This document shows positions 1 through 49,239 of a DNA stretch of 49,239 nucleotides, in pieces; the stretch's first letter is position 1, and each line of letters begins with the position of its first letter. The notes below the pieces were generated by a model that saw only the letters and a program-made list of their open reading frames with translations, was not told the DNA's origin and did no database searches. The position numbers and the translations under genes are program-made. The stretch is from Luminiphilus sp. Lineage in GTDB: Bacteria; Pseudomonadota; Gammaproteobacteria; Pseudomonadales; Halieaceae. The stretch spans positions 1-49,239 of the forward strand of contig JADHQG010000006.1 in the NCBI GenBank assembly GCA_016778045.1, given 5' to 3'.

Positions 1-83
1 GCCCGACCGATAGTGACGCTCGCATTGGTAAAGAGAGCGGTCGCGTCTGGCACTTTAGAATACAAGGGGTCTGCACTCCGAAC

Positions 84-938
84 ATGGGTCTTTTACGCTC
101 AACTCTGGTATTCCTGTGGATGGCGCTCACCGTCATACCCATGGCGACCTTGATTATCGCGACGACGCCTTTTATCAGCCCGGACGCTCGATGGTGGTAT
201 CTGGCCAGGCCATGGCTGCGTGGCGCGGTCGAGGCGGCCAGAGTTATTGGGGGCGTTGACTATACGGTCTCGGGCGAGGAGTTTTTGCCCGGCGCGGCTG
301 ACAACCAGCGCATCATTTTATGCCCTAAGCATCAGTCGACTTGGGAGACCTTCTTCTTTGCCAGTCGTATGCCACACCCTTTGGCCTATGTCTTCAAGCG
401 CGAGTTGCTATTCATACCCTTCTTTGGCTGGGCGATGGCTTGCCTGAACATGATCCATATTGATCGCAGTGCCCGCGGCGACGCCTGGAACAAAGTCGCA
501 TCACTGGGCGAGCGTCTTATGGATCGAGGCAAGTGGGTGATCATGTTTCCCGAGGGGACGCGTTCCGAAAGAGGACAGTCAGGGGTTTATAAAACTGGCG
601 CAGCTAGGTTGGCGATCGCCACCGGCGCTCGAATTGTGCCCATTGCGGTGGCGTCAGCTCGGTGTTGGCCCCGAAAAAGTTTTACCTTTCTGCCTGGCTC
701 GATCGCCGTATCGATTGGTGCGCCCATATCGCCACTCCCGGGTGAGAGCTCTGCCGATTTGATGGACAAAGTGTCAGGTTGGATCGAGGGAAAGATGCGA
801 GTTATTGATCCCCAAGCCTATCCTGAAAATGAACGCCCCGATGAGGCGGCGATACAAGAGGCTGCTCTAGGCGAGGCGCTGGAGGCGCAGGCGGCGGCGG
901 CCCGTGCTTCACAAGGGGGTATCTCATCTGATCGATGA
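84..938 (+). CDS. plsC: 1-acyl-sn-glycerol-3-phosphate acyltransferase (PlsC family)
   Basis: Membrane acyltransferase that should acylate lysophosphatidic acid to phosphatidic acid in phospholipid synthesis. The 284-residue protein opens with a hydrophobic segment (about residues 5-30). It carries the acyltransferase motif KHQSTWE at 82-88 and FPEGTR at 155-160, followed by a conserved block that starts with PIAVASARCWPR. The first motif has the form H-x4-E instead of the textbook H-x4-D; His83 is present. The C-terminal 40 residues are Ala/Glu-rich and probably dispensable. It is the first complete gene in the window and stands 90 bp before a methyltransferase gene. Family assignment is firm; a lyso-ornithine-lipid or other lysolipid substrate cannot be excluded. 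Confidence 0.87.
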   Translation: MGLLRSTLVFLWMALTVIPMATLIIATTPFISPDARWWYLARPWLRGAVEAARVIGGVDYTVSGEEFLPGAADNQRIILCPKHQSTWETFFFASRMPHPLAYVFKRELLFIPFFGWAMACLNMIHIDRSARGDAWNKVASLGERLMDRGKWVIMFPEGTRSERGQSGVYKTGAARLAIATGARIVPIAVASARCWPRKSFTFLPGSIAVSIGAPISPLPGESSADLMDKVSGWIEGKMRVIDPQAYPENERPDEAAIQEAALGEALEAQAAAARASQGGISSDR

Positions 939-993
939 GCGGATTCGGCGAAGGGTCTGGGTCAATCCGTTCGTCCATCGGGAGGAGCCAGCA

Positions 994-1065
994 ATGTACA
1001 CTGACAGGCGAAGTAGGCGGAGGCGCAAATGGGGTTCTATAACGACAGTGTGGTACCGAGGTTAG
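994..1065 (+). CDS. possible short leader ORF overlapping the methyltransferase start
   Basis: A 23-codon reading frame starts at ATG 994 with an ideal ribosome binding site (GGGAGGAG at 980-987, 6 nt spacing). It is Arg-rich (five consecutive basic residues at positions 8-12) and runs 37 nt into the next gene in another frame. This might couple translation to the methyltransferase, or it may be chance. There is no family evidence. Confidence 0.25.
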   Translation: MYTDRRSRRRRKWGSITTVWYRG

Positions 1066-1646
1066 TCACGTGTGCCTGCGGTACGAAACCGATTCTCAAG
1101 CAACGAGAGAAGGTAGTGCCAATGGCGTCGGGCCGAGTGTTGGAGATTGGCCTTGGGGCTGGCCACAACCTGCCTTACTACCACGCCACCCAGGTCGAAT
1201 CAGTGGTGGGAATTGACCCGTGCGTCACCAGTTGGAAGTTAGCCCAGCCACGAGCGGCCAGCCTGGGCGTGCCGCTTGAATTTATTGAGGGGTCTGCAGA
1301 GGCGATGCCCCTCCCAGACTCGGCGTTTGATAGCGTCCTCATGACATACAGCCTATGCACGATTCCCGATGCGCACACAGCGCTGGCGGAAATCCGGCGC
1401 GTTTTGAAGCCTGGAGGGCGGTTGCTGTTTTGCGAGCATGGTATTGCTCCCGACCCCGGCACATCAAAGTGGCAGGCACGGATCAATCCGCTTTGGCGGC
1501 GCCTAATGGGTGGGTGCAACCTGAATCGCCCGATAGTGGCCTGGATCGAGCAGGCCGGATTTTCAATGAAGGCACTAGATCAGATGTACCTCCCTGGCAC
1601 GCCACGTATCGCTGGCTTCAACGTATGGGGCGTCGCAGAGCACTGA
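1029..1646 (+). CDS. class I SAM-dependent methyltransferase (UbiE/Methyltransf_11 type)
   Basis: Soluble methyltransferase of unknown substrate, 205 residues. The SAM-binding motif I is clear (VLEIGLGAGHNLPYY, about 38-52), followed by the acidic loop VGIDP, the GSAEAMPLPDSAFD block and the motif LKPGGRLLFCEHG near residue 130, all typical of the small UbiE-like family. Cys and His residues (CACGTKP near 15-21) are a minor N-terminal oddity. The start is supported by GGAGG at 1019-1023, 5 nt upstream. Neighbours are a phospholipid acyltransferase upstream and a lipoprotein-like gene downstream, which gives no firm clue. A role in quinone or lipid methylation is possible but not shown. Confidence 0.82.
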   Translation: MGFYNDSVVPRLVTCACGTKPILKQREKVVPMASGRVLEIGLGAGHNLPYYHATQVESVVGIDPCVTSWKLAQPRAASLGVPLEFIEGSAEAMPLPDSAFDSVLMTYSLCTIPDAHTALAEIRRVLKPGGRLLFCEHGIAPDPGTSKWQARINPLWRRLMGGCNLNRPIVAWIEQAGFSMKALDQMYLPGTPRIAGFNVWGVAEH

Positions 1647-1707
1647 TGCACTGCGGATGCACGGCCTAAATACTCTCTTCTCGGGTTGGCAGGATACTGT
1701 TTCTGAT

Positions 1708-2376
1708 ATGCGCTATTGGCTGTGGGTCATCGGTATGGGTTGTCTTGTATCCTGCGTCAGTGAGGCGCCAGCGCCCTCCTGGAGCGATAAGCCGATGGCG
1801 AGCTTCGCCGGGCATTGGGAGGTGGATTATGCACGCAGTGACAGTATTCAAACTCAGCTGAATGTCTCTTTTCGGGAGGTTCAGCGGGAGTTGCGGCGAC
1901 AGCGAGAAGCGGCTGAGCGGGGCAGCACCTATCAGGGATCGCGCATCGGCGACCTCGATACATTGGTGGCACTGGCCAAGATGGCGGAGCTGGTAACAGA
2001 CGCCGACCTGTTGCAGATCGAGCAGGACGCCCGTCATGTCCGCATAGATCGCGAGAACAATTTTGCGCTGACCTGCGATTTGGACGGCTCGCAATCGGTT
2101 CCGAGTCAATTGGGCGCAGAGCAATGCTGGTGGGATGGAGGTCAGCTTCACTTTTCGGTTTTCATGCCGGACGGTTTGTCTATCCATCACCGGTTCACCT
2201 TGTCTGCTGATGTGCTCTCACTGGCTCAACGGACGCACCTGATGGCGCCGGGCGTGTCGCAGGGTCTTGAAGTGGTGCGGATCTTTTCACGCTTCGATCC
2301 CTCAAATCGTGGTTACCGCTGCACCGAAACCTTGAGTAAAGGCCGTGTCTGCACCACTGAGCGAGTGGTTGAATGA
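1708..2376 (+). CDS. hypothetical lipoprotein
   Basis: I do not recognise a family. The start at ATG 1708 is chosen because it gives a short signal sequence ending in a lipobox (LVSC, with the lipidated Cys at residue 16). An upstream ATG at 1657 would add 17 residues ahead of the signal. The mature part of about 205 residues has a paired-cysteine pattern (C-D-L-D-G and later QCWWDG, YRCTETL, RVCTTE) and a stretch with Arg/Glu-rich helix character (about 45-75 of the mature protein). It is probably anchored to a membrane and faces the periplasm. The gene overlaps the next one by ATGA (2373-2376), so the two are likely translated together and may act together. Confidence 0.7.
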   Translation: MRYWLWVIGMGCLVSCVSEAPAPSWSDKPMASFAGHWEVDYARSDSIQTQLNVSFREVQRELRRQREAAERGSTYQGSRIGDLDTLVALAKMAELVTDADLLQIEQDARHVRIDRENNFALTCDLDGSQSVPSQLGAEQCWWDGGQLHFSVFMPDGLSIHHRFTLSADVLSLAQRTHLMAPGVSQGLEVVRIFSRFDPSNRGYRCTETLSKGRVCTTERVVE

Positions 2377-3563
2377 CAATGGGGTTGGCGCGACTTATCG
2401 GAAAGGTTTTCGGGGCGGTCACTCGAAGCGACTTCGCGCGTGAGGTGGCGTCGACTGAAAGCGCTGGGCGGTTTCAGTTGGTCCGCATTGTCGCGGTCGT
2501 ATCAGTAGCAATGCAGTTCGGGTGTGCGGCACCGCCATCAGAGCGGCCAGTGGATCCGGTAACTGAACCTGAGTGGCACACTCCCGAGTCACTTGAGTGG
2601 GCTTCAGAGCCTACTCTGCCGCTGCTCGATATTGGTGTGGTGTCGTTCGATCCGGGGGTGTCAGACGATGACGTGAGTCCTTTGGCGGCAGTCCGTCGAT
2701 TGGAAGGACAGCTACTGGCTGCTGAATTGAGGGAAACCCTGCAACAGAGTAACCAGTGGGGCGTGGTGCGTTTGCTGCCCTCGGTGTCCGCCCTCACTCC
2801 AATCGCGCTACAGACCCGAATAGTGTTTTCAGATGGTCGCGATTTGATTCTGGATGTCACGGCACGTGACGCGATGGGTACGCTGTGGTTCGAGCAGCGA
2901 ATTGCACGCCGCTCGACGCTCTCGGAAGAGTCTGAGCAGCCGCTAGGTGCGCTGTTTAATGTCATCAGCAATCGGCTGTTGGCTTACTGGCGGTCATTGG
3001 CGGTTCTTGAACGCCAGCGGTTTCTGGATGCAGCAGGGCTGATGTACGCGCAGAGTCTGGTGCCCGAGGCTTTTTCAGACATGTTGGCGCTCACCGAAGA
3101 GGGCTGGCAACTGTGGCGATTGCCTGCAGAGGGCGACCCAATGATGGCCCGCGTGACCCGAGTGCGAAACCAGGAGTACCTTTTCTGCGATACCGTCGAT
3201 GAGCAATACACCCTGTTGGAGGATCGTGTGGGCCCCACTTATGCGCTGTGGCGGCAGGCGACCCTGGAGCAGGCTGAGTGGCTAGAGCAATACGAGCGAC
3301 GCGCCTCGTCCCGAGAGGTAAAATCCAGTGACAGTGAGTTTTCTCGAATGCATGCGCAATATGCGGCATATCGCTCTTTCCGAATTCAAGAACAGGCCCT
3401 GTTTGAGTTGGCCGAGGCCCTGGACAATGAGAGCCAGCCTACCGTTTTGCAAACAGAAGATCGTGTTGTCAGCCTGAAGGGTACTTTGGCATCGCAATAC
3501 GACACTTGGCGGGAGCTGCTGCGCGAGATTTATCTCCTTGAGCAGGGGTCAGCAGCATGGTGA
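2373..3563 (+). CDS. conserved hypothetical lipoprotein-like protein
   Basis: A 396-residue protein of unknown function. Near residues 36-51 it has a signal-like stretch (basic residue, hydrophobic run, then FGC followed by AAPP), which suggests a lipoprotein with Cys51. The ATG at 2373 would then leave an unusually long 35-residue n-region, so a downstream TTG/GTG start at 2478/2481 is possible. The body contains blocks such as DIGVVSFDPG, LRETLQQSNQWGVVRLLPS, LWRLPAEGDPMMARV and YLFCDTVDEQYTLL. I recall similar blocks from uncharacterised gammaproteobacterial proteins, but I cannot verify this here. The C-terminal third is helical. It overlaps the preceding gene by 4 bp and the rlmL start by 7 bp, so it is probably part of one transcript. 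Confidence 0.72.
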   Translation: MTMGLARLIGKVFGAVTRSDFAREVASTESAGRFQLVRIVAVVSVAMQFGCAAPPSERPVDPVTEPEWHTPESLEWASEPTLPLLDIGVVSFDPGVSDDDVSPLAAVRRLEGQLLAAELRETLQQSNQWGVVRLLPSVSALTPIALQTRIVFSDGRDLILDVTARDAMGTLWFEQRIARRSTLSEESEQPLGALFNVISNRLLAYWRSLAVLERQRFLDAAGLMYAQSLVPEAFSDMLALTEEGWQLWRLPAEGDPMMARVTRVRNQEYLFCDTVDEQYTLLEDRVGPTYALWRQATLEQAEWLEQYERRASSREVKSSDSEFSRMHAQYAAYRSFRIQEQALFELAEALDNESQPTVLQTEDRVVSLKGTLASQYDTWRELLREIYLLEQGSAAW

Positions 3564-5725
3564 TGCACCAATACTTGGCAACCTGCCCAGCGGGTGTGGG
3601 TGTCTATCTGGCTCAGGAGCTTGAGCAATTAGGGGCCGCCTCTGTCGTTGAGCGTCCTTCGGGTGTCACGTTTGAGGGGGCGCTTGGGCTGGCCTATCGG
3701 GTTTGTCTTTGGAGCCGGCTGGCTAATCGCGTCATTTTGCAGCTCGACGCCGCCAAGGCCGACACTGCTGACGGTCTCTATGAGGCCGCGATGTCTATCG
3801 ATTGGTTACAGCATTTGGCGCCCGGGAGATCTCTTGCAATCGATTTTTCAGGCCGCAGCCCCGATATCCGTAACGAGCAGTTCGGTGCCCGTCGAATAAA
3901 GGATGCGATCGTAGATCAATTCCGCCAAAGGGGGGTTGGACGTCCTTCAGTGGATTTACGAGAGCCGGATCTCCGCATTCATGCTCGACTGCATAGAGGC
4001 CACCTTAGTCTCGGTGTCGACCTGAGCGGGGAGAGCTTGCATCGTCGGGGATACCGGCTTGACGGCGGCTTGGCGCCCTTGAAGGAAAACATCGCTGCAG
4101 CGGCGCTATGGGCGGCAGGATGGCCGGCTATGAGCGAGGCGGGTCAGGCACTGATTGATCCCATGTGCGGCTCCTCGACGCTGCTGCTGGAGGGTGCTTT
4201 GATGGCGCTGGATCAGGCGCCAGGGCTTTCTCGAGCGGGATTCGGTTTCGACCATTGGGCTGGCCACGACGACGCCCAGTGGCGGGCAATTCGCTCTGAA
4301 GCTGATGAGCGGGCTCAGGCAAGCCTGACGTCTTCTGTGGAAATTCGGGGCTATGACGGCGATATTCAGGCAGTGCGCCACTCACAAAATAATATTGCGC
4401 GCCTGGGTTTGGAGAAGTTCGTCAGGATTCGCTGCAAAGACTTGGCGTCGGTGACACGGCCAACCCACAAGGATCTATCAGGGGGATTGGTGGTCGCTAA
4501 TCCGCCGTGGGGAGAGCGGATGGGCAGTGTCAGTAGTCTTCACCTCTTATATAACGCGCTTGGCGATCTCATGAGCCGTGAATTTGAGGGTTGGCGTGGT
4601 GTTGTTTTGACGTCGGATTTGTCGCTTGGCAAAGCGGTTGGGTTGCGGGCTGCAAAGCGGCGGGCATTTCAAAATGGGCGTTTAGATCTCCATTGTCTTC
4701 AATTTGAGCTGACAGCCGATAATCGCTTTCGTGATCTGGACACGGCTAGCCAGAAGCCGCTGGCGTCGTCGCCTCAGGCGGCGTTGTCAGGAGAAGCTGA
4801 AATGGTCGCTAATCGGCTGCGCAAAAATCGCCGCAGATTGTCACCGTGGCTCCGCCGCGAGGGTATCAGCTGCTACCGCGTCTACGATGCCGACATCCCT
4901 GAATATGCCGCCGCCGTCGACATCTACAACGGACACCCTCACATCGCCGAATATGCTGCGCCCAAATCTGTGCCCGATGACACCGCTAACCGGCGACTCG
5001 AAGCATTGGTGCAGGCCGTCTGTAATGTGTTCGAGGTGCCAGCAGTAGACCGCGTGGCGGTGAAGCGGCGGGAACGCCAGAAAGGCCCTGGTCAATATCA
5101 GCGGTTAGAGCAGACTGGGGAGCGTTTGGTGGTGAGCGAAGGCGCTGTCAGGGCGCTCGTCAACCTACACGATTATTTGGATACCGGTTTATTTCTGGAT
5201 CATAGGCCGCTGCGCACTTGGGTGGCGCAGGAAGCAAAGGGGCGGCATTTTCTCAACCTGTTCAGCTATACCGGGGCGGCGACGCTACACGCTGCGGCGG
5301 GCGGGGCGACGACTAGTACGAGTGTCGATGCTTCGGCTACGTATCTCGACTGGTTTGGGGCCAACCTGGCACTGAATGGCTTCTCAGATCGACAGCATCG
5401 CGCCATTCGAGCTGACGTCAGGTCATGGCTTGCTGAGGAGACGCGACAATATGATCTGATTATGCTGGACCCGCCGTCCTTCTCTAACTCAAAGCGCCAT
5501 GATGACTTTGACGTGCAGAGAGATCACTTCGCATTGTTAGAGCTTGCCATGGCCCGCCTGACTGGCGAGGGCTACCTGTATTTTTCGACCAATTCTCGAC
5601 GCTTCAAGTTGGATGCCCGCGCTCTGGAAAAATGGCAGGTGTCAGACATCACGCAGCAATCCATTCCTGAGGATTTTCGTCGAAACCAACGCATCCACGC
5701 TTGCTGGCGCATAACACACCTCTAA
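3557..5725 (+). CDS. rlmL: bifunctional 23S rRNA methyltransferase RlmKL (m2G2445 / m7G2069)
   Basis: A two-domain rRNA methylase that modifies G2445 (N2) and G2069 (N7) of 23S rRNA during 50S assembly. At 722 residues it is close to the E. coli protein. It starts with a THUMP-containing RlmL half: IRNEQFGARRIKDAIVD about 104-120, DPMCGSSTLL at 201-210 as SAM motif, NPPWGER at 315-321 as the N2-guanine catalytic motif. The RlmK half follows: LYDADxPEY-like block near 441-450, LNLFSYTG at 566-573, DPPSFSNSK from 638. The usual NPPYGER is NPPWGER here, a conservative change. The start is ATG 3557 (an in-frame ATG lies at 3563). It overlaps the upstream lipoprotein gene by 7 bp. Confidence 0.96.
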   Translation: MVMHQYLATCPAGVGVYLAQELEQLGAASVVERPSGVTFEGALGLAYRVCLWSRLANRVILQLDAAKADTADGLYEAAMSIDWLQHLAPGRSLAIDFSGRSPDIRNEQFGARRIKDAIVDQFRQRGVGRPSVDLREPDLRIHARLHRGHLSLGVDLSGESLHRRGYRLDGGLAPLKENIAAAALWAAGWPAMSEAGQALIDPMCGSSTLLLEGALMALDQAPGLSRAGFGFDHWAGHDDAQWRAIRSEADERAQASLTSSVEIRGYDGDIQAVRHSQNNIARLGLEKFVRIRCKDLASVTRPTHKDLSGGLVVANPPWGERMGSVSSLHLLYNALGDLMSREFEGWRGVVLTSDLSLGKAVGLRAAKRRAFQNGRLDLHCLQFELTADNRFRDLDTASQKPLASSPQAALSGEAEMVANRLRKNRRRLSPWLRREGISCYRVYDADIPEYAAAVDIYNGHPHIAEYAAPKSVPDDTANRRLEALVQAVCNVFEVPAVDRVAVKRRERQKGPGQYQRLEQTGERLVVSEGAVRALVNLHDYLDTGLFLDHRPLRTWVAQEAKGRHFLNLFSYTGAATLHAAAGGATTSTSVDASATYLDWFGANLALNGFSDRQHRAIRADVRSWLAEETRQYDLIMLDPPSFSNSKRHDDFDVQRDHFALLELAMARLTGEGYLYFSTNSRRFKLDARALEKWQVSDITQQSIPEDFRRNQRIHACWRITHL

Positions 5726-5788
5726 ACCAAAGAGCTCAAAGAGAGTGGTTGTCGGGGTCTTTTGCCACGCCAATGGCTGCAGCTTCAG

Positions 5789-5797
5789 TGCTATACT
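5789..5797 (+). promoter_or_regulatory. extended -10 promoter for leuCDB
   Basis: TGC followed by TATACT (5792-5797) forms a good extended -10 element, with a pyrimidine/T-rich initial region just downstream. No good -35 is seen at 16-18 bp. Transcription would start near 5804, giving a leader of about 74 nt before leuC. This leader has no ATG and no leucine-codon leader peptide. Confidence 0.5.
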
Positions 5798-5877
5798 CCG
5801 CGCCTTTTTTTACGAGCGCTCGGCGACCGCCCCCCGCGTAGCCGGCGCTTGCCCTTGGTAAGAGGACAGCACAGCCC

Positions 5878-7320
5878 ATGGCACAGACCTTGTACGACAA
5901 ATTATGGGAGGCCCATCTTGTAGAGCAGCGAGAAGACGGCACCGCGCTGATCTATATCGACCGGCACCTGTTGCATGAGGTGACATCGCCTCAGGCGTTC
6001 GAGGGTTTAACGCTGGCGGGTCGACCGTTATGGCGTCGCAACGCCAACCTTGCCGTGCCAGATCACAACGTGTCGACCCTGAAGGCAGAGCGAGACGGCG
6101 GTCTTGCAGCGCTGCCCGACCCGATCTCGAGAATTCAGCTGCAAACACTGGACGATAACTGTGACGCCTTCGATGTCGCGCAGATCCACCTCGATGATTT
6201 ACGACAGGGCATTGTCCACGTTATAGGTCCGGAGCAGGGTGCTGTGCTGCCGGGAATGACCGTTGTCTGCGGGGATTCGCACACCTCCACTCACGGCGCC
6301 GCAGGCGCTCTTGCCCACGGCATTGGCACTTCGGAAGTGGAACACGTGCTCGCTACGCAGTGTCTGATACAAAAGAAGATGAAGAATTTCAAGGTGGAGG
6401 TTAGTGGTCAATTGGCGGCAGGTGTGACGGCTAAAGACATTGCTCTGGCGGTGATTCGCGAGATTGGCACCGCCGGTGGAACCGGATACGCCATCGAGTT
6501 TTGTGGGTCCGCGATTCGGGACCTGAGCATGGAAGGGCGTATGACGCTTTGCAACATGGCGATTGAGGCTGGCGCCCGATGCGGGCTGGTGGCGGTTGAT
6601 GATGTGACGCTCAACTATTTCAAAGACAAACCTTTGGCGCCAAAGGGGGAGCAGTGGCAGCTGGCTGAAATGTGGTGGCGCACTCTGCATTCTGACGAGA
6701 AAGCGGTTTTTGATCGCAGCATCTCGCTGGATGGCAGTGCGATTGCGCCCCACGTCACCTGGGGCACGTCTCCCGAAATGGTGACCTCTATCGATGGTCA
6801 CGTGCCGCGGCTCTCTGATATGCCGGATGAGACGGCCAGGCTAGGCCTCAAACGGGCGCTGGAATACATGGGGCTTGAGGAGGGCATGGCCATTGGTGAT
6901 ATCCGACCTGATGCGATTTTTATTGGCTCCTGTACCAACTCGCGAATCGAGGATCTACGCGCTGCCGCAGCCGTGCTGAAGGGGCGTCGTGTGTCGGAGA
7001 ACATTCGCAAGGCGATGGTCGTGCCCGGTTCGGGATTGGTTAAAGCCCAAGCAGAAGCTGAAGGGCTGGATAAGATTTTTATCGAGGCAGGTATGGAGTG
7101 GCGTGAGCCCGGCTGCTCCATGTGTTTGGCGATGAACGCGGATCGGCTGTTACCGGGCGAGCGTTGTGCTAGCACCTCGAATCGAAACTTTGAGGGTCGT
7201 CAGGGCGGTGGCGGAAGAACGCATTTGGTCAGCCCTGCCATGGCTGCCGCCGCGGCCGTTGCCGGACGATTCGTGCCGGTCGAGAAGGCCTTGAGCGAGA
7301 CAGCAGGAGTGTCGTCGTGA
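5878..7320 (+). CDS. leuC: 3-isopropylmalate dehydratase large subunit
   Basis: With LeuD it isomerises 2-isopropylmalate to 3-isopropylmalate in leucine biosynthesis, using a [4Fe-4S] cluster. The 480-residue length is typical. The cluster ligands are visible as Cys352 (GSCTNSR) and Cys413/Cys416 (PGCSMC). Other aconitase-family marks are PDHNVST near 61-67, [10 protein letters not shown] near 132-141 and the C-terminal [12 protein letters not shown]. It is the first gene of leuCDB and ends in a GTGA overlap with leuD. Confidence 0.97.
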
Positions 7321-7967
7321 GGCCCTTTACTCGTCATCAAGGTTTGGTGGTCCCCATGGATCGGGCCAATATCGATACGGATTTAATAGTGCCCAAACAA
7401 TTCCTGAAATCGATTCGCAGATCCGGATTCGGACCGAATCTCTTTGATGAGTTGCGGTATCTCGATGAGGGGGTGCCCGATGCCGACAACAGCCATAGGC
7501 CACTGAATCCTGACTTCCCACTCAATTTTCCGCGTTATCAGGGCGCCTCTATTCTGCTCGCCAGAGAGAATTTTGGATGTGGGTCCAGCCGCGAGCATGC
7601 GGCTTGGGCGATGGAGGATTTCGGTTTTCGCTCGGTCATCGCGCCGAGCTTTGCCGACATCTTCCGCTCCAATGCGTTCAAAAATGGGATCTTGCCGATT
7701 GAGTTGGCCGCATCTCAGGTACAAACGCTGTTCCAGAAGGTTCAGGAAGAAGAGGGCTTTTCCCTAGATATCAATCTGGAGGATTGCACGGTCAGATTGC
7801 CAGCGGGCGAGATCTGGTCCTTTGAAGTTGATGCTTTTCGTCGCGATTGCTTGCTGCAAGGGCTAGACGATATCGGCTTAACACTTGAGAGCGCGACAGC
7901 GATCAGCGCCTTCGAAGAGCAACATCAGGCGCGTTTTCCGTGGTTGTTCGAGGATATCCGGCTTTGA
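7317..7967 (+). CDS. leuD: 3-isopropylmalate dehydratase small subunit
   Basis: Swivelling-domain subunit that completes isopropylmalate isomerase with LeuC. It has 216 residues with the signature [14 protein letters not shown] near 83-96 and the N-terminal block [17 protein letters not shown]. The GTG start at 7317 overlaps the leuC stop by 4 bp, and the gene ends by overlapping the leuB start, so the three Leu proteins are translationally coupled. Confidence 0.97.
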
Positions 7968-9043
7968 CCCGACGCATTTTGCTCTTGCCGGGCGACGGTA
8001 TTGGCCCCGAAGTCGTGCGTCAGGCCCAACGGGTGCTCGAGTCGGTCGGCGAGCAACATGCGCTGGATCTCGTCTTTGAGGAGGCCAACCTAGGTGGTGT
8101 AGCCATCGACCGCGAGGGGGCGGCTTATCCCGCCGCGACTCAGGCGCTCGCTGCCGAGGCAGATGCCATTTTGCTGGGCGCAGTGGGTGGGCCCAAATGG
8201 GATGCGTTGCCCGCCGGCGAGAGGCCAGAGAGAGGCTTGCTCGCCATTCGATCCGATCTCGATCTGTTCTGCAATTTTAGACCGGCGATTTTGTTCCCCG
8301 AGTTGGCGGCAGCATCGAGTCTTCGCGCGGAACTTGTATCGGGCCTCGATATTTTGATCGTCCGCGAACTGACTGGCGGTATCTACTTCGGCCAGCCGCG
8401 GGGCATTAGCACCGGACAAGATGGCGTGCGTGAGGGCGTGAACACCGACCGATACAACGAGACGGAAATCCTGAGGATCGGGCGACTGGCCTTCGAGGCG
8501 GCGCAAAAGCGGGGTGGTCGGCTGTGCTCAGTCGACAAGGCGAATGTTTTGGAAGTGACGATGCTGTGGCGCGAGGTGATGGAATCCCTCAGCGCGGATT
8601 TTCCTGATGTGGCGTTGTCACACATGTATGTGGATAACGCGGCGATGCAACTGGTACGGGAGCCAAAGCAGTTTGATGTGATTGTCACGGGTAATTTATT
8701 TGGTGACATACTCTCTGATATTGCCGCCATGCTGACGGGGTCGATCGGTATGCTGCCTTCCGCCTCGCTCAATGCGTCCTCGGCGGGCCTGTATGAGCCT
8801 GTTCACGGCTCAGCGCCAGATATTGCGGGTCAGAACGTCGCCAATCCTCTGGCGACTATTTTGTCAGCGGCCATGTTGCTGAGATATTCGTTACATGCCG
8901 GTGATGCGGCGGACCAAATAGAGCGGGCGGTCGCATCAGTGTTGGCTCAGGGTATGCGAACGAGCGATACGGCCGTGAGTCAGTCGCTAGACAGCACCTT
9001 GGGCACAAGTGAAATGGGCGATGCGGTCTTGGCGGCTCTGTAG
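7964..9043 (+). CDS. leuB: 3-isopropylmalate dehydrogenase
   Basis: NAD-dependent oxidative decarboxylation of 3-isopropylmalate, the third leucine-specific step. The protein has about 359 residues. The start is taken as TTG 7964, which overlaps the leuD stop (TTGA) and gives the family-typical beginning ([16 protein letters not shown]); GAGG at 7950-7953 can serve as ribosome binding site. A GTG at 7940 would add eight residues. Family marks are GPKWD, the catalytic-site [16 protein letters not shown] and the C-terminal [14 protein letters not shown] region. Confidence 0.96.
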
Positions 9044-9102
9044 GTTAAGGCCTGCATAGGGCAAGTTGGCGATAGTCACATAACGAATTGGAGATCTGAG
9101 CA

Positions 9103-10134
9103 GTGAAGCCAGTCAATGTTGCGGTTGTAGGAGTGACCGGTGCAGTGGGAGAGGTCATGCTCGAGATTCTCGAGTCACGCAATTTCCCTGTTGATACGCT
9201 ATTCCCACTGGCCTCTGCCCGCTCAGCGGGCAAATCCGTCACATTTCGAGGAAAGCGCCACGCGGTGCGGGATTTAAGTGAGTTCGATTTCTCTCAAACA
9301 CCGATAGCCCTGTTTTCAGCGGGAGGGGATATCAGTGCGGAGTTTGCGCCGATTGCGGCAGCCGCTGGCTGTGTCGTGATTGATAACACTTCACACTTCA
9401 GACGTGACGCCGACATCCCCCTGGTGATTCCCGAGGTCAACCCCGACGCTATTGGCCAATTCCGGAACCGCGGGATTATCGCGAACCCCAACTGCTCAAC
9501 GATCGGCATGCTGGTCGCGCTGAAGCCGATATACGACGCAGTTGGGATTGAGCGAATCAATGTGGCGACCTATCAAGCCGTCAGCGGCACGGGCAAAGCG
9601 GCGATTGAGGAGTTGGCCGGTCAAACGGCACGCCTGCTCAACGGAAAGCCGGCGGAGGCTCAGGTGTATCCGAAGCAAATCGCTTTTAACGTTTTGCCGC
9701 ATATCGATGAGTTTCAAGATAACGGCTACACCCGCGAAGAAATGAAAATGGTCTGGGAGACGCAGAAAATCCTTAGCGACCCCGACATTAAGGTCAATCC
9801 AACCTGTGTCAGGGTGCCGGTTTTTTTTGGTCATGCGGAAGCAGTCCACATTGAAACTCGAGCGGAGATTTCTGCCGAGGTTGCGCGTGCGCTGCTTGAA
9901 GCTGCGGAGGGAGTGACATTGCTGGATAGGCATGAGGCGGGCGGTTACCCAACGCCGGTAACCGAGTCGGCGGGTCAGGACCCGGTTTTTGTCGGCCGTA
10001 TTCGCGCAGATATTTCACACCCACGAGGCTTGAATCTTTGGGTCGTGGCTGACAACGTACGCAAGGGAGCTGCGCTGAACAGCGTGCAAATTGCAGAAAT
10101 ATTGCTGGAACAGCATCTCTCAGACAATTCGTGA
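9103..10134 (+). CDS. asd: aspartate-semialdehyde dehydrogenase
   Basis: Reduces aspartyl phosphate to aspartate semialdehyde with NADPH, feeding lysine/diaminopimelate, threonine and methionine. It has 343 residues with the nucleotide-binding start VAVVGVTGAVGEVM, the catalytic Cys131 in NPNCST and the catalytic His244 in the RVPVFFGHAE block. This is the shorter class of Asd found in Pseudomonas (asd2-like) and Gram-positives. The start is GTG 9103 with GGAG about 10 nt upstream. It lies 59 bp after leuB and may share its transcript. Confidence 0.95.
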   Translation: MKPVNVAVVGVTGAVGEVMLEILESRNFPVDTLFPLASARSAGKSVTFRGKRHAVRDLSEFDFSQTPIALFSAGGDISAEFAPIAAAAGCVVIDNTSHFRRDADIPLVIPEVNPDAIGQFRNRGIIANPNCSTIGMLVALKPIYDAVGIERINVATYQAVSGTGKAAIEELAGQTARLLNGKPAEAQVYPKQIAFNVLPHIDEFQDNGYTREEMKMVWETQKILSDPDIKVNPTCVRVPVFFGHAEAVHIETRAEISAEVARALLEAAEGVTLLDRHEAGGYPTPVTESAGQDPVFVGRIRADISHPRGLNLWVVADNVRKGAALNSVQIAEILLEQHLSDNS

Positions 10135-10135
10135 T

Positions 10136-10195
10136 GTTTGGCCCCGTCAGTAGAGACGCCATGGATAGGTAGCAGGGGCCACGTTTAAGCCAAAC
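10136..10195 (+). promoter_or_regulatory. overlapping inverted repeats in the asd-fimV gap
   Basis: Two perfect 7-bp inverted repeats share bases: GTTTGGC (10136-10142) with GCCAAAC (10189-10195), and TGGCCCC (10139-10145) with GGGGCCA (10175-10181). Their 5' arms overlap, so only one can form fully at a time. No U-tract follows, so this is not an ordinary terminator. Confidence 0.35.
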
Positions 10196-10221
10196 CAAAG
10201 GAAGGTAAAGGCGACGAGCCC

Positions 10222-12528
10222 ATGAAAACACACTTTAGATTAACGGCAGGCTTCGCCCTCACCGCATTGGCATCAAGCCACGGCTGGGCACTCGGTTTGG
10301 GTGCTCTGACCCTGAACTCTTATCTCAATGAGCCACTCAGTGCTCAGGTGCAGCTTCTCGAGGCTGAGGGCCTTGACGAAAACGATGTGCACGTGGGTCT
10401 GGCCCCAGAGTCCGAGTTCGCGCGACTTGGCGTAAATCGGGATTTTTATCTCACCAAGATCGTTTTTGAGATCCAAGCCGGTGAAGGCGGCAAGACCGTG
10501 CTGATGAGCACGGATACGCCGCTCCGCGAACCTTATCTCGACTTGATTATCGAAGCGCGATGGCCTGACGGTCGTCTGTTGCGCGAATACACTGTCTTGG
10601 TTGATTTGCCGCCTAGGCCCCAGCCGGTTGCCGAGCCAGCATCGGCAACGCCCTCACAGCGGGCGGCAACGGGGGATGCGGAGGGTGTCGGTGGTGCGAC
10701 CGAGACCCGGGAATACGATCGAGCCGTCTCGGATCGCCCCGCGCCAGGGGGACGTTATCTGGTCACCAATACCGATACGCTGTGGCGGATCGCCTCCAAT
10801 GCGGCCGCGCCGGGGGTATCGGTAGAGCAGACTATGCTCGAAATTGTGGCCGCCAATCCGGCTGCTTTTCAGGGTGGAAATATTAATGGGCTTAAATCAG
10901 GTTATGTCTTGCAGTTGCCGGGTGAGGGTGATGTCCGGTTGGCACTGTCCGATGCGTTGGAGGAAGTGTCCTTGCAGAATCGGGAGTGGGCAGAGGGTGG
11001 CCCAATGGCGGCTCAAGGACTGACACTGGTAGCCGATGAGGATGACTCCGACACCCTGTCTGCGAGCGACGACATTGGCAGCGCTGACTTACCAGCGCTC
11101 ACAGTGGCGCAAAGTGAAGAGTCGGCCACTCCCGCAGTTGCTGAGGTTGCTGAGATCGTGCAAGCACCCCTGCAACAAGATTTTGACGCTCTGATTACGA
11201 CGGTAAGCAGTCTTCAGGCGAGTGTTGAGGCGTTGGAGGCGCAGCTGGCCGCTCGTGACATCGAGCTGGCTGATTTGCGAGCGGAACTGGCTATTCGAGA
11301 TGCCGCGCCGGTGACGTCTCGACCCATCACCGCGCCGGTGTTGGTTGCGTCCGAGGGGGCGGCGAGCTTGCCTGCATCTTTTCCACTGCCGCTGTGGCCG
11401 TTTATCGCAGGAGTCGCCACGTTGGCGCTGGGTGGCGGAGCGTTGGTCTGGGCACGGCGGCGGCAGAACGCCGCGGCCAATTCGTCTCCTGATGGGCTGG
11501 CAGTCATTGACTCAGCGGCCTCGGTTGAGGCGGATGCCGGCGGGGATAGGCGGCTATCTGACCCGCAAATTTTAGCCTCCAAAGTGGTTGAAGAGGCTGA
11601 AATTTATATTGCCTATGGACGCACAGATCAAGCCATTGAGGTGTTGAATGAGGCGTTAGCACAAGGTTTTTCATCACCCTCGCTCAATATGTGCTTGCTT
11701 GAATGCTACGTTGAGTCGGGCCTGGTCGCAGAGGCGGTAGCCTTGCTGGGCCGAATAGAGCAGGGCGACGACCCAGAGGTGCAGGAACGTGCTCGTCAGC
11801 TGTTACTCGACGCCGGCGTGAAATCAGACACTTTAGTGGCGACGCCGGATCGACCCGAAGTGGATGACATGTCTGAAGAAGCCTCTGAAGACTCGGTTCT
11901 GGGCGAATTTTCGTTCTCAACGGACCCTGCGTTTGTGGACGGTGTCGAAAATGAAGCAAAAGTTGAGGCCCATGCTGATGCTGAACTGCAGCGAGCAGAG
12001 CCTGAGCTCGGGCTGGATGTCGCAGGTACACCACTGGAGAAAGACGATGAGGAGTTTCCGTCGCTCAGTGACCTGACCGGGCTTGAAACCTCCATCGGTG
12101 CCGGCGCGCTGGAAGGCGCGGCAGGCGCTGTCTTGCCCTCTGAGATGGCAAGCGACGAGCCAGAGCTCGACTCGGCCGGTTTGGCGCTGGCGTCGCTGGA
12201 TCTGAGAGGCGATATTGGCTCCTCTGAGCAGACCGATCAAAACCACGAATCGATCATGCAGGCTGAAACCGAGGTGCGGGATATTTCGGGGCTATCGCTG
12301 ACGCCCATCGAAGCAGCTGATGATGTGGAGGACGAGGAGGAATCCGAAGAATCCATTTACGGTGCTGAAACGGACCCACGGGACAGCAAGTTAGATCTTG
12401 CCCGCGCCTACCTGGATATGGGCGATGACGAGGGCGCCAGACCGGTGCTAATGGAAGTCATCAAGGAAGGTGATCTTGCCCAGCAAGCCGAGGCGCGCGA
12501 GTTGCTGCTGCGCTTGGAGGCCAGTTAA
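10222..12528 (+). CDS. fimV: FimV/HubP-like LysM and TPR-type polar scaffold protein
   Basis: Inner-membrane, peptidoglycan-linked scaffold; relatives (FimV, HubP) organise cell poles and type IV pili. The 768 residues begin with a signal peptide (1-23) and the FimV N-terminal domain (LGLGALTLNSYLNEPL and onward to about 128). A LysM-like domain follows (about 177-235), then a coiled coil (about 328-360), one membrane segment (388-411), and a cytoplasmic region with a TPR-like unit (about 455-535). A long acidic linker leads to the conserved C-terminal FimV motif (LDLARAYLDMGDDEGAR near 720-738). The location between asd and truA matches Pseudomonas. The role in pili is not shown here. Confidence 0.93.
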   Translation: MKTHFRLTAGFALTALASSHGWALGLGALTLNSYLNEPLSAQVQLLEAEGLDENDVHVGLAPESEFARLGVNRDFYLTKIVFEIQAGEGGKTVLMSTDTPLREPYLDLIIEARWPDGRLLREYTVLVDLPPRPQPVAEPASATPSQRAATGDAEGVGGATETREYDRAVSDRPAPGGRYLVTNTDTLWRIASNAAAPGVSVEQTMLEIVAANPAAFQGGNINGLKSGYVLQLPGEGDVRLALSDALEEVSLQNREWAEGGPMAAQGLTLVADEDDSDTLSASDDIGSADLPALTVAQSEESATPAVAEVAEIVQAPLQQDFDALITTVSSLQASVEALEAQLAARDIELADLRAELAIRDAAPVTSRPITAPVLVASEGAASLPASFPLPLWPFIAGVATLALGGGALVWARRRQNAAANSSPDGLAVIDSAASVEADAGGDRRLSDPQILASKVVEEAEIYIAYGRTDQAIEVLNEALAQGFSSPSLNMCLLECYVESGLVAEAVALLGRIEQGDDPEVQERARQLLLDAGVKSDTLVATPDRPEVDDMSEEASEDSVLGEFSFSTDPAFVDGVENEAKVEAHADAELQRAEPELGLDVAGTPLEKDDEEFPSLSDLTGLETSIGAGALEGAAGAVLPSEMASDEPELDSAGLALASLDLRGDIGSSEQTDQNHESIMQAETEVRDISGLSLTPIEAADDVEDEEESEESIYGAETDPRDSKLDLARAYLDMGDDEGARPVLMEVIKEGDLAQQAEARELLLRLEAS

Positions 12529-12532
12529 GGCA

Positions 12533-13363
12533 TTGAACTTTTCCGATGCACCACTAAGCCCGGGGACACGCGTCGCGGCGAGAGTTGAGTATCTGGGTAA
12601 GGGTTACCACGGCTGGCAGGCGCAGCCACACCTTGACGTCATGACGGTTCAAGAAGTGCTCGAGCAGTCTCTGCAGGAGATCGCCGGTTGCGCGATCAAA
12701 ACCACCTGCGCGGGCCGCACTGATACCGGGGTGCACGGCTTTTCACAGATTGTTCACTTTGACGACCCTGTGGGTCGTAGCGTGAAGGCCTGGGTGCTGG
12801 GCACCAATCGCCACTTGCCAAACGACGTTCGTATCCATTGGGCGATGCCGGTCGAGCAGGATTTTCACGCGCGTTTCAGCGCCACCGCACGCAAGTATCG
12901 ATATCTGATCGCTAATACGCCTGTTCGCCCGGCACTCCTGAATGGGCTCGTGACTTGGTTTCGGCACCCGCTTCAGTTGGATCTCATGAATGACGCAGCG
13001 AGCAGTCTGATCGGTGAACATGATTTCAGCGCTTTTCGCGCCGCGTCCTGCCAGGCCAATACCCCTTATCGCTGCGTCACTCGTTGCGAGGTGACCCGGC
13101 AAGGTGATTTGGTGATCGTGGATGTCTGCGCCAATGCTTTTCTGCACCACATGGTGCGCAACATTGTGGGTTCACTGTTGGCGGTGGGCTGTGAGTCGCA
13201 ATCGGTCGACTGGTTCAGATCAGTGCTCGCGACACAAGATCGGACCCTCGCCGCGGAAACCGCCCCGCCAGATGGACTTTACCTGACCGCCGTTCACTAC
13301 CCCGATACATTCGGATTACCGGCGACACCATCTGGGCCCACCCTTCTAGAAGGGCGGGTTTAG
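12533..13363 (+). CDS. truA: tRNA pseudouridine(38-40) synthase
   Basis: Isomerises uridines 38-40 in the anticodon arm of many tRNAs. Family marks are YLGKGYHGWQ near the start, the catalytic Asp in AGRTDTGVHG, the block YRYLIAN and HHMVRNIVG. The start is uncertain: TTG 12533 gives about 13 residues before the conserved core, as in E. coli. In-frame GTG 12470 or TTG 12476, inside the fimV end and close behind an AAGGAAGG stretch, would give up to 21 more residues. It follows fimV without a gap and is probably cotranscribed. Confidence 0.93.
   Translation: MNFSDAPLSPGTRVAARVEYLGKGYHGWQAQPHLDVMTVQEVLEQSLQEIAGCAIKTTCAGRTDTGVHGFSQIVHFDDPVGRSVKAWVLGTNRHLPNDVRIHWAMPVEQDFHARFSATARKYRYLIANTPVRPALLNGLVTWFRHPLQLDLMNDAASSLIGEHDFSAFRAASCQANTPYRCVTRCEVTRQGDLVIVDVCANAFLHHMVRNIVGSLLAVGCESQSVDWFRSVLATQDRTLAAETAPPDGLYLTAVHYPDTFGLPATPSGPTLLEGRV
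13337..13361 (+). terminator. hairpin over the truA stop (weak terminator)
   Basis: The palindrome CCCTTCTAGAAGGG (13341-13354) is extended by CCC/GGG after an A-C mismatch, to 13337-13358, and is followed by only three T. It is stable but has a poor U-tract. It may attenuate or process between truA and trpF. Confidence 0.4.
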
Positions 13364-13397
13364 AGAGTTTCGGGGACGGCCTTAGACTGCCTCAAGC

Positions 13398-13414
13398 TGT
13401 TAAACTAGTAGTTT
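13398..13414 (+). promoter_or_regulatory. possible trpF promoter with overlapping palindrome
   Basis: TGT plus TAAACT (13401-13406) is an extended -10-like element 27 nt before the trpF start. It overlaps the perfect palindrome AAACTAGTAGTTT (13402-13414), a plausible operator. No good -35 is visible. The CTAG core recalls one half of the E. coli TrpR operator, but the full operator is not present. Confidence 0.35.
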
Positions 13415-13432
13415 GCGGGCAGGGTAGACGGT

Positions 13433-14041
13433 ATGCGCATCAAGATATGCGGCATCACGAGCGTTGATGATGCGACGGCGGCCTTCAGCGCCGGCGCCGA
13501 CGCCATTGGGTGCGTATTTCATCATGCCAGCGCACGTGCGGTGAGCATAGAGGGAGCGCATGAAATCAGCCGCGTCGTGCCAGCCTTTGGCATGATGGTG
13601 GGACTGTTTGTTGATCCGACTATCGAGCAGGTTGAGGCAGTTTTATCCTCGGTTTCCTTGCACACGCTCCAATTTCACGGAGAGGAAGCGCCAGAGTTCT
13701 GCAGCCGGTTTGGCCGCCCGTATTTGAAAGCCATTGCGATGACTGACGGTGTGGATCTGTCGATCATCAGTGAGCAGTATGAGAGCGCAAGTGCTTTATT
13801 ATTAGACAGTGCTCACAACGGGCAGTTTGGTGGCACGGGCCATGCGTTTGATTGGGGTTTGATTGATCAGACAGTGTCGAGCCGGGTGGTACTTGCGGGT
13901 GGGCTCAATGCGGATAATGTTCGTTCCGCTATCGAGCAGGTAAATCCCGCAGGGGTCGACGTGAGCAGTGGCGTTGAGCGCGAAAAAGGCATCAAAGACG
14001 TTGCCATGATGCGAGCCTTTGTGAAGGCAGCGCGGGGCTAG
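13433..14041 (+). CDS. trpF: phosphoribosylanthranilate isomerase
   Basis: Amadori rearrangement of phosphoribosylanthranilate in tryptophan synthesis. A compact TIM barrel of 202 residues with the catalytic-Cys motif KICGIT at 4-9, the block LQFHGEE near 80-86, LLLDS and the phosphate-binding end (LAGGLNADNV; GVDVSSGVE near 175-183). It is monofunctional, not fused to trpC. It lies 69 bp after truA, as in Pseudomonas, and 26 bp before trpB. Confidence 0.96.
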   Translation: MRIKICGITSVDDATAAFSAGADAIGCVFHHASARAVSIEGAHEISRVVPAFGMMVGLFVDPTIEQVEAVLSSVSLHTLQFHGEEAPEFCSRFGRPYLKAIAMTDGVDLSIISEQYESASALLLDSAHNGQFGGTGHAFDWGLIDQTVSSRVVLAGGLNADNVRSAIEQVNPAGVDVSSGVEREKGIKDVAMMRAFVKAARG

Positions 14042-14067
14042 ATGAGTAATGAAGAGAGTGGTGTGAC

Positions 14068-15288
14068 ATGACGAGTGAAGTAACCCCCGAATTATTTTCA
14101 ACGGTGCCTGATGCCTCCGGCCGCTTTGGTCGCTTTGGCGGGAAGTTTGTCGCCGAGACCCTGATGTCGGCATTGGCCGATCTGGAGCAGCTTTACGCGG
14201 ACCTCAAAGATGACAAGGCTTTTCAAAGCGAGTTTGATCTGGATCTCGCGCATTACGTGGGTAGACCCTCACCGCTGTATGAGGCGGCGCGGTTGTCTGA
14301 CCACATCGGCGGCGCCCGGATTTTTCTGAAGCGCGAGGACCTCAACCATACCGGTGCCCACAAAGTGAATAACACTATTGGTCAAGCGTTACTGGCCAAG
14401 CACATGGGTAAGAAGCGCGTCATTGCAGAGACCGGCGCAGGTCAGCATGGTGTGGCCAGTGCTACTGTGGCAGCCCGCCTCGGGTTGGAGTGCCATGTAT
14501 TCATGGGTGAAGAGGACATTCGTCGGCAGGCGTTGAATGTCTATCGCATGAAATTGCTCGGCGCGCACGTGGTCTCGGTGACTTCAGGGTCGCGGACCCT
14601 CAAGGATGCTATGAACGAGGCAATGAGGGACTGGGTCACCCATATCGATGACACTTTTTACATCATCGGAACGGTTGCTGGGCCACATCCTTACCCAATG
14701 CTTGTCAGAGACTTTCAGAGTGTTATCGGCCGCGAAGCGCGTGCTCAGTCGTTGGCACAGACCGGGAAGTTGCCTGACGCTTTGGTCGCCTGTGTTGGCG
14801 GCGGTTCCAACGCGATCGGGCTATTCCATCCCTTTTTGCAAGACGCCGACGTGGCGATGTACGGCGTCGAGGCAGGCGGCAAGGGACTCGAAACGGGTGA
14901 GCATGCGGCGCCGTTATCGGCGGGCACGCCAGGAGTGTTGCACGGAAACCGGACTTATTTGATGCAAGACGAGCACGGCCAAATCCTTGACACCCACTCG
15001 GTCTCCGCGGGACTGGATTATCCGGGTGTCGGCCCGGAGCATTCGTGGCTAAAAGACATTGGGCGGGTGCAATACGTGGCAGCGAACGACGATGAGGCGC
15101 TGGCAGCCTTCCACCGGTTGACCCGGATTGAGGGCATTATGCCGGCGCTCGAGACGGCCCATGCTATGGCTCACGCAGAAAAACTAGCTGCAACGATGTC
15201 CCCTGACCAGCAGATCGTTGTGAACCTGTCAGGCAGGGGCGATAAGGACATTCTGACCGTAGCCGCGCTTGACGGCATAGAGGTCTGA
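14068..15288 (+). CDS. trpB: tryptophan synthase beta chain
   Basis: PLP enzyme joining indole and serine to tryptophan, in complex with TrpA. It has 406 residues. The PLP lysine is Lys99 in GAHKVNN, and the phosphate-binding loop GGGSNAIG and the [12 protein letters not shown] beginning are present. TrpB-TrpA are 7 bp apart. In Pseudomonas trpBA lies elsewhere under TrpI; here it sits inside the trpF-accD interval, so the last tryptophan steps are cotranscribed with trpF. Confidence 0.97.
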
Positions 15289-15295
15289 AAACAGC

Positions 15296-16120
15296 GTGAG
15301 TCGCTTAGGTGCAGTATTTCAGGGGCTCCGGGAGCAAAACCGAAAAGGGGTGATCCCCTATGTCGTGGCGGGTGACCCAAGCCCTGACGGTACGGTCAGC
15401 CTGTTGCACCAGCTGGTGGCGGCAGGGGCAGATGTACTTGAGATCGGTGTGCCTTTCTCAGATCCGATGTCGGAAGGGCCGATTATTCAGAAAGGGCATG
15501 AGCGTGCTCTCGCGAATGGAATGAATCTGAGCGCTGTGCTGGAGATGGTCAGCGTCTTTCGTCGCGATGATCAGCGCACGCCAATTGTGATGATGGGGTA
15601 CGCGAATCCCATTGAGCGTTTTGGCTACTCGGCGTTTGCGGACGCCTGTGCCGTTGCCGGTGTTGACGGCTTGATTACAGTAGATTTGCCCCCCGAAGAG
15701 GTCGACGAGATCGATGCTGCGCTGCAGGCGGTGGGGCTCGACAACATTTTCCTTATCTCGCCCACTACTCCTGAGGCTCGCATTCAGACGATCGTAGACC
15801 GAGCTCGTGGGTTTATATATTGCGTGGCGGTAAAGGGTGTCACGGGTTCGGGGCAGCTCGATACTGATGCCGTGGCGGCCAGAGTCGCAACTATACAGGG
15901 CATGACGACGCTCCCCGTCGCAGTGGGATTCGGTATCAAGGATGCCAGTAGTGCTTCCGCCGTGGCGAAGGTTGCTGATGCCGTTGTCGTAGGCAGCGCG
16001 CTGATTGCCGAGATGGAGGCGATGGGTAGGGCTGAAAATGCGTCGGAGATCCAGATCCACGGTGGTGCGGTAAAACTACTCCAAAGCATTCGTTCGGGTG
16101 TGGACTCTTCACCTTCCTAG
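15296..16120 (+). CDS. trpA: tryptophan synthase alpha chain
   Basis: Cleaves indoleglycerol phosphate to indole and passes it through the tunnel to TrpB. It is 274 residues from GTG 15296. Glu49 (the E. coli catalytic Glu) is present in [11 protein letters not shown]. The position of the second catalytic acid, Asp60 of E. coli, is Glu60 (SEGPIIQ). The loop SRAGVTG of E. coli reads AVKGVTG. Substitution by Glu keeps the charge, so activity is likely retained. The remaining barrel motifs ([34 protein letters not shown]) are intact. Confidence 0.95.
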
Positions 16121-16142
16121 GTCATTCCCCGACTCGTATACT
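16114..16142 (+). promoter_or_regulatory. internal promoter for accD
   Basis: TATACT at 16137-16142 is a strong -10, and TTCCTA at 16114-16119, 17 bp upstream, is a weak -35 that overlaps the trpA stop. A start near 16149 would give accD a leader of about 20 nt. This would let accD and the genes after it be expressed independently of tryptophan supply. Confidence 0.45.
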
Positions 16143-16169
16143 CGCACCGATTTGGCATTGGAGAATGCG

Positions 16170-17087
16170 ATGAGCTGGATTGACAAGATCCTCCCCTCCG
16201 GGGTCAACAAGGACGAAAGTGCGAATCGCACCAGCGTGCCGGAAGGGCTCTGGAAGAAATGCATCAAGTGCGACGCCATTCTCTACAAGCCAGACCTGGA
16301 GAGGAACGCTGAGGTGTGTCCCAAGTGCGACCACCACATGCGCATCGGGGCGCGCCGGCGGCTCGAACTCTGTCTCGATCGGGGAGCTTCTGAGTTGTTT
16401 GCCGATTTGGAACCAGTCGACCATCTAAAGTTCAAGGACAAGCGCAAGTATCGTGATCGGCTGACGGCAGCACAGCGAAGCACTGGCGAGAAAGACGCTT
16501 TGATCGCAATGCGCGGCGCAATCCTTGGCGTAGAGGTCGTTGCATTGGCTTTTGAGTTCGATTTTCACGGCGGCTCTATGGGTTACGCGGTTGGGGAAAA
16601 ATTCACTCGTGCAGCCACTGTAGCGCTTGAAGAAGGCTTGCCGTTGATCTGTTTTTCCGCCTCGGGAGGCGCAAGAATGCAGGAGGCGCTCATCTCGTTG
16701 ATGCAGATGGCGAAAACATCAGCGGTCATTGAGAGGCTGAAAGGTCAGGGCATACCCTACGTCTCGGTGTTGACAGATCCCATCTATGGGGGTGTATCGG
16801 CATCGTTGGCATTGCTCGGGGATATCAACATCGCCGAGCCCGACGCCAGGGCAGGTTTTGCAGGCCCCAACATCATCGAACAAACAATCAGACAGAAGCT
16901 GCCCAAGGGCTTTCAGCGCAGTGAGTTTCTGCTTGAGCACGGCGCAATCGACATGATCGTCCATCGTAACGAGATGCGGAATACGCTGGCTCGCGTCTTA
17001 GCCAAGTTGACTGGCCTTGGTACTCCCGGGCAGCCGTCTGCGGTTCTCGAGGGCGAAATCATCGAGGCGGAGGGAGGCGACGCCTAG
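16170..17087 (+). CDS. accD: acetyl-CoA carboxylase carboxyltransferase subunit beta
   Basis: Beta half of the carboxyltransferase that forms malonyl-CoA for fatty acid synthesis, together with AccA (not in this window). The start at ATG 16170 has GGAGA 5 nt upstream and gives the usual beginning [10 protein letters not shown]; an upstream extension to 16098 is not credible. The zinc ribbon is complete (C-x2-C-x15-C-x2-C, about residues 33-55), followed by the crotonase-like core with [10 protein letters not shown] and a GGVSASLA block. The length of 305 residues is normal. Confidence 0.96.
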
Positions 17088-17093
17088 CCACCT

Positions 17094-18344
17094 ATGAGCC
17101 GGTTGTCGCTGAGCGAGTGGCTGGAGGCATTGCAATCGCAGCACCCATGGGAGATCGATCTGGGGCTGGATCGGGTTTCCGCGGTTGCCGATGCTATGGG
17201 CCTGCGGGCAGCACCACCCCTTACCATTACCGTTGCCGGAACCAATGGCAAGGGTAGCGTGGTGTCGGTGCTATCGAGAGTCCTCTCGGACAGTGGGCTC
17301 TGTGTAGGCCGCTATATGTCGCCACATTTGCTTCGCTTTAACGAGCGGATCTGCATTAATGAGCGTGAAGTGGACGACGCTGGTCTCGTGGCGGCATTTG
17401 AGGCCATTGAGCAGAAGAGAGGCGACGTCAGTCTCACCTATTTTGAGGCGGCAACGCTTGCGGCGCTCTATATCTTTCATGCTCGTCAGGTCGACGTACA
17501 GATACTCGAAGTCGGACTCGGCGGTCGACTTGACGCGGTCAATATTCTCGATGCCGATCTGACTGTGATCACCAGTATCGGTATGGACCATACCGACTGG
17601 CTGGGAGACGATCGTTCACAGATCGCGCTGGAAAAGGCAGGGGTCGCGCGAGGCGGGCAACCTTGTGTGGTAGCGGAGCCGGATCCTCCACCGTCCTTGG
17701 TGGCGTATCTCACTTCGCTCGGTGCAGAGGTGAGTTGGATTAATCAAGATTGGCGAGTGGAGGCTGATCGCGTGCACACGTCAGGTGGAGAGACCTATGG
17801 CGTTTCGCCACCAGCGGGATTATTGCCACAAAACGTCGGCGCCGCCGTCGAGGCGCTTTCAAGATTGCCCGGCTTTTCCCTATCGCCAGCATTGTTAGAG
17901 GCTCTGTCCTCCGTGTCGGTGCAAGGAAGGCTGTCGCTTCAACGGTTCGAGGGGAAAGACGTACTGCTCGACGTAGCCCATAACGCTGAATCGGTGGCCC
18001 AGCTCAGCCGATATCTGTCGGATCATCCAGTTGCTGGAAAGACGCGGGCCCTGTTTGGTGTCATGGGAGATAAACCCATCCATGATATGATTCACAACTG
18101 CTCGGGCATTATCGATGAGTGGAATTTGATCGATCTCAGTCATGTTCCGCGGGCCATGGCGCCCCAAGACGTCGCTTCGCTATTGCAGGGTGAGCACGTG
18201 GCCGATATGGGCGTATTTTCGGATCTGTGGCCCATGGTGAGGGCGCGAACGGCAGAGCACGACAGGGTTATCGTGTTCGGTTCTTTCTTTTCGGTGGGCG
18301 AAGCGCTCGCGATGATGGATACAGGTAGTAAAAATGGGGATTAG
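17094..18344 (+). CDS. folC: folylpolyglutamate / dihydrofolate synthase
   Basis: Adds glutamate to dihydropteroate and then to folates. It is a Mur-ligase-family protein of 416 residues with P-loop GTNGKGS at 49-55, the block GRYMSPHLLRFNERI, FEAATLAALYIF, EVGLGGRLDAVN and the C-terminal DVAHN. It follows accD by 6 bp, the order conserved in Pseudomonas and enteric bacteria, and precedes the SPOR gene. Confidence 0.95.
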   Translation: MSRLSLSEWLEALQSQHPWEIDLGLDRVSAVADAMGLRAAPPLTITVAGTNGKGSVVSVLSRVLSDSGLCVGRYMSPHLLRFNERICINEREVDDAGLVAAFEAIEQKRGDVSLTYFEAATLAALYIFHARQVDVQILEVGLGGRLDAVNILDADLTVITSIGMDHTDWLGDDRSQIALEKAGVARGGQPCVVAEPDPPPSLVAYLTSLGAEVSWINQDWRVEADRVHTSGGETYGVSPPAGLLPQNVGAAVEALSRLPGFSLSPALLEALSSVSVQGRLSLQRFEGKDVLLDVAHNAESVAQLSRYLSDHPVAGKTRALFGVMGDKPIHDMIHNCSGIIDEWNLIDLSHVPRAMAPQDVASLLQGEHVADMGVFSDLWPMVRARTAEHDRVIVFGSFFSVGEALAMMDTGSKNGD

Positions 18345-18350
18345 CGATAC

Positions 18351-18959
18351 GTGAGTCCGTTGTTAAAGCAACGCATGGTCGGCACGCTGGTGCTCATCGC
18401 CCTCGGAATCGTTTTCTGGCCCCTGATTTTCGTCACACCCGAGACTCGCGATCCCATCACATTACAACCTATGTCTGACAAACCAGCTGTCGATCAGAGC
18501 CCCATCTCGCCCCCAAAAAGCTACCTGGACGAAGTGAAGGCTCGCCTCCCCGAGGAGCCCACTAATCCCTCGAGTTTGCAAGAGGCCGCTGACCTCAATA
18601 CGGAGACTGAAGTTGCAGTAGCTGATCTTCAAAGTCTGCCTGAGGCTGGAAGCGCGGGGGCTGAACTGCCTCGTGATGGAGGCCCTGATTCGCAGTCACT
18701 GATCGATGATCAGGGAGTGGCGGTATTCTGGGTTCTGCAAGTCGCCACGGTGGGGTCAGAGGCACGTGCGCGAGAGATTGTCGAGGGGCTTCGGACGCGT
18801 GGCTACAAAGCGTTTTTTAAGCGATACGTCCAAGTTGATGATGAGCTTTATCGTGTTCAGGTAGGCCCCAATGCGGAGCAAGCCAAGCTTCTGGATATGA
18901 AGGCCGACATTGACGCTGTCTTGAAAGTGAATTCCCAAGTGCTGAGGTATACCCAATAG
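18351..18959 (+). CDS. dedD: SPOR-domain membrane protein (DedD-like)
   Basis: A 202-residue bitopic inner-membrane protein. It has a short cytoplasmic N-terminus, one membrane segment (about 9-27) and a long proline/acid-rich periplasmic linker. A C-terminal SPOR domain (about 125-200, with the WVLQVATVGSEARAREIV and YRVQVGP elements) binds denuded septal peptidoglycan. DedD relatives assist cell division. The start is GTG 18351, 6 bp after folC. The position between folC and cvpA is conserved and supports the name. Confidence 0.9.
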   Translation: MSPLLKQRMVGTLVLIALGIVFWPLIFVTPETRDPITLQPMSDKPAVDQSPISPPKSYLDEVKARLPEEPTNPSSLQEAADLNTETEVAVADLQSLPEAGSAGAELPRDGGPDSQSLIDDQGVAVFWVLQVATVGSEARAREIVEGLRTRGYKAFFKRYVQVDDELYRVQVGPNAEQAKLLDMKADIDAVLKVNSQVLRYTQ

Positions 18960-18960
18960 C

Positions 18961-19530
18961 ATGGCAGATTGGCTCGATGACATCGCTACCCTGATCGGGC
19001 AATTCAATTTGTTTGATTGGCTGATAGTGCTTGTTTGGTTGGTCTCGGCGGGCTACGGGATAACGCGAGGGTTCGCCAGGGAAGCACTGTCGGTTCTGGG
19101 ATGGGTCAGTGCGTTTTTGCTAGCAAATGTTCTAGCCGATCCGGTTGCGGATTTAGGTCGGGAGATTATCGATGAGCCGACTACCCGGTATCTGCTCGGC
19201 TGGGCACTGACCTTCATTGCGGTGCTGCTCATGTTCAGTGCCGTAGCGGCGTTTCTTTCGCGGCAAATGCGGCAGCCAGGATTCAACATTGGCAATCGAC
19301 TATTGGGTGGTATTTTTGGTTTGCTTCGGGGCGTGATCATTGTGGCGGCACTGAGTATTCTGATGCGCGCTATGTTGCCGGACAGCGAAGAGGACTTGCT
19401 GGATTCGGCGGTCTTGATGGAGCCGGTCAATATGGTCGCAGAGTGGATTGGCGCAAACTTTGATCGTGTGACCGAGGCTGAGCCAACCGAAGCATTGAAA
19501 GACACGATCGATTCGAGCGAGATGCTCTAG
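18961..19530 (+). CDS. cvpA: CvpA family inner-membrane protein
   Basis: A 189-residue polytopic membrane protein, with about four hydrophobic segments (near 19-35, 39-60, 78-98 and 112-132) and an acidic C-terminal tail. The N-terminal FDWLIVLVWLVSAGYGITRGFAREALS pattern (split here across residues 18-44) is characteristic. The family was named for colicin V production in E. coli; its molecular role is unsettled. The gene begins one base after the dedD stop and lies 14 bp before purF, as in many Proteobacteria. Confidence 0.92.
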   Translation: MADWLDDIATLIGQFNLFDWLIVLVWLVSAGYGITRGFAREALSVLGWVSAFLLANVLADPVADLGREIIDEPTTRYLLGWALTFIAVLLMFSAVAAFLSRQMRQPGFNIGNRLLGGIFGLLRGVIIVAALSILMRAMLPDSEEDLLDSAVLMEPVNMVAEWIGANFDRVTEAEPTEALKDTIDSSEML

Positions 19531-19544
19531 GTCGGAGAGGCGTT

Positions 19545-21068
19545 ATGTGTGGATTAGTTGGATTGGTCGCTGAAAGAGATGTTGCCGCAAACATCTACGA
19601 CGCGCTCACCATGCTTCAGCATCGCGGCCAAGATGCTGCGGGCATCATGACGTGCTCTGAAGGCAAGTTAATGCAGCGTAAGGGTGAGGGGCTGGTGCGG
19701 GATGTCTTTCGCGCCAGTCATATGGCTCAGCTACTGGGCCGATTCGGCATTGGCCATGTTCGTTACCCGACCCAAGGAAGCTCGGGGACTGCATTGGCAC
19801 AGCCGTTCTATGTGAACTCTCCCTATGGCATCGCGCTGGCCCACAACGGCAATTTGACCAATTCAGCGTTTTTGTCAAACGAGCTTTTTCAGTCTGATCT
19901 GAGACATCTCAATACTGACTCAGATTCTGAAGTGTTGCTCAATGTCTTTGCCCACGAATTGCATCGTTTGGGAAAACTCAAGCCGACGCCCAGAGATATT
20001 TTTGACGCGACACGCGTCCTTCACCGGCGATGCGAGGGCGGGTATGCCGCGGTAGCGCTGATCTCGGGCTTCGGCTTGGTGGCGTTTCGGGATCCGAATG
20101 GTATCCGGCCCTTGGTCGTTGGGCAGCGAGTAGGCAAGAATGGTCGTTCAGATTACATGGTGGCCTCGGAGAGCGTCGCGCTGGATGTGTTGGGTTTCGA
20201 ACTGTTGGGCGATGTGCTACCTGGGGAAGCGGTCTGTGTCACCCAGAATGGTGAGCTGCACCGCGAACAGTGTGCCGACGCGCCGCGGTTAACGCCTTGT
20301 ATTTTCGAGCACGTCTACTTTGCCCGTCCTGATTCACTGATGGACAGTATTTCGGTCTACAAAACGCGCATGCGCCAAGGGGCAGCGCTTGCCAAAAAAA
20401 TTCTCAGGGAGCGCCCAGAGCACGATATCGATGTGGTGATTCCCATTCCTGATACGAGCCGGGTTGCGGGCCAATCACTAGCCTACGAGCTGGGGGTGAA
20501 GTTCCGTGAGGGCTTTATGAAAAATCGCTACATCGGTAGAACATTTATCATGCCGGGACAAAGCGAGCGCAAAAAGTCTGTGAGACAAAAGCTGAATCCG
20601 GTGCCGCTTGAGTTTCAGGATAAGAACGTGCTGTTGATCGATGATTCGATTGTCAGAGGAACAACCTGCGGACAGATCATTCAAATGGCGCGTGAAGCGG
20701 GGGCGCGGCGGGTTTACTTCGCCTCGGCTGCGCCACCGGTGCGCTTTCCCAATGTTTATGGGATCGATATGCCTGCCGCAACTGAGCTGATTGCTCACGG
20801 CAGGACCGTCGAAGAGGTTCGTGATGAGATCGGCGCAGACTGGTTGGTCTATCAAGATCTTGAGGATCTGATTGACTGCTCTAAAGAGGGAAACCCCGAG
20901 GTGGACGGTTTTGAGTCCTCGGTGTTCGACGGGCAATACCTTGCCGGCAATATTGATGAGCAGTATCTCCAGTCGATCGAAGCGGCGCGATCCGACGGGG
21001 CGAAAGGGCGCGGGCCTTTCCTCGGCGCTAGCGACGGCGCAGTGGTCGGATTACATAACGACAGCTGA
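19545..21068 (+). CDS. purF: amidophosphoribosyltransferase
   Basis: First committed step of purine synthesis: forms phosphoribosylamine from PRPP and glutamine. It has 507 residues. The N-terminal nucleophile is Cys2 (MCGLVG), exposed after Met removal. The glutaminase domain has LQHRGQDAAGI and HNGNLTN. The PRPP loop is VLLIDDSIVRGTTCGQI in the last third. The start has GGAGAGG upstream. No PurR-like palindrome was seen in the 14-bp gap, so regulation is probably from upstream. Confidence 0.97.
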   Translation: MCGLVGLVAERDVAANIYDALTMLQHRGQDAAGIMTCSEGKLMQRKGEGLVRDVFRASHMAQLLGRFGIGHVRYPTQGSSGTALAQPFYVNSPYGIALAHNGNLTNSAFLSNELFQSDLRHLNTDSDSEVLLNVFAHELHRLGKLKPTPRDIFDATRVLHRRCEGGYAAVALISGFGLVAFRDPNGIRPLVVGQRVGKNGRSDYMVASESVALDVLGFELLGDVLPGEAVCVTQNGELHREQCADAPRLTPCIFEHVYFARPDSLMDSISVYKTRMRQGAALAKKILRERPEHDIDVVIPIPDTSRVAGQSLAYELGVKFREGFMKNRYIGRTFIMPGQSERKKSVRQKLNPVPLEFQDKNVLLIDDSIVRGTTCGQIIQMAREAGARRVYFASAAPPVRFPNVYGIDMPAATELIAHGRTVEEVRDEIGADWLVYQDLEDLIDCSKEGNPEVDGFESSVFDGQYLAGNIDEQYLQSIEAARSDGAKGRGPFLGASDGAVVGLHNDS

Positions 21069-21070
21069 AT

Positions 21071-22276
21071 ATGACGTCAGATAACGGTGATTGGCTTGAA
21101 GAAGCCGGCCCACGCACGAAGGCCGTTCGCGCCGGCATTAGACGAACGGCTGAGCTGGAGCACGCTGAGCCCATTTTCACTTCCTCTAGTTTTGTCTTTG
21201 AATCGGCAGAAGCCGCTGCGAAAACCTTTTCGGGTGAGGCGGATGGCAATGTGTATTCCAGATATACCAATCCCACAGTCAGGACCTTCGAGTCGCGCTT
21301 GGCAGCAATGGAGGAGGGGGAGCGAGCCGTCGCAACCGCATCCGGGATGTCCGCCATACTGGCACTGTGCCTCACGCATTTGCGCGCTGGCGACCACGTG
21401 TTGTGCTCGCAGGATGTTTTTGGCGCTACGGTGGGGCTTTTCGACAATACGCTGCGGAAGTTCGGCGTGGACATCAGCTTTGTCCCGTTGACAGACCTCG
21501 ATGCCTGGCGCGGCGCCGCTACGTCAAAGACGCGTTTATTGTTTTTGGAAACTCCATCGAACCCACTGAATGCAATTGCCGATCTCGCGGGATTAGCCGA
21601 AATCAGTCGGGAGTTGGGCGCTATCCTCGCGGTTGACAACTGCTTTTGTACCCCTGCTTTACAGCAGCCTCTGGCTCTGGGGGCGGATATTGTCACCCAC
21701 TCGGCAACCAAGTACCTCGACGGGCAGGGCCGCGTCTTGGGGGGAGCGCTGGTAGGCCGTGCCGAGCTTATTGAGCCGGTGGTGGCTTTCAATCGTTCTG
21801 GCGGTCCAACGATGAGTGCATTCAATGCGTGGGTCATGCTGAAGGGTCTCGAGACCCTGGATCTCAGAATGCGCGCGCACTGCAGCACCGCCAACTTATT
21901 GGCGCAATGGTTGGTCACGCAGCCAGCCGTATCTGCCGTCCATTATTGTGGACTACCCGAGCACCCCGGGCATGAAATGGCGCGTCGCAATCAGAAAGAC
22001 TTCGGCGCGGTGCTGGCTTTCGAGGTGTCAGGTGGTCAAGACGCTGCCTGGCGGTTTATCAATGGTACTGAGTTGATGTCATTGACCGCCAACTTGGGTG
22101 ACGCCAAAACGACCGTAGTGCATCCTGCTTCGACGACCCACGGTCGATTGAGCGACGAGCAGCGTCAGGCGTCGGGTATTGGCGATGGGTTGATCCGCAT
22201 CGCAGTAGGCTTGGAGGATCTCGAAGATTTGCAGGCCGACTGTGAACGAGGGTTTGCGTCCATTAGCACCGCCTGA
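21071..22276 (+). CDS. metZ: O-succinylhomoserine sulfhydrylase
   Basis: PLP enzyme that makes homocysteine directly from O-succinylhomoserine and sulfide. It is a Cys/Met-metabolism family protein of 401 residues, with YSRYTNPTVRTFE near 62-74, TASGMSAI near 89-96, VDNCFCTPALQQP near 188-200 and the PLP lysine Lys214 (SATKYLDGQG). The block PALQQPLALGAD and the purF-metZ order match Pseudomonas MetZ, so this is preferred over cystathionine gamma-synthase. It is the last gene of the long plus-strand block and starts 2 bp after purF. Confidence 0.93.
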   Translation: MTSDNGDWLEEAGPRTKAVRAGIRRTAELEHAEPIFTSSSFVFESAEAAAKTFSGEADGNVYSRYTNPTVRTFESRLAAMEEGERAVATASGMSAILALCLTHLRAGDHVLCSQDVFGATVGLFDNTLRKFGVDISFVPLTDLDAWRGAATSKTRLLFLETPSNPLNAIADLAGLAEISRELGAILAVDNCFCTPALQQPLALGADIVTHSATKYLDGQGRVLGGALVGRAELIEPVVAFNRSGGPTMSAFNAWVMLKGLETLDLRMRAHCSTANLLAQWLVTQPAVSAVHYCGLPEHPGHEMARRNQKDFGAVLAFEVSGGQDAAWRFINGTELMSLTANLGDAKTTVVHPASTTHGRLSDEQRQASGIGDGLIRIAVGLEDLEDLQADCERGFASISTA

Positions 22277-22295
22277 CGACGCTTGAGTGACCGAC

Positions 22296-22360
22296 AGCCG
22301 TAAAATTTCCGGCTAAATTGCCGCCTAATCGCCCTGAGCGACCTTCATGCGACTCTCAGG
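22296..22360. terminator. inverted repeats between convergent metZ and acnB
   Basis: The 90-bp gap between the two converging genes holds AGCCG/CGGCT (22296-22300 and 22310-22314, 9-nt loop) and CCTGAG/CTCAGG (22333-22338 and 22355-22360, 16-nt loop). Neither has a clear U-tract, so termination here is only a guess from position. Confidence 0.25.
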
Positions 22361-22366
22361 CTACCC

Positions 22367-24979
22367 TCATGCCACCTCGTCTATGATGGTGGCCGCAATG
22401 CGTTCCCCGTCCTGCGCCAGCTTTTGAAACGCAACCACTTGATCAAAATTCATGTACCGATAAATCTCATCGGCCATAGAATCGATCTTGTTGGCGTATT
22501 CAAGGTATTCGTCAGGCGTGGGCAGTTTGCCCAGTAGTGCACCGACAGCAGCTAACTCGGCCGACGTCAGGTAAACGTTGGCGCCTTCGCCCAAACGGTT
22601 GGGAAAGTTCCGTGTAGAGGTAGACAGCACGGTAGATTTCGGCGCCACGCGGGCCTGATTACCCATGCACAGGGAGCATCCGGGCATTTCTGTCCGTGCG
22701 CCCGCCTTGCCAAAGATGGCGTAATACCCTTCCTCCATCAGCTGGTGCTCGTCCATGCGAGTCGGTGGACAAATCCACATGCGGGTGCTGACAGGCGCGC
22801 CATGGGCCTGCAGAAGCTCGCCGGCCGCGCGGAAGTGCCCGATATTGGTCATGCAGCTGCCGATAAACACTTCGTCCACGCGGTCGCCCTGAACCTCGGA
22901 GAGCAGTCGGGCATCATCGGGATCGTTAGGTGCGCAGACAATTGGCTGATCGATCTCAGCGAGATCAATCTCAATGATGGCGGCGTATTCTGCATCTGAA
23001 TCGGCCGAGAGTAGAGTGGGGTCTGTGAGCCAACTCTCCATGTTGCGTGCCCGGCGCTCTAGTGTGCGGGCATCGCCATAGCCTTCGGCAATCATGGATC
23101 GCAGCAACACGATGTTGGAGCGGAGGTACTCTGCAATGGTGTCCTCGCCGAGCTTGATGGTACAGCCTGCGGCCGATCGCTCAGCCGACGCATCGGATAG
23201 CTCAAACGCCTGTTCAACCGTTAAAGACTCTAAACCTTCAATCTCAAGAATCCGTCCTGAGAATATGTTTTTCTTGCCTTTTTTCTCGACCGTGAGCAGT
23301 CCTTGCTGAATCGCGTAGTAGGGGATCGCGTGTACCAAATCGCGCAGTGTCACCCCGGGCTGCATCGCGCCCTTAAAGCGCACCAGCACGGATTCGGGCA
23401 TGTCTAAGGGCATGACGCCCGTAGCGGCCGCGAACGCCACCAAGCCAGAACCGGCAGGAAACGAGATCCCCATTGGAAAACGGGTGTGTGAGTCGCCCCC
23501 GGTGCCAACCGTGTCGGGCAGCAGCATGCGGTTCAGCCAGCTGTGGATAATGCCATCGCCGGGCCTGAGTGAGACGCCGCCTCGGGTCATAATGAAGTCA
23601 GGCAGGGTGTGCTGGGTGTCTATGTCGACCGGCTTGGGATACGCCGCGGTATGACAGAAAGACTGCATGGTGAGGTCCGCTGAGAAGCCCAGGCACGCCA
23701 GATCCTGCAGCTCGTCCCTTGTCATTGGGCCAGTGGTGTCTTGAGAGCCAACCGTCGTCATGCGCGGTTCGCAATACGTGCCGGGCCGAATACCCTCGAC
23801 GCCACAGGCGCGCCCCACCATTTTTTGAGCCAGAGTGAATCCTTTGCCCGAGTCCTCGGGCTGGTCTGGGGTTCGAAACAGCGTGCTCTCCTCCAATCCC
23901 AGCGCTTCTCGTGCTTTGGCAGTCAGGCCACGGCCGATGATCAAATTGATACGACCTCCGGCTCGAACCTCGTCGAGCAGTACGTCGGAGCGCAGCGCAA
24001 ACTCAGAGAGCACTTGCCCTGTCTCAGACAGTATTTTGCCGTCATACGGCCTAATCTCGATCACGTCCCCCATGTGAAGCTCATCGACTGGCGCCTCAAA
24101 TACCAGCGCGCCCGCGTCTTCCATGGTGTTGTAGAAAATGGGTGCCACCTTACCGCCAATGCAGACGCCACCGGCCCTTTTGTTTGGAATGCCGGGCGTG
24201 TCTTTGCCGAAGTACCATAAAACAGAATTGGTAGCGGACTTTCTCGACGAGCCGGTACCCACCACGTCGCCGACGAATGCGACAGGTAATCCCGTTGCCT
24301 TGATCGCGTCGATCTGCTGTAGCGGTCCGGTGACACCTGGCTCATCAGGCTCGATACCGTCTCGCGCCATTTTGAACATGGCTAAAGCATGGAGCGGAAT
24401 ATCGGGTCGCGACCACGCATCCGGTGCGGGTGAGAGATCATCGGTGTTGGTCTCTCCGGTGACTTTAAAGACCACCATCTTGATCGAGTCTGGGACATCG
24501 TCTCGGTCGGTGAACCACTCACCGGCGGCCCAACTTTCAAGGACGGCCTGGGCATTCTGAGACCCGTTTTTGGCCCGCTCTGCGACGTCGTAAAAAGCAT
24601 CGAACATGAGTAGCGTCTGCTTGAGCTCGCGCGCGGCGCTCTCGCCCAGAGCTGGGTCATCCAAAAGGCCAACCAATGTGCTGATGTTATAGCCGCCATG
24701 CATGTCGCCCAGCAGCCTCACGGCATGTTCGGCACTGATCAGATCGCACGTGATTTCACCAGTCGCCACGGCTGAGACAAAGCCCGCTTTCACATAGGCG
24801 GCCTCATCCACGCCGGGAGGAACGCGCTCAGTGAGCAGTTCGACAAGGAGCGCTTCCTCACCTTGCGGAGGATCTTTTATGAGCTCCACCAGGTCAGCCA
24901 CTTGCTCCGGGGAGAGTGGGGCGGGGGGGATGTTCTGCGCAGCGCGCTCAGCGACATGTTGGCGGTAGGCTTCCAGCAT
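22367..24979 (-). CDS. acnB: bifunctional aconitate hydratase 2 / 2-methylisocitrate dehydratase
   Basis: Main TCA-cycle aconitase; in the AcnB class it also dehydrates or hydrates methylcitrate intermediates. It has 870 residues with the AcnB-specific N-terminal HEAT-like domain and the swivel domain placed early in the chain. The [4Fe-4S] ligands are Cys709 (GSCMTN), Cys768 and Cys771 (PGCSLC), nearly the E. coli numbering. The start has AAGGA 8 nt upstream. It is transcribed alone, divergently from the DUF1289-miaE pair. AcnB apo-protein can bind mRNA in E. coli; nothing here tests that. Confidence 0.97.
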
Positions 24980-25018
24980 GAACAGGTTCCTTGTTACAGA
25001 CTATTTACAGATGTACCG

Positions 25019-25024
25019 ATTATA
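25019..25024 (-). promoter_or_regulatory. acnB promoter -10
   Basis: A perfect TATAAT lies on the minus strand 40 bp before the acnB start codon. The -35 is weak (TTAACG, or TAACGA at 18-19 bp). Transcription would begin near 25012. Confidence 0.6.
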
Positions 25025-25094
25025 GCTCGGTGATGACATTCGTCGTTAACTGCTCGTCAAATAACCCTCATTCACTGAGCCGATGAGGTGGCGA

Positions 25095-25121
25095 TTGACC
25101 TTCCGATGAAGGTGTTAAAAT
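25095..25121 (+). promoter_or_regulatory. promoter of the DUF1289-miaE operon
   Basis: TTGACC (25095-25100), a 15-bp spacer, and an extended -10 TGT-TAAAAT (25113-25121). Transcription would begin near 25128, just before GGAGG (25132-25136). This fixes the GTG at 25142 as the start of the next gene and excludes an upstream GTG at 25088. Confidence 0.6.
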
Positions 25122-25141
25122 ACAGCCTCTCCGGAGGTGCC

Positions 25142-25627
25142 GTGTCCAGTTTGACTCCCATTAGAACTCCCTGCATAGGCGTATGCTCGACCGGTATCGG
25201 CGACTCGGTTTGTCGCGGCTGTAAGCGGTTTGCTCATGAGGTAATTGATTGGAACGGATATTCCGTGGAGCAAAAGCAAGCCATCGATCAGCGTCTGAAT
25301 CGTTTTTTAGCGATGTGTGTCGCCAATAAATTTCGCATCGTCGATCAAAAGTTGCTCGATTGGCAGCTGTCGGTGCAGAAAATCCGCCACCAGGCGCACC
25401 ACGACCCCTACTGCCATGTCTTTGCCCTGCTCAAGGCGGGGGCCAACCAGATCGACGTGCCGGAGCAGTTTGGCTTTGAAATCTTGCCCGCCTTCAGGGG
25501 CGTGCCGCTGTCGGCCCTGAGAGATCAGATCGATGAGGAGTTTTGGGTGCTGTCCTCGGCGCATTATGACCGCTACGTTGCAACCCCAGATCTGTTTGCT
25601 TCTGAGGGACAGGGGGTAACACCCTGA
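25142..25627 (+). CDS. DUF1289 domain protein with an uncharacterised C-terminal region
   Basis: Function unknown. From GTG 25142 the protein has 161 residues. The N-terminal third is a DUF1289 module: TPCIGVC then VCRGC, giving C-x3-C-x8-C-x2-C, which could bind zinc or an iron-sulfur cluster, followed by W-N-x-Y-S-x-E-Q-K. The remaining about 100 residues (LDWQLSVQKIRHQAHHDPYCHVF and following) look globular and are absent from short DUF1289 proteins. The stop overlaps the miaE start by one base (TGATG), so it is translationally coupled to miaE. This suggests a part in tRNA modification or in supplying iron or electrons to the diiron enzyme; that is inference only. Confidence 0.82.
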   Translation: MSSLTPIRTPCIGVCSTGIGDSVCRGCKRFAHEVIDWNGYSVEQKQAIDQRLNRFLAMCVANKFRIVDQKLLDWQLSVQKIRHQAHHDPYCHVFALLKAGANQIDVPEQFGFEILPAFRGVPLSALRDQIDEEFWVLSSAHYDRYVATPDLFASEGQGVTP

Positions 25628-26268
25628 TGGCTTCGCTTCATCAAATTCGGGAGATGGCATTGGCGGTCGAGACGTTTCTGCCCTGCGCCACCCCTGATAC
25701 TTGGATCTCAACCGCGATCAGGCCGGACTGCGAGGCGACGTTGCTCATCGATCATGCCAATTGCGAAAAGAAAGCTGCGGCCACCGCGTTATCGCTGATG
25801 CACCGATACACGGACAATGCTGCCTTGCTCAATAAAATGTCGCGGCTGGCGAGGGAGGAGCTCAGGCATTTTGAGCAAGTCACTCAGATCATGGCGCGTC
25901 GTGACGTCGCCTATCGACCTCTGAGCGCGTCTCGTTACGCTCAAGGGCTTCATGTCGGCGTAAGGCGATCAGAGCCCGGTCGGCTAATCGACACGCTTAT
26001 TGTGGGGGCGCTCATCGAAGCGCGCTCCTGCGAGCGCTTTGCCAAATTGGCACCGCATCTGGATGAACAGCTTGGAGAGTTCTACTCGTCGCTCCTAAAG
26101 AGCGAGGCGCGGCATTTTGCTGACTACCTGAAGCTCGCTGAGTCGCTATGTGATGCGTCTCAATTATTAGAGCGTGTGACCTATTTCTCTTCTCTGGAGG
26201 CCGAGTTGGTAACGGCCGCTGACAGAGAGTTCAGGTTCCACAGTGGACCCGTAACCGGCCTGCACTAG
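25627..26268 (+). CDS. miaE: tRNA-(ms2io6A37) hydroxylase
   Basis: Diiron monooxygenase that hydroxylates the isopentenyl group of ms2i6A at position 37 of tRNAs reading U-starting codons. The 213 residues form a four-helix ferritin-like bundle with metal-ligand motifs spaced as expected: ATLLIDHANCEKKAAA, LAREELRHFEQV, IEARSCERF and SEARHFADY, giving Glu and E-x2-H pairs. It depends on MiaA and MiaB, which are not in this window. The stop codon shares the palindrome CTAG with the converging lpxH stop. Confidence 0.93.
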   Translation: MASLHQIREMALAVETFLPCATPDTWISTAIRPDCEATLLIDHANCEKKAAATALSLMHRYTDNAALLNKMSRLAREELRHFEQVTQIMARRDVAYRPLSASRYAQGLHVGVRRSEPGRLIDTLIVGALIEARSCERFAKLAPHLDEQLGEFYSSLLKSEARHFADYLKLAESLCDASQLLERVTYFSSLEAELVTAADREFRFHSGPVTGLH

Positions 26269-26978
26269 CGAATAGCAAAGGATTCCAGAGAAAGCGTTTT
26301 ATCCCGCTCGCGCAGCACCCAGCCTCTATCGCTCGTCCAGTCGCCTAACACAATGCGTTCACCTGTGTTCACGGCGTGTCGAGCCGGTCGGTGCGTGTGC
26401 CCATGTACTAAATGGCTGACAGAGTGAGCTGCCATGCGATCGCGGACGGCCTCCTCGTTGACATCCATGATGTCCTCGGGTTTGTTGCTCGCTGCGTCGG
26501 CGCTCATAGCACGGAGCTGTCGCGCCAATTGACGGCGCTCCTCCAAAGACTTGGCCATCATGTCCTGCTGCCAATCCGGGTCGTGAACGAGCGCTCGGAA
26601 TTGCTGATAGTCCGTATCGTCGGTGCATAGCGTGTCGCCATGCATTAGCAAAGTGGGGTGGCCTGCGACGTCCATGACTGTCTCGTCACCTAGCAGGGTG
26701 GCACCCACCTCGCCGGCGAAGCGCGTGCCCAGAATAAAATCCCGGTTGCCGCGGGCGATCATCACCGAACAGCCGCCATCGGTAACGTTGCTCAGTAAGG
26801 CTTTCATGCGGCTGGCTAGGGGTGAATCGTCGTCGTCGCCTATCCAGGCTTCGAAGAGGTCTCCCAGGATAATCAGTCCGTCCGGCAAGGGCTCTTGTTC
26901 AAGCAGGGTTTTGAGGGCGGATTCAATCTCCGGCGTGTCGTCGCTCAGGTGCAGGTCGCTAATGAAAAGTCGGTGCAC
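26265..26978 (-). CDS. lpxH: UDP-2,3-diacylglucosamine diphosphatase
   Basis: Manganese-dependent hydrolase of lipid A synthesis that forms lipid X and UMP at the inner membrane. It has 237 residues with a full set of calcineurin-type metal ligands: Asp8 and His10 (SDLHL), Asp40 (GDLFE), Asn79 (GNRDF), His113 (HGD) and His192/His194 (HGHTH). It follows ppiB on the same strand with a 12-bp gap, the usual operon pair. It ends by overlapping the miaE stop by 4 bp. Confidence 0.96.
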   Translation of the reverse strand: MHRLFISDLHLSDDTPEIESALKTLLEQEPLPDGLIILGDLFEAWIGDDDDSPLASRMKALLSNVTDGGCSVMIARGNRDFILGTRFAGEVGATLLGDETVMDVAGHPTLLMHGDTLCTDDTDYQQFRALVHDPDWQQDMMAKSLEERRQLARQLRAMSADAASNKPEDIMDVNEEAVRDRMAAHSVSHLVHGHTHRPARHAVNTGERIVLGDWTSDRGWVLRERDKTLSLESFAIR

Positions 26979-26990
26979 CGCAGGATCCTC

Positions 26991-27500
26991 TCACTGATCG
27001 ATGATGGTGACGCTCTCGATAATAATAGGTTCAACAGGTACATCCTGGTGCCCGGCGCTGCTACCCGTTTGCACGCAGCGAATTTTGTCCAGCACATCCT
27101 CACCCTCGGCGACTTTGCCGAAGACAGCGTAGCCCCAACCCTGCATATTCTCGCCGGTGTGATTCAGGAAGTCGTTGTCTTTCACGTTGATAAAGAACTG
27201 TGCGGTTGCCGAGTGGGGGTCTTGAGTGCGCGCCATGGCAATTGAGCCGCGCAGATTCTTCAATCCGTTGTTGGCCTCGTTTTCAATCGGTGCCTCGGTT
27301 TCCTTTTGGCTCATGTCAGCATCAAAGCCGCCGCCCTGAATCATGAAGTTATCGATGACGCGATGAAAGATGGTTCCATCGTAGAAGCCACTGGAGACGT
27401 AAGACAGGAAATTTTCCACAGTTTTGGGAGCGTTATCCGCGTCGAGTTCGAGTGTGATCGGGCCGACGGTGGTGGTCATCAATACTTGAGCAGCTGGCAT
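26991..27500 (-). CDS. ppiB: peptidyl-prolyl cis-trans isomerase B (cyclophilin)
   Basis: Cytoplasmic cyclophilin that speeds proline isomerisation. The start at 27500 is supported by GAGG about 6 nt upstream; a longer frame reaching 27605 has no ribosome binding site and a low-complexity basic N-terminus. The 169 residues carry [27 protein letters not shown] and the [15 protein letters not shown] end. No signal peptide is present. It is first in a ppiB-lpxH operon and divergent from glnS. Confidence 0.95.
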
Positions 27501-27628
27501 GGTTACCTCTGTGGAGCTGGGTAAGAGGCGGCATCGTACCCGAACTGACAGTGTGTGGCGATGCCCATTTTTAGTGACGGATTGTCGGCGATTGGTTGGT
27601 CTCACTGCCTGCCATGCGCGTGATTGCT

Positions 27629-27637
27629 TGGTATAGT
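27629..27637 (+). promoter_or_regulatory. extended -10 promoter for glnS
   Basis: TGG followed by TATAGT (27632-27637) forms an extended -10 about 40 bp before the glnS start. No convincing -35 is seen. Transcription would start near 27644. Confidence 0.5.
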
Positions 27638-27677
27638 ATCCCGGTTATTGTTCACCATTTCGTAATCGAGTTCTGCT

Positions 27678-29336
27678 ATGTCCGCAGCGTTACGCAGTAA
27701 TTTCCTGCGAACACAGATCCAAGCCGATTTAGAGTCGGGTAGCGTCAGCACGGTCGTGACGCGGTTCCCGCCTGAGCCCAACGGCTATTTGCATATTGGC
27801 CACGCCAAATCCATTACGGTGAATTTCGGCCTGGCCGATCAATTTGGGGGGCGGTGCCATCTTCGATTTGATGACACAAACCCTGAAAAAGAGAGTCAGG
27901 AGTTCATCAACTCCATTCAGGAAGATGTGCGGTGGCTTGGCTACCAATGGGATGGGGAGGTTCGCTATGCGTCCTCCTATTTTGAGCAATTCTTTGAGTG
28001 GGCGCTCCATCTCATCGATGCAAGCTTAGCCTATGTGTGTGATCTGTCGGCCGAGGAGGCGCGCTCTTACAGGGGGACGTTGACCGAGCCGGGCCAGGAT
28101 AGTCCGTATCGTAATCGACCCATTGAAGTAAATCGCGAGCTGTTCATGCAGATGCGCAACGGCGATTTTGCCGACGGAGAGCGTGTGCTGCGCGCCAAGA
28201 TCGACATGGCGTCCAGCAATATGAATTTGCGCGATCCCATCCTCTATCGCATCCGACACGCGACGCATCATCAAACGGGTAACCAGTGGCCAATCTACCC
28301 CACTTATGACTTTGCGCACGGCCAGGAGGACGCCATTGAAGGCGTGACTCATTCCATCTGCACGCTGGAGTTCGAAGATCATCGACCGCTGTATGACTGG
28401 TTCATAGAGCATTTGCCGGTGCCTCATAGGCCACGACAAATTGAATTCGCCAGATTGAATACCAGCTACACCATTACCAGTAAGCGCAAGCTAAAGCAGT
28501 TAGTTGATGAGAATATCGTAACCGGATGGGACGACCCTCGCATGCCGACAATCGCCGGTCTGCGGCGGCGAGGGTATCCCGCCGCCGCGATCCGACATTT
28601 TTGTGAGGAAGTCGGCACCTCGCGTTCCGATGGCACGGTCGATGTGGCCATGCTGGAAAGCGCCGTCAGGGATCATCTCAATCAGCACGCGCCCCGGGCG
28701 ATGTGTGTCATGCAGCCACTCCGCTTGACGCTGACCAATCTTGCTGAGTCGCTGGTACTGACGGTTCCCAATCATCCCGCTAATCCGGAATTTGGTAGTC
28801 GAGAGCTGGTGATGGGCAGTGAGCTTTATATCGATCAGGCAGACTTTCGCGAGGAGGCAAACAAGCAATTCAAGCGGTTGGTATTAGGCAAGCGGGTCAG
28901 GCTCCGCGGCGGGCTGGTGATTGAGGGAGAGAGCTGCGAGAAAGATGCGGACGGCAACGTCGTGCATGTGTTGGCTCGATGTGTGACGTCAGTGCCAGGA
29001 ACCGACCCAGAAGATGGCGTAAAGCCCAAAGGTGTGATCCAGTGGGTCTCCGCTGATGAAGGTTTGGCTGCGACCATCCGACGCTACGACCGACTGTTTG
29101 CCGTGGCTGAGCCGAGCCGAGAAGAGGATGCGTTGGCGGCATTGAATGCGCAGAGCCTTGAGGTGATTGAGGGGGCGATGGTGGAACCCGGGCTGAGCGA
29201 GGCAGAGCCGGAGCAGGTCTTTCAGTTCGAGCGCGAGGGTTATTTCGTGGCGGATCGCTATGACCACACCGCAGAGGCTCCCGTTTTCAATCTGACGATT
29301 GGTCTACGCGACACCTGGTCGGCGACTCATGGCTGA
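27678..29336 (+). CDS. glnS: glutaminyl-tRNA synthetase
   Basis: Class I synthetase that charges tRNA-Gln. It has 552 residues with [15 protein letters not shown] (HIGH at 39-42) and the KMSKS-type loop ITSKRKL near 265-271. The two beta-barrel anticodon domains end in GLRDTWS. No extra N-terminal domain is present, as in E. coli GlnS. Direct charging of tRNA-Gln implies that GatCAB is not needed for Gln here. It overlaps cysS by 8 bp. Confidence 0.97.
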
Positions 29337-30711
29337 GTTGCGCCTGCACAATACTCTAAGTGGTGTCAAAGAGGTCTTCACGCCTCGGGATCCAGAGCGC
29401 GTCACCATGTATGTGTGTGGGCCCACGGTCTACAACTACGTCCATATTGGTAACGCACGTCCGGTGGTGGTGTTTGACTGTCTCTATCGACTGTTAAGCG
29501 CGCTTTATCCTCAAGTGGTGTACGCGCGCAACATCACTGATATCGACGACAAGATTATTGACGCAGCAACACAGCGTGGCGCGGATATTGCCGAAGTTAG
29601 TGCGGAGTTCACCCAGAAGTATCGCGAGGATATGGCGGCGCTTAATGCGCTATCACCCAGCATCGAGCCAATGGCCACGGAGCACATCGAGGACATGATT
29701 GCGTTGACGGAGCGACTGATCGCCAACGGACACGCGTATGAGGCTGATGGCCACGCTTTGTTCGCGGTTGAATCCATGCCCACCTATGGTGAGCTCAGTG
29801 GGCGGAAGCTTGAGGACATGATGGCAGGCGCGAGGGTCGAAGTGGCCGATTACAAGCGCCATCCCGGTGATTTTGTGCTTTGGAAGCCCTCTAGCGATCA
29901 AGAGCCCGGTTGGAACAGTCCCTGGGGCCGCGGGCGACCGGGTTGGCACCTTGAGTGCTCGGCGATGATTCGCGCGCATCTGGGGGAGGCTATCGATATT
30001 CATGGCGGCGGTCGCGATCTCATATTTCCCCATCATGAGAACGAGCGCGCCCAGAGCTGTTGCGCTTACGGCGGTGATTTTGTGCGCTATTGGATTCACA
30101 ATGCTTTTATCGACATGGACGGCGAGAAGATGTCCAAGTCACTGGGCAATGTGCGCACAGTGAGAGAGCTACTCGCGCGTTTTCCGGGCGAGGTGCTGCG
30201 TTTTGCATTGCTCTCGGCCCACTATCGCTCGGCACTCAACTTCTCTGGCGAGCTGTTGATTGCCGCCCGGGGCACGCTGGACGCTTTTTACGGTGCGCTT
30301 CGGCGTCACCTTGATGTCGAATCCGCCGCGCTGAGTGTGGCAGACAGCCGCGTGTTTTCAGCCCTGCTAGACGACATGAATACCCCCGAGGCGATTGCCG
30401 CGCTACACGGTGCGGTGAGCATCCTGAATAAATCCGATGACCCTCAAGAGATCGCGATAGCCAAGGCAGAGTTGAAGGTCGGTGGTGGCTTGCTTGGATT
30501 GCTGCAGACAGACCCTGAGGTGTGGTTTACCGCTTCGGTGCGGGAGGCGGGGCCTACTGCTGAAGAGATCGATGTCTTAATCAAAGAGCGTATCACCGCT
30601 AAAGCCAATCGTAACTTTCAACGCGCCGATCAGATTCGAGACGATCTCGAGGCACAAGGCGTGGTATTGGAGGACGGCCCCGACGGCACCCAGTGGCGCC
30701 GCCGAGGTTAG
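29329..30711 (+). CDS. cysS: cysteinyl-tRNA synthetase
   Basis: Class I synthetase that charges tRNA-Cys. The start is ATG 29329, which gives [10 protein letters not shown] and 460 residues, the usual length; an upstream frame at 29299 is inside glnS. Zinc ligand Cys30 and HIGN at 39-42 ([13 protein letters not shown]), the later HLECSAM and HHENE ligands, and the KMSKSLGN loop are all present. It is coupled to glnS by an 8-bp overlap and ends 4 bp from the converging folD stop. Confidence 0.97.
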
Positions 30712-30715
30712 AGTT

Positions 30716-31561
30716 TCAGCTTAATGCTCTCTCGCCTGATACCACGGTCTGTTGAATCAGCGTATTGATGGTCATCGGGCCAACGCCACCCGGTACCGGC
30801 GTGATCGCGCTGGCACGCTCGGCGAGGGGCCCCAGCTCGATATCTCCGACTCCGCCGGGGTGGTATCCCGCGTCGACCACAACGGCGCCATCTTTAATCC
30901 AGTCTGCGCGGATAAATTCGGGACGGCCCACTGCGCCTACCACCAAGTCGGCCTGACGCACATGACTCTCGAGATCACGCGTTCGGGAGTGGCAGATAGT
31001 GACCGTCGCGTTGGCTTCGAGCATCATCATGGCCATCGGCTTGCCGAGAATCGGACTTCTGCCAATCACCACGGCGTGTAATCCCTCCAAATTGATCTCA
31101 TAGTGTGCGAGCAGGCGCATGATGCCTTGAGGCGTCGCACACCCATAGGCTGGTTCGCCCATCGCCATGCGACCAAAGCCCAAGCAGGTCACGCCGTCAA
31201 CATCCTTCTCGAGCGCAATCATGTCGAAACAGGCCCGCTCGTCGATCTGCGAAGGTACGGGATGCTGTAGCAGAATGCCGTGTACGTCCGGGTTCTGGTT
31301 AAGCTGCTCGATTTCTCTGAGGAGGTCGTTGGTACGGGTAGAGGCGGGCAGTTCGATCGCCATAGACTCCATGCCAACTCGGCGGCATGCGTTACCCTTC
31401 ATTTTTACGTAGGTCGCCGACGCGGGATCTTCACCCACCAGTATGGTTGCCAGAACCGGCGTCCGCCCGTTAGATTTTTCTTTTAGTGCCTCGACCCGGT
31501 TACTCAGTTGTTCTTCTGTGAGTTGGGCAACGTGTTTGCCGTCCAGAATGACTGCCGTCAT
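30716..31561 (-). CDS. folD: methylenetetrahydrofolate dehydrogenase / cyclohydrolase
   Basis: Bifunctional enzyme that interconverts 5,10-methylene-THF and 10-formyl-THF with NADP. It has 281 residues with catalytic Lys in [14 protein letters not shown] near 51-64, the motif [18 protein letters not shown], the Rossmann signature [11 protein letters not shown] and [11 protein letters not shown] strong ribosome binding site (AAGGGGGA) lies about 7 nt before the start. It stands alone on the minus strand and supplies formyl-THF for purine and formyl-Met-tRNA synthesis. Confidence 0.96.
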
Positions 31562-31633
31562 GTGAAATCCCCCTTAAAAACGGGCGCGATTCTGGCAAAG
31601 ATCCGGCAATGTGGGAAGGCGTTTTGTTGCGCA

Positions 31634-31662
31634 TTGCCGACAATTCGCAATGTCGGTACACT
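31634..31662 (+). promoter_or_regulatory. tRNA operon promoter with GC-rich discriminator
   Basis: TTGCCG (31634-31639), a 17-bp spacer and TACACT (31657-31662), followed at once by a GC-only run (GCGCGCCGCGCG). Such discriminators are typical of promoters under stringent (ppGpp) control. The spacer also holds an inverted repeat CCGACA/TGTCGG (31637-31642 and 31651-31656). Confidence 0.6.
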
Positions 31663-31694
31663 GCGCGCCGCGCGGGGGCTGAACCCTCCGTCAT

Positions 31695-31771
31695 CGGGGT
31701 GTAGCGCAGTCTGGTAGCGCGCCTGCTTTGGGAGCAGGATGTCGGGGGTTCGAATCCCTCCACCCCGACCA
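31695..31771 (+). tRNA. tRNA-Pro (UGG)
   Basis: A 77-nt cloverleaf with a 7-bp acceptor CGGGGTG/CACCCCG, anticodon stem CCTGC/GCAGG around loop TTTGGGA with anticodon TGG, the T loop GTTCGAAT, discriminator A and encoded CCA (31769-31771). First tRNA of a two-gene unit; the UGG anticodon can read all or most proline codons. Confidence 0.97.
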
Positions 31772-31849
31772 ACTCCTTCCGGTTAGGCCACAGGGGAGGG
31801 GTTAAGCCTTCGGGTCAGCGCGGCAGGCTCCCTGCTAGCGCTTCTTGAT

Positions 31850-31926
31850 GGTGGCTGTAGCTCACCAGGTAGAGCACCGGATTGTGGCTCCGGAGGTAGC
31901 GGGTTCGAGACCCGTCAGCCACCCCA
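31850..31926 (+). tRNA. tRNA-His (GUG)
   Basis: A 77-nt cloverleaf that includes the extra G(-1) at 31850 facing C73, the identity mark of tRNA-His. Acceptor GTGGCTG/CAGCCAC, anticodon arm CCGGA/TCCGG around loop TTGTGGC with anticodon GTG, T loop GTTCGAGA, and encoded CCA (31924-31926). It follows tRNA-Pro by 78 bp, probably on one precursor. No clear terminator follows. Confidence 0.97.
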
Positions 31927-32190
31927 ATCAAATTTTTGTATCGTGAGCCGGATGGACTGGGCGGTCGTTGCGTGTTGGCGACGCCACGAAAGGTATCGAC
32001 GGGGTCAAGTGTGTCGGCGGCTGCGAGCCCGCAACGCCGACGCATTGCGAGCGGATTATCCTGGAGTAGCGCTCGGTCTCTGGGTTCACGTCTCGCCATC
32101 CATGGCGGAGATTCTTCCTTGACGAGCTCATTATCTGGAAACGTATTATGGATTGACTTGCCTGATACACCGCTGGTTGGTCAGATGTGT
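31927..32190. other. intergenic stretch without recognised genes
   Basis: No credible coding frame or further tRNA. The only structure noted is a perfect 7-bp inverted repeat GTCGGCG/CGCCGAC (32013-32019 and 32035-32041) that encloses a smaller GGC/GCC hairpin. A loose TTGACG with TATTAT at 19 bp (32119-32149) is a weak promoter-like match. Confidence 0.4.
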
Positions 32191-32223
32191 CAAAAAAAAG
32201 AGCGCCTGCTGACAGCAGGCGCT
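32191..32223 (-). terminator. strong intrinsic terminator (second of a tandem pair)
   Basis: A perfect 10-bp stem AGCGCCTGCT/AGCAGGCGCT (32201-32210 and 32214-32223) with a 3-nt loop. On the minus strand it is followed by C and eight T (32200-32192). On the plus strand the A-run precedes the hairpin, so it acts only for minus-strand transcripts. Confidence 0.85.
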
Positions 32224-32246
32224 AAGGAAAGAAACGTGTAGAGGAG

Positions 32247-32272
32247 AAAAAAGAAGGGGCAATCCATGCCCC
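32247..32272 (-). terminator. intrinsic terminator of the small RNA
   Basis: Stem GGGGC/GCCCC with a 7-nt loop (32256-32272) followed on the minus strand by TTCTTTTTT (32255-32247). The loop holds a GGA motif, so the hairpin may both terminate and bind CsrA. Confidence 0.8.
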
Positions 32273-32344
32273 AGATAGGTTTGTCCCGGGTCTGGGTTTT
32301 ACGGCCTTCCGTGGCCACCCGAGATAGCCCTGTCGTCCTGACTT
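32247..32344 (-). ncRNA. candidate CsrA/RsmA-sequestering small RNA (RsmY/RsmZ/CsrB type)
   Basis: Predicted transcript of about 98 nt from a sigma70-like promoter to an intrinsic terminator, with no coding potential. On the minus strand it has four GGA motifs. TCAGGACGA lies near the 5' end between GTC/GAC arms. CACGGAAG has its ACGGAA exactly in the loop of a GGCC/GGCC stem (32303-32316), supported by an outer GGGT/ACCC pairing. CGGGACA is in a linker. CATGGATT has its ATGGATT in the loop of the terminator stem GGGGC/GCCCC (32256-32272). The established CsrA/RsmE site is CANGGANG with GGA in a hairpin loop, so two sites match closely. Such RNAs bind CsrA/RsmA dimers and relieve translational repression. 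It could instead be an unrelated sRNA; no csrA gene is in the window. Confidence 0.6.
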
Positions 32345-32350
32345 GGCACT

Positions 32351-32379
32351 ATGATGTTGCAAAATGAAATAAATTGCAA
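32351..32379 (-). promoter_or_regulatory. promoter of the small RNA
   Basis: Minus-strand TTGCAA (32379-32374), a 17-bp spacer and CATCAT (32356-32351; 4 of 6 to consensus). The predicted start is near 32344, placing the first GGA motif within 10 nt of the 5' end. Confidence 0.55.
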
Positions 32380-32390
32380 GCGAATTGCAA
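32357..32390. repeat. three TTGCAA copies around the sRNA promoter
   Basis: Self-complementary TTGCAA occurs at 32357-32362, 32374-32379 and 32385-32390. The middle copy is the proposed -35. Start-to-start spacing is 17 and 11 bp, so the last two lie about one helical turn apart. They may be a regulator site. Confidence 0.4.
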
Positions 32391-32434
32391 CAGGCATTCG
32401 AAATGAGGGTGGAATCGAAACTTAATGCAGCAAT

Positions 32435-32448
32435 TACAACAAGTTGTA
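32435..32448. promoter_or_regulatory. palindrome upstream of the small RNA
   Basis: TACAACAAGTTGTA has 6-bp perfect arms and is centred about 98 bp upstream of the predicted sRNA start. This is a plausible activator site. It does not match the known GacA box (TGTAAG-N6-CTTACA). Confidence 0.35.
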
Positions 32449-32567
32449 GATATTTCTTTGGAGCTAATTTCGGCTTCAATAGCTCATTAAGGCTTTGGAT
32501 TGGTGCTATTGACGCAAAATGCCACCTCTAAATGTCGCGCAACGCGAAAAATCATGCTGGTGCGGCT

Positions 32568-33380
32568 TCAGCCGGCAAAATTAGAAGGCAGATACTGGCA
32601 TAGTAGCTCGGTAACGAATTCAGGCCTTGCCCATTGATGCCCCGCGTCAGTAAATGCGTCCAAGTGACTTTGGCTTGGGAAGGAGTAATAGCGACCCGCA
32701 TCTACGGGCGCCCGAGCCTTGACTTCCTCACCTGCCTCAAGCAAGTCGACGACATGGGCCAACGCCGCACAGCCTGATCGGTACAGTCCAATGGTATTAG
32801 CCAGATAACACGCCTGCGGGTCTCTATGCTGACTTTGGATGCTGATAATCCTGCCGGTGTCGATCGTCGCATCGTCTATCCAGTGCAGAGTAGTAGCGAG
32901 CAACTCGTCACCTGCCAGCATGGCTCTAAAAGTGGCCATTACCCCGCGATACTGAGGCAACCTGCCAGAGTGCAGATTGAGCACGCCCTGGGTCGGTATC
33001 GACAACGCGTTGGATCCCAAAATGCAGCCATAGCGAATTGAGATCACCAAATCGGGCTCAGTAGCCGCTAGTGCCTCCAATCCTCGCTTGTTATTGGGTT
33101 CATTCAAGCTGTCCATCGGTGCGGTCAGATAGCGGTTCAGACCCTGAAAGGTGAGGAGTTCGCCATGCATTGACTGTGCATCGATGAGCGGAAACAGGAG
33201 CGTTATGGGGAGTGTTTGCTCATAAAAGGAGATGCCCGCCGAACCCGGTGCCACAGGCTTGCTGCCCACTCTGTCGGAGCAGAAAAGGCTCAGTTGGTGG
33301 TTCGCCGATAGCCTCGGAAGCAGCAAGTTCAGGGCGTAGTTGCTCGCCAGATCTCGATTCGTGAGTAGCGTAATACGCAC
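32568..33380 (-). CDS. formyltransferase-domain protein (Fmt/PurN superfamily)
   Basis: A 270-residue protein with the catalytic core of 10-formyl-THF-dependent formyltransferases: ISIRYGCIL, then NLHSGRLPQYRG (Asn and His of the N-x-H motif) and the distal Asp in DDATIDTGRII. It lacks the C-terminal OB domain of Fmt and is not PurN by its N-terminus. Its substrate is therefore unknown; sugar-amine or amino-acid formylation, as in other stand-alone members, is possible. It has a GTG start at 33380 with only a distant GAGG. It stands alone, with its own promoter, and has no sugar-modification neighbours. Confidence 0.8.
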   Translation of the reverse strand: MRITLLTNRDLASNYALNLLLPRLSANHQLSLFCSDRVGSKPVAPGSAGISFYEQTLPITLLFPLIDAQSMHGELLTFQGLNRYLTAPMDSLNEPNNKRGLEALAATEPDLVISIRYGCILGSNALSIPTQGVLNLHSGRLPQYRGVMATFRAMLAGDELLATTLHWIDDATIDTGRIISIQSQHRDPQACYLANTIGLYRSGCAALAHVVDLLEAGEEVKARAPVDAGRYYSFPSQSHLDAFTDAGHQWARPEFVTELLCQYLPSNFAG

Positions 33381-33429
33381 AGATATTTTGAGCCTCTATG
33401 TGGGTCAGGACGGCGGAGAATGAGCCGGG

Positions 33430-33458
33430 AGTATAGGAGTGGTTTTTGGAACCGCCAA
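33430..33458 (-). promoter_or_regulatory. promoter of the formyltransferase gene
   Basis: Minus-strand TTGGCG (33458-33453), exactly 17 bp, TATACT (33435-33430). The predicted start is near 33423, giving a 43-nt leader. Confidence 0.55.
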
Positions 33459-33875
33459 CGTTTGGAGGAGAGGACTCTCTATCTCTTATGGCCGATTCTG
33501 ACTGAAAGTGATTGGGTTGGGCCCTGTCATAGCGTTTGGGTCTAAACAGCTGGCTGTAAATGGTGGATTGGTCTTGGACAGCGCATCTCGACGTACCTAA
33601 TCTGTCTATGCGGCGCGAGGGTAAAAGACACAGATCGGAGCACGTCTCCCCCTTATAAAAGTTCCCCACGCCGCAGCTCTGGCGCTCTGCCGCACTTTCT
33701 TTTTGCCATAGTCTCTCCCCACGCGCTCTGCTTTATTCATGGTTTCGCCGAAGCGATGTTTCATCAAGAAATTGAATTGGCGAGATGTCGCTGACTACCT
33801 GGTCACTCGGTTGTGTTGTGCATCTGAGTTTGTTTGACTGCGTTGGTATTGGGCCTTTAGAGCGGTGCGTCATCC
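33459..33875. other. intergenic stretch between divergent formyltransferase and xthA
   Basis: No credible gene seen. A minus-strand open frame (33220-33669) overlaps the formyltransferase start and has no family character. A weak xthA promoter may lie at TTGACT (33834-33839) with TTTAGA 16 bp downstream. Confidence 0.4.
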
Positions 33876-34658
33876 ATGTATCGAGTCATCACTTGTAACA
33901 CCAACGGTATTCGTGCAGCAGCGCGCAAGGGCTTTTTTGACTGGCTCGCAGGACAAAGAGCAGATGTGGTGTGCATTCAGGAAATTAAAGCCAAGGAAGA
34001 ACAACTGACTGAGGAGGTCTTTTACCCCAAGGGGTATCACTGCTACTACAATGAGGCGGACCGGCCCGGCTATGCGGGTACTGCCATTTACTCCAAGCAG
34101 AAGCCGCAAAAGGTGACTACCCGGCTCGATTGGGAAATTGTCGATACTGAGGGCCGCTATATACAGCTCGACTTTCCCGGGTTAAGTGTGGTTTCACTGT
34201 ATGTGCCTTCCGGCTCAGCCTCAGAGGTGGCCCAGGCGCGTAAAGATGGCTTTATGGAGCCGTTTTACGAACACCTCGCGGGGCTGAAGCGAAAACGCCG
34301 ACAGTTCATCATCTGTGCGGACTGGAATACCTGCCACCAAAACATTGACCTCAAGAACTGGCGCAGCAACCAGAAAAATTCTGGTTTCATGCCTCACGAG
34401 CGGGCGTGGCTTGACCGTATCTACGACCAGCTTGGCTGGGTGGATATTTTTCGCGAAATCACGGATCAACCCGATCTCTACACGTGGTGGTCTAACCGGG
34501 GTCAGGCATGGGCTAACAACGTCGGGTGGCGACTCGACTATATGCTGGTAACACCGGGGTTATCTGGCACAGGCCAGCGCCAATCGATCTATCGCGAGGA
34601 GCGTTTCTCGGATCACTCGCCACTCACGATTGACTTCGATATCGACCCGCCGGCTTAG
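33876..34658 (+). CDS. xthA: exodeoxyribonuclease III / AP endonuclease
   Basis: Base-excision-repair nuclease that cuts at abasic sites and trims 3' ends. It has 260 residues of the endonuclease/exonuclease/phosphatase fold: TCNTNGIRAAARKG near 6-19, the metal-binding Glu in VCIQEIKA, YAGTAIYSK, the ADWNTCHQNIDLKNW block, and the C-terminal WRLDYMLV and FSDHSPLTID with the catalytic Asp-His. It is preceded by a long non-coding region and probably has its own promoter. Confidence 0.95.
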   Translation: MYRVITCNTNGIRAAARKGFFDWLAGQRADVVCIQEIKAKEEQLTEEVFYPKGYHCYYNEADRPGYAGTAIYSKQKPQKVTTRLDWEIVDTEGRYIQLDFPGLSVVSLYVPSGSASEVAQARKDGFMEPFYEHLAGLKRKRRQFIICADWNTCHQNIDLKNWRSNQKNSGFMPHERAWLDRIYDQLGWVDIFREITDQPDLYTWWSNRGQAWANNVGWRLDYMLVTPGLSGTGQRQSIYREERFSDHSPLTIDFDIDPPA

Positions 34659-34771
34659 CGGTAGCGCCAGACTGTATTACCAGCAAGCCTGATAACCGCA
34701 CTGTCGAAGGGCATATTGTTGAAAAGCGTTTCAGGGCTTAGAGTGGCGCCTCGCTAACAGGAGAGAGCACC

Positions 34772-35113
34772 ATGTTGATCCCGCAAGCCTATGCGCAAAC
34801 TGCCGCAGCACAGCCGCAAGGGGGTGGATTTCTGCTGCCCGTCATGATGATCGGCATCGTAGCGTTTATGTACTTCACCACGATTAGACCCCAACGCAAG
34901 CGCCAGAAAGAGCATGCCGCGATGGTGGCAGCGCTCAAGAAGGGTGATGAGGTGGCATTGTCCTCGGGGATGCTGGGCAAGATTAGCGGTTTGGACGACA
35001 ACTATTTGCTGCTGTCGGTCGGCAATAATGTGGATTTGAAATTTCAGAAAGTTCACGTCACCTCGGTGCTGCCCAAAGGCACCCTGAAGTCGGTCGGCGT
35101 TGAGTCGGGTTGA
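34772..35113 (+). CDS. yajC: Sec translocon accessory protein YajC
   Basis: Small bitopic inner-membrane protein that associates with SecDF-YidC. It has 113 residues, an Ala/Gln-rich N-terminus, one membrane segment (about 19-38) ending in the signature IRPQRKRQKEH, and a cytoplasmic region with VALSSGMLGKI and the end VLPKGTLKSV. Usually the gene lies between tgt and secDF, but here neither is present; the next gene is a PLP enzyme that overlaps it by 14 bp. An ideal AGGAGAG lies upstream. Confidence 0.93.
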   Translation: MLIPQAYAQTAAAQPQGGGFLLPVMMIGIVAFMYFTTIRPQRKRQKEHAAMVAALKKGDEVALSSGMLGKISGLDDNYLLLSVGNNVDLKFQKVHVTSVLPKGTLKSVGVESG

Positions 35114-36116
35114 TTACCCGCCGCGCCTCGAGCTGGCGCGCGCACCTACACCGCTCCAGTACCTGGCGCGCGCGTCAGAAAAATGGGGTGCGGGCAAGCG
35201 CCTGTGGATAAAGCGGGATGACTTGACGGGGTCAGCGCTGACCGGCAACAAGATCCGAAAACTTGAATTTATCGGCGCATACGCCCTAGAGCATGGTTAC
35301 CAAACGTTGGTGACCTGCGGCGGCGTTCAGAGTAATCATTGTCGCGCCACGGCATTGGTAGCGGCGCAGCTGGGTCTTGATTGTCACTTGGTATTGCGAG
35401 CCGATGGCGAGCCAGAGGCGGTTACCGGTAACTTTTTGCTCGATCAACTAGCGGGTGCCAGCCATGAAATCTGGCCCGCGTCAGATTGGGGACGTCATCT
35501 CAAAGAAACCTTCAGTCGCCTGGAGGCATCGTTTGACGCCGCCGGTCGGCCCGCTTTAATGATCCCAACCGGTGGCAGTGACAGCCTCGGTGTCTGGGGC
35601 TATATCCGCGCCGCTGAGGAGCTGGGCGCCGACCTTAAGCATCACGAAATTGAGACTGCGGCACTGGTCATGGCAACGGGTTCTGCGGGCACTCAAACGG
35701 GCCTGACAGCAGGTGTGGCGATATTTGGTTTGCCGCTCCATGTAATCGGATACGCAGTGTGCGATGACGCCGCCTGGTTTAATCAGCGCGTCGCCAGCGA
35801 CTGGCAAGCCTCTTTAACGCGGTGGTCGCAATTACCCGATATCGATCTTGTGCCGACGACTCGGGATCACTCCGTTGGCCCCGGTTATGGTCGCGCCGAT
35901 GCGGCTGTATACCAGTTGATCGCCGAACTGACGCGACTCGAGGGGATACCGCTAGATCCGGTCTACACGGGCAAGGCGTTTCAGGGTCTGATTACCGATA
36001 TTGAGCAGGGTTTTTTCGATGACGTGGACGATATCGTTTTCGTGCATACGGGTGGTGTCTTTGGTTTGTTCTCCCATGCTCGTGCACTGGAGCAAACTGT
36101 TCAGAACTTGCGTTAA
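35100..36116 (+). CDS. dcyD: D-cysteine desulfhydrase / ACC deaminase family PLP enzyme
   Basis: A fold-type II PLP enzyme of 338 residues. PLP lysine is Lys51 in TGNKIRKLEF; GGVQSNHCRATA and the phosphate-binding PTGGSDSLGVWGY are present. Relatives convert D-cysteine to pyruvate, ammonia and sulfide, or deaminate 1-aminocyclopropane carboxylate. The E. coli DcyD-like pattern favours D-cysteine. The start is TTG 35100, the only start codon after an in-frame stop at 35085. It overlaps yajC by 14 bp. Nearby cysB and an amino-acid transporter fit a sulfur role. Confidence 0.82.
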   Translation: MSRVDYPPRLELARAPTPLQYLARASEKWGAGKRLWIKRDDLTGSALTGNKIRKLEFIGAYALEHGYQTLVTCGGVQSNHCRATALVAAQLGLDCHLVLRADGEPEAVTGNFLLDQLAGASHEIWPASDWGRHLKETFSRLEASFDAAGRPALMIPTGGSDSLGVWGYIRAAEELGADLKHHEIETAALVMATGSAGTQTGLTAGVAIFGLPLHVIGYAVCDDAAWFNQRVASDWQASLTRWSQLPDIDLVPTTRDHSVGPGYGRADAAVYQLIAELTRLEGIPLDPVYTGKAFQGLITDIEQGFFDDVDDIVFVHTGGVFGLFSHARALEQTVQNLR

Positions 36117-36241
36117 AGAAGAAGGGCCAGCGGCAACCCGCGCAGCCGGCCCCTTAGATTCAGTCTGCGCCAACACTCAATAGCCAGCCCGTGATGTCCG
36201 CTGATATGCTCGCGGCAGCGTGCGCGGATTAAGGTGAAGCA

Positions 36242-37597
36242 GTGGAAGCCATCATTATAGAAATCAATGCCTGGGCTTGGGGCGTTCCCATGCAAGTGCT
36301 GCTGTTGGGCACGGGTATTTTCCTGACCTTGGGGCTCGGTTTTCTGACCTGGCGGCGCCTCGGCTTTGCTTTCCGACTGCTCTTCAGTGGTTTTCAGGGG
36401 CAGGGCGAGGGTGATATCCCCCCGTTTCGCGCGCTCATGACGTCACTCAGCGCCACCATTGGCACAGGTAATATCGCAGGCGTTGCGACTGCGATGACGC
36501 TGGGCGGACCTGGCGCGCTATTCTGGATGTGGCTGACTGCATTGTTTGGCATGGCAATGAAATACGCCGAGGCGGTGTTGGCCGTGCGCTACCGAGAGCA
36601 GGACGATCAGGGTGGCTATAGCGGTGGGCCTATGTACTACATCAAAAACGGGCTGGGACCTCGCTATGCCTTGTTGGGTGGAGCCTTTGCGCTATTCGGC
36701 AGCATGGCGGGATTTGGACTGGCCAATACCGTGCAATCTAACTCGGTGGCGCAGGTGTTGGGTGATCAGTTTCAGGTGCCATGGGAGCTCACCGGAGCGG
36801 TGCTGATGGTAGTCGTCGGCGCCGTGATTTTGGGCGGAATCCAGCGAATAGCCGCTACCGCGAGTGCGGTGGTGCCCGCTATGGCAATTGCTTATGTTGC
36901 GATGAGCTTGATGGTGATCGGCTTGAATATTCAGGCCGTGCCGGCCGCTTTGGCGACGGTGGTCGATAGCGCATTCAATGGCGCATCGGCAGCTGGGGGC
37001 TTTGCTGGCGCGACGGTCTGGGCGGCGATCCGTTTTGGCGTAGCGCGAGGTATTTTCTCCAACGAAGCGGGTCTCGGTAGTGCGCCGATTGCGCATGCCG
37101 CCGCCAAGACTAATGAGCCGGTGGAGCAGGGACTGATAGCCATGCTCGGCACTTTTATTGACACGCTTGTGGTGTGCACGATGACCGGGTTGGTCATTAT
37201 GCTCACGGGGGTACTTGAGTCGGGTGTATCGGGTGCGAGCTTGACCGCCTCAGCTTTTGGGTCCGCTTTACCGGGAGGGGAGCTGGTGGTGACGCTAGGA
37301 GTGGTGCTGTTTGCAACGACCACCATGATTGGTTGGTCTTTCTACGGGGAGCGATGCGTCGTCTATCTGTTTGGAACCAAAGGCATTCTCCCATTCAGAA
37401 TACTCTGGGTGCTGGCGATACCGGTGGGTGCGGGCACAGACTTGGGGTTGATCTGGCTGGTCGCTGATACGCTGAACGCGTTCATGGCGATTCCCAACCT
37501 TATTGCACTCCTGTTGCTGTCGCCGGTGGTCTTTCAGGTGTCAAAGGTTTATTTCAGCCGTGGCTCGGGCTCTGCCGGGAGCGTCGCGCAGTCATGA
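36242..37597 (+). CDS. AGCS family sodium:amino-acid (alanine/glycine) symporter
   Basis: A 451-residue inner-membrane transporter with about 11 hydrophobic segments. Family marks include GFLTWRRLGFAFRLL, the ion/substrate region LSATIGTGNIAGVATA near 70-85, GPGALFWMW, GGPMYYIKNGLG and FSNEAGLGSAPIAHAAAKT near 275-293. AGCS members couple sodium or protons to small neutral amino acids; some accept D-alanine. The gene starts with GTG 36242, lies 125 bp after dcyD, and ends in an ATGA overlap with the 5'-nucleotidase gene. Confidence 0.9.
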   Translation: MEAIIIEINAWAWGVPMQVLLLGTGIFLTLGLGFLTWRRLGFAFRLLFSGFQGQGEGDIPPFRALMTSLSATIGTGNIAGVATAMTLGGPGALFWMWLTALFGMAMKYAEAVLAVRYREQDDQGGYSGGPMYYIKNGLGPRYALLGGAFALFGSMAGFGLANTVQSNSVAQVLGDQFQVPWELTGAVLMVVVGAVILGGIQRIAATASAVVPAMAIAYVAMSLMVIGLNIQAVPAALATVVDSAFNGASAAGGFAGATVWAAIRFGVARGIFSNEAGLGSAPIAHAAAKTNEPVEQGLIAMLGTFIDTLVVCTMTGLVIMLTGVLESGVSGASLTASAFGSALPGGELVVTLGVVLFATTTMIGWSFYGERCVVYLFGTKGILPFRILWVLAIPVGAGTDLGLIWLVADTLNAFMAIPNLIALLLLSPVVFQVSKVYFSRGSGSAGSVAQS

Positions 37598-38496
37598 GTG
37601 CCATCGGTGCGCAAAAGCTCGTTATCGCAATTTCTTCGCGCGCCCTATTTAATCTGGACGACGCTCATCGGATTTTCGAGGAAGAGGGTCTTCAAGCCTA
37701 CTCAAACTACCAGATTGAAAAAGAAGAGGAGGCTCTCGAGCCCGGTCAAGCCTTTCCCATGGTCAAGAAGCTACTGGCTCTGAACAGTCAGTTACCGGAT
37801 TCACTTGGCATCGAGGTCATTCTTCTGTCCCGAAACAGCGCCGACACGGGTCTCCGTGTATTTAACTCCATTGAGCATTATGGGCTGGGCATCACGCGGG
37901 CCGCCTTTTGCGGCGGAGAACCTCCGTGGCGCTACATCGAAGCGTTTGGTTGCCAGCTGTTTTTGTCTGCGGAGGGCGAGGATGTGCGAATCGCACTTGA
38001 TCATGGCGTTGCGGCCGCAACGTTGGTCTCTACCGCCACCGCTGACCACAATGATGATCAACTGCGTTTTGCCTTTGATGGAGACGCCGTCTTGTTCTCC
38101 GATGAGGCGGAGCAAATTTATAAGCGGGAGGGTCTGGATGCTTTCGCCGCCAGCGAGGATGCTGCTCGCAGGGAGCCCCTCACGGGTGGTCCGTTTAAAA
38201 ACTTTTTGGCCTCGCTGCAGCGACTGCAGCAAGCGCTACCCGCGACTGACCCTCCGATCCGAACCGCCCTGGTGACAGCCAGATCTGCACCCGCCCACGA
38301 GCGTGTGATCAGGACGCTTCGGGCCTGGGATGTTCGGATTGATGAGTCGATTTTTTTGGGTGGACTCACTAAAACCGAGTTCCTCAAGGCATACCGCGCC
38401 GACGTTTTCTTTGATGATCAGCAAGTTCATTGTGAAGACGCCGCTGGGCATGTTCCCACCGGGCACGTTCCCCATGGCGTGGCCAACAGGCGCTAA
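37594..38496 (+). CDS. 5'-nucleotidase (cytosolic NT5C1-like family)
   Basis: Hydrolyses nucleoside 5'-monophosphates in the cytoplasm, by family. It has 300 residues: VIAISSRALFNLDDAH at the start, a block FDGDAVLFSDEAEQIY in the middle (HAD-like DxD-type acid cluster), GPFKNFLASL, RTALVTARSAPAHERVIRTLR and the C-terminal VFFDDQQVHCE. It is coupled by ATGA to the AGCS gene. The tail repeats the pattern G-H-V-P twice. Substrate specificity cannot be read from sequence. Confidence 0.87.
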   Translation: MSAIGAQKLVIAISSRALFNLDDAHRIFEEEGLQAYSNYQIEKEEEALEPGQAFPMVKKLLALNSQLPDSLGIEVILLSRNSADTGLRVFNSIEHYGLGITRAAFCGGEPPWRYIEAFGCQLFLSAEGEDVRIALDHGVAAATLVSTATADHNDDQLRFAFDGDAVLFSDEAEQIYKREGLDAFAASEDAARREPLTGGPFKNFLASLQRLQQALPATDPPIRTALVTARSAPAHERVIRTLRAWDVRIDESIFLGGLTKTEFLKAYRADVFFDDQQVHCEDAAGHVPTGHVPHGVANRR

Positions 38497-38500
38497 GAAT

Positions 38501-38522
38501 TATAAAAAATAGAAATTTTATA
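38501..38522. promoter_or_regulatory. AT-rich palindrome upstream of cysB
   Basis: TATAAAA (38501-38507) and TTTTATA (38516-38522) are perfect 7-bp arms 8 nt apart, starting 4 bp after the preceding stop codon and about 75 bp before cysB. This fits a LysR-type autoregulatory site and may also contain -10 sequence. Confidence 0.4.
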
Positions 38523-38593
38523 CCCTATCGGTAGCGAGTCGGCGGAAACGGGAGTAAGGTTTTGGTGTTTTTCAGAGACTTGAGGCGCCCGCC

Positions 38594-39568
38594 TTGAAGC
38601 TACAGCAGTTGCGATACATATGGGAAGTGGCGCATCACGATCTCAACGTGTCTGCGACTGCACAAAGCTTGTTCACCTCACAGCCCGGCATCAGCAAGCA
38701 AATTCGGCTCCTTGAGGATGAGCTCGGCGTGGAAATCTTCGCCCGCAGTGGTAAGCACCTTACCCACGTCACCCCGGCTGGCGAGGTGATTCTGGACCTT
38801 GCGGGAGAGATGTTGCGCAAGGCGGAGTCAATCAAGCGAGTGGCTCAGGAATTCTCGGACGAAACCTCAGGCACGCTCTCTATCGCCACCACACACACGC
38901 AGGCGCGCTACGTGCTACCTGAGGTGATTCGCCGATTCATGGCGCAATACCCCGATGTTTCTCTAGTGATGAAGCAGGGAACGCCGCCGCAAGTCGCGCA
39001 AATGGCGGCTGACGGTGAAGTAGATTTCGTGATCGCCACCGAGGCGCTGAATCAGTTCTCCAGCTTGATTACTCTGCCTTGCTACCGCTGGAATCGCTGT
39101 GTGGTGGTGCCCGAGGGACACCCACTGGCGTCGGTTGCCCATTGCTCTCTAGAAGCTATCGCAGAGCATCCCATCGTCACCTATACCACCGGTTTTACAG
39201 GCCGTTCCAAGCTTGATGAGGCGTTTTTTGATCGCGGCTTGACGCCGAGAGTGGTGTTCACGGCCGTGGATTCTGATGTGATTAAAACCTATGTCCGTCT
39301 TGGCTTGGGGGTCGGGTTGATCGCCGGGATGGCGTATGACAGCGAGTTAGATTCAGACCTTGTGAAAGTGGATGTGTCGCATTTGTTCGCCAATTCCGTG
39401 ACAAGTGTGGGGTTTCGCAAGGGCAGCTTTCTACGAGCGTACATGCACGACTTTATTCATGAGCTGGCGCCGCATCTTGGGCGCGAACTGGTGCAGGAGG
39501 CGCTCTCCAGAGCCAAGCTGACCGACCGCATCGCGCTTTATGAAGGGATTGAGCTGCCCGAGCACTGA
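38594..39568 (+). CDS. cysB: LysR-type regulator CysB
   Basis: Activator of sulfate uptake and cysteine synthesis genes, with N-acetylserine or O-acetylserine as inducer. It has 324 residues, the same length as E. coli CysB, with a winged HTH (MKLQQLRYI to about 60, including SQPGISKQIRLLEDELG) and a co-inducer domain with TTHTQARYVLPEVI, the TYTTGFTGRS loop and VDSDVIKTYVRLGLGVGLI. The start is TTG 38594. Its 3' end overlaps the converging pabB by 31 bp. CysB normally represses its own gene. Confidence 0.95.
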   Translation: MKLQQLRYIWEVAHHDLNVSATAQSLFTSQPGISKQIRLLEDELGVEIFARSGKHLTHVTPAGEVILDLAGEMLRKAESIKRVAQEFSDETSGTLSIATTHTQARYVLPEVIRRFMAQYPDVSLVMKQGTPPQVAQMAADGEVDFVIATEALNQFSSLITLPCYRWNRCVVVPEGHPLASVAHCSLEAIAEHPIVTYTTGFTGRSKLDEAFFDRGLTPRVVFTAVDSDVIKTYVRLGLGVGLIAGMAYDSELDSDLVKVDVSHLFANSVTSVGFRKGSFLRAYMHDFIHELAPHLGRELVQEALSRAKLTDRIALYEGIELPEH

Positions 39569-40902
39569 CTTGCCGCCTCTAGCGCGCTCATGATCGGGCC
39601 GACCTTGTCCAGAGTTTCCTGATATTCCGCTTCCCACTGAGAGCTTGCGGTGATGCCGCCGCCGCCCCAGCAATAAAGATTACCGTTGCTGGCTTCAAGC
39701 GTTCGGATCGCGATACTGCTCTGTAACCAGTCGCCACCACCCAGCATGAATATTGACCCGCAGTAGGCGCCGCGGGGGAAATCTTCTAGCTCTGCAATGA
39801 TCTCCACTGCGCGCTTTTTAGGGGCGCCGGTGATGGAGCCGCCTGGCGATGTGGCGAGCAGTAACTGGCCCGCCGTTGTGCCGCTGGCAAGCCGGCCCTC
39901 AACGGTGCTGATCAGGTGATGCACATTGCCAAAGCTGTGCAGACCACACAGCTCGGTCACTTTGACCGATCCGGCCTCGCAGAACCGGCCAATATCATTG
40001 CGCAACAGGTCGGTGATCATGACGTTTTCGGCACGATCCTTTTCTGAGCGTTGCAGTGCTTCAGCCAATTTTTTATCTTGCTCGGGATCGCTGTTTCTTG
40101 GCGCGGTGCCTTTGATCGGTTGTGTGGTCACAACACCGTCTTGGACTTTAAGGAAGCGCTCGGGCGAGAGCGACAGGATGGCGTGATGGGTTGAGGGTCG
40201 CATGAACGCGGAGAAGCCCCCTGCGAGATTGTCTCGAATCGCCCGATAGGCGGTCCAGGCGTCACCCTGTAACATCGACTCAAAGCGTTGCGCGAAGTTA
40301 ACCTGGTAGCAGTCGCCGGCGAGGATGTATGCCTGTATCCGCTCAACAGCCCGCTGATAGTCCTGCTTCGAGATGGCCGCCTCAAATGGCCGCGTGATGG
40401 CGAATGGACTTGGCTGTCTTGGCTCCTCAGATTCCAGTGCCTTAAGTACTGCGCTTCGCGTCTCTTCTGGGCAGTCGGCGTGAAAAAGTAGCTCTGTTGT
40501 ATTGCTAGGCCGATGTGACACCAAGAGCCAATGGTAAATGGCAGCCATGGTGCCCGTCGGGTGACTGCCATGGCCCATCAGCTGTGCGGCGGGCGCATCG
40601 TAATCCAGTGAGCCGATGGCAATGCGGCCCGTAAATGTGCCGGAGCTTCCCAAAATGGCTTGGCGCTCCTGCCCCTCGCTGAGATCGCGCTCAACAGCAG
40701 TCATCCAGTCATTCAAGTTTCCCGAATAATCATCCAATTGGTGGATGGTGGTCGGGAGAGCAGTCACGATTTCCATCTCGGCGCTGAATTCTCGATCACC
40801 GCTGTCGAGATAGACGAACCCCGGTAGATGCGCCAGCCTGTCAGCCAGTCCCGACAGGCTGGCGGTGTAGGGGAGTGAAAGCGTTATCGCGTTGGGCACC
40901 AT
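39538..40902 (-). CDS. pabB: aminodeoxychorismate synthase component I
   Basis: Converts chorismate with ammonia (from PabA) to aminodeoxychorismate on the way to p-aminobenzoate and folate. It has 454 residues of the anthranilate synthase component I fold. The signature PIKGT is at 262-266, with catalytic Lys264, which marks PabB over TrpE. DLLRNDIGRF, SFGNVHHLIST and the GGSITGAPKKRA block are complete. A plain ATG start at 40902 has no clear ribosome binding site. It converges on and overlaps cysB, and diverges from the propionyl-CoA operon. Confidence 0.93.
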   Translation of the reverse strand: MVPNAITLSLPYTASLSGLADRLAHLPGFVYLDSGDREFSAEMEIVTALPTTIHQLDDYSGNLNDWMTAVERDLSEGQERQAILGSSGTFTGRIAIGSLDYDAPAAQLMGHGSHPTGTMAAIYHWLLVSHRPSNTTELLFHADCPEETRSAVLKALESEEPRQPSPFAITRPFEAAISKQDYQRAVERIQAYILAGDCYQVNFAQRFESMLQGDAWTAYRAIRDNLAGGFSAFMRPSTHHAILSLSPERFLKVQDGVVTTQPIKGTAPRNSDPEQDKKLAEALQRSEKDRAENVMITDLLRNDIGRFCEAGSVKVTELCGLHSFGNVHHLISTVEGRLASGTTAGQLLLATSPGGSITGAPKKRAVEIIAELEDFPRGAYCGSIFMLGGGDWLQSSIAIRTLEASNGNLYCWGGGGITASSQWEAEYQETLDKVGPIMSALEAASQCSGSSIPS

Positions 40903-40906
40903 GCAT

Positions 40907-40928
40907 AACCCTATAATTTTTAGGGGTT
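40907..40928. promoter_or_regulatory. imperfect palindrome in the pabB / carboxylase divergent region
   Basis: AACCCTA and TAGGGGTT (40907-40913 and 40921-40928) form an imperfect inverted repeat five bases upstream of the pabB start and 4 bp before the -35 of the opposite promoter. Position makes it a candidate operator for one or both units. Confidence 0.3.
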
Positions 40929-40931
40929 AAA

Positions 40932-40959
40932 TTGACATCAATACATAAGGATAAGTAAT
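40932..40959 (+). promoter_or_regulatory. promoter of the propionyl-CoA operon
   Basis: A consensus TTGACA (40932-40937), a 16-bp spacer and AGTAAT (40954-40959). Transcription would start near 40966, giving an 82-nt leader. Confidence 0.55.
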
Positions 40960-41047
40960 GTCTCGGCCTGTGCACAGAGCGTTGAAAGGCACATTTTGTC
41001 CTCGATGGGCACTGTCGCCTTCATTTAGCTGATCTGAGAGTTCACCC

Positions 41048-42769
41048 ATGAGTCAAGATACCGAGAAGGTCGCCGCAAGCGAGCCGACCTTATCGCTAGA
41101 AAACCCGTTTTCTGTCATCCCTGAGGATGCCGTGGAGCTGGGACGTTACGAGACGACGCTGAAGCGGGGCACTGAGCTGCGCAACAAGCCTTATGTTGCT
41201 GCGGGCACGGCCAACCGGCAGCGGCAGCATCTCAAGGAGCGGATGACGGTTTGGGAGCGCATTCGTTTTTTGGCAGACAGTGAACCGCACGTGCTTTTCC
41301 AGAACTGGGGGCCGAACCTCGATGGGGCGTCTCTGGTCACCGCGATCATCAGCATCGACGGTCGTGACGTTGCGGTTTACGGACACGATTTCACGGTTCG
41401 AGCGGGCTCAATGGACGCAACGAATGGCGAGAAGCTGGCGCGATTGTTCGAGCTGGCGGCAAAGCGTCAAATCCCGCTGGTGGGGCTCAACGACTCTGCG
41501 GGAGCCTATATCCCGGCCGGGGTCGGTGGACTGGATGGTTACGCGGATGCCTTCACCGCGCTGCGAAAGATTAGCGGCATTGTGCCCAGCATCATGTGTA
41601 TGTTCGGTTTTAACGCGGGTGGGGGGAGTTACTTGCCTCGGCAGGGTAGTTTCCTAATACAGCCTAAAAACACTTTTTTTGGACTCACCGGCCCTGGCGT
41701 TGTGAAGAGCGTTCTGGGTGAGGACATCACCCCCGATGAATTGGGCGGCCCCTCGGTTCACTCTCAGACAGGTGTGACTGACTTTGTTGTAGAGGATGAA
41801 GTGGCCGCGCTACGCAAAGTGCGCGAACTGTTGCGATACCTGCCTGACTCCTATCAATCGTTAGCCCCTTATAGAGAGACGTCAGATCCCATCGAGCGAA
41901 AAACCGTCGATATCGACATCTTGTTAAAAAAGGCATTTAACTCGCCCACAGGCTTCAACACACCCTTTGACATCAGCATTTTGATTCAGCAGTTGTGTGA
42001 TCACGGCGATTTTCTTGAAACTCAGGCGGAAAGGGCGCGCAACACCATCACGGCCTTCGGGAGAATGGGCGGCAATGTGGTGGGCTTCGTGGCCAACAAT
42101 TCTGCAGTGGCATCGGGTCAAATTGATATCGACGCCGCTTATAAAAATGCGCGCTTCATTCGCTTTTGTAATCTCTACAACATCCCCGTGATCTTTCTTG
42201 AGGATACGACCGGATTTTTGCCGGGGCGTGAGCAAGAGCACCGCGGCATTGTGCAGGCGGGCCGAGCGATGCTCGACGCCATTGTTGACCTTCGCACCCC
42301 CCGGTTTTTGGTTCTGGTACGCAATGCCTTTGGCGGCGCGTATGCGTCTTATAACAACTACGCGACAGGCGCGGATTTTGTCGTTGCCTTGCCAACGACT
42401 CGGGTGGCGGTGATGGGGCCGGCCGGAGTGGAGTACGTGTACAAAGACGAATTGAAGAAAATTCGTGCTGGCCGTAGTACCCAAATCAAGGCCGAGATCG
42501 ACGCACGCATATCGCAGGGAGTGTCTGAAGCGCAGGCCGGTCAGGAGGCGGAGGCCGCCGTGGATGCCGCGCTCCGCGCCGAGGAGGCGCTTCTCGCGCA
42601 GCGGTACGAGCGTGAAATTATGAACCCGGAAGAGGCGCTGAGTTTGGGGTCTATTTCCGAGATTGTGATGCCGTCGGATTTGCGCAGCACACTGGCGACG
42701 CAAATGGCATTTTGCCTGCGGCACTACACGCCGGGGCCGATGCAATCGGTCCAGCGTGAATTCCACTGA
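41048..42769 (+). CDS. acyl-CoA (propionyl-CoA type) carboxylase, carboxyltransferase subunit
   Basis: Transfers the carboxyl group from biotin to the acyl-CoA. It has 573 residues with two crotonase-like halves: [23 protein letters not shown] near 157-179, [15 protein letters not shown], then the second half with [19 protein letters not shown] and [14 protein letters not shown]. It is longer than usual PccB (about 510): the extra part is partly N-terminal and partly an Ala/Glu-rich charged insert near 475-520. Context with epimerase and mutase indicates propionyl-CoA as substrate. It is first in the operon. Confidence 0.88.
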
Positions 42770-42793
42770 TCAGCATCCGGGAGAGCATCACAC

Positions 42794-45586
42794 TTGGGTA
42801 CGCAACATTATCTCGATAATCCTCTGATTCATGCTGACCGTCGCGCCAAGCTTCGTCAGTCGGAGTGGACTGAGCAATTCCGCTGTGATCATCTCAAGCC
42901 GCTGATCATTTGCCGTGGCCCGATTCGTAAAGAAGCGATGGATGTTTTTGCCGAGATGGGTATCAACCATTACGGCATCCTGCTGTCGGAAAAGGATTCG
43001 ATTGTGTACCGCGGCGCGCTGGCGCCCGAGCTCCGCGTCCTGACAGATCCGGATCGGGTGCACCGGGTGCCTGACTACAGTGGTGCCACCAAAGAAGAGC
43101 GCGAGCAGCGGATTGCCGACATCATTGCCATCGCCCATACGCGGGGCTACAACGCGATCTTCGCGGGTTACGGATTCATGGCCGAAGATGAGCAGATGGT
43201 GGCAGCGATGGAAGGCGCTGGGCTTAACTTCATCGGGCCCTGCTCACGAACAGTGCGGCAAGCGGGCCTGAAAGACGAGGCTAAACGCACGGCGCTAAAG
43301 GCAGGCGTATCGGTCACACCGGGCATTGATAACGGCACGACCTTAACGCTACTCAAGAAATACCCCGATCGCTCGGCGCTGGAGGCGCTGGTGGCTGAGC
43401 AGGACTTCAGCTTAGAAGATCCCGCGGCGACTGAACTTGAAGCGTTTGCTGAGCAAGTGCTGACGGCTAGCTACCGAAAAGGCATTGATCTTTACACCAT
43501 TGATGAGCTGGGTGAGACCCTCACTGAGGCCGTTAAGCAAATGGCGGAGCAATACCCACAGAATCGCGTTCGTCTGAAGGCGATTGGCGGTGGTGGCGGT
43601 AAGGGCCAGCGCATTGTGCCGCTGGGGCAGGCTGACAAGACCCCCGAGTTGGTCAGGGAAATCTTGAATGAGGTGAAGGCGACCGGGGTGGGTGACAATA
43701 AAAACGTGCTGGTCGAGCTCAATATTGAGACCACACGCCATCAAGAAATTCAGGTCATCGGTAACGGCGACTGGTGCATTACGCTGGGGGGGCGCGATTG
43801 TTCCCTGCAAATGCACGAGCAAAAACTGTTAGAAGTATCGGTGACAAGAGAGTCACTGCAGGCAGCCGAGAGCCGGGCACAGCAGGCCGGTTCCGAAAAC
43901 GAGGCTGCGGTGTTGGCTCAGGACGTCAAGACGCTCGATGCGATGGAAACCGAAGCGGCGCGTTTTGGCGAGGCTGTTGGGCTGGATTCAGTGTCTACGT
44001 TTGAGTGTATCGTTGATCGGGATCAGCACTTCTTCATGGAGATGAATACGCGTATTCAGGTTGAGCATCGTGTATCGGAGCTTTGTTATGCCATGCGCTT
44101 TGTTAATCCCGACGATGCTTCAGATGCGTTCGTGGTGGAGTCACTGGTCGAGGCGATGGTGCTGCTCGCTGCGCACGGTCCTGCGCTGCCGAAGCCAGAG
44201 CGGATCGCGCGCCTTCCCGACTCCCTGGAGGCGAGGCTCAATGCCACCAATGATGCGTTGCAGCCCAGTGCTGGTGGTGTTGTGGAGTTTTGGTCAGATC
44301 CTATCGCAGGGGAGATCCGCGATGATCAGGGTATTAGTCTGCACAACCCGGACACCGACGTCTTCATGGAGTACACGTTGGCCGGAGCTTATGACTCCAA
44401 CATCGCATTACTGCTGACGGTAGGTGACAGCCGCGAATCTGCCTATGAGCAGATGGCCGAGGTGTTGCGAGCCAGCCGGTTGCGCGGCAAGAACCTTGCT
44501 ACCAATTTGGCCTTCCACTACGGCTTGGTGCACTGGTTTCTTGGCAGAACGGTTAATGCCCGGCCGACCACGCAGTTTATCGTTCCTTACCTGACAGCGG
44601 TGGGCGAGCTCGCACAGGAGGCCGGTCAGGTTGACGTCGACGTGGCCTGGCAGCAACTCTGTAATGCGCGGCTTGGCGCAGATGCTGCGGATGCCTCACT
44701 TCGGGAAGTACTGACCGCTAAGCAGAGCCTCTTGATTCGTCCCATCAAGCAGCTGATGGCCTCGCCTCATTTGCTGTCCGGTTGGCTGAGCTTGAATCAG
44801 CGCGCCTTCCGTTTTGAGGACGGGCATTTTTCATGGGCTGAAAATCCGATCGAGGTGTTGGCCGATACCTATCACTTTTTGCAACTGGACTGGAACGACG
44901 CTGAGCCCGCCGCAAATATGATTTGGGATCACGACCACGCTATTTTGTCTGACGCCGAAGACTTTTACGCAGAGATGAGCCGGCGCTTCGATGCCGACAA
45001 CTGGCCCGGGGTGTGCGAGCTGCTGGTGGATGATGCTCCCGAGGGTGTGTCGGCTGGCGATTGGGCTGCCATTAAAGCGGCCCATAAAGGCTATCAGGCG
45101 GGCACAGAGATTCTCGAGCTACTGCCAGCGATGGCGAAGTTCACGGGTTTCTTCGATCTTGGGGTGAATGCGGATATGACCATCGATTTCCCCGAGAGGC
45201 TATTAGATGAGTCGCACCAGAAGGCGATGGCGAGAACGCTGGCTCCGCCACCGGTTGCCAAATCCAACGAGATTGTCGCCGAGAGCGGCGGCATGTTTTA
45301 TGGTCGAGAGACCCCCGAATCGCCCCTCTATGTCGAAGCGGGACAGCATTTTGAGGCCGGCGAGCCGCTCTACATTGTGGAAGTCATGAAGATGTTTAAT
45401 AAAGTAATGGCTCCCTTTGCGGGGACCGTCGACGAAGTGTTGGTAGAAGGCGACGGCGTTATTATTGCCAAGGGGCAGCCTCTTTTTAAAGTTACGCCCG
45501 ACGAGAAGGTCGAGGTGTTGTCTGAGGCCGAAGTGGTCGCAAGAAAGCGTGAGCACACGACAGAGCTGGTCAAGCTCTTTATCTAA
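42794..45586 (+). CDS. large biotin carboxylase - biotin carboxyl carrier fusion (propionyl-CoA carboxylase alpha-like)
   Basis: Carboxylates its own biotin with ATP and bicarbonate. It has 930 residues against about 660 in usual alpha chains. Order: N-terminal biotin-carboxylase fold (about 35-150), an insert of about 50 residues before the glycine loop (about 180-255), ATP-grasp with GGGGGKG at 265-271, RDCSLQMHEQK near 334-344, EMNTRIQVEH at 416-425, a long middle region without recognised motifs (about 560-800), a biotinyl domain with Lys866 in EVMKMF, and a 30-residue basic tail. The usual RRHQK motif is MHEQK. The start is TTG 42794 with GGGAG upstream. Confidence 0.85.
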   Translation: MGTQHYLDNPLIHADRRAKLRQSEWTEQFRCDHLKPLIICRGPIRKEAMDVFAEMGINHYGILLSEKDSIVYRGALAPELRVLTDPDRVHRVPDYSGATKEEREQRIADIIAIAHTRGYNAIFAGYGFMAEDEQMVAAMEGAGLNFIGPCSRTVRQAGLKDEAKRTALKAGVSVTPGIDNGTTLTLLKKYPDRSALEALVAEQDFSLEDPAATELEAFAEQVLTASYRKGIDLYTIDELGETLTEAVKQMAEQYPQNRVRLKAIGGGGGKGQRIVPLGQADKTPELVREILNEVKATGVGDNKNVLVELNIETTRHQEIQVIGNGDWCITLGGRDCSLQMHEQKLLEVSVTRESLQAAESRAQQAGSENEAAVLAQDVKTLDAMETEAARFGEAVGLDSVSTFECIVDRDQHFFMEMNTRIQVEHRVSELCYAMRFVNPDDASDAFVVESLVEAMVLLAAHGPALPKPERIARLPDSLEARLNATNDALQPSAGGVVEFWSDPIAGEIRDDQGISLHNPDTDVFMEYTLAGAYDSNIALLLTVGDSRESAYEQMAEVLRASRLRGKNLATNLAFHYGLVHWFLGRTVNARPTTQFIVPYLTAVGELAQEAGQVDVDVAWQQLCNARLGADAADASLREVLTAKQSLLIRPIKQLMASPHLLSGWLSLNQRAFRFEDGHFSWAENPIEVLADTYHFLQLDWNDAEPAANMIWDHDHAILSDAEDFYAEMSRRFDADNWPGVCELLVDDAPEGVSAGDWAAIKAAHKGYQAGTEILELLPAMAKFTGFFDLGVNADMTIDFPERLLDESHQKAMARTLAPPPVAKSNEIVAESGGMFYGRETPESPLYVEAGQHFEAGEPLYIVEVMKMFNKVMAPFAGTVDEVLVEGDGVIIAKGQPLFKVTPDEKVEVLSEAEVVARKREHTTELVKLFI

Positions 45587-45605
45587 TTTATACCAGGGCT
45601 TTTTA

Positions 45606-46019
45606 ATGATTACCGCACTCGATCACATTGCGATCGCCGTACCAAACCTAGACGCCGCTGTCTCACGTTTCTTGGAGGACTTTGGTCTTCAGCACGACGG
45701 CAACGAGATCGTTGAGGCTGCGCAAACCACAACGGCGTTTTTTAGCTTGCCAGAGACGCATATCGAGCTAGTGCATCCCCTTGATGGTCAGGGGCCAATC
45801 GCGACCTATCTTGAGAAGCGCGGCGGTGGACTGCACCATCTTTGCTTTCGCACTGACGACATTGACAGTGATGTCGAGCGGTTGAAGGCTAAAGGCTATC
45901 AATTCATCGGCGACGCACCGACGCCGGGGGCGCATGGTTCACGGGTGATTTTCATTCATCCCAAGAGTTGCGATGGCGTGCTCATCGAGCTGTCTGAGCC
46001 CGCGGAGGCCCACGCATGA
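45606..46019 (+). CDS. mce: methylmalonyl-CoA epimerase
   Basis: Interconverts (S)- and (R)-methylmalonyl-CoA, linking the carboxylase to the mutase. The start at ATG 45606 gives 137 residues; an upstream frame inside the previous gene is not credible. It is a small VOC-fold metalloprotein with His7 (LDHIAIAV), the IELVHP strand near 53-58, GGLHHLCF with His77/78 and the final Glu128 (VLIELS), the expected metal ligands. It is coupled to the mutase gene by an ATGA overlap. Confidence 0.94.
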
Positions 46020-48163
46020 GTGTCTATGACCCCGGCGAAGCCAATCTCTCGGCTTGGGGCGCATTAGTTGAGAAACAGAGCAAGGGGCTCAAGCCTGACG
46101 ACTTCACGTGGCATACGCCCGAAGGCATTCCGCTGAAGACGCTTTACACCGCCGAAGATCTTGAATCGCTGCCCTATACCAATACGCTCCCGGGTATTCC
46201 CCCTTATATCCGAGGCCCTCAGGCTACGATGTATGCAGGACGGCGTTGGACGATTCGCCAATACGCGGGGTTCTCCACAGCCGAGGCGTCGAACGCTTTT
46301 TATCGCAAATCGCTAGCGGCAGGTGGGCAAGGTATATCGGTGGCGTTCGATTTGGCGACCCATCGCGGATACGACTCTGACCATCCGCGCGTGACCGGCG
46401 ATGTGGGCAAGGCAGGCGTGGCGATCGACTCCGTCGAGGACATGAAGATTCTGTTCGATGGCATTCCCCTCGACCAGGTCTCGGTTTCCATGACCATGAA
46501 TGGTGCTGTGTTGCCGGTCCTCGCCGGCTACATTGTCGCGGCTGAAGAGCAAGGCGTTGATCAGTCTGAGCTGTCGGGGACTATTCAGAACGACATATTG
46601 AAAGAATTCATGGTGCGGAATACTTACATCTATCCGCCTGCGCCCAGTATGCGCATCATCGGCGATATCATCGCCTACTGCTCCGCACATCTGCCCAAGT
46701 TCAATACGATCTCGATCTCGGGGTATCACATGCAGGAGGCCGGCGCGAATGCGGCGTTAGAGCTTGCCTATACCCTCGCCGACGGCAAAGAATACATTCA
46801 CACCGCCATTGCCGCGGGTTTAAAGATTGACGATTTCGCGCCACGCCTCAGTTTCTTCTGGGGTATTGGCATGAACTTCTACATGGAGATCGCGAAGATG
46901 CGTGCGGCGCGGCTGCTGTGGGCTGAGATCGTTGAGGCGTTCGAGCCAGTCAATCCGAAAAGCGGCATGTTGCGGACCCACTGCCAGACCTCGGGTTGGT
47001 CGCTGACCGAGCAAGATCCCTACAACAATATTGTGCGCACAACCATCGAAGCCATGGCGGCGGTATTTGGTGGAACACAATCTCTTCATACCAATGCGCT
47101 GGACGAAGCCATTGCCTTGCCTTCGGATTTCGCCGCTCGCATCGCCCGGAATACGCAGCTGATCTTGCAGGAAGAAACCGGTATTGGTCAGGTCGTGGAT
47201 CCATGGGGTGGCTCCTACATGATGGAGAACCTGACCCATGACATGGCCGAAAAAGCGCGCGAACTGATTACCGAGATTGATGAGCTGGGCGGTATGGCCA
47301 AGGCGATCGAGAGCGGGATCCCGAAGCTTCGCATTGAGGAAGCAGCAGCTAAAAAGCAGGCGCGGATTGATCGTGGTGAAGACGTCATTGTCGGCGTGAA
47401 CAAGTTTCAGATTGATGACCAGGACGCTGTCGACATTCTTGAGATTGACAACGAGCAGGTCAGAGAATCACAGCTCGCCCGGCTCGCTAGCATTCGAGAA
47501 ACGCGTGATGATACGGCGGTGCAATCTGCACTGACGGCGCTCACCGAGGCAGCCAAATCAGGGGAGGGCAATCTGCTTGGCCTGGCTGTTCAAGCGACGC
47601 GCTGTCGAGCTACCGTGGGAGAAATCTCAGATGCATTGGAGAGCGTGTATGGTCGCTTTGTCGCCAACGCACAGACAGTCTCGGGTGTTTACGGGGCGGC
47701 CTACGCCGAGGACGCCAATTGGGAGGGTATTTCGATGGACATCGATGCCTTTGTAGCACAGTACGGACGCCGCCCCAGAATGCTGGTCGCGAAAATGGGG
47801 CAGGACGGGCATGATCGCGGCGCGAAAGTGGTTGCGACCGCCTTTGCCGATGTCGGCTTTGACGTTGATCTTTCGCCCATGTTCTCGACGCCCGAAGAAG
47901 TTGCTCGGCAGGCCATTGAAAACGATGTGCATGTGGTCGGCGCCTCGAGTCTCGCAGCGGGCCACAAAACGCTTGTGCCGCAACTGATTGACGCTCTGCG
48001 AGAGCAGGGGGCTGAGGATGTCATCGTCATCGCGGGCGGTGTGATTCCCCAGCAGGACTACGCCTTCTTGGAGGAGCGTGGGGTGGCATTGATTTTTGGC
48101 CCGGGCACGCCTATCCCCGATGCGGCGCGAAAGGTCCTCGATGCGATCAACGCCAACAGCTGA
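46016..48163 (+). CDS. scpA: methylmalonyl-CoA mutase (single-chain, B12-dependent)
   Basis: Adenosylcobalamin enzyme that isomerises (R)-methylmalonyl-CoA to succinyl-CoA. The 715 residues include the TIM-barrel domain, with [18 protein letters not shown] near 72-89, the [11 protein letters not shown] strand and [15 protein letters not shown]-terminal B12 domain has DGHDRG at 597-602; His599 is the cobalt ligand. The length and completeness match homodimeric mutases such as E. coli ScpA. No cobalamin riboswitch is present, the upstream gap being zero. It is followed by its G-protein chaperone. Confidence 0.96.
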
Positions 48164-49115
48164 AGCCATCCTTGCAGGGGATCGTCGAGCGCTCGCCAAG
48201 GCGATCACCCTCGTAGAAAGTCAGCTGCCCGCTGATCGCGACGCGGCTCAGGCGCTACTGACTTCATTGTTACCCCATACCGGGCGCAGCATCCGGGTAG
48301 GTATCACCGGTGTCCCCGGCGTCGGTAAATCCACTTTTATTGAGGCATTCGGTCAGCACGTCATAGACCACGGGCATCGTCTGGCTGTGCTCGCGGTTGA
48401 CCCCAGCTCTCCGGTAGCCGGTGGTTCGATTTTGGGTGACAAAACGCGGATGGAAACACTGTCCCGTTCTGAGTCTGCTTTTATCCGTCCGTCCCCGGCG
48501 GGTAAGGCGCTCGGTGGCGTGGCCTTTAAGACTCGCGAATCATTGATGCTCTGCGAGGCCGCTGGGTTTGACGTGGTGTTGGTCGAGACGGTGGGTGTTG
48601 GTCAATCAGAGCATCAGGTGGCCGGCATGGTCGACTTCTTCCTGTTGCTCATGCTCCCGGGGGGAGGGGATGAGTTGCAAGGTATCAAGAAAGGGATTCT
48701 CGAATTGGCTGACGCCATTGTCGTGAACAAGGCAGATGGCGCCAGCGAGGCGCTGGCACGGACCACACAGCAACACTATCGGGGTGCGATGTCGCTACTC
48801 AGTCACGACGGGTTTTGGGAGCCCCGCGTCATGACCTGTTCGGCGTTGCACGGCGTGGGTATTAGCGAGGTGTGGGAAACCATTACGGACTTTGCAGAAG
48901 AGGCCCGCGTTAACGGCGCTTTTGAAAAGGCCCGCGCGGGTCAGAATTTCTCTTGGATGCGGCAGTTGGTCGACGAGATGCTGCGGAGCAGTTTGTCCAC
49001 TCATCCAGCGGTGCAGGGTGCGCTTCCCGCTATCGAGGAGGCCGTACGTTCGGCGCAACAAACGCCGCTAGCGGCGGCTCAGCAGATTCTCGCCTTGTCT
49101 CGGGAGCCACTCTAG
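48141..49115 (+). CDS. meaB: MeaB-type GTPase chaperone of methylmalonyl-CoA mutase
   Basis: G3E P-loop GTPase that loads adenosylcobalamin into the mutase and protects it from inactivation. The start at ATG 48141 has AAAGG 6 nt upstream and gives 324 residues; it overlaps the mutase gene by 23 bp. P-loop GVPGVGKS at 57-64, [19 protein letters not shown], the switch element [18 protein letters not shown] and the guanine-specificity motif NKAD are visible. It is last in the operon. Confidence 0.95.
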
Positions 49116-49171
49116 AAGATGGATCGTCAGACGCCCCCCTGCGTCGGCGCGTCTCCGGCTTCCCTGTCATC

Positions 49172-49197
49172 GCCGCAGCTGCCTGCGGCCATTTTTA
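49172..49197 (+). terminator. intrinsic terminator of the propionyl-CoA operon
   Basis: A perfect 7-bp stem GCCGCAG/CTGCGGC (49172-49178 and 49183-49189) with a 4-nt loop, followed by CATTTTTA. It lies 57 bp after meaB. Confidence 0.75.
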
Positions 49198-49239
49198 CTT
49201 ATCCCTGCTATCGCGTCGCCGATATAAAGAGGGAGGATT
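49198..49239 (+). promoter_or_regulatory. start region of a following gene, cut by the window edge
   Basis: A TATAAA (49223-49228) and a very good ribosome binding site AGGGAGGA (49230-49237) stand at the end of the window. The start codon would lie just outside, so a further plus-strand gene probably begins there. Confidence 0.4.

Follow-up and report, generated by a model that had tools for sequence, protein, structure and literature searches.

Does the interval between a tRNA-His gene and a formyltransferase-domain gene in Luminiphilus sp. encode a small RNA that sequesters CsrA? The protein CsrA regulates gene expression globally at the post-transcriptional level, and homology searches have difficulty in detecting the sponge RNAs that antagonize it. 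The window analyzed here, a stretch of 49,239 nucleotides from one contig of a Luminiphilus assembly (Halieaceae), contains an intergenic candidate of this kind on its minus strand, flanked by tRNA-His (31851-31926, plus strand) and the formyltransferase-domain gene, with a folD-like ORF and tRNA-Pro further out on one side and an exonuclease III-like gene (PF03372) on the other. An initial annotation had interpreted the element as a candidate CsrA sponge of the RsmY/RsmZ/CsrB type. The best reading of the evidence presented below, and one that we consider likely to be correct, is that of a lineage-restricted RNA that would sequester CsrA. Its 5' start is placed at approximately 32344-32346, based on promoter spacing and on where conservation begins, and its 3' end would be the T run. 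The features of the locus are listed in Table 1.

Table 1. Position of the candidate small RNA, its structural elements and surrounding features in the window.
Feature	Position	Strand	Basis or remark
Candidate small RNA	32247..32346	minus	Covariance models R1/R2; 23/57 genus genomes, own genome included
Hairpin 1, GUC[AGGAC]GAC, CsrB-repeat-like CAGGACG	32332..32342	minus	Loop GGA in 23/23; stem 100% paired in 20/20
Hairpin 2 with outer stem UCUCGGG/CCCGGGA and inner GGCC[ACGGAA]GGCC	32284..32324	minus	Fold and alignment
Hairpin 2 inner stem-loop, ANGGAN hexaloop, predicted high-affinity CsrA site	32303..32316	minus	23/23
Hairpin 3, terminator stem GGGGC[AUGGAUU]GCCCC followed by U run	32256..32272	minus	GGA in 17/23
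-35-like hexamer TTGCAA	32374..32379	minus	TTGCAA/TTGACA/TTTACA-like at 16-17 bp spacing in 23 homologues; window under generic threshold
17-bp spacer ending in TTTTGCAA	32357..32373	minus	Recurring TTGCA/TGCRA letters in upstream alignments
-10-like hexamer CATCAT	32351..32356	minus	Comparison of upstream regions
Second, stronger terminator-like hairpin, 10 pairs, T8	32201..32223	minus	Mechanical scan; downstream of the RNA
Formyltransferase-domain gene	32568..33380	minus	PF00551; locus context only

The minimum free energy fold of the 98 nt sequence consists of three hairpins with a GGA motif in each loop: GUC[AGGAC]GAC, GGCC[ACGGAA]GGCC as part of a longer stem, and GGGGCA[UGGAU]UGCCCC. The initial annotation had placed two GGA motifs in hairpin loops and a third near the 5' end; the third is present as described and is itself also part of a small hairpin, hairpin 1. 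To count such structures, we defined a GGA hairpin as a loop of 5-7 nt that starts with A and holds GGA, on a stem of at least three pairs of which at least two are G-C, a definition set post hoc with the RNA already seen. By this post hoc definition, no other place in the window, on either strand, packs three GGA hairpins into 85 nt, and none of 5000 dinucleotide shuffles of the RNA contained three GGA hairpins (16 contained two). The folding energy is unremarkable, with z-scores of -1.61 for the 98 nt and -0.49 for 131 nt, and on these values thermodynamic stability was rejected as a line of evidence. The case for the RNA rests on conservation, not on stability.

Homologues were collected in successive rounds. 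BLASTN found six relatives among 57 other genomes, all from the same genus. A covariance model built from the window and these six sequences (R1) matched 20 of the 57 genus genomes, and a second model built from 20 sequences (R2), run on the 37 R1-negative genomes, added three more (L033-L035, E ≤ 1.5e-4), giving homologues in 23/57 genomes with the window's genome included. The remaining R2 matches in R1-negative genomes (E of 0.129 and up, with some match up to E 10 in 24 of the 37) were taken as chance; at the four rejected places that we viewed (L036, L037, L038 and L057), agreement with the model lay mainly in the terminator hairpin.

The loop GGA is present in hairpin 1 of 23/23 homologues, in hairpin 2 of 23/23 (always as an ANGGAN hexaloop) and in the terminator loop of 17/23, the 23/23 figures being partly built in because models containing these loops supplied 16 of the 23 homologues. 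In the sequences obtained outside the model searches, namely the six BLASTN relatives and the window, GGA occupies the loops of hairpins 1 and 2 in 7/7. The initial annotation had named a lack of conserved GGA hairpins among relatives as one of the outcomes that would refute its proposal, and that outcome was not seen in either set; the stems covary. Its two loop-borne motifs fared differently: the one in hairpin 2 is found in every homologue, and the one in the terminator loop, present in the window, is not universal. By eye, the six homologues lacking GGA in the terminator loop fall into two groups of similar sequence, one of L021-L023 and L025, the other of L026 and L028. At least three GGA hairpins by the fixed definition occur in 17/23 homologues; in L029 there is an additional fourth one, GGCU[AGGAA]AGCC.

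Around these motifs the helices change. Hairpin 1 reads CAGGANG in 19 of the 23 homologues, UAGGANG in three and CAAGGAG in one, the last being L035, in which GUC[AAGGA]GAC keeps the GGA with its register shifted by one position in the loop. The predominant form is close to the CsrB repeat CAGGA(U/A/C)G (PMC7652899). Three homologues have GCU/GGC in place of GUC/GAC as the hairpin 1 stem (UA to CG) with AGGA unchanged. The inner stem of hairpin 2 varies between GGCC/GGCC, GGUC/GACC and AGUC/GACU while the loop core remains constant; in that loop, A and GGA are fixed but the N and X positions of ANGGAN are not, a pattern that follows the recognition rule described in the literature (PMC4005645). 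The weakest helix is the outer stem of hairpin 2, with 78.6% of cells paired, partly because L029-L032 use other outer pairs. In a MAFFT alignment of 20 sequences, 90.8% of cells are paired under this structure. Its covariation score on these sequences is 0.201. Slid controls do not exceed 0.121, shuffles average 0.114, and 0/500 shuffles reached 0.201; the structure tested is the consensus of the first seven sequences, which biases the comparison in its favor over the slid versions. A weaker measure, the number of pairs changed on both sides (seven), was reached by 10/500 shuffles and by the +3 slide.

The pattern of conservation also bears on a different reading, in which the element is a base-pairing, Hfq-dependent small RNA with its 5' AAGUCAGGAYGAC and loop 2 as seeds, the GGA being part of the seed. 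Conservation is particularly high in the 5' 15 nt of the RNA, as is often the case for seeds, and the base-pairing RNAs McaS and GadY of E. coli have also been proposed as CsrA antagonists (PMC7652899). A seed, however, would hardly tolerate the variation seen here, with A(N)GGA fixed while the adjoining loop letters vary and the 5' stem switches from GUC/GAC to GCU/GGC. We regard base pairing as an unlikely reading and CsrA sequestration as the preferred one.

The homologues are found at two unrelated loci. Sixteen (L013-L028) are located in the interval from folD and the tRNA genes to xthA, as judged by neighboring tRNAs or gene signatures, with gene families confirmed for L023 and L026. The other seven (L029-L035) adjoin an Lrp/AsnC-type regulator gene (signature in 7/7, Pfam confirmed for L031, whose two other neighbor genes have no Pfam family match). 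The RNA is therefore a unit kept apart from its neighbors.

A promoter and an intrinsic terminator had been reported in the initial annotation, of which the terminator was recovered by a mechanical scan (GGGGCATGGATTGCCCC-TTCTTTTTT, 32272-32256). The scan alone proves little, because two terminator-like sites in 31500-33200 compare with a mean of 1.3 in shuffles. The second site, downstream of the RNA, is possibly a backup terminator and was not seen in the six aligned relatives. In the homologues L030-L035, beside the Lrp/AsnC-type gene, the third hairpin has no U run directly after it, and termination or processing may therefore differ there. The promoter turned out to be weak: a generic scan of 31500-33200 requiring at least 9/12 letters found none, and the best promoter-like site in the window, TTGCAA-17 bp-CATCAT, has 8/12. 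The upstream regions of the 23 homologues share a sigma-70-like layout in which 7 to 11 of 12 letters agree, the spacer measures 16-17 bp and the site stops 3-5 nt short of the RNA; each is the best of 40 placements per homologue, such that the lowest scores could be chance. The promoter hexamers also co-align in a plain alignment of most of these upstream regions. Separately, a GCATTTTGCGTCAA-like element is located at 32513-32527 on the minus strand of the window, approximately 170 bp upstream of the RNA; it also occurs in L003 and L004 and in degenerate form in L005 and L006.

These data on loci and signals weigh on the reading of the element as something with no role of its own, either a general terminator or a structure that belongs to the upstream gene as its 3'-UTR or through read-through. 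A terminator is present, the formyltransferase gene does lie upstream in the same direction, and GGA-hairpin elements are found behind stop codons in other bacteria. Against this, approximately 220 bp and the promoter-like element separate the RNA from the formyltransferase gene, L029-L035 carry the unit beside the Lrp/AsnC-type gene, and in L026 the RNA adjoins xthA with no formyltransferase ORF seen between. We consider this reading less likely still than base pairing.

Outside the genus, the model found no further homologues in the genomes searched: 23/140 genomes matched across the family, all Luminiphilus, and 2/293 in an even draw across the order, both Luminiphilus, from searches that scored 29 and 14 first-look candidates per genome, respectively, and may miss weak distant homologues. 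A pattern scan of the genome_contigs collection yielded 35 stretches, of which 16 score 52-104 bits with R2 and 19 score at most 30.7 bits or have no match; the 16 high-scoring stretches are labelled Luminiphilus, Halieaceae, HTCC2080 or, once, gammaproteobacterium. Within the genus, 34/57 genomes have no detectable copy, 26 of these having csrA. We searched 24 of the 34 RNA-less genomes and obtained a full tRNA-Pro-tRNA-His match in 15. In those 15 loci, the first 420 nt were inspected and the tRNA is followed by unrelated-looking sequence, and a triple of GGA hairpins (stems of at least three pairs) is found in 0/15, compared to 17/23 of the homologous loci.

It is very improbable that the element is conserved only through close kinship, with GGA loops by chance, as might be suspected from the first six relatives having come by BLASTN from within one genus: the flanks diverge strongly around fixed loops (alignment of the window and six relatives), hairpins 1 and 2 covary, a second locus exists, and the GGA triple is missing from the 15 RNA-less tRNA-Pro/tRNA-His loci. 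A small protein-coding gene (ORF 32222-32479, minus strand, 85 aa) is hardly credible, for its reading frame is open but the homologues are 92 to 110 nt long, in steps that are not multiples of three, and conservation tracks base pairs and loops.

A sponge of the type we favor needs a CsrA to act on. The genome of the window encodes one (G000:C81:5593-5751), which passes the equivalogs NF002469 and TIGR00202. Its residues 1-54 align with CsrA/RsmA proteins of solved structure, and the RNA-contact residues L4 and R44 are present. CsrA (PF02599) was found in 39/57 genus genomes and in 16/17 of the high-quality ones. A csrA match is present in 13/23 RNA-bearing genomes vs 26/34 RNA-less genomes. 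The two therefore do not co-occur positively, which counts against the sponge reading. Of the ten RNA-bearing genomes that lack a csrA match, nine are 65-82% complete, and the tenth (G070) is 95% complete. The csrA leaders themselves carry ACAAGGA(U/A/C)G close to the start codon in all five loci read among the 39 genomes with a csrA match. In the leader of the window's genome (L130:960-996), ACAAGGAUGU stands just 5' of the start codon and is similar to the CsrA site consensus from SELEX, RUACARGGAUGU (PMC7652899). This resemblance suggests, without proving, that Luminiphilus CsrA recognizes the canonical site and autoregulates.

We propose that a free-standing small RNA of approximately 95-100 nt, with its own promoter and intrinsic terminator, would act as a CsrA decoy. 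According to structural work on RsmE, the high-affinity site is an ANGGAX hexaloop that sits immediately on a stem, and affinity falls 10- to 1000-fold with changes such as dropping the N (PMC4005645). By this rule, hairpin 2 is predicted to be a strong CsrA site and hairpin 1 an intermediate one; the predicted strength of hairpin 3 is uncertain because its loop in the window has 7 nt, which formation of the A-U pair would reduce to 5 nt. In the proposed mode of action, the ANGGAN loop of hairpin 2 would receive a CsrA dimer, which would also reach across either to the GGA loop of hairpin 1 or to that of the terminator hairpin. In the window, the GGA motifs start 28 and 45 nt apart, with 25 nt between the GGAs of hairpins 1 and 2 and 42 nt between those of hairpin 2 and the terminator loop (L014), distances inside the 10-63 nt range over which CsrA bridges sites (PMC7652899). 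Production of the RNA would then take CsrA off mRNA leaders and release their translation, the simplest model being a decoy that binds one dimer per RNA.

We compared the RNA to catalogued families. At Rfam gathering thresholds, the window contains no family besides tRNA, and cmscan with Rfam 15 listed no Csr/Rsm-type family in 31930-32620 at E ≤ 10. At low thresholds, the region has seven sub-gathering matches, mostly on terminator hairpins, the best being suhB at 23.1 bits vs a threshold of 41; the homologous loci at E ≤ 5 (20/23, with L033-L035 left out) gave tRNAs and two weak matches, suhB and leuA-Halobacteria. RsmY (RF00195) and RsmZ/PrrB (RF00166) each exceeded the gathering cut-off in 0/57 genus genomes and had no match at the candidate's locus. 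Sub-threshold RF00195 matches in 6/57 genomes (best 27 bits vs 57) were dismissed, as two unrelated control genomes also match below the cut-off. RsmX, CsrB, CsrC and TwoAYGGAY had no cmscan match in 31930-32620 (E ≤ 10) or in 20/23 homologous loci (E ≤ 5). The covariance-model check against RsmY, RsmX/RsmZ, CsrB and CsrC suggested in the initial annotation thus returned no match. The interpretation given there is supported by the conserved GGA loops, the covariation and the CsrA in the genome; membership in these families is not supported. The element has at least two loop GGA motifs conserved in relatives, and the same organism has a CsrA with RNA-contact residues. For a free-standing transcription unit the signs are mixed (a terminator in the window, promoter-like sequence in 23 homologues with the window below the generic threshold, and no direct U run in L030-L035). 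The element is most likely a new RNA, without detected homology to catalogued families, in the CsrA-sequestering class.

In Pseudomonas, RsmX, RsmY and RsmZ are approximately 100-120 nt in size. The Luminiphilus RNA resembles them as a small RNA with several GGA hairpin loops, including ANGGAN hexaloops, and predicted sequestration of CsrA/RsmA. It differs in having only two to three GGA loops, where P. fluorescens RsmX has six GGA motifs (PMC4005645), in falling below the RsmY and RsmZ model cut-offs, and, unlike these Gac-driven RNAs, in belonging to a genus without GacA over cut-off and without a GacA-box-like palindrome upstream. The likeness to enterobacterial CsrB and CsrC lies in the hairpin 1 loop, which carries the CsrB repeat CAGGA(U/A/C)G; unlike CsrB, which contains 22 GGA sequences (PMC7652899), the Luminiphilus RNA is approximately 100 nt long with three GGA loops, and it has no Rfam match. 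Nearest in spirit is TwoAYGGAY (RF01731), a CsrA-binding RNA proposed from motif matching (PMC4333381), which likewise has two hairpins with AYGGA-type loops. The differences are that the TwoAYGGAY model does not match, that the hairpin 1 loop in Luminiphilus is AGGAN, and that the terminator hairpin would provide a third site. A machine-learning hunt for CsrA-sponge RNAs has already been made (PMC5568370). Our literature search for HTCC2080 with CsrA and for Halieaceae with small RNAs and CsrA found nothing. All of Rfam misses the Luminiphilus RNA, and the present analysis provides a sponge candidate and a covariance model for Luminiphilus, including HTCC2080, of which isolates exist.

A GacA ortholog (NF007018) exceeds the cut-off in 0/57 Luminiphilus genomes (best 83.5 of 280 bits) and in 12/21 representatives of the order's other families. 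Control of the RNA would therefore differ from that of the Gac-RsmY/Z system, and since CsrA persists in the genus, the signal feeding it there would have to differ as well. A search of up to 250 nt upstream of the 23 homologues found no GacA-box-like palindrome. TTGCA-type letters occur in or near the promoter spacer in many of the 23 upstream regions, and these TTGCA/TGCRA letters are a possible regulator site or promoter feature. The palindrome T(C/T)GCA..TGC(A/G)A is present in 9/23 homologue upstream regions and was found neither in the window nor at csrA. More tentatively, and with somewhat more doubt than confidence, we suggest that Luminiphilus may combine CsrA and a CsrA sponge without a recognizable GacA, in the form of a minimal two- or three-site sponge whose promoter has TTGCA/TGCRA elements and whose terminator hairpin is an optional CsrA site, the input to CsrA having been rewired away from Gac in this marine lineage.

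GGA hairpins alone are no proof of a trans-acting sponge, because the same two loop types lie behind the genes of other bacteria. By inspection, an element of two hairpins, whose loops read AGGAY and ANGGAU, stands right after a TGA stop codon in Lysobacterales and other MAGs (L069:1760-1830, L070, L072, L077, L081, L083, L085, L086, L088, L089, L091 and L095). It follows a Pyr_redox_dim protein in L069 and L091 and, by eye, an L33-like end in L088, and it is repeated in some loci. At Rfam gathering thresholds, the element had no match in 17 loci, with only a cobalamin riboswitch in L097 listed. These elements are possibly dispersed 3'-UTR repeats that would bind CsrA. A pair of AGGAN and ANGGAN hairpins was also observed at L063:102-140, L075:1778-1816, L084:906-943 and L097:5760-5797 (minus strand), scoring 14.7-26.3 bits with R2, in hosts comprising Modicisalibacter, a Natronospirales MAG, a gammaproteobacterial MAG and a Firmicutes MAG.
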